A stretch of DNA of 49,671 bases from an uncultured Ignavibacteriales bacterium (GTDB lineage Bacteria; Bacteroidota; Ignavibacteria; Ignavibacteriales; Ignavibacteriaceae), in assembly GCA_903929035.1 (NCBI GenBank), contig CAIYTF010000165.1, forward strand, positions 1 through 49,671, in the 5' to 3' direction. A program made the translations under genes and the position numbers. How positions within the stretch are numbered: position 1 is the stretch's first letter; the number at the start of each line of letters is the position of its first letter. Below the pieces are notes generated by a model that saw only the letters and a program-made list of their open reading frames with translations, had not been told where the DNA came from and searched no databases. Below, one piece after another: positions 1-49,671 of this stretch.

Positions 1-79
1 AAAAGTGTGATTTACTAATTTCGGATATAGCTATCCCGCGATTGTTTCTTAATCAAAATTTTATTCGGGAGTTAGAAGT

Positions 80-1135
80 TTAAGCGGCTTGCCGCTTTTT
101 GACTCTATCTTGCTCTAAAAGCAAGTTGCCTAAACGGTGTAAATTGTATCCTAAAACTCCCAATGCGACATATCGCTTGAATGAGGCTATCCCGTGATCC
201 GGACATCGATTCACCCCGTGATGTTCCAACATATTAATATTCGATTCTACCGCCGAATGTGCTTTGCGCAACGCGATGAATTCAGTGTCGTGTTCTCTTT
301 CGTATTCCGCTTTTGATAGTTTCCCTTTCTTCGGCATCGTTAGAAATATTTTAGTGGCTTCCAATTCCTTGTAATTCTCTTTGCTCCAAAAGCCCTTGTC
401 GAAACTTATACTTCCAATATCATACTTTTCATTTAATTCTTTCGTCATTGGAACAGCAATATCGACATCCTGTTGCTTTTCCATCACGCTATGCATCAAT
501 ATAAATCCGCTTTTTTCCGTTGCTATGGCAGCCTTTAATCCCAATTCTACCGCCCGGTTCGCCTTGCCTTTGCTTATCCATTCGGTGTACGTTTCAAATA
601 TGGAAAACACTTTTTCTTTATGCGGTATCTTTTCTTTCTTCATTACTCGTCTATTGAGCAAATCTATATGTTTATCAAGCATTTGCCTATAATTAGCCCA
701 TTCAATCCATTTTACTTCCTTGTATTCCTCACGGCTTATTTCACCCTCCAGCAAATGCAGTTTCTTGCTTAACTGGCGCGTAGTTACAAGGTATTTACGC
801 GTTGCTTTTTTCATTTTAGAGTCTCTATTCACTCCCCCGCGTTGAGAACTTCTACGAACCAAATCAAATCTGCTTTTCACCGTTGCAAGCAATTGATCTA
901 TTTTTCTCCATCCCTTTATTCCAGGATGCTCCGCCAGCAGCTGCTTGGTCAAGCTCAATGTTTTTCGCGCGGCATCCCACAACAGGTTATAATCCGTTGG
1001 GAAATGAACATTGCTCTCCACCGCGTAGCTGTCTATTTTAACGGCTAAACCTTTCTCCGTTTCATCTCCGGCTTGTTCTTTTTTTTTTAATTTAAGTCCG
1101 TGTTTCACCACTATCTCGTTTATCTCTTTGAGCAT
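80..1135 (-). CDS. ISNCY-family transposase, C-terminal catalytic part (second frame)
   Basis: This frame holds the whole presumed DDE catalytic core of an ISNCY-type transposase. The first acidic residue lies in VDSYAVESNVHFPTD near residue 35, the second in SFDKGFW and the glutamate in HSAVESNINMLEHHG, followed by the conserved FKRYVALGVLGYNL tail. The family protein is normally continuous at about 440-510 residues. Here the N-terminal part is in another frame (1120-1605) and the two overlap by 16 bases. The ATG at 1135 could be a real start, but the sequence reads naturally as a continuation of the upstream frame through a -1 slip at an A-AAA run. Whether that shift is programmed or a mutation cannot be told from the sequence. 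Confidence 0.8.
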   Translation of the reverse strand: MLKEINEIVVKHGLKLKKKEQAGDETEKGLAVKIDSYAVESNVHFPTDYNLLWDAARKTLSLTKQLLAEHPGIKGWRKIDQLLATVKSRFDLVRRSSQRGGVNRDSKMKKATRKYLVTTRQLSKKLHLLEGEISREEYKEVKWIEWANYRQMLDKHIDLLNRRVMKKEKIPHKEKVFSIFETYTEWISKGKANRAVELGLKAAIATEKSGFILMHSVMEKQQDVDIAVPMTKELNEKYDIGSISFDKGFWSKENYKELEATKIFLTMPKKGKLSKAEYEREHDTEFIALRKAHSAVESNINMLEHHGVNRCPDHGIASFKRYVALGVLGYNLHRLGNLLLEQDRVKKRQAA

Positions 1136-1605
1136 TTTCTCACCTTGAGTAAATGAACGTTGTCACGAAGTGCTTGTACGCTGTATTCCTTTTTAACCGC
1201 TCCGAATTTTTCAATGCCCAGCATTGCCCTGACAAGTTCGTCAAAATTCACGATATGTTCCAGCCTGTCATAATTTGTTCCTAACGTCAGCCGTGTTACT
1301 CCGATGACGAGGATTTCCCATAAACTCATTCCGGGACACCCTATTGTTTCCAACTTAATCCCTTTTTCCAAGATATCGAATATTGATTCTCGTAATTCCG
1401 CGTTCCCATAAATATACTGCAATGACCGCATTACTGCCGGCAATTCGTCCCTGCTTTTTGTCGGGATTGGTATTTTCTCTATTGGAAGGCTTCCTATATC
1501 AAGTACTATCCGATCTCGTTGACGCATTTTCGCTTTCCTATTTTTTCTTTTTTCCGAATAATCATCATTTATTACCCAATTTAACTCTTTTTGGCTGCTT
1601 TTCAT
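1120..1605 (-). CDS. ISNCY-family transposase, N-terminal part (first frame)
   Basis: This 161-residue frame starts with a basic stretch and contains a helical DNA-binding-like segment (SIFDILEKGIKLETIGCPGM, then WEILVIGVTRLTLG), as in the N-terminal half of ISNCY-type transposases. It ends in ...LRDNVHLLKVRKCSKR. In related transposases this position runs straight into the LxEIN.LVVK.G sequence that here is found one frame back. It carries no catalytic acidic triad of its own. A frameshifted product joining both frames would be about 512 residues long. Confidence 0.75.
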   Translation of the reverse strand: MKSSQKELNWVINDDYSEKRKNRKAKMRQRDRIVLDIGSLPIEKIPIPTKSRDELPAVMRSLQYIYGNAELRESIFDILEKGIKLETIGCPGMSLWEILVIGVTRLTLGTNYDRLEHIVNFDELVRAMLGIEKFGAVKKEYSVQALRDNVHLLKVRKCSKR

Positions 1606-1635
1606 AGCAGAATATTCCTATAAATTATTACATCC

Positions 1636-3270
1636 TCATATCTTATCCTTTCTCGTGCAGGCACTACCTAATTTAGCTATTATTTCGGCACGTCTTAAAC
1701 GGGCATTGCTTTCACTCAATGCATCCTGAACTTTTTTACGTTCTGAAATATTTCTTGTAACCCCGATTATTCCAACAGCTGTACCGGATTCATTATACAT
1801 AAGGTCTGAAACTACTTCCGTCCATACAGAAGTTCCATCCTTGCACGGCTGCTCGACCTCAACAGCAGGTGCCGGCATATAAATACCGTTATATGCCGAG
1901 GCAATTCTTTCTTTAATAAGTTTAGCGACCAATTCCCGCGATCCGGGAGAAATTACTTCTTCAAATGACTGCTGCATAATCTCATCAACCGTGAAGCCGC
2001 GCAATTTTTCAACAGATGGGCTTATATAGGTGAATTTACCGGATAAATCCATAGTCCAAATAACATCCAATGAATTATTTGCCAGTCTTTTATAGAGGGT
2101 TTCGCTTTCAACGAGTTTTGCTTCCGCGAGCTTGCGGTCGGAAATATCGCTGATACTTCCAATCAGTGCTGCAGGATTACCATCCGCATCCGGTATAACG
2201 GTGAACTGATCAAGAAGCCATCGGTACTTGCCGTCTTTATGTTTAAAACGGTATTCCAATTGGTGCGCGGTGCCAATAGAAGCGGAAAGAGCATCGGTAA
2301 TTACTCGGTTGACTTCGGCAATATCGTCCGGGTGCATCAGATTTAAAACTGTTTCAAGCGGCAAGGCTCTGAATTCGTCAGGACTATATCCTAAAATCCT
2401 TTTAAGAACGGGACTAAAATAATCGTAGTCGTGGGTTTTTAGATTTCGCTTGTATGATGCAACCAATGAATTTTCAAGCACCTCACGCAGACGAAGCCGG
2501 TTTTCTGCCAGCTCTTTTTCAACGAGTTTACGCCGGGTGACATCACGAACAATGGTAATGATATGCGGGATACCTTTAATAGTCATTATTCTCGCATCTA
2601 AGATATAGACAGCTAACGAAGAATCCTCACCTGGGGACATAACTTCAAAATTCTTGCACGCACCGGCTGCAAAGAGTTTATCGGTAAGTATTTTCGTATC
2701 GGAAGGAGTAATAAAATTGTTGATTTCAAGAATAGATTTCCCGATAATTTCTTCTCTAATATGTCCGGTCAGTTCAGAGAATTCCTCATTAATATCAATA
2801 ATGATTCCATCAGCAAGACGAGTGATTATGGCGGCATTCGGGGAAGTACTGAAAATATTCTCGAACATTTCTTTAGTTGCCCGTAATTCATCAAGTGTTT
2901 TTTTATGCTGCAAAAAAATATGCATTCTTGCAAGGAGTTCATTAGTTTGTATCGGCTGCATTATATAATCAAACGCTCCCGCGGCGAGACCTACTGCCTG
3001 TTCTTCCGGAGAGAACTTAAAAGCGGATGACAGTACAACATACAAATCCTTAGTGGCATCATTTTTTTTAAGCCGTTTGAGTGTTTCAATACCATCAATG
3101 CCGGGCATCATAACATCTATAATGATAATATCAGGTTTTTCTATAACTGCAAGTTCAAGACATTCATATCCAGATGTGCCTGCCACTACTTGATATCCCG
3201 CGGAACTAAGCTTTTTGGAAACAACAAACCGCTTCCCGGGATCATCATCTATTACTAATATTTTTTCCAC
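1636..3270 (-). CDS. Receiver-PAS-PAS-PAS signalling protein, 3' end lost to the insertion sequence
   Basis: The 544-residue product starts with a receiver domain (residues 1-120, phosphoacceptor Asp52 in IIIIDVMMPGIDG). Three PAS/PAC units follow at about 125-255, 260-385 and 390-515, each ending in a typical D.[ST].RK..E helix. The last family-like stretch, ARLRRAEIIAKLG, is the usual beginning of a fourth PAS unit. It then breaks into SACTRKDKI and a stop at the insertion-sequence border. The intact protein probably continued, perhaps to a kinase or GGDEF output. The start is GTG at 3270 with a clear AGAGGTG ribosome site. It lies 22 bases after the DUF1638-like kinase and is likely its receiver partner (inference). 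It probably still makes a protein, but without its output domain. Confidence 0.85.
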   Translation of the reverse strand: MEKILVIDDDPGKRFVVSKKLSSAGYQVVAGTSGYECLELAVIEKPDIIIIDVMMPGIDGIETLKRLKKNDATKDLYVVLSSAFKFSPEEQAVGLAAGAFDYIMQPIQTNELLARMHIFLQHKKTLDELRATKEMFENIFSTSPNAAIITRLADGIIIDINEEFSELTGHIREEIIGKSILEINNFITPSDTKILTDKLFAAGACKNFEVMSPGEDSSLAVYILDARIMTIKGIPHIITIVRDVTRRKLVEKELAENRLRLREVLENSLVASYKRNLKTHDYDYFSPVLKRILGYSPDEFRALPLETVLNLMHPDDIAEVNRVITDALSASIGTAHQLEYRFKHKDGKYRWLLDQFTVIPDADGNPAALIGSISDISDRKLAEAKLVESETLYKRLANNSLDVIWTMDLSGKFTYISPSVEKLRGFTVDEIMQQSFEEVISPGSRELVAKLIKERIASAYNGIYMPAPAVEVEQPCKDGTSVWTEVVSDLMYNESGTAVGIIGVTRNISERKKVQDALSESNARLRRAEIIAKLGSACTRKDKI

Positions 3271-3292
3271 TTATTCACCTCTAAAATTTATA

Positions 3293-5053
3293 TTATTCCT
3301 GAATTATACCGGATTTGATTGGCAGGTTAAAGAAGAATGTACTGCCTATTCCTTCCCTGCTTTCCACCCAAATTTTTCCGCCGTGCTTTTCAACAAATTC
3401 CTTGCATAGTAATAACCCTAACCCTGTACTTGGTTCGTTATCGGTTCCGGTTGTCCGCACGTCTTCACCTAATTTGAATAACTTGTCTAAAATTTTGGGC
3501 GGCATACCTATGCCGGTATCGGTTACTGAAATTTCAACTTTCCTGCCGCTTGCTTCTTTTGCTCTAACAGTGATACTTCCATTTTTCTCTGTAAATTTTA
3601 CGGCGTTCGTTAAAAGATTTCTCAGAATGGTACTAACCATTTTTTCATCGGCAATTATTTTTTGATGTTTAGGAATTTCATCTATAATGGTAATCCCTTT
3701 TTGCAATGCTCGCTGTATGATTGAATCAATGCTTTGCAATAAAACATCGTGCAGGGAGAACTCCATAGGAATAAAACTGATTGACCCTTTCTGTAGCTGT
3801 GCCCACTGCAATAAATTTTCTAACAGCTTATAAATATTGGAAACTGAATCGTACATAGTATTGCAGAATATCGAGATTTCTTCCCCTGAATATTCAGCAC
3901 TATCTTCTGCCATTATTTCAGTAAGCCCCAGCAGACCCTGGAAAGGACTTCTCAAATCGTGCGCGATAATTGATAAGAATTTATCGCGGGCATTTACCGA
4001 TTCTTTTAGTTTTTCCGAATATATTCCTAATTGTTTTTCATTCTCCCTGATAATCCTAAATTTTCTCGCGTTAGCAACTGCAAGCGCGCTGATACGGCTT
4101 ATTATTACAGACATCTCTTTATATTTGCCGAGATACTGAGGAAAAGAGATTCCTATTATATCAAAGATTCCAATTTGTTCTTCATTATGAGACATTATAA
4201 TTTGAAAACTGTTGTCTTCAGGTATAAGAGTATTCCGGTCATCATCTGCTTGTAAACCGGTGTTTTCTTGAAAGGCGTTATCAATCACCGTATATTTAAT
4301 ATTACGCGGAGCAAAAAGAATTTTTATCAGGTGAGAAACTTTTTTGATTATTGCCGTTTCATCATCAAGGTCAACCAAGTTGTTCAGTTCATTGAACGCG
4401 AGGGCATAATCCGCCGAACTCCTCGAAACAGCCGATAATTTTTCATTTATGGAAGTTCTTTCATTTTCAGCTCGCCATTGAAAAATAATTGAATCCAATA
4501 CTAACTTGCAGTGAGATAACCCGATGGGCAATATTTCGTAAGAAAGCCCTGTAAAGTTTGAAAGTGATTCAAGCTGAGGAATAATATTTCCCGGCAGACC
4601 GGTATCAAGGAGCATTATTTTATCGGCGGATTCTTTAAAGAATTTTTTCGCTGTATCCTGATCAAAGCCCCATTCCCTAATGTGTTTAGTGTAGTGCTTC
4701 AGCCATCCGTTTGAAACAAGATAATTTCTTTTCGAGATGTAATGTTCGATAGTTGTCTTGTTTAATAACAGTTCAAATGACTGATCGAGCCGCAGGATTT
4801 CGAAGTTGTTAATTTTATCTGTCTCATTTTTAGGGGCAATAAGGCAGGAACAGCCTATAACTATCATTTTTGAAAATGTATCGCCGCATTCATCAACAAT
4901 TTGAGCTGCTCTTTCCCTGTACCCGAATGCAGCATTACAGCTTGAAGAAAAAACCTTGATTGTCACATCGTGATAATCCCCCGATTTTAGCACGTGGGTA
5001 ATTTCGGGAGCAAAGTAATCGCAGACAATCAGGCAAAGTTTTTTTCCCGTCAC
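3293..5053 (-). CDS. Histidine kinase with N-terminal DUF1638-like domain
   Basis: Residues 1-195 resemble DUF1638: KLCLIVCDYFAPEI at the start, NYLVSNGWL near 110, IMLLDTG near 150, then a SYEILPIGLSHCKLVLDSI end. To my knowledge this uncharacterised domain is met beside corrinoid methyltransferase genes. Residues 225-335 look GAF-like. A complete kinase core follows: H-box with His365 (IIAHDLRSP), N-box near 480 (ILRNLLTNAVKF), G1 DTGIGM near 512 and G2 STGLGL near 543. There is no signal peptide or membrane segment, so it is cytoplasmic. It starts with GTG at 5053, which overlaps the TGA of the MtaA-like gene (GTGA) and has GGAAG upstream, so the two are translationally coupled. I infer that the N-terminal domain senses the state of the two encoded corrinoid-related proteins. 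That link is untested. Confidence 0.85.
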   Translation of the reverse strand: MTGKKLCLIVCDYFAPEITHVLKSGDYHDVTIKVFSSSCNAAFGYRERAAQIVDECGDTFSKMIVIGCSCLIAPKNETDKINNFEILRLDQSFELLLNKTTIEHYISKRNYLVSNGWLKHYTKHIREWGFDQDTAKKFFKESADKIMLLDTGLPGNIIPQLESLSNFTGLSYEILPIGLSHCKLVLDSIIFQWRAENERTSINEKLSAVSRSSADYALAFNELNNLVDLDDETAIIKKVSHLIKILFAPRNIKYTVIDNAFQENTGLQADDDRNTLIPEDNSFQIIMSHNEEQIGIFDIIGISFPQYLGKYKEMSVIISRISALAVANARKFRIIRENEKQLGIYSEKLKESVNARDKFLSIIAHDLRSPFQGLLGLTEIMAEDSAEYSGEEISIFCNTMYDSVSNIYKLLENLLQWAQLQKGSISFIPMEFSLHDVLLQSIDSIIQRALQKGITIIDEIPKHQKIIADEKMVSTILRNLLTNAVKFTEKNGSITVRAKEASGRKVEISVTDTGIGMPPKILDKLFKLGEDVRTTGTDNEPSTGLGLLLCKEFVEKHGGKIWVESREGIGSTFFFNLPIKSGIIQE

Positions 5054-6099
5054 GGGTTACTTCCAATAGGATACCTGCCGTAAGTATGAACTGCTTCCGA
5101 AATAGCAAGCAGAACTTCATCGGGCACCTGAATCGGAATTTCGCCGTGGTTATCGGAAAGAATAAAACCGCCGCCGGGGGCAGCTTTTTCAATAATGTTT
5201 TTTACGTTTTCCGCGGCTTGTTCAGGTGTCCAGCGGCGCATAGTTATTCCGTCCAAATTGCCAAGTACAGTAAGCTTGTTTTTGCAGGCACCTTTTATCA
5301 AACTAATATCTTCAGCAGCACTGACGCCGATTACGGCGGTTCCGGTTTTGGAAACATCATCAATTAGCTGAAGCGAATTTCCGGATGCAAAATGAGTTGC
5401 CGTGGGACCTTTTATTCTCGCGATTGTACGTTTTGCAATTTGAAATCCTGTCTCAAGATATTTTTCTTTGGGAATAATTGATGACGATGATACGGGATCG
5501 AAATAACAGATAGCTGTTGCACCGGCTTCTAATTGAGCGTTTGCCCAATCAACACAGAACTCCTCGTTTACCTGCATAAGCCGGTTAAATAAATCCTCGC
5601 GGTAATACATTAGTTCCAAATATTTATCAAATCCTAACTGCATAACAGGTAATGAAAAGGGAGACATTACAACGCCGATTATTGGAACATCGCTTTTCAC
5701 GGATTCTTTTAGAATCTGTATTGCTTTTAAAACTTTATGAAGAGGTTTCGCGCTTCTTATTTTTGGCGGCAGTAATGTTGAAATATCTTCCAAATTTTTT
5801 ATGAAAGGCAGCCCTGTATTTGGAGGACCATCTTCGGAAAAGATGACCTTTCCGCCAAAGGCTTCTATTTCTAAAGGCGCGTAAAAAAAAGAATAGATGC
5901 AGTCATTCCGGTATTTTTTTAGAATCCTAAGCTGCCCTTCCGCGACATTCTCTGCTTTAGAAAAATACTCTGTAATACTTATGCCTAATTCATTTGCTCC
6001 GTGCATTGTTGCTAACAGGAACAAGGGAACTCTATCCGGTTCTTTATGAGAAAGTGTAGTGAGGACGCGTTCCATTGAAGTCATTTTGGCAGTTTTCAT
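5050..6099 (-). CDS. MtaA/uroporphyrinogen-decarboxylase-like protein
   Basis: The 349-residue protein belongs to the URO-D/MtaA superfamily. It opens with the MERVLTTLSHKEPDRVP motif typical of corrinoid:CoM methyltransferase relatives. In MtaA/MtbA the zinc site is H-x-C plus a late cysteine. Here the equivalents are His236-Phe-Ala238 (ATHFASGN) and His318 (LSDNHGEIP), so both cysteines are missing while the surrounding pattern is kept. It is therefore unlikely to be a classical methylcobamide:CoM transferase, nor HemE, because it sits with a corrinoid protein and not with haem genes. It may bind or remodel the corrinoid, or transfer a methyl group with a different site. Its ATG overlaps the TGA of the corrinoid gene (ATGA), and its own end overlaps the kinase start. 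Confidence 0.85.
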   Translation of the reverse strand: MKTAKMTSMERVLTTLSHKEPDRVPLFLLATMHGANELGISITEYFSKAENVAEGQLRILKKYRNDCIYSFFYAPLEIEAFGGKVIFSEDGPPNTGLPFIKNLEDISTLLPPKIRSAKPLHKVLKAIQILKESVKSDVPIIGVVMSPFSLPVMQLGFDKYLELMYYREDLFNRLMQVNEEFCVDWANAQLEAGATAICYFDPVSSSSIIPKEKYLETGFQIAKRTIARIKGPTATHFASGNSLQLIDDVSKTGTAVIGVSAAEDISLIKGACKNKLTVLGNLDGITMRRWTPEQAAENVKNIIEKAAPGGGFILSDNHGEIPIQVPDEVLLAISEAVHTYGRYPIGSNP

Positions 6100-6734
6100 A
6101 CTGTTTCTCCCATTAGTTTAGTTACAATTTCTAGTGCATCGGCGGAATTTTTCCCCATTGCATACGCGCCCACTTCTATCCAAAGTTCGCTATCAATGCG
6201 GAAAGGTGCACCTCCGACAATAACTTTGACATCGGTACCGGCGAGGTGTTCTGTCAATTTTTTTATTTTTAACGCTGATGGAAGCATAAGGACTGACAGC
6301 AACAATATTTTAACATTATTCTCTTCGACTTTCTTTATTACATCTTCAGTTGTAAGACCATTACCTAAGTCTAACAGCTCGAAACCGCCGGCTCGAAGAG
6401 ATGAATAAATAATCCGTTTACCCAGAATATGAAAATCCTCAAAAACAGCTATTGCCATTGTTGGTTTTCCTTTTCTTTCGGAACTCATAGGCGGCAGTAT
6501 TTTATCGATTAATTCTTCGCATATAATGCCTGCCATATAGACCTGCGACAACGATACATTGCCTGATTCCCAAGCATTCCCGATTCGTTCAAGTGCCTGA
6601 GTGACTAACTCACCTGCAACCTGAATTGAGCTGCCTAATTCTATTGATTTAGCAAATATTTCATCTACTGCCGAACGGTCAACCGTCAGCAAGGCTCGTT
6701 CAAAGCCATCTATTAAAAATCTAAACTTATTCAT
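6096..6734 (-). CDS. Corrinoid (B12)-binding protein of the MtaC/MtmC type
   Basis: The 212-residue protein has the two-part layout of methyltransferase corrinoid proteins. Residues 1-85 are a helical cap domain (VTQALERIGNAWESGNVSLSQVYMAG) and residues 90-212 a Rossmann-like B12 fold. The cobalt-ligand motif DxHxxG is complete: Asp100-Phe-His102-Ile-Leu-Gly105. The later SVLMLPS and VGGAPF loops that hold the nucleotide tail are also present. It is thus likely a functional cobamide carrier in the cytoplasm. It is the first gene of the four-gene operon and has no substrate-specific methyltransferase (MtaB/MttB/MtmB type) beside it. This favours a sensing or unknown methyl-transfer role over catabolism (inference). 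Confidence 0.88.
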   Translation of the reverse strand: MNKFRFLIDGFERALLTVDRSAVDEIFAKSIELGSSIQVAGELVTQALERIGNAWESGNVSLSQVYMAGIICEELIDKILPPMSSERKGKPTMAIAVFEDFHILGKRIIYSSLRAGGFELLDLGNGLTTEDVIKKVEENNVKILLLSVLMLPSALKIKKLTEHLAGTDVKVIVGGAPFRIDSELWIEVGAYAMGKNSADALEIVTKLMGETV

Positions 6735-6780
6735 AATTATTATTTCTTCTTCTTTAACATACCTACATTTTCCGGGTCAC

Positions 6781-6808
6781 GTAAGGGCGACTGGCTGGTC
6801 GCCCCTAC
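6781..6808. repeat. Short palindrome (GGGCGAC...GTCGCCC type)
   Basis: GGGCGAC at 6785-6791 pairs with GTCGCCC at 6798-6804 around a six-base loop, and the outer GTA/TAC also pairs. Its GC content contrasts with the AT-rich surroundings. It resembles a small intergenic palindrome family that I recall from several bacterial phyla. It is probably a MITE or REP-type remnant. Confidence 0.7.
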
Positions 6809-7049
6809 AATAATTTTATGGCTCTATAACGTACAAAATGTAATTCATCACAATGCAAATAAAAATATCGCGTACCTAACGGCACAATTCTGAAAATACA
6901 ATACGCCAACTTATTCAAGTTTTCAAAATTAACCATTTATAATACATTCTAACTGTTTAGGTATCCAAACCGGTAAAATTATCGACAATTTTTGGCTATG
7001 TTAGTAATCAATTTAAATTGCAATGACTTATATAGCCGAAAAGGAAACC

Positions 7050-7136
7050 CCTCACCCTGCCCTCTCCCGAAGGAGAGGGAATTACAATCTATATCATTTC
7101 CCCTCTCCTTATAGGAGAGGGGATTAAGGGGTGAGG
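7050..7136. repeat. Nested palindromic intergenic element (MITE/REP-like)
   Basis: The outer arms CCTCACCC (7050-7057) and GGGTGAGG (7129-7136) are inverted repeats. Inside are two perfect hairpins: CCCTCTCC/GGAGAGGG around a CGAA loop (7060-7079) and CCCCTCTCC/GGAGAGGGG around TTATA (7100-7122). The element is non-coding and sits just downstream of the hybrid kinase stop. There it could also act as a transcription end point or an mRNA 3' stabiliser. Confidence 0.75.
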
Positions 7137-7171
7137 TTGTTGTCTCTTACACCAATCCGAAACGAAACTTG

Positions 7172-9967
7172 CTAACCGATAAAATCCTTTATTTTAAGAA
7201 GTAACTGCGAGCTTTTAAAAGGTTTAGTAAGAAAATCGTTACAGCCGGCTGCGAATGCTTTACGGCGATCCGAGGCAAAGGCGTGCCCTGTTACCGCGAT
7301 AATCGGAATATCTGAATTGATGCTGCCTTTCCGAATTATCTCCGTCAATTCCAAACCATTACACCCGTTTTTGAGTGAGATGTCCATCAATATTAAATCG
7401 AAAGACTTGTACGCGAAAAGGTTAACGGCTTTTTCTACACTATCTGCAATCGCGATATTGTATTCATTTTTAAGAATTGCAGTTACAAAAAATTGATTAG
7501 TTTCATCATCTTCAACAATTAGAATATCGGGTTTCTTACCCTGAATTATTTTTGAAGTATTAATAATTTTTCTTTCAACAGGCACTGTCCTGTTTTCAAG
7601 CTGCTTTATTTTTTGATTATCAAAGCAAATAGTAAATGCTGTTCCTTCATTTTTTTTGCTTTTAACAGAAATGGAAAACCCGCTCAAATCAATAAGTTTT
7701 TTTACAATTGGAAGTCCAAGTCCCAGCCCTTCATAAGGCCGGCTGTAACCTGTATCTTCCTGCAGATATGGTTCAAAAAGATGAGATTGATATTCTTCGG
7801 AAATACCGATTCCGGTATCTGCTATTATAATGCAGAGATTTGATTGATTATCTTTAGCAAGCGTGATGTTTACAGAACCTTCATTCGTAAATTTAAGTGC
7901 ATTATCAATAAGATTCTCGAGAATAGTATTTAAGGCACTGCTGTCAATATAAACTATATCATCATTGTTAGTGGTGGAGATAAAATTTATTTTGAGTAAT
8001 TTTTCGAAAGCATATTTGTTATACTTCGCGACAAGCAATTGCAGCGTTTCAGCGAGAGAGACGGGCACGATGTTATTCGGAAAATCTCCAATCTGCAGGC
8101 GGGAGTAGTTAAGAATCTGTTCAACTGTATTAATCAGCCTTTTCGATGACCGCTTGATGGATGTAAAAATTCTTTGGTCTTGTTCTGATGCCTGCTGCGC
8201 GTAAGTATCGTGAATTAAAGCAGTCATACCCAAGATACCGTTTAACGGGGTTCGAATTTCGTGGGAGATATTTGCAATAAATGCATCTTTCAGATTGTTT
8301 GCTAATTCAGCTTTTTCTTTAGCCACAATCAGCTCCTTAATCATATCTTTTCTTTCAGTGATATCTTCTTCTAATGAAAGATAGTGAGTTATTTCACCAT
8401 TGTCGTTGAAGATTGGCGAAATTAAAGCCGACTCCCAGTAGTCTTCACCATTTTTCTTTTTGTTGTGCAGGTCACCCCGCCATTCCCTGCCTGAAGAAAT
8501 CGTGTTCCAAAGTTCTCTATATACTTCATCGGGCATTTCCCCTGATTTCAGAATACTGGGGTTGCTGCCGATTAATTCATCGAGAGAATAACCTGTTATC
8601 TCGAGAACTTTATGGTTCACGTATTCAATTTTCCCCTTAGCATCTGTTATCATAACAGATGCCGGACTCTGCCTGACAGCCTGAGATAATCGGCGAATTT
8701 CTTTTTCGGCAATATTGCGCTCGGTAACATCCGGCATAAAGTTTAGACAGCATTGCCTGCCTTCAAGTTCTATAATTTCGCTCGATATCAAAAAATCAAA
8801 AATCTTACCGGTTTTCATTCTATATTGAATAGGTTTGTTTTTAATAAAACCATTCTTAAGAATTTCCTCATATAACTGTTTTCTTTGATTGTCATCAACA
8901 CATAGATTCAATTCGGATAAAGTACTGCCTATCACTTCTTCTTTCCGGAAACCGGTTAACTTAATAAATACATCGTTAACATCAATGAATTTACTATCAT
9001 CTAATGAAGTTATAAACATTGCTTCAGGACAAATTATAAATGCCTTAGAAAATTTCTCCTCGCTCTTCTTGAGTTCTTCTTCAGCCTGCTTACGCAGTGT
9101 AATATCGCGGATAAACACGACAATCAAACCGCCGTTAGCGGGCTTATATTGTATCCTGACTTCAACATTAAAAAGTGATCCATCCTTGCGGCGGTGTATA
9201 GTTTCGAAACTGTCTTCAAGAATTGCGGTTATTTTTCGTATATAGGCTTCTGTATCGCGATTGGTTTCTACAACTTCCGGATCAGAGATAGTCATAGACA
9301 TCAATTCATAAGTGCTAAAGCCGCTCATCCTGCAATAGGCTTCATTTACTTCCAATATATTCCCCTGCATATCAACCAGCCAAAAACCGTCCATCGCGGT
9401 CTGAAGAATAGTCCTGTGCAATGCAACACTTTCCTGCAAAGCTATTGCTCCCATATTCTTTTCTTGTTCGGCAGAAGCGCGTTCGGCAATTTCCTCCTGC
9501 AGCTTTAGGTTAACCTCCATCAGCTGCATTGTTCTTTCCTCCACTTTTTGTTCCAGACGCAGGGTTAATTCATTCAATGTTAAATGAAGCTTAACTCTTG
9601 CCAGCACTTCCAAAGTGTTAAACGGTTTGGTAATAAAGTCTAACCCTCCTGCCTCAAAGCCTCGTACCTTTTCCGATGTTTCACCCATAGCACTGATAAA
9701 TAGTACAGGAATTCCTTTGAAATTATCATCGGCTTTCAGACGGCGGCAAACCTCGAATCCATCGATATCAGGCATTATTACATCAAGTAATATTAGGTCG
9801 GGGGCTTTATCTTCCACCAACTGCAATGCTGATAATCCGCAGGAAGCCGTTCGTACGAGGTATCCATTTGTTGTAAGAATATGCTTGAGTATAAGGAGGC
9901 TCGCGGGAGTATCTTCAACAACAAGAATCTCGAACTGTGTTTCCATCTGTTTTTTATCAACAATCAT
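7172..9967 (-). CDS. Hybrid histidine kinase, receiver-PAS-PAS-PAS-kinase-receiver
   Basis: The 931-residue cytoplasmic protein begins with a receiver domain (Asp62 in LILLDVIMPDIDG). A coiled coil (about 125-175) follows, then three PAS/PAC units (about 180-290, 300-415 and 425-540). The kinase core has His569 in NISHEIRTPLNG, an N-box near 690 (ILENLIDNALKF), G1 DTGIGI and G2 GLGLGL near 751. It ends in a second receiver (Asp866 in LILMDIS). Flanking receivers suggest input from another kinase and output through phosphorelay. No transmembrane segment is seen. It has no coupled neighbour. Its closeness to the corrinoid-sensor operon may be coincidental. Confidence 0.92.
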   Translation of the reverse strand: MIVDKKQMETQFEILVVEDTPASLLILKHILTTNGYLVRTASCGLSALQLVEDKAPDLILLDVIMPDIDGFEVCRRLKADDNFKGIPVLFISAMGETSEKVRGFEAGGLDFITKPFNTLEVLARVKLHLTLNELTLRLEQKVEERTMQLMEVNLKLQEEIAERASAEQEKNMGAIALQESVALHRTILQTAMDGFWLVDMQGNILEVNEAYCRMSGFSTYELMSMTISDPEVVETNRDTEAYIRKITAILEDSFETIHRRKDGSLFNVEVRIQYKPANGGLIVVFIRDITLRKQAEEELKKSEEKFSKAFIICPEAMFITSLDDSKFIDVNDVFIKLTGFRKEEVIGSTLSELNLCVDDNQRKQLYEEILKNGFIKNKPIQYRMKTGKIFDFLISSEIIELEGRQCCLNFMPDVTERNIAEKEIRRLSQAVRQSPASVMITDAKGKIEYVNHKVLEITGYSLDELIGSNPSILKSGEMPDEVYRELWNTISSGREWRGDLHNKKKNGEDYWESALISPIFNDNGEITHYLSLEEDITERKDMIKELIVAKEKAELANNLKDAFIANISHEIRTPLNGILGMTALIHDTYAQQASEQDQRIFTSIKRSSKRLINTVEQILNYSRLQIGDFPNNIVPVSLAETLQLLVAKYNKYAFEKLLKINFISTTNNDDIVYIDSSALNTILENLIDNALKFTNEGSVNITLAKDNQSNLCIIIADTGIGISEEYQSHLFEPYLQEDTGYSRPYEGLGLGLPIVKKLIDLSGFSISVKSKKNEGTAFTICFDNQKIKQLENRTVPVERKIINTSKIIQGKKPDILIVEDDETNQFFVTAILKNEYNIAIADSVEKAVNLFAYKSFDLILMDISLKNGCNGLELTEIIRKGSINSDIPIIAVTGHAFASDRRKAFAAGCNDFLTKPFKSSQLLLKIKDFIG

Positions 9968-10060
9968 TTATGCTCTCTAAGCTGATATCATCTAACTAAA
10001 TACTTAATTCTAAAAATTAGCCGCGCGCCGCTGTTTTGGCAGCCAATATATTGTCACATT

Positions 10061-11554
10061 TCATACAATTTCCAAAATATGGCAATCCCAAGCCTTCAAA
10101 TCAATAAATAATCCCTGATTTTGTGCTTCTTCTGCCGACCGGAGGTATTTTTCGTTGTGCCACAAGTCGGTTAGTTCAATGATTTCGCCAAAACCTGCAA
10201 GCACGAGTTTTATTCGGCATTGTGCAGGCGCGGGGGAGTAATTTACAACAACGAGAATTTTCTTTTTCTCTAATTGCCATTGCCACGCGAGTAAGTTGTT
10301 GTATGTAAAATTTGTTTCCCACGATGAAGATGTAATTAGTAATTCCCATTCTCCGCGGTGAAAAATATCCTGATTAAGTATTTCCAAAAGCCGGTGATAG
10401 GCTTTGTGAACAATTGGCACAGGTTTTTCAATTGGCTCACGCCCTAACTGCAGCGGCAGTTTGATTTTCTTTCCGGAAAATTGTCCATCGTGGAAGAAGC
10501 ACATACCGGGTACCGTACCGATAATAACCGCGGCGGCTATCGATCGTTCTTTCCCGAGAGATGCTATCGCGCGTTCTTCATCGTGGTTTTCAATAAAGCG
10601 TGCAGACTTGTTTTGGTATTCTGTTTCTGCATAGAGATGTGCCCTGATACTTTCCGGCGGCGCATTTTTTAGCAGGTCAAGAAAAAGTTTATCATAAGTG
10701 TAATTGAATCCTAATTTTTGCAGCTGCCATTCCAGCCCCCAGTAAGCTTCAGCAATAAACGTGAAATCAGGATGCGCGACTTTTATAGCACTAATGGCAT
10801 CACTCCAGAATTCTGTTTCCGGTTTATGAAAATTATTTTCACTTAAAATGCCGCCCCACGTGTTTTGAAAAACATTGTTAAGGTTAAGCATTGCCATATC
10901 ACACCGAACGCCATCGCATAGGGATGCAGCATAGCGAAGCTGCTCAATCATAAACAAGCGTGTTTCAGGGTTGAAATAGTTCAGCTGCGCGGTGTCAGTC
11001 CACGCGGGGAAAAAAGGATCGCGCCCGTGCGCGAAAGAAATTGCAGGATGCAAAGGATGGGAAAAAAATGAATGAGTGTCGCTGCTGTAAAGTTCGTTTG
11101 TACATTGAATGAATAATCCGGGGTATTCGCGGAGGTAAACTGAATCCGCGCTTAAATGATTAGCAACAAAATCCAAAATGAGACTGATTCCAAGTTCGCG
11201 CAATGCAGAGCGGACTTTTTGCAGTTCAGCTTCCGTTGCAATATCAGGGTTCAGCTTATATTCATAAATTGAATAGGGTGAACCGATAACATCTTCATCA
11301 CGCCAGTCCTTCAATGCCCTGTTATATGAGTTAATAAGTCCCTCCTGAAAACAACAATGCCTGATAACGGCTGGTGAGGTTTTCCAGATTCCCATCAGCC
11401 ACACGTGGTCAACGCCAAGCCTGCTTAGCGATTCCCAAAAAGATAAAGGCACATCTATAAGACGTGCCTTTGGTTTATCCGGGTTCGGATTATAAAACGG
11501 ACTATTTAAGAATACCCGTGTATTAATTTCATATAGAACAGGGTGTTTATGCAT
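10061..11554 (-). CDS. GH13 alpha-amylase-family glycosidase
   Basis: This 497-residue enzyme shows the four conserved GH13 regions: DFVANH (128-133), GVRCDMAM with nucleophile Asp219, FIAEAYW with acid/base Glu269, and FIENHDEER with the transition-state Asp325. A beta-sandwich-like C-terminal domain follows from about residue 400. There is no signal peptide, so it should act in the cytoplasm on alpha-glucans or small alpha-glucosides; the exact substrate cannot be read from sequence. It lies 8 bases downstream of phosphoglucose isomerase, so the two are probably co-transcribed. That fits glycogen or maltodextrin breakdown feeding glucose phosphate metabolism. Confidence 0.9.
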   Translation of the reverse strand: MHKHPVLYEINTRVFLNSPFYNPNPDKPKARLIDVPLSFWESLSRLGVDHVWLMGIWKTSPAVIRHCCFQEGLINSYNRALKDWRDEDVIGSPYSIYEYKLNPDIATEAELQKVRSALRELGISLILDFVANHLSADSVYLREYPGLFIQCTNELYSSDTHSFFSHPLHPAISFAHGRDPFFPAWTDTAQLNYFNPETRLFMIEQLRYAASLCDGVRCDMAMLNLNNVFQNTWGGILSENNFHKPETEFWSDAISAIKVAHPDFTFIAEAYWGLEWQLQKLGFNYTYDKLFLDLLKNAPPESIRAHLYAETEYQNKSARFIENHDEERAIASLGKERSIAAAVIIGTVPGMCFFHDGQFSGKKIKLPLQLGREPIEKPVPIVHKAYHRLLEILNQDIFHRGEWELLITSSSWETNFTYNNLLAWQWQLEKKKILVVVNYSPAPAQCRIKLVLAGFGEIIELTDLWHNEKYLRSAEEAQNQGLFIDLKAWDCHILEIV

Positions 11555-11562
11555 TCAACAAC

Positions 11563-13245
11563 TCAACACACGTATTCGGCAAGTTTAGAAATGGCTGCCG
11601 CGACATCACCGGTAAGCCTCAGCCGAAGAAGCCGCCTGCCTGTGTCATCAAGAGCCTTTGCATCGCCTTGCGCCTGCGCGGTTATGAGTGTTCCGAAAGA
11701 ATAGCCTTGTCCCGGTACATCCAAATCGGGTGCTGCAGTATCAACAAGCTGGATAAACAAACCATCGTTTTTCCCGCCTTTGTGCAATTGCCCTGTCGAG
11801 TGTAGAAACCGCGGTCCGTAACCGGAGGTGACTGCTATCTTATATTTTTTTAGAATAGCTAATTTTAATTTCTGAACCGCGTTGCTGATATCATTGCTGT
11901 ATGGTGTGAATGCAAGCACTGCCGCGTAATCGCCCTCTTGCGATTGATTTAAAAAAGTGGTGAATGCTTCTTTTACTGTTGATGCTAATCCTGAGCCGAG
12001 TACTTCAATGCCATCACTGCCAACTGCAACCTGCTCTTCGGGAAGTTTACCGGTTTCTTTATATGTTTTAAGACTTTCGTTAGCAAGAGATTTAGCAAGC
12101 TGCACGTTCGGCTGGTCGAACGGGTTTACTGCAAGCACTATGCAGGCTGCCGCGGTTGCAAATTCCCACCTATAAATTTCCTGCGCGAGTCCATAGACGT
12201 TTTCAAGTTCAATAACAATAACAGGCTTCCCCGCGTCGCGCAACACTGATTCCGCGTCGTGCAGACGTTTTTCATCTATACCGGCAACTTTTAATATAAC
12301 AAACACGCGGTCAGCTCCGTAAGTATATAAATCAACATCCGGCTCGCCTTCAACAGGCAATATACCTTTACTTTCTTTGCCGGAACTTTCAGCAACAAGC
12401 TGTTCAATCCATTGCGGAAACGATGAAACGGCATTGCTTGTTATGAAAGTTACTTTATCAAATCCTTCAAGCGACAACTCGCCAAGTACCGCGCCAAGTT
12501 TAGCACCCGGATTATTAATTGCAAAATCACCGGGTTTGCATTGCAGCTGTAATTCTTTTGCAGATTCAAAAAACTTAACAACATCCATTCCAATCATTGC
12601 CATAGGCAGCGCGCCAAAAGGAGTAAGCGCGGAGTATCTGCCGCCGACATCGGGAGGAGTGGAAATGCACTTGAGGAAAGCTTTGTCTGCCGCGAGTTTC
12701 GAGAGAGAAGTACCAGGGTCGGTGAGCGCGACAAAATGCGAATCCGGGTTATTAATGGTCTTCGATAGTTCTTCGCGGAAAACATAATAGAAAGAATTAG
12801 TTTCAGCAGTGCCGCCGGATTTACTTGCCATCAAAAAAATTGAACGCGTCATATCGTAGTTTGCAAGTATTGAACGCACGTACGCGGGGTGCGTGTTATC
12901 AACGATATTGAGTTTCGGGTAACCGGGCTGACTGCCAAAAGTTTTTGCAAACACTTCAGGTGCCAATGAACTGCCGCCCATACCCAGCACGAACACGTTA
13001 TCGAATTGGCCTTTCACGCTGTCGGCAAATGCAGTCAGTGCTTCGAGTTGTTCAATAGGTGTCTCGGGCAGTGAAAGCCAGTCAAGACGATTAGAAATTT
13101 CAGACTGCTCACCGGGCAATTCCTTCCATACAGAAGGGTCTTTTTTCCAGAGCCGGTCAATGACTGAATGCTCGTCCCACGACGCGAGACGAGAAGAAAC
13201 TTTTTCCGATAATGATTCGGAAAGAAAATATTCAATACGATTCAT
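11563..13245 (-). CDS. pgi: Glucose-6-phosphate isomerase (type found fused to transaldolase)
   Basis: The 560-residue protein interconverts glucose 6-phosphate and fructose 6-phosphate. It contains the sugar-phosphate-binding SIS signatures VLGMGGSSLAPEVF near residue 85 and MASKSGGTAETNSF near 137, plus DVGGRYSALTPFG near 200. The sequence most resembles the PGI half of bifunctional transaldolase-PGI proteins (N-terminal pattern ...RLWKKDPSVWKE...ISNRLDWL), but no transaldolase domain precedes it. The 291 bases upstream (13246-13536) are AT-rich and empty. The start is ATG at 13245 with AAGG upstream. It probably forms a two-gene operon with the glycosidase. Confidence 0.9.
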   Translation of the reverse strand: MNRIEYFLSESLSEKVSSRLASWDEHSVIDRLWKKDPSVWKELPGEQSEISNRLDWLSLPETPIEQLEALTAFADSVKGQFDNVFVLGMGGSSLAPEVFAKTFGSQPGYPKLNIVDNTHPAYVRSILANYDMTRSIFLMASKSGGTAETNSFYYVFREELSKTINNPDSHFVALTDPGTSLSKLAADKAFLKCISTPPDVGGRYSALTPFGALPMAMIGMDVVKFFESAKELQLQCKPGDFAINNPGAKLGAVLGELSLEGFDKVTFITSNAVSSFPQWIEQLVAESSGKESKGILPVEGEPDVDLYTYGADRVFVILKVAGIDEKRLHDAESVLRDAGKPVIVIELENVYGLAQEIYRWEFATAAACIVLAVNPFDQPNVQLAKSLANESLKTYKETGKLPEEQVAVGSDGIEVLGSGLASTVKEAFTTFLNQSQEGDYAAVLAFTPYSNDISNAVQKLKLAILKKYKIAVTSGYGPRFLHSTGQLHKGGKNDGLFIQLVDTAAPDLDVPGQGYSFGTLITAQAQGDAKALDDTGRRLLRLRLTGDVAAAISKLAEYVC

Positions 13246-13536
13246 ATAAACCTTATAGTTAATAACGAATGTTAGGATTCAGATACAAAAAATAGTAAGA
13301 GTAAAGTTAAAGGCAAAGGAATAAAAAAACAAATTTTATCTTTAGCCGGGGTACGCGACAAAAAAGTTTAGAAATAAATAAATTCCTTGGGAAAAGCAAT
13401 TTCTTAGCGTTTATTGACTGTCATAATTTTCCACGTATATGCTCAAGTACCAATGAATTAGGATGTAATCAAGCGGTCAGGCAAAATAAATTAGATTTTT
13501 TCGAAAATGGCAAATAACTTTTATTCAATTTGCCGG

Positions 13537-15564
13537 CTAAACTGATGTCAAATTCTTTGCCAATTTTATGGTGAATTCGGTATATTTTCCGTCTTCGGAT
13601 TTTACTGCCATTTCGCCGCGGTGCATTTGATTTACAATATCAAAACTCAACGAAAGCCCAAGTCCTGTTCCCTCGCCTGTGGGCTTTGTGGTGTAGAAAG
13701 GTTCAAATACTTTTTTGACTACTTCCTCCGGCATACCGGTTCCGTTATCGCGGAAGGTTATTTCAATGAAAGTGTTAGTATCTTTTGATGTTACCGAAAA
13801 CTTTGGTTCATACCCGGGATTGCCTATGCTTTTTTTCTTGAGAGCATAGAATGAATTATTGCTCAAATTGATAAACACCTGTGAAAGAGCCTGTGCATTC
13901 AAGTTTACCGGAGCAATGGACTTATCAAGGTTAAATTCCAAAATACAATTAAACTCTATATCCTGCGTTTTTGTCCCGTGATACGAAAGATGGATGGATT
14001 CATCCAATAGTTTGTTGATATCCGTTTTGGTGTATTCGCCTTTATCGGAGCGGGAATGTTCTAACATATTTTTAACAATGTTATCCGCGCGCGTACCGTG
14101 TTCGGCAATTTTTTTGACATTTGTTTGAATATCGCCAAGAATTTCATCAACGTAACCCATATCTATTTCCGCTGTATTATCTTTGCAGCGTTCAAGTTCT
14201 TCTTTAATTTCATCCACCAGCCCTACCGATAGTTTGGCGAAGTTGTTAACAAAGTTCAACGGGTTTTTTATCTCGTGCGCGATACCCGCGGTAAGTTGTC
14301 CCAACGATGCCAGCTTTTGCTGCATAACTAATTGGTCTTGAGTTTCTTTCAATTTTGTAAGAGTATCTTCTAAAGCTTCATTCTTTTCTTTCAATTGAAC
14401 TGTCCGCTCTTCAACCTTAATCTCCAAAGTCCTGTTATATTCTTCTAACAGTCTGTTTTGTTCGGCAATCTGCGCGAAACTTGCTTTTAAGGATTGCCCC
14501 ATTGATTCAAGTGTAGTGCCCAAAACGCCGATTGCATCTTTTCCTTTATAGCCTGCAGAAATATCAAAATTTCCTTTCGCGACTTTCGCGGCTTCTTTCG
14601 CGAGACTGATTATGGGCTTGCTAATATCGTTGGAAAACAAAAATCCGCCCAGCACCGCTACACCAATCCCGAATAACAGCCACAACATAAGTGTTTTGCG
14701 AATCTTGAAAACAGGTTCATAAGCTTTAGCTTCTTTTATCTCGGCTATAACAGCCCAATCCAAGTTCTCGGGGAAAGAAAAACAACTAATAATTTTATCG
14801 CCTTCCGGAGATTTGTAAGAGTTTGTACCAAGCGACCTATTCCCTGATTTTAATTGTTCCGTTACATTTCGGACGACTTCAAGGTCGCTCAACGCCGGAG
14901 AATCTTTCCTAAAAAGTACCCTTCCATTATGATCAAGTATATAAATGTTACCCGTTTTCGCGTAGTAGTGTCCTTCCAGATAAGCGGATAGAGAATTTAA
15001 ATCAACTAATGCCGTGACAATTGCAGAAATATTGCCTATGTGCATAGGCATAGCAATCCTCATAGTCCATCGTTGAATAGATGGCTGATAAGCCGGTGCC
15101 TGTTTAATAATTACATTTTTGTCAAATTCTTTTACACCGTTTGGCTGAAGAAATACCGTAGAATTAATATTGGCGGCTTCCTTATTTGCTTTAATGGAAT
15201 CTTTTGCCGTCTGAAAAGCTAACTGATAGCTATCCGTTCCTGTTTTCACAAAAACTTGAATACACAAAAGTTCCTTCACATCTTTCGTTGTTGCTTCCAC
15301 CAAAGCCAATTTTTCGCTTAGCCCGAGAGTCTGTCCCTCTAAAGTTGTTTTTAATAAAAACAGCGGCTGCATCCATTGGTTGGTAAAGCTGTTATTGATT
15401 TGAGAAGATATTTGCCCGACAACGGAACTCAACTCTGAATTGGTACTGCTCTTAAATTCATCATCTGCAATTCCGATCATATTCCACCCTGAAATCCCCA
15501 ATGGAATCAAGGCAACAAGACCGAAAAATATGAACAACTTAACGCGCCAAGAGATTCTTTGCAT
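13537..15564 (-). CDS. Membrane histidine kinase with Cache-type sensor and HAMP
   Basis: The 675-residue protein has a first membrane helix (about 10-26) and a large extracytoplasmic region (about 30-285) of the double-Cache type (INIYILDHNG-like strand at 205-215, LDWAVIAEI near 268). A second helix follows (about 291-310), then HAMP (SNDISKPIISLA...GNFDIS), a coiled coil and a kinase core. The phosphoacceptor is His430 (GIAHEIKNPLNF), with the N-box FINLSNNSFYALKKK, G1 DNGTGM and G2 GTGLGLSLS. It probably senses a small molecule outside the cytoplasm. It lies 27 bases downstream of the receiver-PP2C gene, which is its likely partner. Confidence 0.92.
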   Translation of the reverse strand: MQRISWRVKLFIFFGLVALIPLGISGWNMIGIADDEFKSSTNSELSSVVGQISSQINNSFTNQWMQPLFLLKTTLEGQTLGLSEKLALVEATTKDVKELLCIQVFVKTGTDSYQLAFQTAKDSIKANKEAANINSTVFLQPNGVKEFDKNVIIKQAPAYQPSIQRWTMRIAMPMHIGNISAIVTALVDLNSLSAYLEGHYYAKTGNIYILDHNGRVLFRKDSPALSDLEVVRNVTEQLKSGNRSLGTNSYKSPEGDKIISCFSFPENLDWAVIAEIKEAKAYEPVFKIRKTLMLWLLFGIGVAVLGGFLFSNDISKPIISLAKEAAKVAKGNFDISAGYKGKDAIGVLGTTLESMGQSLKASFAQIAEQNRLLEEYNRTLEIKVEERTVQLKEKNEALEDTLTKLKETQDQLVMQQKLASLGQLTAGIAHEIKNPLNFVNNFAKLSVGLVDEIKEELERCKDNTAEIDMGYVDEILGDIQTNVKKIAEHGTRADNIVKNMLEHSRSDKGEYTKTDINKLLDESIHLSYHGTKTQDIEFNCILEFNLDKSIAPVNLNAQALSQVFINLSNNSFYALKKKSIGNPGYEPKFSVTSKDTNTFIEITFRDNGTGMPEEVVKKVFEPFYTTKPTGEGTGLGLSLSFDIVNQMHRGEMAVKSEDGKYTEFTIKLAKNLTSV

Positions 15565-15591
15565 AATTTACTCGCATCTAAATATGAAATA

Positions 15592-16752
15592 TTATCTTTT
15601 AATTGTCATAAGAGTTATATCGTCAAACTGATCCCACCCGTTCATAAAAGAAGTCAGTTCAACCATCAGCGCATCAAGAAAACCGCTCGCGGAAAGTCCT
15701 TTATTTATTTTGGAGAATTCCAAGAGTCTTTCTTCACTGTATAATTCCAAAGCTTGATTAGTGCAGTCAGTGGCACCATCTGTATAAATAAAAAGTAAAT
15801 CACCGTGTTCAATTTTAGCATAGCCTACTTCAAAATCATTTGAAGGAAACATACCAAGAACAGGTCCGGTAGGTTCCAGTTCTTTAAATTCACCTGATTG
15901 TGAAAGTATCAAGGGGGAACAATGTCCGCCGTTTATATAACTCACCTCCCCTGTTTCCAAATCAAGCACGCCAAAAAAAAGAGTCGCGAACATATTCGCC
16001 TCTTCGTGAATGGTCGTGATATAGTCGTGCGCCATCTGAACAGTTGCCAACGTCATATTTTCAATTTTATCGTTAATGCCTGCAAACGCGTGAAGTAAAC
16101 TCCGAACAAGTGTCATAAATAACGCGGACCCTACACCTTTACCGCAGACATCGCCTAAAATGAAACACATTTTTTTGCCATCGGAAATCGGGAATATATC
16201 ATAGAAATCACCTGCCACTTCCTTAGCAGGCTGGAAATGAGCAGCAAATTCCCATCCCGCGGCTTGGGGAATTGTTGTAGGTAAAAAACTTTTTTGTATT
16301 TCCCGCCCTATTTCCAATTCTTTTCTTACTGAAACAAGCTGGTCTTTAACTTTTTGAGATTCTTTTAATGCCTGCACCTCGGTAATAGTTTTTAGCAATG
16401 TTTTTTCAAGATCGTCAAAATCTATCGGCTTCGTGACAAAATCATACGCGCCGTTATTCATAGCGGTGCGAAGGTTCTTCATATCTCCATAAGCAGATAC
16501 TATAACCGAACGCAGCAAAGGATATTTCTCTATAACATTATCAAGTAAAACAAGTCCATCCATCTCGGGCATATTAATATCAGACATCATTACATCAATA
16601 TCTTTTTCCTCCGCCAATTTTTCTAAAGCGAGTTTCCCGTTATGAGCAAAAACAAAGGATAGTTCATTTGCCCGAATTTTTCTTCTAAAATGCTGCTTGA
16701 CGAGTAATTCGAGATCAACTTCGTCATCAACAACCAAAATTTTATAAGCCAT
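15592..16752 (-). CDS. Response regulator with PP2C/RsbU-type phosphatase output
   Basis: Residues 1-125 are a receiver domain with Asp58 in VMMSDINMPEMDG and a FVTKPIDFDDL end. A coiled linker (about 125-165) leads to a SpoIIE/RsbU-like phosphatase: EIQKSFLP near 160, AGDFYDIFPI near 188, LGDVCGKGVGSALFM near 208 and YTDGATD near 335. The metal-binding acidic residues are all visible. Proteins of this design dephosphorylate anti-sigma-factor antagonists. No STAS or anti-sigma gene is adjacent, so the target is unknown. It is the first gene of an operon with the Cache kinase. Confidence 0.92.
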   Translation of the reverse strand: MAYKILVVDDEVDLELLVKQHFRRKIRANELSFVFAHNGKLALEKLAEEKDIDVMMSDINMPEMDGLVLLDNVIEKYPLLRSVIVSAYGDMKNLRTAMNNGAYDFVTKPIDFDDLEKTLLKTITEVQALKESQKVKDQLVSVRKELEIGREIQKSFLPTTIPQAAGWEFAAHFQPAKEVAGDFYDIFPISDGKKMCFILGDVCGKGVGSALFMTLVRSLLHAFAGINDKIENMTLATVQMAHDYITTIHEEANMFATLFFGVLDLETGEVSYINGGHCSPLILSQSGEFKELEPTGPVLGMFPSNDFEVGYAKIEHGDLLFIYTDGATDCTNQALELYSEERLLEFSKINKGLSASGFLDALMVELTSFMNGWDQFDDITLMTIKR

Positions 16753-16882
16753 ATTTATCTCCGCGATACAATAATAAAGAATTTGTCAACAAATAAGATA
16801 CTAAAACTATTCACTTATCTTATGATTGTAAACTGTAAGCTAATGGCTTGTTAAGAAATAATTTTTCATTTTCTCAAGATAA

Positions 16883-16929
16883 TCTTCGCGTGAGAAATTG
16901 TTAAGTTTATTTATGAACAAGCCCTAAAA
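16883..16929. repeat. Dispersed repeat, copy 1
   Basis: These 47 bases match 47595-47641 in the same orientation at about 40 of 47 positions, including an identical first 15 bases (TCTTCGCGTGAGAAA). It ends three bases short of the stop codon of the VOC gene. No coding frame is evident. Confidence 0.75.
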
Positions 16930-16931
16930 TA

Positions 16932-17282
16932 TTAGTGAGTTTGAAATAAACCAATGGTGTTGCCATCGGGATCGTTTAATAACGCGTACCAGCCATAGAC
17001 AGGAATTACTGTTTTTTCACGGAAAACTTTCCCGCCGGAAGTTTTCACTCTGTCTAAATGGGCTTCAATACTATCTACATTCACGTGAAAAATTGTAGTA
17101 TTGCCTGATTGAATGATATCTGTTTTCCTAAATCCGATTGTCATTCCTGAACGGGTGTTAAATAAATAATACCCTTTCCCAAATGGTTTAATATCCCATC
17201 CAAATACTTTTTCATAAAAATCTTTTGCCTGATCAAGGTCAGTTACCGGTATCTCAACGTGAGCTATAAATTGATTTGACAT
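16932..17282 (-). CDS. VOC-superfamily (glyoxalase/bleomycin-resistance fold) protein
   Basis: The 116-residue protein has two beta-alpha-beta-beta-beta modules of the vicinal oxygen chelate fold. It opens with HVEIPVTDLDQAKDFYEKVFGW and closes with LLNDPDGNTIGLFQ. Possible metal ligands are the first-strand His/Glu and the C-terminal region, but family members of this length vary widely in function, and many are unassigned. The gene stands alone, with about 180 empty bases on each side. No substrate can be proposed. Confidence 0.85.
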   Translation of the reverse strand: MSNQFIAHVEIPVTDLDQAKDFYEKVFGWDIKPFGKGYYLFNTRSGMTIGFRKTDIIQSGNTTIFHVNVDSIEAHLDRVKTSGGKVFREKTVIPVYGWYALLNDPDGNTIGLFQTH

Positions 17283-17466
17283 AGTAAGTATCTTCTACAA
17301 TTGTTAACGATTCGAAATTAATTGATTTAATAATTTTATTGAATGAAATTAAGCAAAAAAAATGATGTTAGAAAAGCACGCTAAAGAAATTACGCTAAAT
17401 ATTCGGCAATAGAGGAAAAAATACTAAATTCCGGAACAGGCAGGTGTATATGATTATACAAATGAA

Positions 17467-19089
17467 TTATCTTAGCAGCATCCTGACGATAAATAAAGCC
17501 CCCAACATACCGGCAATATCTGCTATTAATCCGGCTGCTAACGCGTGGCGAGTCTTTTTTATTTGCACTGATCCAAAATATACGGCGAGCACGTAAAATG
17601 TTGTTTCTGAGCTTCCATAAAATGTAGAAACTAATTTCCCGATAAATGAATCCGGTCCGTGAAACGACATAATCTCAGCCATAACTGCAAGCGAACCACT
17701 TCCGGAAAGGGGGCGCATCAAAGCCATAGGCAATGCTTCTGCCGGCATTCCAAGCGGGTCTGTAACATATCGCAATAAATAAACTAACCAATCCATTGCT
17801 CCGCCGGCTCTGAATATTGCTATTGCTCCAAGCATTGCAACTAAGTACGGAATAATTTTTATCGCGATGTTAAAACCTTCTTTCGCGCCTTCAATAAACT
17901 GTTCATATACTTTCACTTTATTAATAAAACCAAGCGTGATAAAAAAAATAATCAAGCCCGGTATAGTTATCACTGAAATTAACTTAATAATATTTGCAGT
18001 TAAACTGCCTTGTAATGAAGGTGAAGCAAAAACTACATTCCCTCCAAAGAAAAAAAATGCTGCAATTACACCGATAATAAAAACAAGTAACAAAAATAAA
18101 TTACTGTTTTCCTTCAGCATAGAAAAAAAAGATTTTCCTTTTAACGGGAAATTTTCTAAAATTTTCGCGGCAATAATTCCCATAACAGTCGCGCACCCGG
18201 AGCCAAAAAGTGATGTGCCAATTATACAAGAAGGCTCGCTGCTTCCCGCCGCTGCACGCAATGCTATTGCCGTGGCAGGAATCAACGTCATACCTGCCGT
18301 ATTGATAGTAAGGAACATACACATTGCATTTGTTGCTGTTCCTTTTTCCGGATTAATTTTATCAAGCTCTTCCATTGCTTTTAATCCAAACGGCGTTGCA
18401 GCGTTTCCCAATCCAAGAATATTAGCGGAGATATTCATAACCATCGCGCCGATTGCAGGATGATTTTTGGGCACATCTGGAAAAAGCTTTCGTATTAAAG
18501 GGGAAAGTACACGTGAAATCATTGAAATAACTCCTGCACTATCAGCAATTTTCATAATTCCAAGCCAAAATGCCATAACGCCAACTAAGCCTATCGAGAT
18601 TGTTACTGCCTTATCAACATAGTCTAATAATGACGATGTAACCTCATTCATTTTTGCAAAAGAAATCTCTTCAAATTTAATTTCAATATTTCCGGGCATA
18701 CCCGCTCCGCAGCTTTTTGAAAACTTTATTACCGCGGTAATATCATTGGGTTTTCCCGATGATTTTGCAATTGTTTTAATTATTGACGGCACGTCATCCG
18801 TAATTATAAGAACAGCATCAGCAGTAAGATTTGAATCTATTGCAACTTGAGACTTGAATACTATATCATTCGAAATTTCTTTTGAGTAAAATTTTTTTGC
18901 TGCATCTGCAGAAACAGTGATAACAGCAGGAATTTTCTTTCCGGTTTGGATAGCTTCACGTTCAGGTTTGTAGTAAGCCGTAAGAAATTTACCATCACGG
19001 TATGTGTCAGCAGCCGAATCCTTTAAGTCTGATATAATGGCAGCACTTAAACCGAGGAAGATCAATGCTGCCCAAACATAATTTAGCAT
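17467..19089 (-). CDS. SpmA/SpmB-like nucleoside-recognition membrane protein (fused, with extra N-terminal domain)
   Basis: The 540-residue membrane protein fuses two nucleoside-recognition (Gate) units that in Bacillus are separate as SpmA and SpmB. Repeated motifs support this: NISANILGLGNAATPFGL in the first half and FYGSSETTFYVLAVYFG in the second, each flanked by several hydrophobic helices. After the first helix (residues 4-20) there is an inserted soluble stretch of about 140 residues, predicted outside the membrane, before the core starts near 165. The fused form is known in non-sporulating bacteria, where its role is unclear. The inserted domain is something I do not recognise. It is monocistronic. 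Confidence 0.85.
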   Translation of the reverse strand: MLNYVWAALIFLGLSAAIISDLKDSAADTYRDGKFLTAYYKPEREAIQTGKKIPAVITVSADAAKKFYSKEISNDIVFKSQVAIDSNLTADAVLIITDDVPSIIKTIAKSSGKPNDITAVIKFSKSCGAGMPGNIEIKFEEISFAKMNEVTSSLLDYVDKAVTISIGLVGVMAFWLGIMKIADSAGVISMISRVLSPLIRKLFPDVPKNHPAIGAMVMNISANILGLGNAATPFGLKAMEELDKINPEKGTATNAMCMFLTINTAGMTLIPATAIALRAAAGSSEPSCIIGTSLFGSGCATVMGIIAAKILENFPLKGKSFFSMLKENSNLFLLLVFIIGVIAAFFFFGGNVVFASPSLQGSLTANIIKLISVITIPGLIIFFITLGFINKVKVYEQFIEGAKEGFNIAIKIIPYLVAMLGAIAIFRAGGAMDWLVYLLRYVTDPLGMPAEALPMALMRPLSGSGSLAVMAEIMSFHGPDSFIGKLVSTFYGSSETTFYVLAVYFGSVQIKKTRHALAAGLIADIAGMLGALFIVRMLLR

Positions 19090-19580
19090 ATACTATTTTT
19101 CATAGTCATTAGTATCTTCGAGTTTTGTGCCATAAGATAGGTTGAAAGTACATTATATTCTATGTCCAATTAAGATTTCATTACATTGCCTATATATCAA
19201 GCCCGCCTGTCAGCAGTAATCTCAATTTCCGGTCATCCTAAAAATCAATAAAAAAGTCTTTTCTAAAATACTACATTTTTTAGGTGTAATCAGAAACTTT
19301 TTGGTGATAGTGATTGGTAAGTTCGCCTACTACGGAGAGGAGCGATTGGGTTCTGCGCGTTTTACCGTGAGCATCGCGCCGCTTCTCTCGCGGCACTCGC
19401 TCACTGTTATTCAAATTTTACTCGTTTGGAGTATCGCCGCGAGCATTCCATTTACTTTGTATCGGCATACTATTCAACTTGTTGTCGGTTTGGTATAAAC
19501 AGTTAAACTTTTTCTTTCTATTACTTGTCTAAACTTACAGCAATAAAATAATTTATTAATTTAAAGAAAGAGTCAACAAT
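19090..19580. other. Intergenic region between divergent genes
   Basis: These 491 bases lie between the SpmA/B-like gene (minus) and the Spy-like gene (plus), so both promoters should be here. The middle (about 19320-19450) is clearly richer in GC than its flanks and contains an inverted pair CTCGCGGC (19387-19394) / GCCGCGAG (19436-19443). The stretch TTGTCGGTTTGGTATA near 19481-19496 recurs in variant form at 20138-20153. I see no convincing gene. The short open frame at 19301-19498 lacks a ribosome site and any family pattern. Confidence 0.6.
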
Positions 19581-20030
19581 ATGAAACGTATTATAGTTAT
19601 CGCCCTCGCGATGGTTTTATCGGCAGGTATTATTAGTTCAATATTTGCCCAGCCGCGCAAAGGGAAATTGGTTATGGAAAAACTGAAATCTCTAAATTTA
19701 TCAGAGGAACAAGAAGCAAAATTAAACAGCTTACGCGGCATACATCAAAAAAACATTATTGATTTGCAGGCAGATATGCAGAAAACAATGATTGACAAAA
19801 GGGAATTAATCGGCAAAGGAACAATTGACAGGAAAAAGTTTCTTGAATTGGAAGAAAAGATACTCTCTATCAAAAATAAAATTGCTATGGCTATAGCAAA
19901 CCATAAAATGGATGTCTATGCATCATTAACTCCCGAACAGCAGGGTAAGATTTCGAAGATGCCCTTTTTCTTTGACAATGGTTTTGCCGGCAAAGAACAT
20001 CACCATAAAAGCAATATTAGACCTGAGTGA
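19581..20030 (+). CDS. Spy/CpxP-like periplasmic protein
   Basis: The 149-residue product has a Sec signal peptide (MKRIIVIALAMVLSAGIISS, cleavage probably after IFAQ). A helical mature part of the LTxxQ type follows: SLNLSEEQEAKLNSLR near 40 and ASLTPEQQGKI near 113. Spy and CpxP relatives are periplasmic chaperone or stress-sensor proteins, and some bind metals. The C-terminal HHH cluster (KEHHHKS) could bind metal, but this is speculation. It is the only plus-strand gene in the window. The start ATG at 19581 has an AAAGAAAGAG ribosome site. It is flanked by copies of an ATACCAAACCGATAA-type repeat. Confidence 0.8.
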   Translation: MKRIIVIALAMVLSAGIISSIFAQPRKGKLVMEKLKSLNLSEEQEAKLNSLRGIHQKNIIDLQADMQKTMIDKRELIGKGTIDRKKFLELEEKILSIKNKIAMAIANHKMDVYASLTPEQQGKISKMPFFFDNGFAGKEHHHKSNIRPE

Positions 20031-20057
20031 CAAAGAAGCCTTGTATCAAATAGGCAA

Positions 20058-20152
20058 ATACCAAACCGATAAAAATTTGAGCAGAATGCTATACGATAAA
20101 AATTTCTTCATAAATAATCCAAGCATAGTTTAACCGGTTATCGGTTTGGTAT
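20058..20152. repeat. 15-bp perfect inverted repeat pair (ATACCAAACCGATAA)
   Basis: ATACCAAACCGATAA at 20058-20072 is the exact reverse complement of 20138-20152. A near copy in the second orientation is at about 19482-19496, on the other side of the Spy-like gene. Between the arms, CGATAAAAATTT occurs twice (20067-20078 and near 20094). It could be a small mobile element or a protein-binding palindrome. Confidence 0.7.
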
Positions 20153-20176
20153 AAAATATGTGCATTTTATACCAAA
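20145..20176. terminator. 13-bp perfect hairpin between convergent genes
   Basis: TTTGGTATAAAAT (20145-20157) pairs perfectly with ATTTTATACCAAA (20164-20176) around the loop ATGTGC. It lies between the ends of the Spy-like gene and the PAS kinase gene. The stem is AT-rich and no long T run follows on either strand, so a two-way terminator is plausible but not typical. Confidence 0.45.
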
Positions 20177-20179
20177 ATA

Positions 20180-22057
20180 TCAATCTTGTTGTTTCAGCGG
20201 GAATTTAATTATTACCGTAGTTCCTTCGCTAGACTGACTTTTTACTTTCAATTCACCCTTTAAGGCTTTTGTCAATCGGTAAGCTATGGTTAATCCAAGC
20301 CCCGCGCCTTCATATCGGCGTTTATGCCCTTCATCTTCTTCCTGAACAAAAGGTTCAAGAATTTTATCGATTTTTTTCTCGTCAATTCCTCTTCCCGTAT
20401 CTGATATATATGCAGTAAGAGCAGTGCTTGAGGAAACTGTTTTTATCACGACCCTGCCGCCGGGTGAATTATATTTAATCGCGTTATCAATAACTGCTTC
20501 AAATATCTTCTTAAACTTGCTTTCGTCAGTTACTATGTCCTTGCAATTCTCATCAAAGTCCAAGCTGATAGTAACTTGCTTATCGGCTGCCAGATGAATA
20601 AGCTCCTTAAAAGATGCCTCAACTAATTCATTGAAAATCTTATTTTCGAATTGAAAATTGTAATCCCCCGATTCTATCATTGAAACTTCCACGATGTTGT
20701 CAATCAGCTTTAGCATTCGCTTAACGCCGTCACGCAAGTAACCTGTCATTTCTTTCACGGAATCGAAAATACCATCCGAAATATCATCACACAACAAATT
20801 AGCATAGCCAATAATTGCCATTGAAGGAGTTCTGATTTCGTGTGACATATTTGCAAGAAAAGCAGATTTCAGTTTATTCAACTGAGTTTCTTTTTCATAA
20901 GCCCTTTGCAATTTATCTTCGTGTTCAATTTGTTCGGTAATGTCAGTCAACGTGATAATATAGTAACGATAATCCTCGTTAATATCATCTGTATAAGTCA
21001 TTTTTAATGTATAACTGCGCTGCCTGATTTTTTCAAGAAAAGGAACAGATAGCTGCACTTTACCGGGTTCATTAAAAGCAGGTATTGAATTGAGAATCAG
21101 CAAATACATATCGGGCTGTAATATTTTCTCTGCCTGTCTTCCGATAGCGGTAAATTTAGTCATCCCGATAAAATCAAGGAAATTATCATTTGCATTGTCA
21201 ATAGTGATTTCAGCAGTGTCAGCTTTGAGAATCAGCAGCATATCAGAAATATTATTGATTATAGACCTCTGCCGCTCTTCCGACTGGCGAATTAAAAAAT
21301 TCTTCTGCAGATGATGTGTAATATCGTGCGCGGTAATAATAAAATGATTAAGATTAGTAGTTTCTTGAATAACCGGGGTTAATTGAATTTCCTTGAACCA
21401 CATAGTGCCATCTGCACCGGTACCGGATACCATACAATGCCACGGCAATTTATTCTCGATTGCAGAGCATAAAAAATAATTTTCCTCCTCCGGAATAAGA
21501 GCTTCCATTGTTTGAGGAAAATAGGCGTGAAATATTTTGTCAATTTTTTTTCCTACAATATCTTCAAATGACCGTGTTGAATATGTAATATTGCCTTTTA
21601 GATCGGTAATGATTACAGGAATATTGCCGTAATCTAATGCATTATGCAATGTGTTGATACGATTCTCGAAAAACACGCGCTCGGCTGAGAAGGTAAATAA
21701 TAACAACAGAAGTTCTTTATTACCGATTAAAACACGCTCCATATCCACCATAAACCCCTCCAACTCGCCCTCAACTTTGCCTGCCATTATGTCAATTTGA
21801 ATCCCTCGATAATTACTCCGCTCCAGCCCTTGAATAAAATTATTCAGGGCAGGTTCAGAAAGCAAGTCAGCTATCAAGTGTCCTTGGGAAAGCCCAAACC
21901 ACGTTGAAAACGATTGAGTAGCATACAGTATCTTGCCATCAGCATCAACCATCGCTAGCGGTCTGCTGCCCGGCAGTTCCTGCAGCATTCTAAATTCATC
22001 TATCGAACGAAAAATGCGTCCCTGTTGTTGAGAATCAAGTGTTTCCGAAAATTCCAT
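20180..22057 (-). CDS. PAS-domain histidine kinase closing the flagellar gene run
   Basis: The 625-residue cytoplasmic kinase has three PAS-like units (about 20-105, 135-250 and 258-375). The kinase core has His406 in NMSHEIRTPSMAIIG, an N-box ending in NAIKYN, G1 DTGRGI and G2 GAGLGLTIA. No receiver domain is attached. Its ATG shares bases with the TAA of the upstream unknown gene (TAATG), so it is translationally coupled to the stator/receiver set. No cheA is present. I infer that it may phosphorylate one or more of the three nearby receiver proteins (22729-26172) and thereby influence motility. Its signal is unknown. Confidence 0.9.
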   Translation of the reverse strand: MEFSETLDSQQQGRIFRSIDEFRMLQELPGSRPLAMVDADGKILYATQSFSTWFGLSQGHLIADLLSEPALNNFIQGLERSNYRGIQIDIMAGKVEGELEGFMVDMERVLIGNKELLLLLFTFSAERVFFENRINTLHNALDYGNIPVIITDLKGNITYSTRSFEDIVGKKIDKIFHAYFPQTMEALIPEEENYFLCSAIENKLPWHCMVSGTGADGTMWFKEIQLTPVIQETTNLNHFIITAHDITHHLQKNFLIRQSEERQRSIINNISDMLLILKADTAEITIDNANDNFLDFIGMTKFTAIGRQAEKILQPDMYLLILNSIPAFNEPGKVQLSVPFLEKIRQRSYTLKMTYTDDINEDYRYYIITLTDITEQIEHEDKLQRAYEKETQLNKLKSAFLANMSHEIRTPSMAIIGYANLLCDDISDGIFDSVKEMTGYLRDGVKRMLKLIDNIVEVSMIESGDYNFQFENKIFNELVEASFKELIHLAADKQVTISLDFDENCKDIVTDESKFKKIFEAVIDNAIKYNSPGGRVVIKTVSSSTALTAYISDTGRGIDEKKIDKILEPFVQEEDEGHKRRYEGAGLGLTIAYRLTKALKGELKVKSQSSEGTTVIIKFPLKQQD

Positions 22058-22707
22058 TAAAGTTCTTCTATCGTAAATCTTTCCAATTCAAGCACGGATG
22101 TATTTTGTTGTGTATGCTGTAATCTGCTTGTAGGGGCTTGCAAAACCTTCTCTACAAATGCTAAAGCACCCGTGTAAATATTTTCAAACTCACTCTTTAG
22201 CTTCGGTACCAAATGTTCAAACCAGCTGACTTCAGGCAATGAGCTAAACGGCAAATCGTGGTGCAGGCTATCCGATACCGCGCGATCAAAATAAATTTTT
22301 GTCGTTGTCAAAGGAGCCAGTTCATAATCCGATATTTCAGTCAAGTTCCTCTTATCCAGCGAATAGAGCGTACCACAACGCATCCGCTTTCCGCCATCTG
22401 TAAAATAGTCATACACGTAAAATTTTTGCCGCCCTGCATTCTGAATCGAAACTTCAAGTTCGGCTTCAAATTCAAGTCCATCTACAATAAAGCGAAGTTC
22501 AACTTTTTCGGCTCCGTGCTGCTTCAATTTTAACAATTGCCATCGCATTTTTTGCAAAAAAATTGCCGCCGGTGAAAGGTTAGCTGTATCACTTCCTGCC
22601 TGTTTTCCGTCAAGCACGTGAGAAAACATCTTATCAAAATGGGGCGACTTATGTTGCTGCCGTTTGAAATCAAATCCGGGTTCAATGTTTATTATTCGTT
22701 CAAGCAT
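22057..22707 (-). CDS. Unknown protein in the flagellar run
   Basis: I do not recognise this 216-residue protein. It has no signal peptide or membrane segment. The N-terminal 60 residues look disordered. Residues 60-100 (SPAAIFLQKMRWQLLKLKQHGAEKVELRF) suggest a helix followed by strands, and 100-150 alternate like a beta sheet (LEFEAELEVSI, KFYVYDYFT). A C-terminal helical stretch (about 165-195) follows. It lies 21 bases after the receiver-DHp gene and overlaps the PAS kinase start, so it probably works with this signalling set. No catalytic motif is visible. Confidence 0.75.
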   Translation of the reverse strand: MLERIINIEPGFDFKRQQHKSPHFDKMFSHVLDGKQAGSDTANLSPAAIFLQKMRWQLLKLKQHGAEKVELRFIVDGLEFEAELEVSIQNAGRQKFYVYDYFTDGGKRMRCGTLYSLDKRNLTEISDYELAPLTTTKIYFDRAVSDSLHHDLPFSSLPEVSWFEHLVPKLKSEFENIYTGALAFVEKVLQAPTSRLQHTQQNTSVLELERFTIEEL

Positions 22708-22728
22708 AGATAGCTCAGTTGGTCTTCG

Positions 22729-23385
22729 TCAAACTATTTTGACCATAAGTTTCCCATCGATATACTTCACTATCTCTGGATCACTAATATTTTGCAATGC
22801 ATCCACCGATTTTTTAATCCGGTCTATTGCCTGGTCAAGAATATCAAAATCTTCCTTGTGTTTTTCTTGCTGCAAATCAGGCAAATCCATTTGAATATTT
22901 TTTATTGTCGCTACAAGGCTTGTCAACGGATTATTTATCTGATGCCCAAGCGCGCACGCCAATTCCACGATTGCTTTGCTATGCTCAATTTCGCGTAATT
23001 CACTTTGCAATTTATAAATTCTAATACCCGACCTAATACGCGCGAACAATTCCTGGTTTTCAACCGGCTTCACTAAAAAGTCATCTGCACCAACATCCAA
23101 ACCCATAACGCGGTCCTTCAGCGATGAGCGCGCGGTCAGGAGAATAAAATACATCAATTTATATTTTTCGTCTTGCTTCACTATGTTGCATAGTTGAATA
23201 CCATCCATTTGCGGCATAGTCCAATCAGCAAGAATAACGTGCGGATTAAAATTATCCAATTTCCGCAATGCTTCAAGCCCGTTAGCAGCCGTTTGAACTT
23301 CAAAAGAATTCTTTGCTAATGAACGCTCTAGAATGAACCGGGTATCCGAGTCATCTTCAACTATTAATATCCGGTCAGGCACCAT
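22729..23385 (-). CDS. Receiver protein fused to a kinase dimerisation (DHp) helix pair without ATPase domain
   Basis: The 218-residue product has a receiver domain (residues 4-120, Asp54 in VILADWTMPQMDG, FLVKPVENQEL end). A segment of about 90 residues follows that matches the H-box region of histidine kinases: ELACALGHQINNPLTSLV with His148 in the phosphoacceptor position, then a second helix. It stops where the ATP-binding domain would begin, so it cannot autophosphorylate. It may act as a phosphotransfer intermediate or a kinase decoy (inference). I chose ATG at 23385 over TTG at 23391; it overlaps the preceding receiver gene by 11 bases. Confidence 0.85.
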   Translation of the reverse strand: MVPDRILIVEDDSDTRFILERSLAKNSFEVQTAANGLEALRKLDNFNPHVILADWTMPQMDGIQLCNIVKQDEKYKLMYFILLTARSSLKDRVMGLDVGADDFLVKPVENQELFARIRSGIRIYKLQSELREIEHSKAIVELACALGHQINNPLTSLVATIKNIQMDLPDLQQEKHKEDFDILDQAIDRIKKSVDALQNISDPEIVKYIDGKLMVKIV

Positions 23386-23779
23386 CGACAATTGTCAACC
23401 TCTGGATTTTCACTAACAAGTCATTAAAATCAGTTATAGGTTTTAGGATATAATCGTCTGCCCTACTCTCGGATAGCAGGTCACGGCCGTTCATTTTGTT
23501 CTGGTATGCAGTTACTAGTATTACCGGAATATGCGAATGTATAGGGTTAGATTTTATCAATTGTGAAAGCATCACTCCATCCACTTTTTCATCGTTTAGA
23601 TAGGTGTTCTTCAAATTAATGTCAAGAATAATCAATGTTACCTCCCGCTCTTCCAATAGCTGCAAGAATTCATCGCCATTATCTGTTACCTTAATTTCAT
23701 ACGGGGTTCTGCGAAAAAGATATGAATAAAACTGTTGAGTAAACGGATCGTCTTCCATTATTAAAATAAAATCACTCAT
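23375..23779 (-). CDS. Single-domain response regulator
   Basis: The 134-residue protein is one receiver domain: acidic pair EDD at 9-11, phosphoacceptor Asp53 in LIILDINLK, VTAY near 95 and KP near 117. It has an insert of about 7 residues after the Asp53 loop (LKNTYLNDEKVDG), which makes it unlike CheY. With no output domain it must act by binding or relaying phosphate. Its ATG overlaps the TGA of motB (ATGA) and its end overlaps the receiver-DHp gene, so stator and receiver synthesis are coupled. Confidence 0.88.
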   Translation of the reverse strand: MSDFILIMEDDPFTQQFYSYLFRRTPYEIKVTDNGDEFLQLLEEREVTLIILDINLKNTYLNDEKVDGVMLSQLIKSNPIHSHIPVILVTAYQNKMNGRDLLSESRADDYILKPITDFNDLLVKIQRLTIVDGA

Positions 23780-24555
23780 TTTGCACCGGGGTATTTAACT
23801 ATAATACTGATTCGCCGATTGACTAAATCGTTCGGATCACTTGGGTTTTTCAATTTTTTATCTGCATAGCCGCGTATCTCTCGGATTTGGGTTTCAGCCA
23901 AACCGCCGTATTGCAACGCGCGCCTCGCGCCGTTTGCTCTGTCGGCACTTAATTCATAATTCGTGTAGCCTTGTCCGCCATTCGAAAACGGTCGTGCATC
24001 AGTATGACCTTCAATAACAATCCCGTTTGGCATTTTCGAAAGTTCAGCACCTATCTTCTCCAAAAGGTGTTGTGCTTTCAAATTCAACTTAGCAGTACCT
24101 ATTTCAAAAAAAATATCGTTAATTTTTGAGGAATCAAGTAATTCAATCCGCAATCCTTCATTGGTCATTTCCATTTTAACAAAAGAGGCTATCTGCTCAA
24201 ATTCAGGAGTCTGTTCAAGTTCTTTCTTGATTTCATCGCTCATTTCTTTTAGTTTTTTTTCTGCAGCTTCCTTTTCTTCAATAGCACGCACCTCCTCGAT
24301 CAAATTGGGATCTGAAACTATTGCCTTGTTGCCTTCAATAATCTTTGGACCCTGACCTAACCCCATCGGATTTTTGAAATATTTTGCAACCGAATCTTGT
24401 ACTTCTTTTCCCTGCGCCATTATCCAGAGCACGATAAACAGTGCCATCATAGCAGTCACGAAATCTGCATACGCTACTTTCCACGCGCCGCCGTGGTGCC
24501 CGTGCCCGCCTTTTTTAATTTTCTTTATGATTATCGGGGCATCACTATTCGACAT
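23776..24555 (-). CDS. motB: Flagellar stator protein MotB (enterobacterial-like)
   Basis: The 259-residue protein has a short basic cytoplasmic start rich in Gly/His/Lys. One membrane helix carries the proton-accepting Asp31 (VAYADFVTAMMALFIVLW). A plug/linker region follows, then a C-terminal OmpA-like peptidoglycan-binding domain (IVIEGHTDARPF, ELSADRANGARR, NRRISIIVKYP). The pattern around Asp31 closely resembles that of E. coli MotB, which suggests proton coupling (inference). It sits four bases from its partner motA, with the receiver gene overlapping its end. Confidence 0.93.
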   Translation of the reverse strand: MSNSDAPIIIKKIKKGGHGHHGGAWKVAYADFVTAMMALFIVLWIMAQGKEVQDSVAKYFKNPMGLGQGPKIIEGNKAIVSDPNLIEEVRAIEEKEAAEKKLKEMSDEIKKELEQTPEFEQIASFVKMEMTNEGLRIELLDSSKINDIFFEIGTAKLNLKAQHLLEKIGAELSKMPNGIVIEGHTDARPFSNGGQGYTNYELSADRANGARRALQYGGLAETQIREIRGYADKKLKNPSDPNDLVNRRISIIVKYPGAK

Positions 24556-24558
24556 TAG

Positions 24559-25410
24559 CTATTTCCCTCTTAGATAGGATTCAAGTTCAGTGAAAGACGG
24601 TCGATTATCGGAAAAAATTGTCCTGCGGGCAATTTCAACTGCAACAATTGGCGGATTACCTTTTGCATAGGCAACTATCGAAGATTTTATTGTTACTAAA
24701 TACCGGATATCTCCTTCAATGCAATGTTCAACATTTGCAGCAAGGGGTCCAACGAAACCATAAGATAAAAGCACGCCAAGAAACGTCCCCACTAAAGCAG
24801 CTGCAACGTGATGCCCCACCTTTTCCGCGCCGGCATTAATAGACCCCATCGTTACAATAATGCCAAGCACCGCGGCAACAATTCCCAATCCGGGAAGTGC
24901 ATCGCCAACTTTATTAATCAACGCGGGAACAGGCATAGACTCCAATTCAAAAGTTTCAATTTCAACCTCCATTAATGATTCTAATTCGTGCGGGGGCACA
25001 CCCCCTGAAAGCATTACCTTTAGTGTATCACAAAAAAATGCAAGTGCCACCGCGTTGTGGAGAAAACTTTTGTTCCTAGAAAGAATTTCGCTTTCCTTTG
25101 GCTTTTCTATATGCTTTTCGATTGCCAAGAGTCCGTCCCGTTGCGCGATCAAAAAAAGGTCATAGAAAGCTTTTAACAGCTCTAAATAATCTTTCTTTGA
25201 TGTATGGCTTCCCGAAATTGCTTTCGGAATAGCTGCAATCATTTTTTTAATGAGCGGAGGTGATGCAGAAATCAGCAAACTGCCAATCACCGCGCCGCCA
25301 ATGGTCACGAATTCCGATACCTGTATCAAAACAGCAAGCTTTCCTCCTGCCATTGTAAAACCAATTACAACACCTGCCAAAACTACTATTGCACCAACAA
25401 TTATTAACAT
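24559..25410 (-). CDS. motA: Flagellar stator protein MotA (enterobacterial-like)
   Basis: The 283-residue inner-membrane protein pairs with the adjacent MotB. Four membrane helices are visible: two near the N-terminus (3-22 and 32-50) and two near 170-220 (LGIVAAVLGIIVTMG and ALVGTFLGVLLSYG). A long cytoplasmic loop with charged residues lies between, as needed for rotor contact. The length and the PALINKVGDALPGLGIVAAVLG region match the E. coli-type family (about 295 residues). The second stator pair in the same run (26916-28381) belongs to a different subgroup. Confidence 0.93.
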   Translation of the reverse strand: MLIIVGAIVVLAGVVIGFTMAGGKLAVLIQVSEFVTIGGAVIGSLLISASPPLIKKMIAAIPKAISGSHTSKKDYLELLKAFYDLFLIAQRDGLLAIEKHIEKPKESEILSRNKSFLHNAVALAFFCDTLKVMLSGGVPPHELESLMEVEIETFELESMPVPALINKVGDALPGLGIVAAVLGIIVTMGSINAGAEKVGHHVAAALVGTFLGVLLSYGFVGPLAANVEHCIEGDIRYLVTIKSSIVAYAKGNPPIVAVEIARRTIFSDNRPSFTELESYLRGK

Positions 25411-25416
25411 AAGCCG

Positions 25417-26172
25417 TTAGTTTATCTTCCCGTTTAAGGATAATTGATATTCTTCTTCTAATTTATTTAAGCCTTGCACCAGTTGTTCGCATTTTAATTG
25501 AACAAACATCCAGTCTGTATTTGTAAATGCATCTTTGCGTTCAATTTCTGAGGCGATTTTTGAAAGGTGATGCTGGCCTATAGTGCCGCCGGCACCTTTT
25601 ATCTCGTGAGCAATTGTTTGAACTAATTTATAATCTCGTTTCTGTAACCCTAAAAGCAATTGTTCCTTTTTATGCTGAGATGTCTGCAAAAATATTTTGG
25701 TTAGTTCAGCCACCATTTCAGCCTGATCAAGCGCGCTAATAATTTTTGTTTTCTGTTCCTTATCGAACAATTTTTCACCAAGTACTTCATTAACACACCT
25801 TATTATGGTCTCTTTATTCAGCGGTTTGGAAATAACACGGTCTGCACCCGCTTCAATTGCCGCCAGCACGTTGCGCTTATCCGTGTTCGCGCTAATGACA
25901 ATTACGGGTATATCCTTTATCTCTACAAGCACTTTTTTCACTTGAAGCATTTTTATCCCATCGAAATTCGGCATCATTAAATCCAGAATTATGATGTTGG
26001 GTTTTAATTCTACCGCTGTCTTCAATCCCTCTAAACCATCAGCACAGGTAACAACAGTAAAATTGAAATCCTCAAAGAAGTTCTTCAACGCGTGAAGCAC
26101 CACATCTGAATCATCAACCAACAGTATTTTGAACCTGCGTTTAGAATCTCCGGGTAATACAGAATCAACCAT
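25417..26172 (-). CDS. Receiver-Hpt phosphorelay protein
   Basis: Residues 14-130 form a receiver domain (Asp64 in IIILDLMMPNFDG, ISKPLNKET end). A C-terminal Hpt domain has its phosphoacceptor His189 in TIAHEIKGAGGTIG. Having both groups on one cytoplasmic protein allows phosphate transfer between distinct kinases and receivers. It lies between csrA and motA. I chose ATG at 26172 over TTG at 26181; this start overlaps the csrA stop by eight bases. It could link the PAS kinase downstream to the two other receivers (inference). Confidence 0.9.
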   Translation of the reverse strand: MVDSVLPGDSKRRFKILLVDDSDVVLHALKNFFEDFNFTVVTCADGLEGLKTAVELKPNIIILDLMMPNFDGIKMLQVKKVLVEIKDIPVIVISANTDKRNVLAAIEAGADRVISKPLNKETIIRCVNEVLGEKLFDKEQKTKIISALDQAEMVAELTKIFLQTSQHKKEQLLLGLQKRDYKLVQTIAHEIKGAGGTIGQHHLSKIASEIERKDAFTNTDWMFVQLKCEQLVQGLNKLEEEYQLSLNGKIN

Positions 26173-26416
26173 TATTATCAAGTATATTTATTTTCAATTT
26201 CCCAAGCTCTGCCGGCAATTTAACTTCTTTAAGCACTTCCGCTGCCTGCCTGTTCTCATCTTTAACTTTTTCGTATAATTCAGCCCGCAATATCTTCACG
26301 CTGACGGGGGCTTCAATACCAATCTTAATTTGTGTTTCGGATACAGCAACAATACTGATAACAATATCGGGACCGATACGAATTTTCTCGTTTATTTTCC
26401 TTGAAAGTACTAACAT
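26165..26416 (-). CDS. csrA: Carbon storage regulator CsrA
   Basis: The 83-residue protein is a CsrA/RsmA RNA-binding translational regulator. It has the MLVLSRKINEKIRIG start, GIEAPVSVKILRAELYE with the key arginine of the RNA-binding face, and the K.EN..A helix. CsrA typically blocks translation of flagellin mRNA and is held off by FliW, whose gene is 13 bases upstream. The C-terminus extends about 20 residues beyond the usual 61 (LPAELGKLKINILDNNG), as in some FliW-containing bacteria. That extension may serve FliW contact (inference). Confidence 0.95.
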   Translation of the reverse strand: MLVLSRKINEKIRIGPDIVISIVAVSETQIKIGIEAPVSVKILRAELYEKVKDENRQAAEVLKEVKLPAELGKLKINILDNNG

Positions 26417-26429
26417 AGTGCTTGCTGCT

Positions 26430-26813
26430 CTAATTTTCTACAAAGAGTTTATAATCAATAGGGTATTTATCATTGTCAAATATCATTTGGAAACCGCTTT
26501 TGTTATCCTGGTCTAAATAGACAGGTGCCTTAAGGTTCACCGTAATATTCGATGGGTTTTTGTCAAACTTTACAATGCCGAATGCTTCATAACCTTCAAC
26601 TTCGCTATAATCCTTCATCAACAACTTGACTTGGATTAAAGGAAAAACAATCTCAGGCTCTTCAACCGAGGTTAACCAGTGGAACAGGCCATCCTCTTGA
26701 GTCAATAGCACATATTTGGTGAGATTTTCAAATCCAATGATTCCTTCTTGAAACGACATTATTATATTGTCATCAAATTCGACTTCCCCAAATTGGTATG
26801 TCTGCAGTTTCAT
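26430..26813 (-). CDS. fliW: Flagellar assembly factor FliW
   Basis: The protein is 127 residues from the ATG at 26813. I prefer this start to ATG 26846 because an AAAGGAAAAG ribosome site stands six bases upstream and the product then opens with MKLQTYQFGEVEFDDNII as in the family. Other family marks are F.EGIIGFENLTKYVLL and FHWLTSVEEPEIVFPLI. FliW binds CsrA and flagellin, so free flagellin releases FliW to inhibit CsrA and couples flagellin synthesis to export. The adjacent csrA supports this. No flagellin gene is in the window. Confidence 0.93.
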   Translation of the reverse strand: MKLQTYQFGEVEFDDNIIMSFQEGIIGFENLTKYVLLTQEDGLFHWLTSVEEPEIVFPLIQVKLLMKDYSEVEGYEAFGIVKFDKNPSNITVNLKAPVYLDQDNKSGFQMIFDNDKYPIDYKLFVEN

Positions 26814-26915
26814 AACTTTTCCTTTACTTGACTCCGGTTTTATCATAATTTATTATTCTTAAAAAATACTATCAAAAAATAGGGAGATTTTTCCATATAA
26901 TCGAAAAAAGCTGAA

Positions 26916-27746
26916 TTAATTTAAAATCACTATATCAACACGCCGGTTATTTGACCGGCCTTCGGGAGATTGATTTGTTGAAATGGGACGATATTCCGCG
27001 TACCCGACAACCGAAACTCTCCCCGGCTGCAATCCCTGCTGATTCATCAGGAAATAACCTGCATTTGTTGCCCGTGCAACCGAAAGATGCCAATTTGAAG
27101 GAAATTGGTTTCCTGCTACCGGAATTGTATCTGTATGTCCTTCAATCCGTATATCATTTGGCAGTGCCCGCAATGCCGGTGCCAACTTCTGTAATATTAG
27201 TTTCGAATATTCTGTAAGCTCCGCTCTGCCGGAAATAAACAGGATATCATCCTGAATACGAATTGTAATACCACGCTCGTTTTGCACGAGTTTCACCGCG
27301 CTTGACATATTATTTTCATCAAGTGCCTGACGTACTTGATCCCGTAGTTTGTTAAACGGATCGCTTTTGGGAATTACCGAAGTTCCTGCTGCAGAAGACA
27401 TTCGTGTCGCGACTTTGCTGCTGTCATAATTGCCAAATACTTGTCCCGCAACTTGAACAACACGCCGATACTTTTGCAGATCAATATTTGAAAAAGCATA
27501 TAGCAATATAAACAATCCTAATAACAACGTGATTAAGTCGGCATACGTTATTATGTAGCGATCACTGCTTTCAGCCTCTTCTCCGAACAATTCGTCTTCG
27601 TGTATTACGCGAGGACGAGGTTTTGTTCGTTTTGCGAAAGGAGGCTTGCCATTCTTGCCTTGATGAGGGACGGGACTTCCCCGCTGTGGAGTGCCAGGAC
27701 TCCCTCCAGGGATACCTCCATCAAGCGTTTCTCTTCTATGTGACAT
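26916..27746 (-). CDS. Second MotB-type stator protein (Gram-positive/PomB-like)
   Basis: The 276-residue product has a Gly/Pro/Lys-rich N-terminal stretch of about 50 residues, then one membrane helix with Asp70 as ion-binding residue (YIITYADLITLLLGLFILLYAF). An OmpA-like domain follows (IRIEGHTDTIPVAGNQFPSNW, LSVARATNAG, RSNNRRVDIVIL). The helix motif resembles Bacillus MotB and Vibrio PomB more than E. coli MotB, so the coupling ion may differ from the other pair. If ATG at 27746 is the true start, the first 47 codons overlap the end of motA by 142 bases. A TTG near codon 53 would avoid this but would remove most of the basic N-terminus. Confidence 0.9.
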   Translation of the reverse strand: MSHRRETLDGGIPGGSPGTPQRGSPVPHQGKNGKPPFAKRTKPRPRVIHEDELFGEEAESSDRYIITYADLITLLLGLFILLYAFSNIDLQKYRRVVQVAGQVFGNYDSSKVATRMSSAAGTSVIPKSDPFNKLRDQVRQALDENNMSSAVKLVQNERGITIRIQDDILFISGRAELTEYSKLILQKLAPALRALPNDIRIEGHTDTIPVAGNQFPSNWHLSVARATNAGYFLMNQQGLQPGRVSVVGYAEYRPISTNQSPEGRSNNRRVDIVILN

Positions 27747-28381
27747 TGCTTTAATTTATCGCCAATTGGTAACCAAAATATGTTAGCTGTAAAAACACCC
27801 CATAGTGTTGCTATAAATGCCGAGGCAATATTATGAATTAACATCGCGGGATCGCTCCCTGCATTTGCCAGTGTCATTATTAGCCCCAAAACTGTACCTA
27901 ATATTCCCATTGTCGGGGCATAACCGCCCATCTTTGAAAAAATTGTAATATTTGACATATGACGCTCCTGCATAGCTTTCATTTCAAATCGAGCTATCGA
28001 TTCTAATGAATCTGCATCTGAACCATCTAGTAAAAGACGCATCAGTTTGCGAGTGAAATAGTGTTCAAACCTGTCTATATCCTTTTCAATTGAAAGAAGT
28101 CCGTTTTGCCTTCCCCTTATTGCAAGTTCCGAAAATAGTTCTATCAACCAGGGTACGTCATACTGCTCGGGAAAGTATGCTTTCCGAATCAATGAGAACA
28201 TCATAAGAAATTTTTCTATCCCGAATCCGATAATCACAGCAGAAAAAGTTCCGCCGAAAACAATAAGCATTGCAGGTCCCAAGAACAACGCCTGCATACT
28301 GCCGCCTTCAAACAAGAACGCGCCAAAAATAGAAAATAATCCAAGAATAAATCCATATATTGATCCGCTGCCGCGTTTCAT
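27605..28381 (-). CDS. Second MotA-type stator protein (PomA/Bacillus MotA-like)
   Basis: The 258-residue inner-membrane protein has two N-terminal helices (about 6-25 and 32-52), a cytoplasmic loop with SDADSLESIARFEMKAMQERH, and two later helices (about 150-175 and 183-205: GGYAPTMGILGTVLGLIMTLA and SAFIATLWGVFTANIFWLP). The VPSLIKARMASLL end is the conserved MotA tail, so its frame is genuine through the overlap with motB. Its ATG overlaps the flgL stop (ATGA). It forms a second stator with 26916-27746, and the two stator types together suggest use under different viscosity or ion conditions (inference). Confidence 0.92.
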   Translation of the reverse strand: MKRGSGSIYGFILGLFSIFGAFLFEGGSMQALFLGPAMLIVFGGTFSAVIIGFGIEKFLMMFSLIRKAYFPEQYDVPWLIELFSELAIRGRQNGLLSIEKDIDRFEHYFTRKLMRLLLDGSDADSLESIARFEMKAMQERHMSNITIFSKMGGYAPTMGILGTVLGLIMTLANAGSDPAMLIHNIASAFIATLWGVFTANIFWLPIGDKLKQCHIEEKRLMEVSLEGVLALHSGEVPSLIKARMASLLSQNEQNLVLA

Positions 28382-29613
28382 AGGAAGTCAATCAGGGATT
28401 TTGGAAGCAGCATTGCCGAAGTTTTATATAATATATCAGCGGTGGTTTGCGCTGACTGCATTTCAATCGTGGTTTTCGCGATATCCGTGTCCTGTTCCTT
28501 GGAGAGTAAATTCTGCAGTTCAAGCTGCTGGTTCTGCATCATATCACTTGTAGAAGTAAGTCTGTTTTGAACACCGCCTGCTTCAGCCATTTTTTGTATA
28601 ATATTAGTATTTAAATCCGCAAGTAATTTTGTCTGAGCATCTGTCGGCAGCTGCCCTTGGTTAAGCCCGTCTATAATGGACTGAATCGCGTTAAGCATAT
28701 TTGTCGGTTGAGTTGTTTTTGTAGAAACCGCGCTCTTTGTGCTTTCGCTCAGTCCTGTCATATCAATACTAAAGTTTAATTTTGTTGACTGGTCGTTTAT
28801 TGTCATCCGGCGCGATGCAGAACCGTCAACAGAAGTTAACTTCCCTGTTGCAGCATCAAAACCTAACTGTGATTGTTTGCTTGTTACAGTAGTGCCATCG
28901 GAGTTTTTCACATTCACCTGCATCATATAAGCGTTGTCTCCGGTTTTGGTATATGTTGTTATTGCCGAGTATTTAACACCGGCAGCATCTTGAATTTCAG
29001 TTGTATTTTGGATAGTGCTTCCTTTTGCTGATGCTTTGTCAATCGTTCCGGTTTGGCTGACAACAGAATTAAACAATTCATCTGCAGTTACATTAATCTT
29101 TTGTTCAGTGCCTGTTGTGATTTTAATAGACTGCGAACCGCTTGTATCTGCAGCTCCTCCAAACCACGCTGCATTCTGCGAATATGGTGCCGAACTGCTG
29201 TTTGTTCCGGAAAAAACATATTTGCCGTCAACTTCAGTTCCGGCGTACTGAACTATAGCCTGCAATCCCAATTTCAGTTTTTGCGCGAATGAAGGCAGAT
29301 TTGTCGCGTTAATGGGATTAGCTGCCTGCGTCAGATTGTCAATCATCGACTGCGTTTCAGTCTGCATTCCTTCCATTGCTTTTGTCGTGGCACTCAAATA
29401 ACTCAACCCGTTGTCTATATTCTTACTATACGTATCAATATTTGACAGCTGGTTTTGCAAACGCGAAATCCTTCCGGCACTCAATGGAGATTCGGAAGAA
29501 TTTTGAATTGTTTTTCCTGTTGCAATATCTGCCTGCAATCCAACTAAATTCATCTTGGACTTATTCAGGTTAAACAAAAAGGATTTACTTATGTAATTAT
29601 CTGCTATTCGCAT
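28378..29613 (-). CDS. flgL: Flagellar hook-filament junction protein FlgL (HAP3)
   Basis: The 411-residue protein has the flagellin-like N-terminal helix region (MRIADNYISKSFLFNLNKS...LQADIATGKTIQNSSESPL) and the matching C-terminal coiled region (LLSKEQDTDIAKTTIEMQSAQTT). Both are needed to pack into the axial structure that joins hook and filament. The middle (about 150-300), rich in Thr/Ser/Gly, makes it longer than the usual 300-320 residues and is likely the exposed variable domain. It is secreted through the flagellar export gate. It lies 29 bases after flgK and is coupled by ATGA to the stator gene. Confidence 0.93.
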   Translation of the reverse strand: MRIADNYISKSFLFNLNKSKMNLVGLQADIATGKTIQNSSESPLSAGRISRLQNQLSNIDTYSKNIDNGLSYLSATTKAMEGMQTETQSMIDNLTQAANPINATNLPSFAQKLKLGLQAIVQYAGTEVDGKYVFSGTNSSSAPYSQNAAWFGGAADTSGSQSIKITTGTEQKINVTADELFNSVVSQTGTIDKASAKGSTIQNTTEIQDAAGVKYSAITTYTKTGDNAYMMQVNVKNSDGTTVTSKQSQLGFDAATGKLTSVDGSASRRMTINDQSTKLNFSIDMTGLSESTKSAVSTKTTQPTNMLNAIQSIIDGLNQGQLPTDAQTKLLADLNTNIIQKMAEAGGVQNRLTSTSDMMQNQQLELQNLLSKEQDTDIAKTTIEMQSAQTTADILYKTSAMLLPKSLIDFL

Positions 29614-29642
29614 ATTATTTATCTTTAATAAAATTTATAATA

Positions 29643-30989
29643 TCAAGTTATACCCAAAAGGGTCTGTAGCATTTCGTTTGCAACTTTAATAAGCTTTGCA
29701 GAAGCATCATATCCTCTTTGATACTTGAGAATATTAACCATCTCCTCATCGACAGAAACTCCCGAAATAGTTGATTTCTGATTCTCGAGCTGCTGCACCG
29801 CCATATCTGTTGATACGATACTTTGATTCGCGGATTGAACCGTTGTCGCGATGTCATTCACAAAACCGGAATAAAATTCGTTTATCGTTGAGCCATCGCT
29901 CGATTTGGCAGTGGAAAGTCCCGCCATTTGCAATGCAATAGAATTATCTCCGCTTGATCCATCCGCGGAGGTCGCGATGTTTCGTGCATCGCTTAAAATA
30001 TTCGCGTTAATACTTAATGAACCATTTTCATAATTGCCGAAAAAGTTTGTTCCCTTAACCGGAGGAGTCTGCCCATTGTAACCTGCATTGTGAACAGCGT
30101 TGACTCGCGTCATAATTCTTCCGGCAGTTTCATCCAACTTTGCAGTCAAACGCGGGAAAACATTATTATAGACTTCCGCTATCGCTCCAAGTTCACCGCC
30201 TTGAACAGCCGCTGAACTTGAGCCGTCTTGAGTAATAATGTTCAATTTACCATTGTCAATCGAAGTCTTAAACTGCATTGCCGAAAATTTATCAACAGCA
30301 GTGACTCCGCCAATAGAAACACTTGCCGTGTTATTTTTGTCATAAGTAACACTGATATTAGCAAGTTTACTTAATCCGTTAATGGCTTCATCGCGTTTAT
30401 CCGTCAAATCGTTGGCATCGTTTCCGGCACTGCGCGCCGCGTAAATCTGCTTGTTTAAATCCTGTATAGTATTTAGCGAAGTATTCATTGACGTGACAAT
30501 AGTATCGGATTCCGTTTTCAAGTCAGGTTTCATCTGCTGCATACTATCGTAAATTGTTTTCAACTTGCTTGTCATTTGCTGAGCGGTCTGAACCACGTTT
30601 TGCCGCAATGTCAACGAACTTGGATTTACAGAGAGTTCGCTCCACGAATTAAAAAATTTGTTAATCATCGAAGAAAGTCCCTGGTCACCCGGCTCAGATA
30701 TTACAGACTCGACTTGTGAAACATAATCCGATTGCTTCATCGAAAGCGAATTTTGGCTGTAATATCCGCGAAGCTGTGAATCGATCATATCACTTTTGAC
30801 CCGCGTAACATCTTCCATTTTCACACCTGCCCCTAAGGTACTGCCTTGAGTTTGTGCTGACATCACCACGCGCTGCCGGGAATAATTCGCGTTGTTGGCG
30901 TTCCCGATATTATGCGATGTTACAGACAAAGCCTGTTGGTAAGCAGAAAGTCCTTGAGAGCTAATGTTCAATAAATTGCTGATACCCAT
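29643..30989 (-). CDS. flgK: Flagellar hook-associated protein FlgK (HAP1)
   Basis: The 448-residue protein starts with the axial-protein motif LLNISSQGLSAYQQALSVTSHNIGNANNANYSRQ and ends with the matching helix (VSVDEEMVNILKYQRGYDASAKLI). Its centre has the FlgK pattern (INKFFNSWSELSVNPSSLTLRQNVV and LNKQIYAARSAGNDANDLTDKRDE). It is the first hook-filament junction protein, exported through the flagellum and chaperoned by FlgN, whose gene is one base upstream. Its length is somewhat short for the family (often 450-550), from a compact middle domain. Confidence 0.95.
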   Translation of the reverse strand: MGISNLLNISSQGLSAYQQALSVTSHNIGNANNANYSRQRVVMSAQTQGSTLGAGVKMEDVTRVKSDMIDSQLRGYYSQNSLSMKQSDYVSQVESVISEPGDQGLSSMINKFFNSWSELSVNPSSLTLRQNVVQTAQQMTSKLKTIYDSMQQMKPDLKTESDTIVTSMNTSLNTIQDLNKQIYAARSAGNDANDLTDKRDEAINGLSKLANISVTYDKNNTASVSIGGVTAVDKFSAMQFKTSIDNGKLNIITQDGSSSAAVQGGELGAIAEVYNNVFPRLTAKLDETAGRIMTRVNAVHNAGYNGQTPPVKGTNFFGNYENGSLSINANILSDARNIATSADGSSGDNSIALQMAGLSTAKSSDGSTINEFYSGFVNDIATTVQSANQSIVSTDMAVQQLENQKSTISGVSVDEEMVNILKYQRGYDASAKLIKVANEMLQTLLGIT

Positions 30990-30990
30990 A

Positions 30991-31446
30991 TCACACTTTC
31001 CTATCCACTATCGCCGCTCGTTTGTTTCCAATCAAAGCCTGCATTACATCATTGTAAAAAGTCTTCAAATGGTGTAACAGGAAAAGGTTATGAGAGTTTT
31101 CTTCGCTCAGCGCGGTAACCATCGCGCGCGTTGCCGCCTCTAATACCGATAGTCTTTCTAAATCACGCTGCGGAACTAAGCCTCTTAATACAGTACTAAG
31201 TTTTGCTTTAGTTCTGTCAGGCAGATTTGGGAAGTGTTTTCCAAGAATACTTTCAATTAGCAAACCGCGCTGCTTTTCTGTTGTTTGAACCAACATCAAA
31301 ACTTTTTCTTCTTTCCGACTTGCTATTTCAAAATCTTCATATTTTGAAGAAATAAGGGCGTTCCGTTTTTCTGTTACGATTCCAAGCAATTGCTTTAAAT
31401 TAACAAGCTGCCGGTCATATATTGTTAATAAATTTGAAATATCCAT
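30991..31446 (-). CDS. flgN: FlgN-type export chaperone
   Basis: The 151-residue, mostly helical protein has the FlgN layout: LLTIYDRQLVNLKQLLGIVTEKRNALISS at the start, charged helices in the middle, and an end similar to FlgN C-termini that hold the substrate (NLFLLHHLKTFYNDVMQAL). FlgN chaperones FlgK and FlgL in the cytoplasm. Weak sequence similarity is normal in this family, so the position between flgJ and flgK is the main support. Its ATG overlaps the flgJ stop (TAATG). Confidence 0.85.
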   Translation of the reverse strand: MDISNLLTIYDRQLVNLKQLLGIVTEKRNALISSKYEDFEIASRKEEKVLMLVQTTEKQRGLLIESILGKHFPNLPDRTKAKLSTVLRGLVPQRDLERLSVLEAATRAMVTALSEENSHNLFLLHHLKTFYNDVMQALIGNKRAAIVDRKV

Positions 31447-32264
31447 TATGTCTCCAAGGTTTTCATATAACCCATTACACGGGTAACATACGCTTTTGTT
31501 TCATCGAAAGGAGGGATTCCCTTATATTTATCTACATTACCCGGACCCGCGTTATATGCCGCGAGGGCGAGTTTCACATCGCCGTTATACCGTGAGAGCA
31601 TTTGAGAAATATAAGATGAACCACCCATTATGTTTTCTTTCGCGTTAAACGAATTGCGCACGCCGAGTGAGGAAGCGGTTCCGTCCATTAACTGCATCAA
31701 TCCCTTAGCACCTGCTTTCGACACGGCTTTTTCATTGCCCGCCGATTCTGCAAGTATTATTGCTTTTATTAAATTCTGACTCACGCCAAATTTTTTCGAT
31801 GCTTCTGCCGTGATAGGTTCAAACTTATCTAACCGTTCCATTGAGGAAGATGATGGAGTTACTAAAGGGTAACTCTTTATCTGGTCACGCAGCGCGGGAC
31901 TCAATGGAGAGCCGGGAATACTTTTTTGCTTGTATTCCGATGGAAGTTCTTCACCGGTAATTTGTTTATAAATTTTTTCGGCTATGCCCATACTGTTAGA
32001 CTTGGTCATATATGAAGCCATTCCGTTCTGGAAAAACATATCATACATTTCTTTACCCTGTCCTTCTCCTCCTTCATCACTGCCGCCAAGCAAACCTTTG
32101 CTTTGCTCCGTCATTGATTTAAGCATCATACCGGTAAGCACGGTCTCGAAGTCTTTAGCCGCTTTTGCAGCTCTTTCTTTCTTCTCCGGAGTCATTGCTT
32201 CAGCAGCTTTTGAAAGATGCTTCCGCGGGTCAGTTATCTTGAGTTGAACGTCTTGCATTGCCAT
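31446..32264 (-). CDS. flgJ: FlgJ-type rod protein with lytic transglycosylase (SLT) domain
   Basis: Residues 28-105 form the rod-binding FlgJ domain (KAAKDFETVLTGMMLKSM, then GKEMYDMFFQNGMASYM). Residues 150-272 form a C-terminal peptidoglycan lyase domain of the SLT/GH23 kind, with catalytic Glu173 in IILAESAGN and the AKGLMQLMDGTASSLGV and LALAAYNAGPGNVDKY motifs. In Salmonella the second domain is instead a GH73 glucosaminidase, so this is a different fusion with the same job: opening the cell wall for the rod. ATG at 32264 or 32258 could be the start. It lies five bases after flgI. Confidence 0.92.
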   Translation of the reverse strand: MAMQDVQLKITDPRKHLSKAAEAMTPEKKERAAKAAKDFETVLTGMMLKSMTEQSKGLLGGSDEGGEGQGKEMYDMFFQNGMASYMTKSNSMGIAEKIYKQITGEELPSEYKQKSIPGSPLSPALRDQIKSYPLVTPSSSSMERLDKFEPITAEASKKFGVSQNLIKAIILAESAGNEKAVSKAGAKGLMQLMDGTASSLGVRNSFNAKENIMGGSSYISQMLSRYNGDVKLALAAYNAGPGNVDKYKGIPPFDETKAYVTRVMGYMKTLET

Positions 32265-32269
32265 ACCTG

Positions 32270-33367
32270 TTACATTATCACTAATTCTGCAATCAACGCG
32301 CCGGCTTCTTTCAATGCCTGAAAGATAGCAATTATGTCTCGCGGAGAGACACGCAAAGAGTTTAGTGCTGTTGCAACTTCCTGCACGTTGCTCGCGCCGC
32401 TGAGAGAAACCGTTGACGTGCTGTCTTCAGATTCTATTTGTGGGGTTAAACTGTTAAATAATATCGTTTTGCCTTGAGACATTGCTTCCGGCTGCGAAAT
32501 TAGCGGATTTGAACGAACATTAATTCTTAAATTTCCGTGCGAAATCGACACCGGCAATATTCTAACATTAGAACCTGCAACCACAGTGCCTGTTCTTTCG
32601 TTTAACACAACTTTTGCAATCACGTCAGTGGTAACAGTGGTAGCTTCAATTTCCGCGAGAAATGCAGTGAGATTTGACTGCTTAGCCTCGGGAATACGCA
32701 CGCGAATTTCAGAGGCATCAACTGAAACTGCTATCGTATCACTAAATTTCTGATTCAAAGCCATTGTTATATTGTTGGCAGTAGTAAAATCAGGTTTGCG
32801 TAAAAGAACAGTAACACCGTTTGGCTGAATATAGTTCGCGCTGCTTAATTCTTGCTGCATCACGCCGCCGCCGGGTATGCGTCCCGATAGCGCGTGGTTC
32901 TTCGCCACTCGTCCTCCTGATGAAGTAGTAATATCATAGCCGCCTACAGAAAGCGGACCTTGACACATCGCGAACACCGCGCCATCTTTTCCTGAAAGCG
33001 GAGTCATAAGCAATGTTCCGCCCATTAAACTTGTTGCATCACCCAAAGAAGAAACACTCACGTCAAACTCTGAACCTGTTTTCAAATAGTTATTCACCGA
33101 GGCAGTCACCATAACTGCCGCCACATTTCTTGTCCGTAAGTTCACATCCGGCACCGTGATACCGAATCGCTTCAGCATACTTGTTACTGACTGCACTGTG
33201 AATGTTGAACGGTAACTGTCGCCGCTTCCGGCTAAACCGACAATCAATCCATAGCCGATTAACTGTTCAGACTGCACGCCTTTGAAATAGGCAACATCTT
33301 TCAGCCGCTGCGGATAAATAAGAATTGAAGAAACAACAAATGCTATGAGTAATAATTTTGTTTTCAT
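32270..33367 (-). CDS. flgI: Flagellar P-ring protein FlgI
   Basis: The 365-residue precursor has a Sec signal peptide (MKTKLLLIAFVVSSILI) and the FlgI signature RLKDVAYFKGVQSEQLIGYGLIVGLAGSGDS. It also carries DVSVSSLGDATSLMGGTLLMTPL and the C-terminal SPRDIIAIFQALKEAGALIAELVIM. It forms the periplasmic ring around the rod. I set the start at ATG 33367, which has AAAGGAAAG just upstream and begins at the signal peptide, and not at TTG 33391. It follows flgH by 11 bases. P- and L-ring genes together show a true outer membrane. Confidence 0.96.
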   Translation of the reverse strand: MKTKLLLIAFVVSSILIYPQRLKDVAYFKGVQSEQLIGYGLIVGLAGSGDSYRSTFTVQSVTSMLKRFGITVPDVNLRTRNVAAVMVTASVNNYLKTGSEFDVSVSSLGDATSLMGGTLLMTPLSGKDGAVFAMCQGPLSVGGYDITTSSGGRVAKNHALSGRIPGGGVMQQELSSANYIQPNGVTVLLRKPDFTTANNITMALNQKFSDTIAVSVDASEIRVRIPEAKQSNLTAFLAEIEATTVTTDVIAKVVLNERTGTVVAGSNVRILPVSISHGNLRINVRSNPLISQPEAMSQGKTILFNSLTPQIESEDSTSTVSLSGASNVQEVATALNSLRVSPRDIIAIFQALKEAGALIAELVIM

Positions 33368-33378
33368 TTTGCTTTCCT

Positions 33379-33993
33379 TTAGAACAGCCAATGAAGAAAC
33401 TTAGTGATCCAACCTGGGTTCTGTGACCGCTGAATTATTCCGTTACCCTCGAAAACAATTACCGCGTCAGTAATGTTATAAGACAGCACGGTATTATCTG
33501 AAGATATATCGGATGTGCGGACAACGCCGCTAATAGAAATCAATTGCTCCTCAGCATTCACAACAATTTTTCTATATCCTTTAATGCGTATGTTGCCGTT
33601 TGCAAGGACAGAATCAATTGTTGCACTGATTTTTGCAGTAACAGAGCCGGCTGATTTCGTGGAACCTGCTCCTTTGAAATCGCTGCTTGTACCTATTGAT
33701 GCATTCATAGAAGGCAAGGTGGTTTTCCCTGTTGTACCCGATGAACTTAGTCCCAAGTCGCTGGTTCTTCCGGCTTGGGTTTCGGCTTGGTTGGATGCAG
33801 TTGAGTTTTCAACAACGAATATGGTAATAGCATCACCAATTTTAGAAGCCTTGTAATCAGAAAATAACGATGCAGTTGCATTTCTCCGCATATCCTGCGC
33901 GATGAGTGAAGTACAAATCAGAAACACGAATAGAGTTATGATTTTGATTGTTCGCTGAGCGAAGTTGAAACGCGTTGTATTGTTTGTGTTCAT
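33379..33993 (-). CDS. flgH: Flagellar L-ring protein FlgH
   Basis: The 204-residue protein carries the FlgH pattern ASLFSDYKASKIGDAITIFVVENSTASN, a Ser/Thr/Gly-rich part, and ISATIDSVLANGNIRIKGYRKIVVNAEEQLI with the SGVVR.SDIS end. A hydrophobic N-terminal signal is present at about residues 16-32. FlgH is normally an outer-membrane lipoprotein, but the only Cys (FLICTSLIAQ) lacks a small residue at -1, so a standard lipobox is not met. Cleavage by signal peptidase I after SLIA is possible. It is the distal ring that lets the rod pass the outer membrane. Confidence 0.94.
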   Translation of the reverse strand: MNTNNTTRFNFAQRTIKIITLFVFLICTSLIAQDMRRNATASLFSDYKASKIGDAITIFVVENSTASNQAETQAGRTSDLGLSSSGTTGKTTLPSMNASIGTSSDFKGAGSTKSAGSVTAKISATIDSVLANGNIRIKGYRKIVVNAEEQLISISGVVRTSDISSDNTVLSYNITDAVIVFEGNGIIQRSQNPGWITKFLHWLF

Positions 33994-34040
33994 ATAGTTA
34001 TCAATAATTTCTTTTTAATATATCAATAACTGTTCCACTT

Positions 34041-34781
34041 TTATTCAACAATTCTGGCAGTTTCCGAGGACTCTATTTTAGCCCTATACAACTTCTTTTC
34101 TTTGCTCATAACCCTAATAATATCACCTAAACAGCCATCTTCCCGCGCGGTACAATCTAAAGAGATCATCACGGACCCTGTTCGTATGTAGCAAGCCACA
34201 GGGTCGTTATGCTTAATTATTGCCTTTGGGCGAACCATTTGGTCAGTTAAGCAGATTCCTGCTCTTATGTACATCTTTGCCCGATAGCGGAGGACTTCTT
34301 CAGGAAGGCGGATAACCTCACCGCGCATACCTATTGCATCAACTTCTTTAGTAGTAAAGTCAGAAACTTGCAAATCAACATTCACGGGAATATCTTTTAT
34401 GGCAACTAAAGCCATTCTTTTGAGATTTAAACGGACGGTGAGGACTGTTTTCAACTTTCCCCGCGGGCTGTTAATAGTTATAGGAATGTAGGCAAAAGGG
34501 ATATTCAGCACCATAGCACGAGCAGGGTCAATTGTATATAACTGGGCAGCATTCGTTTCTGTTGTGGATTGCCCAGTCCTGATTTCTGCAATGCTCCAAG
34601 ATGAAAAAGCCTGAAGATTTGCAGCGAGGTACTTATTTAATTCATTTTCGAATTTTATCCCTATTCCATTCCTTTGTTCTTGTATTTCAGGTTTCACTCC
34701 ATTTTTCCCCTCACCTCCTGCAAAACAGGCAAAAGAGAGGCTTAACCACGCGTAACAAAACAGGAGGAATAAGTGTTGCAT
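34041..34781 (-). CDS. flgA: FlgA, P-ring assembly chaperone
   Basis: The 246-residue precursor begins with a hydrophobic signal peptide (LFLLFCYAWLSLSFACFAGG). Its C-terminal part has the SAF/FlgA fold: KDIPVNVDLQVSDFTTKEVDAIGMRGEVI, then YIRAGICLTDQMVRPK, VACYIRTGSVMISLDCTAREDGCLGDIIRV and YRAKIESSETARI. FlgA acts in the periplasm to help FlgI polymerise. I chose ATG 34781 over TTG 34796, because the signal peptide then starts normally; the ribosome site is weak for both. The N-terminal half is only loosely conserved, as is usual. Confidence 0.9.
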   Translation of the reverse strand: MQHLFLLFCYAWLSLSFACFAGGEGKNGVKPEIQEQRNGIGIKFENELNKYLAANLQAFSSWSIAEIRTGQSTTETNAAQLYTIDPARAMVLNIPFAYIPITINSPRGKLKTVLTVRLNLKRMALVAIKDIPVNVDLQVSDFTTKEVDAIGMRGEVIRLPEEVLRYRAKMYIRAGICLTDQMVRPKAIIKHNDPVACYIRTGSVMISLDCTAREDGCLGDIIRVMSKEKKLYRAKIESSETARIVE

Positions 34782-34821
34782 ATTAGCCACATTCAAGATA
34801 ATTAGCCATCTGCATAGTATT

Positions 34822-35619
34822 TTAACGCTTCAGGTTATTTGCCATCTGCATCATATCTTCAACTGTTTTAATTGTCTTGGAATTTATTTCATACGCCCGT
34901 TGAGCTGTAATCATTGCAACCATTTCTTCAACAATATCAACATTAGAACCTTCCGAGAAACCCTGCTGAATTTCCGCGAAACCATTCGACCCGGCTGTTC
35001 CAATAACAGGCTGCCCCGAAGCAGGAGTTTCCGCGTACAGGTTATTACCAAGCGATGTTAACCCTGCAGGATTAACAAACTTTACCAATTCAATTTTGCC
35101 AATATCCATTGATGAGCCGTTCACCTCATCCATAGTAACAGTTCCATCCTTAGCTATCCGCAATGCCGAAGTATCACTCGTAACTTTCAGCCCCGGTTCA
35201 ACCACATAGCCGCTTGGAGTTACTATTGATCCTTCAGATGATACCTTAAATGAGCCATCACGCGTATATACAATAGTGCCATCAGCTTTACGAATCTGAA
35301 AAAATCCGTCTCCTTGTAATGCCACATCCATCTGATTGCCTGATTGCTGTAAGCTCCCTTGCGTGAACATTTTTTGTGTTGATGAAAGCTGCACGCCGTT
35401 ACCAACCTGTACTTTCATTGCTGTTTTTTCAGTAACTCCCGGTAATTCAGAACTTAGGGGATTGGCAGCCACTTCCTGATACATCAGGTCTTCAAATTCG
35501 GCACGGTTCTTTTTGAACGAATTCGTGTTTAGGTTTGCAATGTTATTTGCAACTACCTGAATGTTAACTTGTTGCGCGTACATTCCTGATGCCGCGGTTC
35601 GTAATGCTCTGGTTGGCAT
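34822..35619 (-). CDS. flgG: Distal rod protein FlgG
   Basis: The 265-residue protein has the axial N-terminal motif TAASGMYAQQVNIQVVANNIANLNTNSFKK, the FlgG core (VQVGNGVQLSSTQKMFTQGSLQQSGNQMDVALQGDGFFQI) and the C-terminal VDIVEEMVAMITAQRAYEINSKTIKTVEDM. It builds the distal rod inside the L and P rings and is exported through the flagellar gate. The length matches the family. The ATG at 35619 has CAGGAG upstream. It follows flgF by 39 bases. Confidence 0.96.
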   Translation of the reverse strand: MPTRALRTAASGMYAQQVNIQVVANNIANLNTNSFKKNRAEFEDLMYQEVAANPLSSELPGVTEKTAMKVQVGNGVQLSSTQKMFTQGSLQQSGNQMDVALQGDGFFQIRKADGTIVYTRDGSFKVSSEGSIVTPSGYVVEPGLKVTSDTSALRIAKDGTVTMDEVNGSSMDIGKIELVKFVNPAGLTSLGNNLYAETPASGQPVIGTAGSNGFAEIQQGFSEGSNVDIVEEMVAMITAQRAYEINSKTIKTVEDMMQMANNLKR

Positions 35620-35658
35620 AATGTGTTACTCCTGTTCTTGTCCCGATTCTATCGGGGA

Positions 35659-36366
35659 TTAAACTCTTCCGACTTCTGAAGCTTTACCAAGGCTGGCATC
35701 AAAAAAACCGACAATCTTTTGCGCGGCTTCATAGTCTTTATTTAACGTAATCATCGATTCCATCTCAATTATCGGGTTTACATTCGATTCTTCGATGTAG
35801 CCCTGAGTTAATTTATACTCGTTTTCCTTTGCCGGCATAAAATTGCCGTCTTCAAACTTAAAGTCCTGTGCATCTCCGCGGAGCAAATGTTCCTGAGTGG
35901 TAATTGCTCCAATCTGTAATTTATCAATGTATTTCTCTCCCATTCTTATTTCACCCTCTTTGGTTATAGTTACGTTTTTTTCTTTATCTACCAATGATTC
36001 ATAAAGATTTATATCTCCCTTTTGCCCCTGTACTCTCTTGTGGTGCGAAGTTTCCAAGAACCCGTCAACCGAAATGGAAAACCTTCCGTCACGGCTCAAT
36101 TGCAGCCCGTCATTATCTTTGGTAACAAAAAAGCCCGTTCCGGATAATGCCACGTCAAGCTGATTGCCAGTTGCAATCGTGTTGCCTTCCGAAAAATCCG
36201 TGAGCTGCTTGTATGCCGCGCCTTTATTACGAGTCATAAGTTCAGCAAACGGTAATTCTCTTTTGAAACCCATTGTACTCATATTAGCGAGATTATTAGC
36301 AACAATCTCGACATTTTTGGTCTTAAATTCAAGATTTCTGGCAGCTTGATAAATTGCTTTAACCAT
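35659..36366 (-). CDS. flgF: Proximal rod protein FlgF
   Basis: The 235-residue rod protein shares the FlgF/FlgG layout: AARNLEFKTKNVEIVANNLANMSTMGFKRE, then EGNTIATGNQLDVALSGTGFFVTKDN, then IEESNVNPIIEMESMITLNKDYEAAQKI. It is placed as FlgF by its position directly before flgG and by the shorter motif spacing. I set the start at ATG 36366 (MVKAIYQAARN), with AGGAGA at the right distance, instead of TTG 36396. This gives an eight-base overlap with the small upstream gene. It is exported to form the proximal rod. Confidence 0.9.
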   Translation of the reverse strand: MVKAIYQAARNLEFKTKNVEIVANNLANMSTMGFKRELPFAELMTRNKGAAYKQLTDFSEGNTIATGNQLDVALSGTGFFVTKDNDGLQLSRDGRFSISVDGFLETSHHKRVQGQKGDINLYESLVDKEKNVTITKEGEIRMGEKYIDKLQIGAITTQEHLLRGDAQDFKFEDGNFMPAKENEYKLTQGYIEESNVNPIIEMESMITLNKDYEAAQKIVGFFDASLGKASEVGRV

Positions 36367-36589
36367 TACGGGTCTCCTTTCCGGGGCTATCGGCAATTAA
36401 TGCCTGTGTTGTCAAACGATTAAACTTTTCTATTTCAGTCTCGGCACCTCTGGAAAGCATTTCAGCGAGCGATTCACGTAAAAATACCGAATCTTCTTTA
36501 ATCGTGCCGACAGACTCGGCATAGCTGATAAACTCTAATGCCGCCTTGGCACTATTCACGGGAGTTTGATTTTGTTCATATTGTAACAT
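36359..36589 (-). CDS. Small acidic helical protein before flgF, function unknown
   Basis: I do not recognise this 76-residue protein. It is predicted mostly helical (NSAKAALEFISYAESVG, FLRESLAEMLSRGAETEIEKFNRLTTQAL), with no signal or membrane segment. It is not FlgM-like: the FlgM C-terminal sigma-binding pattern is absent. Its coding is supported by position, two bases after the previous gene and overlapping flgF by eight bases, in a run with no spare room. It could be a small chaperone or a regulator for rod proteins (speculation). Confidence 0.7.
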   Translation of the reverse strand: MLQYEQNQTPVNSAKAALEFISYAESVGTIKEDSVFLRESLAEMLSRGAETEIEKFNRLTTQALIADSPGKETRNG

Positions 36590-36591
36590 AA

Positions 36592-37734
36592 TCAGGCCTT
36601 GTAATTTATTGATGACATTGCAGGGGCAGTTGAAGCTCCTGTAATTGTAAAATCTTGTAATAAAACCGTGGCTTCATAGCCGTTTTTCCTAAGCAAAGTA
36701 TCGAAATTATATAAAAATTTTGCTGCCCGGGATTTTAGTTTCGAGAAACAAACCAAATGTCCTGATTTGCCTTTCAATGTACCGCGGATTTGCAGCGGAG
36801 TTTCTACATTCTTTAATAAGTCTGCACTTACACTGAATTTATCATCTGAAAGTTCCTTTGTATGTTGGAACAGCGAGAGCATAAATTCTCCTGATATCCG
36901 GTTAACTGAAAAATCTATAAACACGCCAAACCTGTGATAAACCGACTTATGCAGCAGATACTCTGTTAATAGTACGCTCAATTCTCGTGCCATTGATATT
37001 TCATCTCCGCCTGCAGTAAAACGATGCTGCCGGCATTTGTCCGAAAGATACTTTACCACATCAATTATCCTTCGGGATGGGTTCAGCGGAAGCAAGCGTC
37101 CCGAAAGAAATGTTTGTTCAACTGCATCTTTCAGAAAAAGCGACCTACCATTGCCATCGGCAATTATTGTAATTAAATGGAAAATTTTTTCAATAATGGT
37201 GTGAATTGATTCTTCAAATATACGTTTGGCTTCTCTTTTAAATCCTGCAATTTCGTTTTGGGGAGCTAAATAAAGTCCTACTAACAATACTGATTGTAAT
37301 TCGTCAGGGCGTTTTTCCGTGGTAAGCAAGTCTTGAAGCGCATCAAATTTCGACTTTATAACCGGTTTTTTCCTCCGCAATAAAGTCTCCATCAAATCTT
37401 TATTAAGTTCTGAATCTTGTAACCCCATTTTTTGCAGCATAGTCATTAATATATTTTGAGTAAGTGCTTTCCCCATAAACATTCCGTCAGCCTGCAATGT
37501 CAGCGGGTTACGCCCAACCACTTTTGCAAGAAAAGTTTCCTGATCTCCCATTGGAATAGGCAATTTTGCCTGAAATACACTCCCATCAACCAACAATTTG
37601 AAGTTTTCATTTACCCGTTCAAGCACTTTTACAGCCACGATAGCACTTTCTGCCGGCAGTTTTTGTTCAAGCGGCACAGCTGATGTAACACCCTTTACGG
37701 GATTTATAATTGGCTGCTGAACCGGTTGTATCAT
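36592..37734 (-). CDS. Unknown flagellar-run protein, possibly FliK-like
   Basis: The 380-residue soluble protein begins with a flexible Pro/Gln-rich stretch. A small beta domain follows (KVLERVNENFKLLVDGSVFQAKLPIPMGDQETFLAKVV, about 35-80) that resembles the N-terminal OB-like part of some hook-length control (FliK) proteins. A helical middle comes next (about 100-260). The C-terminal domain (about 280-370) alternates like the FliK C-terminal sheet (FGVFIDFSVNRISGEFML, LQIRGTLKGKSGHLVCF). It lacks long Gln/Ser repeats. I am unsure. Start and end overlap or abut neighbours (TAATG), so it is clearly part of the operon. Confidence 0.55.
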   Translation of the reverse strand: MIQPVQQPIINPVKGVTSAVPLEQKLPAESAIVAVKVLERVNENFKLLVDGSVFQAKLPIPMGDQETFLAKVVGRNPLTLQADGMFMGKALTQNILMTMLQKMGLQDSELNKDLMETLLRRKKPVIKSKFDALQDLLTTEKRPDELQSVLLVGLYLAPQNEIAGFKREAKRIFEESIHTIIEKIFHLITIIADGNGRSLFLKDAVEQTFLSGRLLPLNPSRRIIDVVKYLSDKCRQHRFTAGGDEISMARELSVLLTEYLLHKSVYHRFGVFIDFSVNRISGEFMLSLFQHTKELSDDKFSVSADLLKNVETPLQIRGTLKGKSGHLVCFSKLKSRAAKFLYNFDTLLRKNGYEATVLLQDFTITGASTAPAMSSINYKA

Positions 37735-38231
37735 TAGGATTGTTTAGAGAATTCTTGCAGTTTGAGCGCGAGTTCAAGTTCACCTGAACCAATATTCAGT
37801 TTTCGCGCTTGTTGGGTCAATTCTTCCCTGGTTTTCACTAACTGAATTTGACAGGATACAATCGAATTTACTTTTTTGTTATAAGAATTTTTGTGCTGGT
37901 TTTTTGTATCAGTCCGCTTCATATCAGCGCGTTTACGAGGGTTTATTATAACCCGGGCTTCTTTTTGTTTAAGCCGGTATAAAAAGAATGCCATCGCTAA
38001 TAGAATTTGTGTCCCGATAAACACTCCAAAGAATACAGTCTGCGGAACCGCGCCTGCTTGAACGCTTCGAGTTTCTAAATTTACTTTTTTTGCAGCTATC
38101 GGAACCTGTTCTTTTTCTTTCGCTTTACTGAATTCATTTGATACTATCTGATGAATTATCAGAGAATCATTCAACGCGAAACTTTGGAGGGTAAGTATGC
38201 TCCATACGGTTATAAGTGTCAAGAGCTTCAT
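37734..38231 (-). CDS. Membrane-anchored small protein, SwrB/DUF6115-like layout
   Basis: The 165-residue protein has an N-terminal hydrophobic stretch that is signal-like (3-19) and a second helix at about 67-87 (FFGVFIGTQILLAMAFFLYRL). A basic region follows, then a C-terminal motif ELTQQARKLNIGSGELELALKLQEF. The same order (membrane helix, charged linker, short A.KLN.G.GELEL end) is seen in SwrB-like proteins encoded near sigma-28 in Firmicutes, which affect export-apparatus assembly. FliO is an alternative reading, since both have an anchor and a basic tail. Its ATG overlaps the upstream stop (ATGA). Confidence 0.55.
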   Translation of the reverse strand: MKLLTLITVWSILTLQSFALNDSLIIHQIVSNEFSKAKEKEQVPIAAKKVNLETRSVQAGAVPQTVFFGVFIGTQILLAMAFFLYRLKQKEARVIINPRKRADMKRTDTKNQHKNSYNKKVNSIVSCQIQLVKTREELTQQARKLNIGSGELELALKLQEFSKQS

Positions 38232-39535
38232 TGTCTTATCTTTCTTCTTATTGGAAATGTCAAGGACATAATGGTACTTGACTTCCCTGTACTTTCGACA
38301 GCAAAATTCCCTTCGTGCTTTTTCATAAAATTATTTACAATGCGGACATTCAAATTCTCGTTCTTTGTCTTCTTTGTTTTTACAAAGGCGGACATATCGG
38401 CAGTCGCGGTAATGCGGACTACAACACTTTCATCTTCGTGCCGTGTCTGCAATATAATGCCGCCAAACTCACCCATATAGGATTTCAGAAGCCCAAACAA
38501 ATTAGCAAGGATCTGAAAGAAATAAGTCGAATGCGTCAATATCGGCGGAATATTCTTTCCCAAATCCAACGCGCATTCCATACTCAAATTATCCAAGGAG
38601 GATTTTACCAATGAGTAATATTCAATTAATAAATCATTGACGTTGCAGGGAAGAATTGAAACTTGTTTCTGATTAACATCCGCGAACTTCACTAATCTAT
38701 TTATAACTTGTTGAATCTTAACTACTTGCGCACGTATCCGCGTAAGTCCCGAGTCATCTGATAGTTCTTCACTCAAAAAATCAACCTGACTTAAAATAAC
38801 CTGTAGAGGAGTTCCTATGTCTTCAAGAACACCTTCCGTGAGTTCACCAATCGCGGCAAGCCGAAAATCATTTGAAAGTTTAGCCTGGTATGTCTGCATT
38901 TCTCCATATACCGAGTTCAAACGTTCCCGCAAGGCAAGCCGTTCAAGCTGGGAAACAGCAGAATCTATGAGCAGCCCAAGTGAATCTTTTTCAAATTTTT
39001 TAAAACTTAATTTATTTGCAGGCGTGAGAATAACAAACATACCAACTTTGCTGCCGCAGTCAAACGCCGGATGAACATAATACGAAAGAGTTGGTCCATC
39101 AGAACCATAGTTGATTAGTGATGGAAGGATAGTTGATTCCTTTGTATCAAAAACAGCCTGCAAAATTCCTTCTTTCCAGTATCTCTGCATTGCCGTTGAA
39201 ATTTCCGATCCCTGCTCGGTCTTCGATTGAAACAATGCCCCTGTTTTTTCATCATATCTGAAATATGAACATTCCTTCACGGGGATAATTTTCTTTGCAT
39301 ATTTTTTCAGAAGCTCAAATGTTTCGCGAAAGTCTGATACACTTGACAGCTCTTTTCTGAAAGAGATTAGCAGGTCTATAGAAAAAGTGGTTTTCCCGGA
39401 AACGGAACTTTCCTCATATTTCAGATAGGAACTTTTAGCAGGATTAAATTGAGAATTATCCGAATTTCTCTGCTTATCGGTTAGAATCTGGTAAAACGGT
39501 ACGGCTTCCGTCGTGGCTTCTTTGTGCAGTCGCAT
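38228..39535 (-). CDS. Degenerate (pseudo) histidine kinase with GAF-like domain
   Basis: The 435-residue protein has a GAF-like domain (about 50-200) and a kinase-like second half that has lost its working residues. The H-box reads GELTEGVLEDIGTPLQVIL, so the phosphoacceptor position is Glu238 in place of His. The N-box (ILANLFGLLKSYMG) lacks the ATP/Mg-binding Asn, and no D.G.G or G.GLG boxes are found (ATADMSAF and NENLNVRIV stand there). The overall fold pattern to the end (KHEGNFAVESTGKSSTI) is kept. It therefore probably cannot phosphorylate and may act as a binding scaffold or regulator. It is coupled on both sides by TAATG and ATGA overlaps. Confidence 0.85.
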   Translation of the reverse strand: MRLHKEATTEAVPFYQILTDKQRNSDNSQFNPAKSSYLKYEESSVSGKTTFSIDLLISFRKELSSVSDFRETFELLKKYAKKIIPVKECSYFRYDEKTGALFQSKTEQGSEISTAMQRYWKEGILQAVFDTKESTILPSLINYGSDGPTLSYYVHPAFDCGSKVGMFVILTPANKLSFKKFEKDSLGLLIDSAVSQLERLALRERLNSVYGEMQTYQAKLSNDFRLAAIGELTEGVLEDIGTPLQVILSQVDFLSEELSDDSGLTRIRAQVVKIQQVINRLVKFADVNQKQVSILPCNVNDLLIEYYSLVKSSLDNLSMECALDLGKNIPPILTHSTYFFQILANLFGLLKSYMGEFGGIILQTRHEDESVVVRITATADMSAFVKTKKTKNENLNVRIVNNFMKKHEGNFAVESTGKSSTIMSLTFPIRRKIRQ

Positions 39536-40416
39536 TAGTATTTTATCAATTGAAGTTCTTGATCAAGAATCGGCTTATATTCTGCCATAAACTTTACAAT
39601 TTCATCCTCATTGATTTTCAGGCGTTCGCAGGCAAATTGATTTAGCGAGATATCTGTATCCCATATAATACTGCCGCCGCTCTCTGAAAGTTTCATCGCG
39701 TAATCGGCAACGTGAACAATGGAAACCAGATCAATATAATCTTTTGCAAGTTCCGGAGCGTGATGAAATGCCAGCACTTCACACAGTGAAGAGGGTAAGT
39801 TCCATCGTTCACCAAGCAGTTTCCCTATTTCCTGGTGCGTAAGTCCAAGATGCAGTGCTTCGGCTTCGAGAAATGTCTTATTGTCGTTATTCACTGAATT
39901 AATAATATTAAGGAATGCACTGTGTAAATACTTATGTATAACCGGAATACCAAAATCGTGCAGCAGACCGGCAACAAAAGCCTCACCTGAAAATTTGAAT
40001 CCTAACTCAGATGATAATTTTCTTGCTACACCGCCCACCGAGTAGGAATGCACCCACACGTTTTTGTAATTGAGGTTTGCATCATTTTTGGTTTTAAATG
40101 CTTCCATCAAGGCAAGCGCGACAACAATATTTTTAGTGTCCTTATAGCCAATAACTAACAGGGCAAAGTCAATAGTAGCAACTTTGCGGGGCAGCCCGTA
40201 AAGTGAAGAGTTTGCAATTGAAAGAATTCTTGAAGAAAGCCCCTGATCTCTGCCAATCAGGCGCGCAAGGTCAGCTGTTGAAGAAGTAGGGTCATCAAGC
40301 ATACGCGATGCCTCGTGCATAATTTCAGTTATGGCAGGCAGTGAATAAATATTAGCTAATATTTTTTCGGTTTTATTTTTTTTCTCAGCATCAATTGTAA
40401 GAAGTTCATTAGCCAT
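39535..40416 (-). CDS. HDOD-domain protein (second of a tandem pair)
   Basis: The 293-residue protein is a single HDOD domain: YSLPAITEIMHEASRMLDDP, LARLIGRDQGLSSRILSIANSSLYGLPRKV, VAGLLHDFGIPVIHK and LTHQEIGKLLGERWNLPSSLCEVLAFHH. HDOD proteins resemble HD phosphohydrolases but usually lack activity, and they act as regulatory hubs in signalling and motility. It is closely similar to its neighbour at 40428-41330, so a duplication is likely. An AAGGAC ribosome site precedes its ATG, and the pseudo-kinase start overlaps its stop (TAATG). Confidence 0.9.
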   Translation of the reverse strand: MANELLTIDAEKKNKTEKILANIYSLPAITEIMHEASRMLDDPTSSTADLARLIGRDQGLSSRILSIANSSLYGLPRKVATIDFALLVIGYKDTKNIVVALALMEAFKTKNDANLNYKNVWVHSYSVGGVARKLSSELGFKFSGEAFVAGLLHDFGIPVIHKYLHSAFLNIINSVNNDNKTFLEAEALHLGLTHQEIGKLLGERWNLPSSLCEVLAFHHAPELAKDYIDLVSIVHVADYAMKLSESGGSIIWDTDISLNQFACERLKINEDEIVKFMAEYKPILDQELQLIKY

Positions 40417-40427
40417 AATTCAGGTCC

Positions 40428-41330
40428 TTAAAAATCGTTTAATGTATCAATTTGTTCTTGAAACTGCTTCTGGTAGCTGTTAATAAAAGCTTCAAGATAT
40501 TCGGAATTTCCCAATCGTAATGTTCCCAATATACTCTGGTCTAATGCCTGAGTGTCATCCCACGTGTTGGAATCATTTACGAATTTGTTTGCCATATAAT
40601 CGGTTAGATGTACCAGCGAGGCAAGTGTTTTATGCTCTGTCGCCATCGAAGGCTGGTGATGACACGCTACTACTTCCGCGAGCGTTGGCGGTAAATTCCA
40701 CCTTTCAACCAGTACTCGCCCAATTTCCTGGTGATCCATTCCAAGAACCAATGTTTCCGCTTCACGGAAAGATATGCCTTTTTCGAGTGCTATTTCTTGT
40801 ATTTGTTTGGATTCTTTCGGAAAATGTTTACATATAATAGGGATTCCTAAATCGTGCAGCAAACCTGCAGTAAAAGCTTCACCACTCACGTGATAGCCAA
40901 GGTCGTCAGCTATGCGCTTAGATGCAGTCGCGGTTACCAATGAATGCACCCAATAGCGTTTGCGGTCAAATACCGTGCTATCGAACGCGCTAATTGAATC
41001 CATAAGCGAGAAAGCAATAACTATGTTTTTTATGTGGCTAAATCCAAGAATAATAATCGCGAAATCAATCGTGGATACCCTCCGTGGAATTCCGTAAAGC
41101 GGAGAATTTGCAACTGAAAGAATTTTCGCGACTAATGCCTGGTCGCGGCTTATTACATCGCCTAAGTGGGCGGCACTTGCTTTTGGGTTATCTATTACTC
41201 TGTTTACTTCTTCAATAATAAACGGTAGCGCGGGAAGAGAGTAGGCATTTGCCAATAACCGCATATATCGTTCTTTCTTGAGGGAAATTTCTTGTTCAAC
41301 CATTTTTGGATACTCTGGATTTAAGTTCAT
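40428..41330 (-). CDS. HDOD-domain protein (first of a tandem pair)
   Basis: The 300-residue protein has the same HDOD layout as its downstream neighbour: YSLPALPFIIEEVNRVIDNP, DVISRDQALVAKILSVANSPLYGIPRRV, TAGLLHDLGIPIICKHF and MDHQEIGRVLVERWNLPPTLAEVVACHH. The start is uncertain. ATG 41330 gives a 35-base overlap with fliA and ATG 41303 an 8-base overlap, and neither has a strong ribosome site. Its place right after the sigma factor suggests a role in regulating flagellar genes or switching between motile and sessile states (inference). Confidence 0.9.
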   Translation of the reverse strand: MNLNPEYPKMVEQEISLKKERYMRLLANAYSLPALPFIIEEVNRVIDNPKASAAHLGDVISRDQALVAKILSVANSPLYGIPRRVSTIDFAIIILGFSHIKNIVIAFSLMDSISAFDSTVFDRKRYWVHSLVTATASKRIADDLGYHVSGEAFTAGLLHDLGIPIICKHFPKESKQIQEIALEKGISFREAETLVLGMDHQEIGRVLVERWNLPPTLAEVVACHHQPSMATEHKTLASLVHLTDYMANKFVNDSNTWDDTQALDQSILGTLRLGNSEYLEAFINSYQKQFQEQIDTLNDF

Positions 41331-41913
41331 TAATTACGCGAGAATGGATTTGGGAAACACGGGATACGGTAATTTTAAGAATTTCAGCAATTTCTTTGTA
41401 GTTGAGATCTTCATAATAGTATAAGCTAATCACCAATCTGTCGCGTTCTGACAGGTCTTTCAGTGCAGTAATAATGGACTCTTTTGCTTCATTTCGCGTT
41501 GTAATTTCTTCGGGAGTAGCATCTTTATTCGGGATAACCTCGCATAACTGATAGCTTTCTTCGCCGTCAACAGTATCGCTTAGTGAAACATTATGCACTT
41601 TTAGTTTTCTGTCTTTTCCAATCATTGACTTAGCCTGCAATTTACGCAATTCATCAATAATTTTCCCGCGAATTCTGCTAATTGCATAAGTTTCAAATTT
41701 TGTTCCAAATTCCGGATTAAATCGCTCAATTGCTTCACTTAGTCCTTCTACCCCAAACTGGAAATAATCATCTTCATCAACAACCACCTGCGCGATAAAA
41801 CGAGAGTGATTTATAACATAATGCACAAGATTGGTATATTGAAGCATTATCTGCTTCTTTAAAAGCGTATCAGGGTTTTGTTTATACTCAACCCATAAGA
41901 CCTTGCTATTCAT
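41296..41913 (-). CDS. fliA: Flagellar sigma factor FliA (sigma-28 type)
   Basis: The 205-residue sigma factor has region 2 (DEDDYFQFGVEGLSEAIERFNPEFGTKFETYAISRIRGKIIDELR), a short region 3 (RKLKVHNVSLSD), and region 4 (LSERDRLVISLYYYEDLNYKEIAEILKITVSRVSQIHSRV). The sequence is typical of FliA/WhiG sigma-28 proteins, which transcribe late flagellar genes. It is shorter than the usual 235-260 residues, mainly through a reduced region 3. No flgM anti-sigma gene is visible near it. It overlaps the small membrane-protein gene by eight bases. Confidence 0.93.
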   Translation of the reverse strand: MNSKVLWVEYKQNPDTLLKKQIMLQYTNLVHYVINHSRFIAQVVVDEDDYFQFGVEGLSEAIERFNPEFGTKFETYAISRIRGKIIDELRKLQAKSMIGKDRKLKVHNVSLSDTVDGEESYQLCEVIPNKDATPEEITTRNEAKESIITALKDLSERDRLVISLYYYEDLNYKEIAEILKITVSRVSQIHSRVINELKSRVSKNG

Positions 41914-42142
41914 TCTTTTTCTGTCCTAATAAGTTTTTTGCTAAGTCTTGGTCGTGTTTCCTGGCACTCTTATTAATCGATCTAATAAAGATTATTGCCA
42001 TAACACTTCCCATCGAAGTGACCACCGTGAAGACTACAAACGAGCGGAAGATGGTATGTAAGGGTGCCATATCTTCTTGGCTAAAGAAGAACAGGGAGAG
42101 AAAAAATACCAGCAATCCAAATTGTAATACTATCTTGTTCAT
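41906..42142 (-). CDS. Small membrane protein between flhG and fliA
   Basis: From ATG 42142 the product has 78 residues with two hydrophobic helices (about 3-20, VLQFGLLVFFLSLFFF, and about 33-53, FVVFTVVTSMGSVMAIIFI). A charged C-terminal tail (INKSARKHDQDLAKNLLGQKKNE) follows. I prefer this start to TTG 42190, which would add an Asn/Glu-rich stretch. No family is recognised. Its end overlaps the fliA start, so the two are coupled. It could anchor a partner at the membrane (speculation). Confidence 0.7.
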   Translation of the reverse strand: MNKIVLQFGLLVFFLSLFFFSQEDMAPLHTIFRSFVVFTVVTSMGSVMAIIFIRSINKSARKHDQDLAKNLLGQKKNE

Positions 42143-42189
42143 ATTCTCATTTTCGTTTTTATTCCTTAAAAGCAACTTCCATACCAACA

Positions 42190-42219
42190 ATTATACATAT
42201 TATCAGGCTCAAATTGTTG
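42190..42219 (-). promoter_or_regulatory. Possible internal promoter before the small membrane-protein gene and fliA
   Basis: TATAAT reads on the minus strand at 42195-42190, about 48 bases before the ATG at 42142. No good -35 box stands at normal spacing; TCAACA lies 19 bases upstream. This is the largest gap (122 bases) inside the flhB-to-flgF part of the run, which makes a promoter for fliA reasonable. The region also has a long-loop inverted pair GCTCAAA/TTTGAGC (42208-42242). Confidence 0.3.
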
Positions 42220-42264
42220 ATAAAAAGTATGTTTTTTGAGCTATTAGCACGGAATTAGCGGGTG

Positions 42265-43086
42265 TTATTGGCTATCATTAGCCAATTGTGCTATTTTTAC
42301 AATTTCAGCAGAGAGGGCAGATATATGCGGTGTTATTATATGATTCTTCTTCCCCCGCAATAGAAGCTCCTGATTCATTATAGATCGATATACATCTTCG
42401 CTTGTCGGAATAATCGCCGGACAGATTATTTGCTTACGGATAAAATGAAAGAGTGCTTTCACTAAGTTATTATAAGCAGTATCGCCATCCTCTTTAGTTT
42501 GGCATTTGTTGAACACCACCAGGGAAACAACCTTGCTGTTCTGTTGAAACAGATACTTTAACATCACGTAGGCATCCATCACGGATGTTGGTTCCGGATT
42601 TGCTACAACAATAGCCGCGGCAATATTGGGTAATGCTAAAGTTAGGCTTTCATTAATGCCCGACCCCGTGTCAAATATAATTAAATCATATTTCCTTGAG
42701 ATTGTCCTGAGAGATAAAAACAACTGATTTATTTGGGAGGATAAGACTTTGCCATCGGGAGGCTGTTCTCCAAAAATGCAAAATAGGTTCGGGTCAATTT
42801 TTTCAATGGTTTCCTCAAGTAAAGCCCTGCCGTCAAAATAGTCCCGCAACGTCGCGGTTGGATAGACATTGCACATAATATGCAGGTTCGGATTGTAAAA
42901 ATCAAAATCAACTAATAAGACCCGTTTGCCTCGCGAGGCTATAAAAAAAGCCGTGTTAAGTGCTAAAACAGACTTTCCCGTACCCCCTTTACCGGATACG
43001 AAAGCCACCATATTTGCCTGCGCGGGTGGATTCGCCTGCTGTTCCATTCGGCGAAGCTCCAATACACGGTCTGCCTGCCCATTCAT
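42265..43086 (-). CDS. flhG: FlhG/FleN, MinD-like flagellar number ATPase
   Basis: The 273-residue protein is a deviant-Walker ParA/MinD ATPase: VSGKGGTGKS at 31-39, VLLVDFDFYNPN near 55, LIIFDTGSGINES near 137 and a C-terminal amphipathic region. The N-terminal GQADRVLELRR resembles the DQAxxLR helix by which FlhG stimulates the FlhF GTPase. It limits flagellar number and position with FlhF, whose gene ends five bases upstream. FleN in pseudomonads also restrains a flagellar activator; no such regulator is visible here. Confidence 0.92.
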   Translation of the reverse strand: MNGQADRVLELRRMEQQANPPAQANMVAFVSGKGGTGKSVLALNTAFFIASRGKRVLLVDFDFYNPNLHIMCNVYPTATLRDYFDGRALLEETIEKIDPNLFCIFGEQPPDGKVLSSQINQLFLSLRTISRKYDLIIFDTGSGINESLTLALPNIAAAIVVANPEPTSVMDAYVMLKYLFQQNSKVVSLVVFNKCQTKEDGDTAYNNLVKALFHFIRKQIICPAIIPTSEDVYRSIMNQELLLRGKKNHIITPHISALSAEIVKIAQLANDSQ

Positions 43087-43091
43087 AGCAG

Positions 43092-44300
43092 TTAGTATCT
43101 ACCGGTATATATCAAATTGGCAATAACTTCAGGGTCTGCAGCGATAATGTCATCTGGAATTACCTGCCCATTCGTTACATACTTGATAGATGCTTTTGTT
43201 TTCACCAGCGTGTTGAGAATGTTACCATAAGAAACAGACTCGTCCAATTTAGTAAAAATAATTCCGCCATAATTGAACACGCTGAATTTTTTCGCCGTAT
43301 CTATGAGGTTAGTACTGGATGCAGTCGCGCTCAACACTAAAATAACTTCATCCACGTTTACTGAAGAAATAGCTTTTTTTGTTTCTTCTATAAGTTTGGT
43401 GTTATTTTGGCTTCTGCCGGCGGTATCAAGAAATATTATATCTTTATTTTTAAATTTCTTCACCATCGAGGGTAAGTCTTTTTCATCATAAGCAACCAAA
43501 AAATCTATTTCACTGATTTCCGCGAAGGTTTTCAACTGGTCAATCGCGCCTAACCTATATGTATCAAGAGAAATAAGCCCTATATCGAGTTTATGAAGAA
43601 GTTTAGAAATGATGGCAAGTTTGGCAATGCAAGTGGTTTTTCCCACGCCCGTAGGACCTGCTAATGCAACTATTTTCCCGCTTTTGCGTTTTTTAATTTC
43701 AAATCCGCTCACGGTAATCATACTTGCCAACAATGAAATAACAGTGGCTCCAAGATCCGCCGGTTTCAGAAATTCAGCCGTTTTTCCCACTTCCTCCACG
43801 ATTGTTGCCGCGATCGAGGGATCAATATCTTTATCCAGCAAATCGGCACGCAAAGTATCAAGCATAAATGCCTGCTTCCCCGGCAATTTATTTGCCGAAT
43901 CTACCGGTTTCCTGACAGGCACTTTCTTTTCAGGAGCAGGAGACTGCCCATTTTTTGCCTGATAAATCTTTAATTTCAACTCATCAAGAGCCTTTTGAAA
44001 ATCCGGTTCTTTCGGTTTCCGCGGTTCCGCGGTTTCTTGAACAGAGATACTTCTTCGCGGTCTTTCAACCGGAATTTGCCGCTGTTCCTGTACTTGTTTA
44101 GGGTAGTTTTCTCTAATAGCACCGCCGGTTTTTGTTTTTTTTTCCACGGGGTCAATTCCTGCAACCACTTCAAACTGTTTTGTTCGCGAACCTTCGTCAA
44201 TAACACGGGCACTTAGCACGATCGCGTCTTCCCCAAGTTCGGCTTTCATTTCTTCGATAGCCTCACGCAATGAGGCTGCAATATATTTCTTTATTTGCAT
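43092..44300 (-). CDS. flhF: FlhF, SRP-type GTPase for flagellar placement
   Basis: The 402-residue protein has an N-terminal domain (MQIKKYIAASLREAIEEMKAELGEDAIVLSAR), a basic/Pro linker (about 55-145), and an NG GTPase domain. The G motifs are GPTGVGKTT (215-223), SLDTYRLGAIDQLK near 243, DTAGRSQ near 293 and TKLDESVSYG near 352. FlhF directs the place of new flagella, often the pole, and its GTPase is activated by FlhG. It is seven bases after flhA. The paired genes suggest that flagellar position and number are controlled. Confidence 0.95.
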   Translation of the reverse strand: MQIKKYIAASLREAIEEMKAELGEDAIVLSARVIDEGSRTKQFEVVAGIDPVEKKTKTGGAIRENYPKQVQEQRQIPVERPRRSISVQETAEPRKPKEPDFQKALDELKLKIYQAKNGQSPAPEKKVPVRKPVDSANKLPGKQAFMLDTLRADLLDKDIDPSIAATIVEEVGKTAEFLKPADLGATVISLLASMITVSGFEIKKRKSGKIVALAGPTGVGKTTCIAKLAIISKLLHKLDIGLISLDTYRLGAIDQLKTFAEISEIDFLVAYDEKDLPSMVKKFKNKDIIFLDTAGRSQNNTKLIEETKKAISSVNVDEVILVLSATASSTNLIDTAKKFSVFNYGGIIFTKLDESVSYGNILNTLVKTKASIKYVTNGQVIPDDIIAADPEVIANLIYTGRY

Positions 44301-44306
44301 CTACTA

Positions 44307-46346
44307 TTATAACTCTAATCTTCCCAGAAATTCAATTTCAATATGAGATGGCAGTTCAGTATAGGAAAGAATAGCCAAATCAGGGAATGAAGCATTCAGC
44401 AATTTATAGAGATACGGCCTAATCGCCGCCGATGTTAAAAGAACAGGCGGATAGCCCATCATCCTGAAATTTGTTAAAAATTCATTCATTGATCTATTTA
44501 AATCCATCAGCGAACTTGGACTAAGTCCCAGCGTCTGAACAGCTTCTTTTTGTTTTTGCAAAGCCCCTGTAATCTGAGACTCAACAGCATCACCCAATGC
44601 AATCGCGTGAATAATATTATTCTGATCTTTGTAAATGGTTGCAATTGTCTCACCCATAGAATGACGCACGTACTCGGTGAGAACATCAACATTCTTTGTC
44701 ACTTTGGAATAATCTATCAATGATTCCAAAATTAGCACTAAATCCTTAATCGGTATTAATTCCTTTAATAAGTTTTGCAGTGCTTTCTGAATGACACCCA
44801 ATGGTAATTGGTCAGGATTAATATCATCAATAACAGCCGGATATTCTTTTTTCAAGTTTTCCAGCAGCTGCTTCACCGATTGGCGGCTGAGGATTTTGTC
44901 AAAGTTCTTCTTGATGGTTTCCTGCAGGTGAGTGGAAAGTACACTGATACTATCAACCACGGTAAACCCGAGCAGTTCTGCTCGTTCTTTTTCCTCCATA
45001 GAAACCCAATAGCCCTGCAAATTGAAAGCAGGGTCTGTCGTGGGAATACCGCTTACTGCCTCCTGTACATTGCCGGGATTCATAGCTAACCAGCGGTCCG
45101 GGTATATCTCGTAGCTGGATACAAGGTTGCCTTTTATTTTGATAATGTATTGATTAGGAACCAACTGTAGATTATCGCGCACCCTCACCGGCGGAACAAG
45201 CACGCCATACTCGAGAGCAATATACTTTCTTGTCGATGAAATCTTCTGGAAAAGGTTGCCGCCCTGCTGCTCATCCACCAAAGAAATCAGCCCATAGCCA
45301 ATCTCAATTTCTATCGGGTCAACGGTCAAATATTCTTCTACCCGTTCTTCACCAGTCGCCGGTGCAGGTAATGCAGTTTCAGGTTCTTCGGTTTTAATAA
45401 GTTTCTTTTGATTTTTCAGCACATAGGCAACTCCTCCCATACCAAGACTAAGAAACAAGAACGGAAGGGTTGGCATTCCGGGTATAAGCGCGAACACGAA
45501 CACCGCGCCGGAAACCGTTCCTAACGCGCGCGGATTTGAAAATAATTGAGTTTTCATCTGCGAGTCCATTCCCTCCCCGCCTGAACTGCGTGTTACCACC
45601 ATACCTGCTGCAGTTGCAATCAAAAGAGCAGGTATCTGAGATACCAGACCATCACCAATAGTTAGTATCGTGTAGTGCTGTACTGCATCCGTGAACGACA
45701 TACCGCGCTGCGCGATACCGATAATCATCCCGCCAAATATATTGATAAAATTAATGAGCAAACCTGCCATTGCATCGCCTTTTACGAACTTGCCGGCACC
45801 GTCCATAGCTCCATAAAACTCGGCTTCACGCGAAATTTTCTCTCTCCTGATCTTTGCTTCGGATTCATTAATAAGCCCGGCATTCATATCAGCATCGATA
45901 GCCATTTGCTTACCGGGCATCGCGTCCAAAGTGAAGCGTGCCGCGACTTCCGAAATACGCCCCGAACCTTTTACTATAACAATAAACTGAATAATTACCA
46001 AGATAATGAATATAATAAACCCAACTATGTAACTGCCGCCAACCACGAACTGCCCGAATGTCTCGATCACTTTTCCCGCGTAGCCATCCAGCAATACTAA
46101 TCTTGTAGAACTTATATTGAGTGAAAGGCGGAACAAAGTGAGCATCAATAGTAACCCGGGGAAGATGGTAATATCTAACGGGGAACTGATATAAAGAGAA
46201 ACTATAAGGATAAGAACCGAAAAAGTGATATTGACTGCAAGGAGAAAATCCAGCAAAAATGCCGGCAATGGAATAATCATTAATCCGAGGATCAAAATGA
46301 TACCCGCTGCTAACAAAATATCCGAGTTTTTCAGTAACTTGTTCAT
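44307..46346 (-). CDS. flhA: Flagellar export gate protein FlhA
   Basis: The 679-residue membrane protein has about eight N-terminal helices (to about 320). The FHIPEP-family signature VKGSGRISEVAARFTLDAMPGKQMAIDADMNAG lies at about 125-160. A linker and a cytoplasmic domain (about 345-679) follow and bind chaperone-substrate pairs (VDPIEIEIGYGLISLVD, PVRVRDNLQL, VVDSISVLSTHLQ). It forms the nonameric ring of the flagellar type III export gate. The gene follows flhB by three bases. Length and motifs are standard. Confidence 0.97.
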   Translation of the reverse strand: MNKLLKNSDILLAAGIILILGLMIIPLPAFLLDFLLAVNITFSVLILIVSLYISSPLDITIFPGLLLMLTLFRLSLNISSTRLVLLDGYAGKVIETFGQFVVGGSYIVGFIIFIILVIIQFIVIVKGSGRISEVAARFTLDAMPGKQMAIDADMNAGLINESEAKIRREKISREAEFYGAMDGAGKFVKGDAMAGLLINFINIFGGMIIGIAQRGMSFTDAVQHYTILTIGDGLVSQIPALLIATAAGMVVTRSSGGEGMDSQMKTQLFSNPRALGTVSGAVFVFALIPGMPTLPFLFLSLGMGGVAYVLKNQKKLIKTEEPETALPAPATGEERVEEYLTVDPIEIEIGYGLISLVDEQQGGNLFQKISSTRKYIALEYGVLVPPVRVRDNLQLVPNQYIIKIKGNLVSSYEIYPDRWLAMNPGNVQEAVSGIPTTDPAFNLQGYWVSMEEKERAELLGFTVVDSISVLSTHLQETIKKNFDKILSRQSVKQLLENLKKEYPAVIDDINPDQLPLGVIQKALQNLLKELIPIKDLVLILESLIDYSKVTKNVDVLTEYVRHSMGETIATIYKDQNNIIHAIALGDAVESQITGALQKQKEAVQTLGLSPSSLMDLNRSMNEFLTNFRMMGYPPVLLTSAAIRPYLYKLLNASFPDLAILSYTELPSHIEIEFLGRLEL

Positions 46347-46349
46347 AGA

Positions 46350-47438
46350 TTAAATAATGCTCCGTTTTTTCTTTTCGTATTTAGACTGAAAAATGTGTGC
46401 CAATATTTGGGCAACCGCGCGAAAGAAGGATGTCGGGATTTGTTCTCCAACGTCACACACCTTATAAAGAGCACGGGCAAGCTGCACATCTTCGTGTATA
46501 GGCACCCCGCTTTCAGCAGCAATTTTCTTTATCCGCTGTGCAATCAGGTCCATTCCTTTGGCAAGCACTACCGGTGCAGATTTTTTACCCGCGTCATACT
46601 TCAAGGCAATTGCAAAGTGAGTAGGATTCGTTATAATAATAACATCTGCTTTCGGGACATCTTTCATCATTCTTTGACGTGCCATCGAGATCATTTTCCC
46701 GCGAATCCGGGCTTTTATCTGCGGATCACCTTCCATCTGCTTGTTTTCTTCCTTTGTTTCCTGCTTTGTCATCATCAAATCTTTTTTGTGCTTGATTCGC
46801 TGATAAATAAAATCGGAAATAGCAAGCACCGCGTAGAGCATTGAAACACGCCAAACAAAGCTAAATGCCGTTGAAATCATAAATTCGAGTATCTCTTCAA
46901 TAGAAAACCGCACCAATTCCAGCGAGTGTACTATTGCATCCGAAATTATCCAGTAGGAAAATGTTCCAACTATCAGCAGTTTTGTTATTGACTTGGCAAC
47001 TTCAATAAGGGAACTTGACGAGAAAAAAATCCTCTTTAAGCCGCTCAAAGGATTGAGCTTATTAAACTTCGGTGCAAGTGCCTGCGGAGTTAATTTGAAT
47101 CCCACCTGCCCATAGCCGGCTGCCAGCGAAACCAGCACTAAACCAATAAAAATTGGCGAAAGAACAGTTACAAAGAATGAAAAAGCACCCACGGAATAAA
47201 CCTGCAGCAACGGCACGCTTATCTCAAGAGTGTGCAGCGAACTGAAAATGGTTACAGTCAACTCGCGCACGTTAGTGGCAAGCATCGTTTTTGCCATATA
47301 GATTATGGTAATGCCCGCGGTGAAAATAGCAAATGAATTAATCTCGGGACTTTTTGCTACCTGCCCTTTAGCACGAGAATCTTCAAGCCGCTTACCGCTG
47401 GCTTGTTCGGTTTTTTCCTGACCGTCTTGTTCTGCCAT
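46350..47438 (-). CDS. flhB: Flagellar export switch protein FlhB
   Basis: The 362-residue protein has four membrane helices (about 35-50, 85-108, 150-172 and 188-210) and a cytoplasmic domain with the self-cleavage motif NPTH at 270-273 (VIITNPTHFAIALKY). The tail matches the family (VPIHEDVQLARALYKVCDVGEQIP). FlhB switches export from rod/hook to filament substrates after cleavage at Asn270. It is the first gene of the long flagellar run. The 221 bases upstream, including the repeat at 47595-47641, must hold the promoter. I see no clear sigma-28 or sigma-54 site there. Confidence 0.97.
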   Translation of the reverse strand: MAEQDGQEKTEQASGKRLEDSRAKGQVAKSPEINSFAIFTAGITIIYMAKTMLATNVRELTVTIFSSLHTLEISVPLLQVYSVGAFSFFVTVLSPIFIGLVLVSLAAGYGQVGFKLTPQALAPKFNKLNPLSGLKRIFFSSSSLIEVAKSITKLLIVGTFSYWIISDAIVHSLELVRFSIEEILEFMISTAFSFVWRVSMLYAVLAISDFIYQRIKHKKDLMMTKQETKEENKQMEGDPQIKARIRGKMISMARQRMMKDVPKADVIIITNPTHFAIALKYDAGKKSAPVVLAKGMDLIAQRIKKIAAESGVPIHEDVQLARALYKVCDVGEQIPTSFFRAVAQILAHIFQSKYEKKKRSII

Positions 47439-47594
47439 ATTTAATTGCTAATTCTTAATACTGCTTATGTATATAATTCAAGTAGATGTTTCTTTACTAA
47501 TAATTACATCAATTTTCATACCCAAATATAAAGGGGAATTGTTAATGGTTAATTGTTAGTTCAAATCCTAAATCTAACCTTCGCGATCTTAGCA

Positions 47595-47641
47595 TCTTCG
47601 CGTGAGAAAGTGTTAATGTTATTTCTGAACGAGTCCTAAAG
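47595..47641. repeat. Dispersed repeat, copy 2
   Basis: This copy matches 16883-16929 at about 40 of 47 positions in the same orientation. It lies 18 bases after the stop of the ABC-transporter gene, much as copy 1 lies after the VOC gene stop. A further CGCGAT.TTAGCATCTTCGCG stretch precedes it (47582-47602). Confidence 0.75.
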
Positions 47642-47659
47642 TGCCCGCTGCCTGAATAA

Positions 47660-49408
47660 TCAGGAAATCTCTTCCAATTCTTTTTCCAGTAATTGTTTTG
47701 TATATATATCCGCGTAAATTCCATTGTACTCGAGAAGTTCATCGTGCGTTCCCTCTTCTGCAATTCTGCCATCTGCAAGAACGATAATTTTATCCGCGTC
47801 TTTAACCGTGGAAACGCGGTGACTTATTAATATACTTGTACGTCCTTTCATAAATTCCTTCAGATTTTTCAAAATATCTTCTTCAGTGCTGGTATCAACC
47901 GCCGAAAATGAATCGTCTAAAATTAATATCGCGGGGTTCAGCACGATTGCCCGCGCCATTGCAGCACGCTGTTTCTGTCCTCCGGAAAGCGTGATACCGC
48001 GCTCGCCGATAATGGTTTCATATCCTTTTGGAAAATCACGCGCATCTTTGTCAAACTGCGCTATGGATGATGCCCGCGACACGCTATCTTTGTTGAATGT
48101 ATCCAATCCATAAGCTATATTATTAGCGATTGTATCCGAGAACAAAAATGACTCCTGCTGAACAAATCCAATATTTGTCCGCAGGACATCCAATGGAATC
48201 AAATTAATAGGTATCCCGTCAATCAACAATTCTCCCTCTGTCACATCATATAAACGCGGAAGTAAATTCACCAGCGTGGTTTTGCCGCTGCCCGTGTGCC
48301 CCATAATGGCAACAGTGCTGCCGGCGGGAATTTTTAAATTTATATTTTCTAAAATTCTTTTTTTCCCCGCGCTATATTCAAACGCCGCGTTCCTAAATTC
48401 AATTTCACCGGTTATGGTTTCCTTCGAGTAATCCGCCTTTGTTCCTTCATTTGAACTCTCCTGTTCAGCAAAAATTCTATTCAACCGCGCCATACTTGCC
48501 TCCGCCTGCTGGATAATGTTTATCACCCATCCAAAAGCAATCATAGGCCAAATTAAGATTCCCAGATAAATAATCAGCGCGGTAATATCGCCAAGCAGCA
48601 ATTTCCCACGTATAACCTGCATACCGCCTAACCAAATCACTACAATCACTGAAACTCCCGTTATTAAAAACAATATCGGCTGAAACAAAGCCTGCACCCG
48701 AGCTAAACTCATATTTTTCAACATATATTCTTTGCTCAGCACTTTGAAGTCTGCAATTTCACCCTGTTCGCGCACGTAAGATTTTATCACTCTAATTCCG
48801 GAATAATTTTCCTGCGCGCGTGTTGTCAATTCTGAAAATTTTTCTTGAATTTTAGTGAAACGGTCGTGTATTTTCTTCCCTACAAAATACACCAGCACGG
48901 AGAGGAACGGGAGAGGGAATAAAGCATATAGTGTCAAATACACGCTTATCTTAAACATAATAATAATAACTAAAGAAAAGCGGATGACCGTATCAATAGA
49001 GTACATAACCGCGGGTCCGATGAACATTCGTACGGCATTAATATCATTTGTAGCATGCGCCATTATATTGCCGGTCGCGGTATCCCTGAAATACCGGGTT
49101 GGCAGGTTTTGAATATGCTGCCAGAAATCGCCGCGCAAATCATATTCAATTTCACGGGAAACAACAATAATGCTCTGGCGAATCAAAAAGCGGAATACAC
49201 CCGCGAACAGCGATGTTCCTACAATCATTACTCCATAATGAAACAATGTTTCTGTTGTTGTTTTTGTCTGCAGAAGGTTGACCGCGTCTTTCAATAATAT
49301 AGGAAGATAAACGGTTGCAGCATTTGAAAGCAAAATAAACAAAAATCCCCAAATAAGTTTTGACTTATATTTGATGAAATACTTTTTAAGAGTATATAAA
49401 TTTTTCAT
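47660..49408 (-). CDS. ABC exporter half-transporter (MdlA/YheI-like)
   Basis: The product (582 residues from ATG 49408; TTG 49417 is less likely) fuses a six-helix membrane domain (about 15-310) with an ATPase domain (about 335-580). Visible motifs are Walker A MGHTGSGKTT, Q-loop GFVQQES, signature LSGGQKQR, Walker B ILILDDSFSAVD and the H-loop ISHRVS. After Walker B there is Asp where most exporters have the catalytic Glu. This substitution is typical of one partner of heterodimeric exporters such as YheI/YheH and MdlA/MdlB. No partner gene is adjacent in the window. The substrate is unknown; lipid or drug export is usual for the family. Confidence 0.92.
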   Translation of the reverse strand: MKNLYTLKKYFIKYKSKLIWGFLFILLSNAATVYLPILLKDAVNLLQTKTTTETLFHYGVMIVGTSLFAGVFRFLIRQSIIVVSREIEYDLRGDFWQHIQNLPTRYFRDTATGNIMAHATNDINAVRMFIGPAVMYSIDTVIRFSLVIIIMFKISVYLTLYALFPLPFLSVLVYFVGKKIHDRFTKIQEKFSELTTRAQENYSGIRVIKSYVREQGEIADFKVLSKEYMLKNMSLARVQALFQPILFLITGVSVIVVIWLGGMQVIRGKLLLGDITALIIYLGILIWPMIAFGWVINIIQQAEASMARLNRIFAEQESSNEGTKADYSKETITGEIEFRNAAFEYSAGKKRILENINLKIPAGSTVAIMGHTGSGKTTLVNLLPRLYDVTEGELLIDGIPINLIPLDVLRTNIGFVQQESFLFSDTIANNIAYGLDTFNKDSVSRASSIAQFDKDARDFPKGYETIIGERGITLSGGQKQRAAMARAIVLNPAILILDDSFSAVDTSTEEDILKNLKEFMKGRTSILISHRVSTVKDADKIIVLADGRIAEEGTHDELLEYNGIYADIYTKQLLEKELEEIS

Positions 49409-49556
49409 TGGCAGCAATCATAATAAATAATTTTCCGGCAGCAGTCAGGAGCTTGCACCTTGGTTTTAAACACACGTAATAATACGGAAAGCAAATTTAT
49501 AAAATAAATTCCTTATATCTTAATGAAACTTAACTACTCAGCCTGTTCTTGAATTT

Positions 49557-49671
49557 GTCCCAACGGGACTAAATTTGAATAACCGTGAGTGCTAACTCAC
49601 GGAAAAGTAAGCCCAAACTAATAACGTCCCCGAAAGGGGGCGAACTAACTACGCGGCATAAATTTGCCCCC
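49557..49671. repeat. Cluster of short palindromes (REP-like) at the window edge
   Basis: Three hairpins stand in a row: GTCCC-AAC-GGGAC (49557-49569), CCGTGAGT-GCTA-ACTCACGG (49583-49602) and CCCC-GAAA-GGGG (49628-49639). GGGGGC (49636-49641) can also pair with the GCCCCC that ends the window (49666-49671). Similar GTCCCAACGGGAC runs are, to my memory, common between Bacteroidota genes. The 140 bases between it and the ABC gene start hold no visible gene. Confidence 0.7.

Follow-up and report, generated by a model that had tools for sequence, protein, structure and literature searches.

A corrinoid protein, a zinc-less URO-D protein and DUF1638 as a candidate sensory input to a histidine kinase in Ignavibacteriales

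Genes for corrinoid proteins, URO-D proteins and DUF1638 have their usual home among vitamin-B12 methyl-transfer enzymes. In the DNA analysed here, a 49,671-nucleotide stretch of contig CAIYTF010000165.1 from an uncultured Ignavibacteriales bacterium (GCA_903929035.1; 'the window'), all three are encoded in succession and the last is fused to a histidine kinase. Does this trio still act as an enzyme, or does it serve the kinase as an input? The features that bear on the question are as follows:

6096..6734 (-), corrinoid (B12-binding) protein of 212 aa with a cap and a Rossmann domain (PF02607 and PF02310)
6420..6437 (-), predicted cobalt lower-ligand motif D-F-H-I-L-G, codons 100-105 (sequence and alignments)
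5050..6099 (-), URO-D/MtaA-fold protein of 349 aa in which the MtaA zinc triad is missing (PF01208, TIGR01463, 4ay7, Foldseek)
5386..5394 (-), H-F-A, codons 236-238, opposite the MtaA HxC zinc ligands (alignments)
5146..5148 (-), His, codon 318, opposite the third MtaA zinc ligand, a Cys (alignments)
3293..5053 (-), predicted soluble DUF1638-histidine kinase of 586 aa (HisKA, HATPase_c, catalytic motifs, orthologous fusions)
4487..5044 (-), DUF1638 domain, residues 4-189 (leave-out profile; orthologues above the Pfam cut-off)
3785..3991 (-), HisKA domain, residues 355-423 (Pfam)
3314..3649 (-), HATPase_c domain, residues 469-580 (Pfam)
7172..9967 (-), hybrid kinase REC-PAS3-HisKA-HATPase-REC (Pfam; upstream of the trio; similarity to the hybrid kinase of locus L002)
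1636..3270 (-), REC-PAS3 ORF, a doubtful member (Pfam; 3' end replaced by an insertion sequence)
80..1605 (-), ISNCY-type transposase ORFs interrupting the REC-PAS gene (NF033593, E 5e-96; further copies in the genome)

An earlier, sequence-only reading had described a four-gene operon running from the corrinoid gene to the REC-PAS gene. Its four minus-strand ORFs and their coordinates match the sequence, as do the ATGA and GTGA overlaps and the 22-base gap, which precedes the REC-PAS gene. The part of the operon that stands is the three-gene block, which is more than a chance arrangement because it recurs in 13 loci, here called the sensor loci. The REC-PAS gene is a doubtful member. ORF 3270-1636 does encode REC-PAS domains, as proposed, with its 3' end cut: as far as bases 1666-1675 the window agrees with five near-identical ISNCY-type copies from other parts of the genome. 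The last ~10 residues are therefore encoded by the insertion sequence, and the protein has lost its original C-terminus. We did not find the lost 3' part on contigs sharing the insertion-sequence ends, which fall in other genes or repeats, nor the gene itself at the other sensor loci. As a truncated ORF and a non-conserved neighbour, it makes a questionable partner for the kinase. The four-gene scheme also omitted the hybrid kinase at 7172-9967. In locus L002 a hybrid kinase precedes the trio by 17 bases, and within the window it matches the 7172-9967 protein best (34% over 759 aa); to judge from these sequences, the latter probably belongs to the system as a phosphorelay partner.

The kinase at 5053-3293 carries HisKA (E 3.1e-8) with an H-box and HATPase_c (E 2.9e-28) with N, D and G boxes, and kinase activity is predicted. 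Its N-terminus had been called DUF1638-like. PF07796 (DUF1638) matches neither the window protein nor any other in its genome; it scores above cut-off in the orthologous fused kinases of loci L002 (38.4 bits), L092 (31.5) and L093 (37.6), and in an unfused orthologue at L012 (33.8). A DUF1638 profile built without the window's subtype matches window residues 4-189 (E 4.5e-11, Z=1000), while a profile from enzymatic DUF1638s alone does not reach the protein (E 0.055). With orthologues and leave-out profile both on its side the assignment is probably right, and we treat the N-terminus as a divergent DUF1638 member, from which the third Cys of most relatives is missing. A profile search found no DUF1638 structure in the PDB, and an AlphaFold2 model of the region, made with two sequences, was discarded (mean pLDDT 44). 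The domain linking DUF1638 to the kinase core appears GAF-like by eye; we assign it to no family, since Pfam GAF_2 scores below cut-off in relatives and the region does not align by profile among the three sensor subtypes.

Across a survey of one phylum and one named MAG, the sensor trio was found in identical gene order at 13 loci in 12 genomes, the window included. Its distribution is sparse, with 8 of the 164 genomes of the order carrying it. Sensory PAS or kinase genes adjoin the trio in 13/13 loci: DUF1638 is fused to a HisKA-HATPase kinase in four of them (four genomes; the window, L002, L092 and L093), and in seven its gene shares 4-20 bases with that of a kinase. The expectation that this kinase type would accompany corrinoid genes in other genomes was borne out, corrinoid and URO-D genes being present wherever a DUF1638 kinase was found. 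Sixteen other DUF1638 loci are enzymatic, with RamA, methyltransferases and URO-D proteins that have the zinc ligands; RamA occurs in 14, contig ends interrupt the other two, and none of the 16 has a kinase in the operon. For the difference in kinase association between sensor and enzymatic loci, Fisher p is ~1.5e-8, relatedness not accounted for. Three sensor subtypes are congruent across the corrinoid, URO-D and DUF1638 protein trees, with the sensor clade at 94/92 for URO-D and 99/97 for DUF1638. At the loci surveyed, gene order and gene trees show the corrinoid protein, DUF1638 and the zinc-less URO-D protein moving and diversifying as a set, always beside sensory PAS/kinase genes. We found no conserved output gene across the sensor loci and no relatives in viral contigs or plasmids. 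PAS domains and a chemoreceptor lie beside locus L013.

The presence of a corrinoid-binding protein with an intact DxHxxG motif, already proposed from the window, was upheld. Both the B12-binding domain (E 5.6e-16) and the B12-binding_2 cap (E 1.9e-6) are matched in the protein at 6734-6096, and D100-F-H102-I-L-G105 is in place, the combination that marks MtaC, MtbC and MetH modules; corrinoid binding is predicted. Its nearest solved structures are methylamine corrinoid proteins. DxHxxG is intact in 9 aligned sensor copies and readable in 4 later ones. At the position where methyltransferase corrinoid proteins have Tyr/Phe, sensor subtypes 1 and 2 carry Trp, as CarH-type proteins do; this Trp was not found in subtype 3 among the aligned sensor corrinoid proteins. 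The CarH-type Trp-x9-Glu-His motif is incomplete in the window, where the Trp is present, and Glu-His is absent from all aligned sensor copies. A separate protein of the same genome (L014:6804-7457) has the full CarH/photocobilin motif.

For the protein at 6099-5050, once described as MtaA/URO-D-like, the URO-D fold is well supported by PF01208 (E 1.8e-62) and by Foldseek matches to HemE and MtaA, using a structure model of moderate quality (pLDDT 61, pTM 0.65) that served fold assignment only; the best solved relative is 4ay7. The likeness to MtaA goes less far. Scores fall below the NCBIfam cut-offs (TIGR01463 mtaA_cmuA, 126 bits vs 235; MtaA equivalog, 102 vs 400), and in alignments HxA...H replaces the MtaA zinc ligands HxC...C. 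The complete ligand set is kept in 0/13 sensor copies, while DxHxxG is retained in the sensor corrinoid proteins. Because the MtaA zinc ligands are missing, the window protein is, on its aligned residues, not an MtaA-type thiol transferase, and the suggestion that it acts on the group as MtaA would, by reading or removing it, is not supported. Nor can the absence of a substrate methyltransferase be asserted, as it had been: a URO-D fold without zinc may belong to a substrate:corrinoid methyltransferase, as it does in CdmB (PMC13222342).

We consider it probable, on balance, that a B12-enzyme trio has been repurposed as the cytoplasmic, corrinoid-based sensory input of a two-component system. 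The corrinoid protein would hold a cobalt corrinoid via His102, and the URO-D barrel would dock on it and present or recognise a small ligand, which might be methylated or react with cobalt in some other way. Depending on whether the cobalt ended up as methyl-Co(III), as Co(II) or with a ligand bound, the corrinoid protein would dock differently on DUF1638, which would relay the change to HisKA. Phosphate would then pass to a receiver, and the hybrid kinase at 7172-9967 may be the protein that carries it. In this scheme the link to kinases is what the comparison shows, while corrinoid binding, ligand and signal are what we infer. The sensing role proposed from the outset fits because RamA (PF14574), the activase of a complete corrinoid methyltransferase system, is absent from the window's genome in a profile search, and because neither RamA nor known methyltransferase genes were seen beside the other sensor copies; the sensed signal itself stays conjectural. 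The lack of RamA also counts against the sensor model, since the known activase would not be there to re-reduce cob(II)alamin. So do the sparse distribution within the one phylum and one MAG surveyed, the want of a conserved output gene and the third Cys missing from the window DUF1638. That the trio represents a new receptor class, a non-turnover corrinoid complex whose cobalt state is set by the URO-D ligand and read by DUF1638 to govern kinase activity, is a more tentative proposal, and one that we hold with some doubt.

The trio might instead be an enzyme with its own regulator, in which the URO-D protein is a zinc-free, CdmB-like substrate:corrinoid methyltransferase, a methylated or halogenated compound is turned over with no receptor role, and the kinase controls the genes for its use. 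CdmB, a zinc-free methyltransferase I of the URO-D superfamily (PMC13222342), lends this some plausibility, as does the apparent integrity of the URO-D and corrinoid proteins apart from the zinc ligands, but CdmB is only distantly related by sequence, the fusion of DUF1638 to a kinase speaks for sensing, and a genome without RamA and loci without RamA, second methyltransferase or folate enzyme suit turnover poorly; we regard it as unlikely. Light sensing, in which photolysis of an alkyl-cobalamin on the corrinoid protein would signal to the kinase in the manner of CarH or the photocobilins, is improbable: the Trp of subtypes 1 and 2 recalls CarH-type proteins, but subtype 3 is without it, the Glu-His pair of the photocobilin motif (Trp61...Glu71-His72, PMC10979010) is absent from all aligned sensor copies, and the URO-D protein would go unexplained.

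We likewise give little credence to a gas or redox sensor, in which O2, NO, CO, sulfide or a similar small molecule would bind or oxidise the cobalt, no carbon group being involved, with the URO-D protein as a scaffold. Loss of the zinc site and a genome without RamA would suit a non-catalytic cobalt centre, and the surroundings of L013 would suit redox or gas signalling, but the 340-residue URO-D barrel is 75% identical between the window and L002, exceeding the corrinoid protein and the DUF1638 domain, which suggests that its pocket matters. Histidine kinases are numerous, several being encoded in the window alone, and might be adjacent yet functionally separate; such a chance neighbourhood is hardly credible, given that the genes are fused at four loci and overlap at seven, that the association holds at every locus and that the trees are congruent.

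MsmS and RdmS of Methanosarcina sense via heme or thiols. These kinases are tied to corrinoid methyltransferase systems (PMC11784639), as in the trio, but have no H-box, which the window kinase possesses, and they come with neither DUF1638 nor a corrinoid protein of their own. In CarH/LitR and photocobilin photoreceptors (PMC10979010) a B12-binding protein acts in signalling, as proposed for the trio, which differs in its absent Glu-His, its URO-D and DUF1638 partners and its separate kinase in place of a fused output. Genetic work on methionine synthesis connects DUF1638 with a corrinoid protein and RamA (PMC5764234; PMC12478193), a connection that favours the sensor reading; in the split methionine synthases of Phaeobacter (PGA1_c13340, PMC5764234) and Ruegeria (SPO2162, PMC12478193) it likewise adjoins the corrinoid protein, but there it is a separate protein of an enzyme system with RamA, whereas in the window it is a kinase input and RamA is missing. 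A zinc-free URO-D fold that works with a corrinoid protein also occurs in CdmB and its relatives among the methyltransferases I of the URO-D superfamily (PMC13222342). Their sequences resemble the trio only weakly (E 1.6e-5 against the trio profile), and no kinase goes with CdmBCA, for which no regulator is known, whereas the window trio is kinase-linked. The MtaA/MtbA and MtaC/MtbC systems also pair a DxHxxG corrinoid protein with a URO-D-fold partner, but the window trio has lost the zinc ligands, is without RamA or a recognised substrate methyltransferase, and is fused or coupled to a kinase. We found no description of the trio-kinase arrangement in the literature searched.

Known B12-based sensing is mainly the work of light receptors. 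A sensor derived from methyl-transfer machinery, if our reading is true, would be a new way of detecting methylated compounds or redox state, and how methyl-corrinoid systems are regulated has hardly been explored, as PMC13222342 notes for its own organism. DUF1638 is genetically required for corrinoid-dependent methionine synthesis, and the authors proposed no specific function for it (PMC5764234). The kinase fusion offers a handle on that function, as a read-out of kinase activity could reveal directly whether corrinoid proteins are recognised by DUF1638 and, if so, at what state of the cobalt. If the receptor reading is true, DUF1638 would read the state of corrinoid proteins generally, in enzymes and sensors alike.

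The trio of corrinoid protein, URO-D-fold protein and DUF1638 domain is encoded on the minus strand of the window, which is one complete contig of a 3.36-Mb genome in 222 contigs. In transcription order, the region reads:

9967-7172, minus: hybrid kinase, REC-PAS3-HisKA-HATPase-REC
437-base gap between the hybrid kinase and corrinoid genes, holding an inverted-repeat-like stretch
6734-6096, minus: corrinoid protein, 212 aa
6099-5050, minus: URO-D-fold protein, 349 aa; ATGA overlap with the corrinoid gene
5053-3293, minus: soluble histidine kinase, 586 aa; GTGA overlap with the URO-D gene
3270-1636, minus: REC-PAS3 ORF, 22 bases after the kinase gene

Within this gap, the inverted-repeat-like stretch (7040-7150; ctctcctataaggagagggg ... 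ccctctccttcgggagagggc) looks like a small repeat element.

The sequence-only reading had proposed a four-gene operon ending with the REC-PAS gene. The three overlapping genes stand, but the fourth is broken. An ISNCY-type transposase lies directly downstream of the REC-PAS3 ORF, and five near-identical copies elsewhere in the genome lose identity to the window at bases 1666-1675; the native 3' end of the ORF is lost, its last ~10 residues being insertion-sequence DNA. At L002, L092 and L093, three loci whose fused kinases are orthologous to that of the window, no REC-PAS counterpart was seen, so the gene should be left out of any definition of the module.

The assignment of the kinase N-terminus to DUF1638, also made in that reading, was borne out. 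A Pfam DUF1638 search of the window kinase gave no match; the curated cut-off is exceeded by the orthologous kinases at L002, L092 and L093 and by the unfused L012 protein, and window residues 4-189 match a profile built only from RamA-linked and subtype-2/3 DUF1638s (E 4.5e-11). Since the RamA-linked profile alone reaches only E 0.055 against the window protein, its domain represents a divergent branch. Three Cys positions are widely kept across the domain alignment, the third being replaced by Ser in the window protein and in L092 and L093, the fused kinases closest to it; these positions may form a metal site or a redox switch.

Searching with the kinase N-terminus recovered L002, a locus of identical gene order in a Bacteroidetes MAG from Lake Pavin (60%, 75% and 46% identity to the window for corrinoid protein, URO-D and DUF1638 domain). 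There, 17 bases before the trio, lies the gene for a hybrid kinase; among the proteins of the window, the one encoded at 7172-9967 matches it best (34% over 759 aa). Genomes of the phylum (395), class (390) and order (164) were searched and neighbourhoods then inspected, giving a survey of one phylum plus one outside MAG. The distribution is sparse (8 of the 164 genomes of the order), and DUF1638 neighbourhoods fall into two sharply different settings, sensor and enzymatic, a split far from random (Fisher p about 1.5e-8, with related loci not independent). Genomes G071 and G598 each hold one set of each kind, and G724 two sensor sets of different subtypes.

The sensor setting comprises 13 loci in 12 genomes (the window, L002, L012, L013, L025, L026, L058, L059, L061 and L092-L095), and the order corrinoid, URO-D, DUF1638 is invariant in all 13. 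Four loci (the window, L002, L092 and L093) encode DUF1638 and HisKA-HATPase as one fused protein. The DUF1638 gene overlaps a kinase gene by a four-base ATGA at L013 and L025, and by about 8-20 bases, varying with the start codon chosen, at L026, L058, L059, L061 and L095; the L025 kinase, of another class, was missed by the kinase profile and identified by eye. At L094 the ORF after DUF1638 is a PAS array, and the contig ends before any kinase core. At L012, DUF1638 bears an extra domain but is not joined to a kinase; the gene for a PAS4-GAF-kinase stops about 130 bases ahead of the corrinoid gene. The region that holds this trio (L012, 161-18984, genome G374) is an unusual signalling island, which also encodes CheB/CheR proteins, a periplasmic binding protein and several kinases. 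Further signalling genes, for a PAS protein and a chemoreceptor, lie upstream at L013.

Trees of the three proteins, covering the nine sensor loci then known, place the sensor URO-Ds (support 94/92) and DUF1638s (99/97) each in a single clade, with three recurring subtypes: window/L002/L012, L013/L061/L059 and L025/L026/L058. These triplets recur in the corrinoid tree, where, however, the deep branching cannot be relied on and L059 joins L013/L061 only loosely.

The enzymatic setting covers 16 loci or contig fragments (L024, L045-L057, L060 and L062), none with a kinase in the operon. RamA is present in 14, the remaining two being truncated by contig ends, and eight encode a URO-D with HNC...SSGCDIP (one cut before the last Cys). 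L024 and L045-L056 are RamA-linked DUF1638 clusters with a corrinoid protein and a zinc-type URO-D, plus homocysteine S-methyltransferase where checked (L049; PF02574), a make-up that suggests split, corrinoid-dependent methionine synthases in this phylum. At L057 (7444-15362, G598) the partner is MtaB (PF12176), in a methanol-type cluster of MtaB, corrinoid protein, RamA-like activase and DUF1638; a four-PAS array gene without a kinase domain lies directly upstream.

An MtaA-like role had been suggested for the window's URO-D protein. Aligned to the solved MtaA structure (4ay7), at the three positions of the MtaA zinc ligands, RamA-linked URO-Ds retain His-Cys and the last Cys where complete. 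The same positions read His-Ala-His in subtype 1, which includes the window, His-Gly-Asn or a similar Cys-free set in subtype 2, and Tyr-Cys-none in subtype 3. With this ligand set lost, an MtaA-type thiol methyltransferase is ruled out for the sensor URO-Ds. They need not be inert, because CdmB, a methyltransferase I of the URO-D superfamily, works without zinc (PMC13222342). All nine aligned sensor corrinoid proteins keep the cobalt-ligand motif DxHxxG intact, and it can be read in the remaining four; the Glu-His pair of CarH/photocobilin is absent from the aligned proteins, which argues against light sensing in the manner of CarH. Contig C18 of the window's genome (L014, 6804-7457, plus strand) encodes a separate B12-binding protein of 217 aa, just before ABC-transporter (Mla-like) genes; it carries the full CarH-type Trp-x9-Glu-His motif and may be a light sensor of this organism.

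Methionine synthesis in Phaeobacter requires DUF1638, a corrinoid protein and a RamA-like protein (PMC5764234), and in Ruegeria DUF1638 is more abundant along with the corrinoid system (PMC12478193). RamA is absent from the window's genome. In the sensor set, the corrinoid protein would bind corrinoid, the URO-D barrel would recognise a ligand, a state change would occur at the cobalt, and the kinase would be controlled by the trio. The simplest reading is that DUF1638 contacts corrinoid proteins, and that the sensor branch wired this contact to a kinase.
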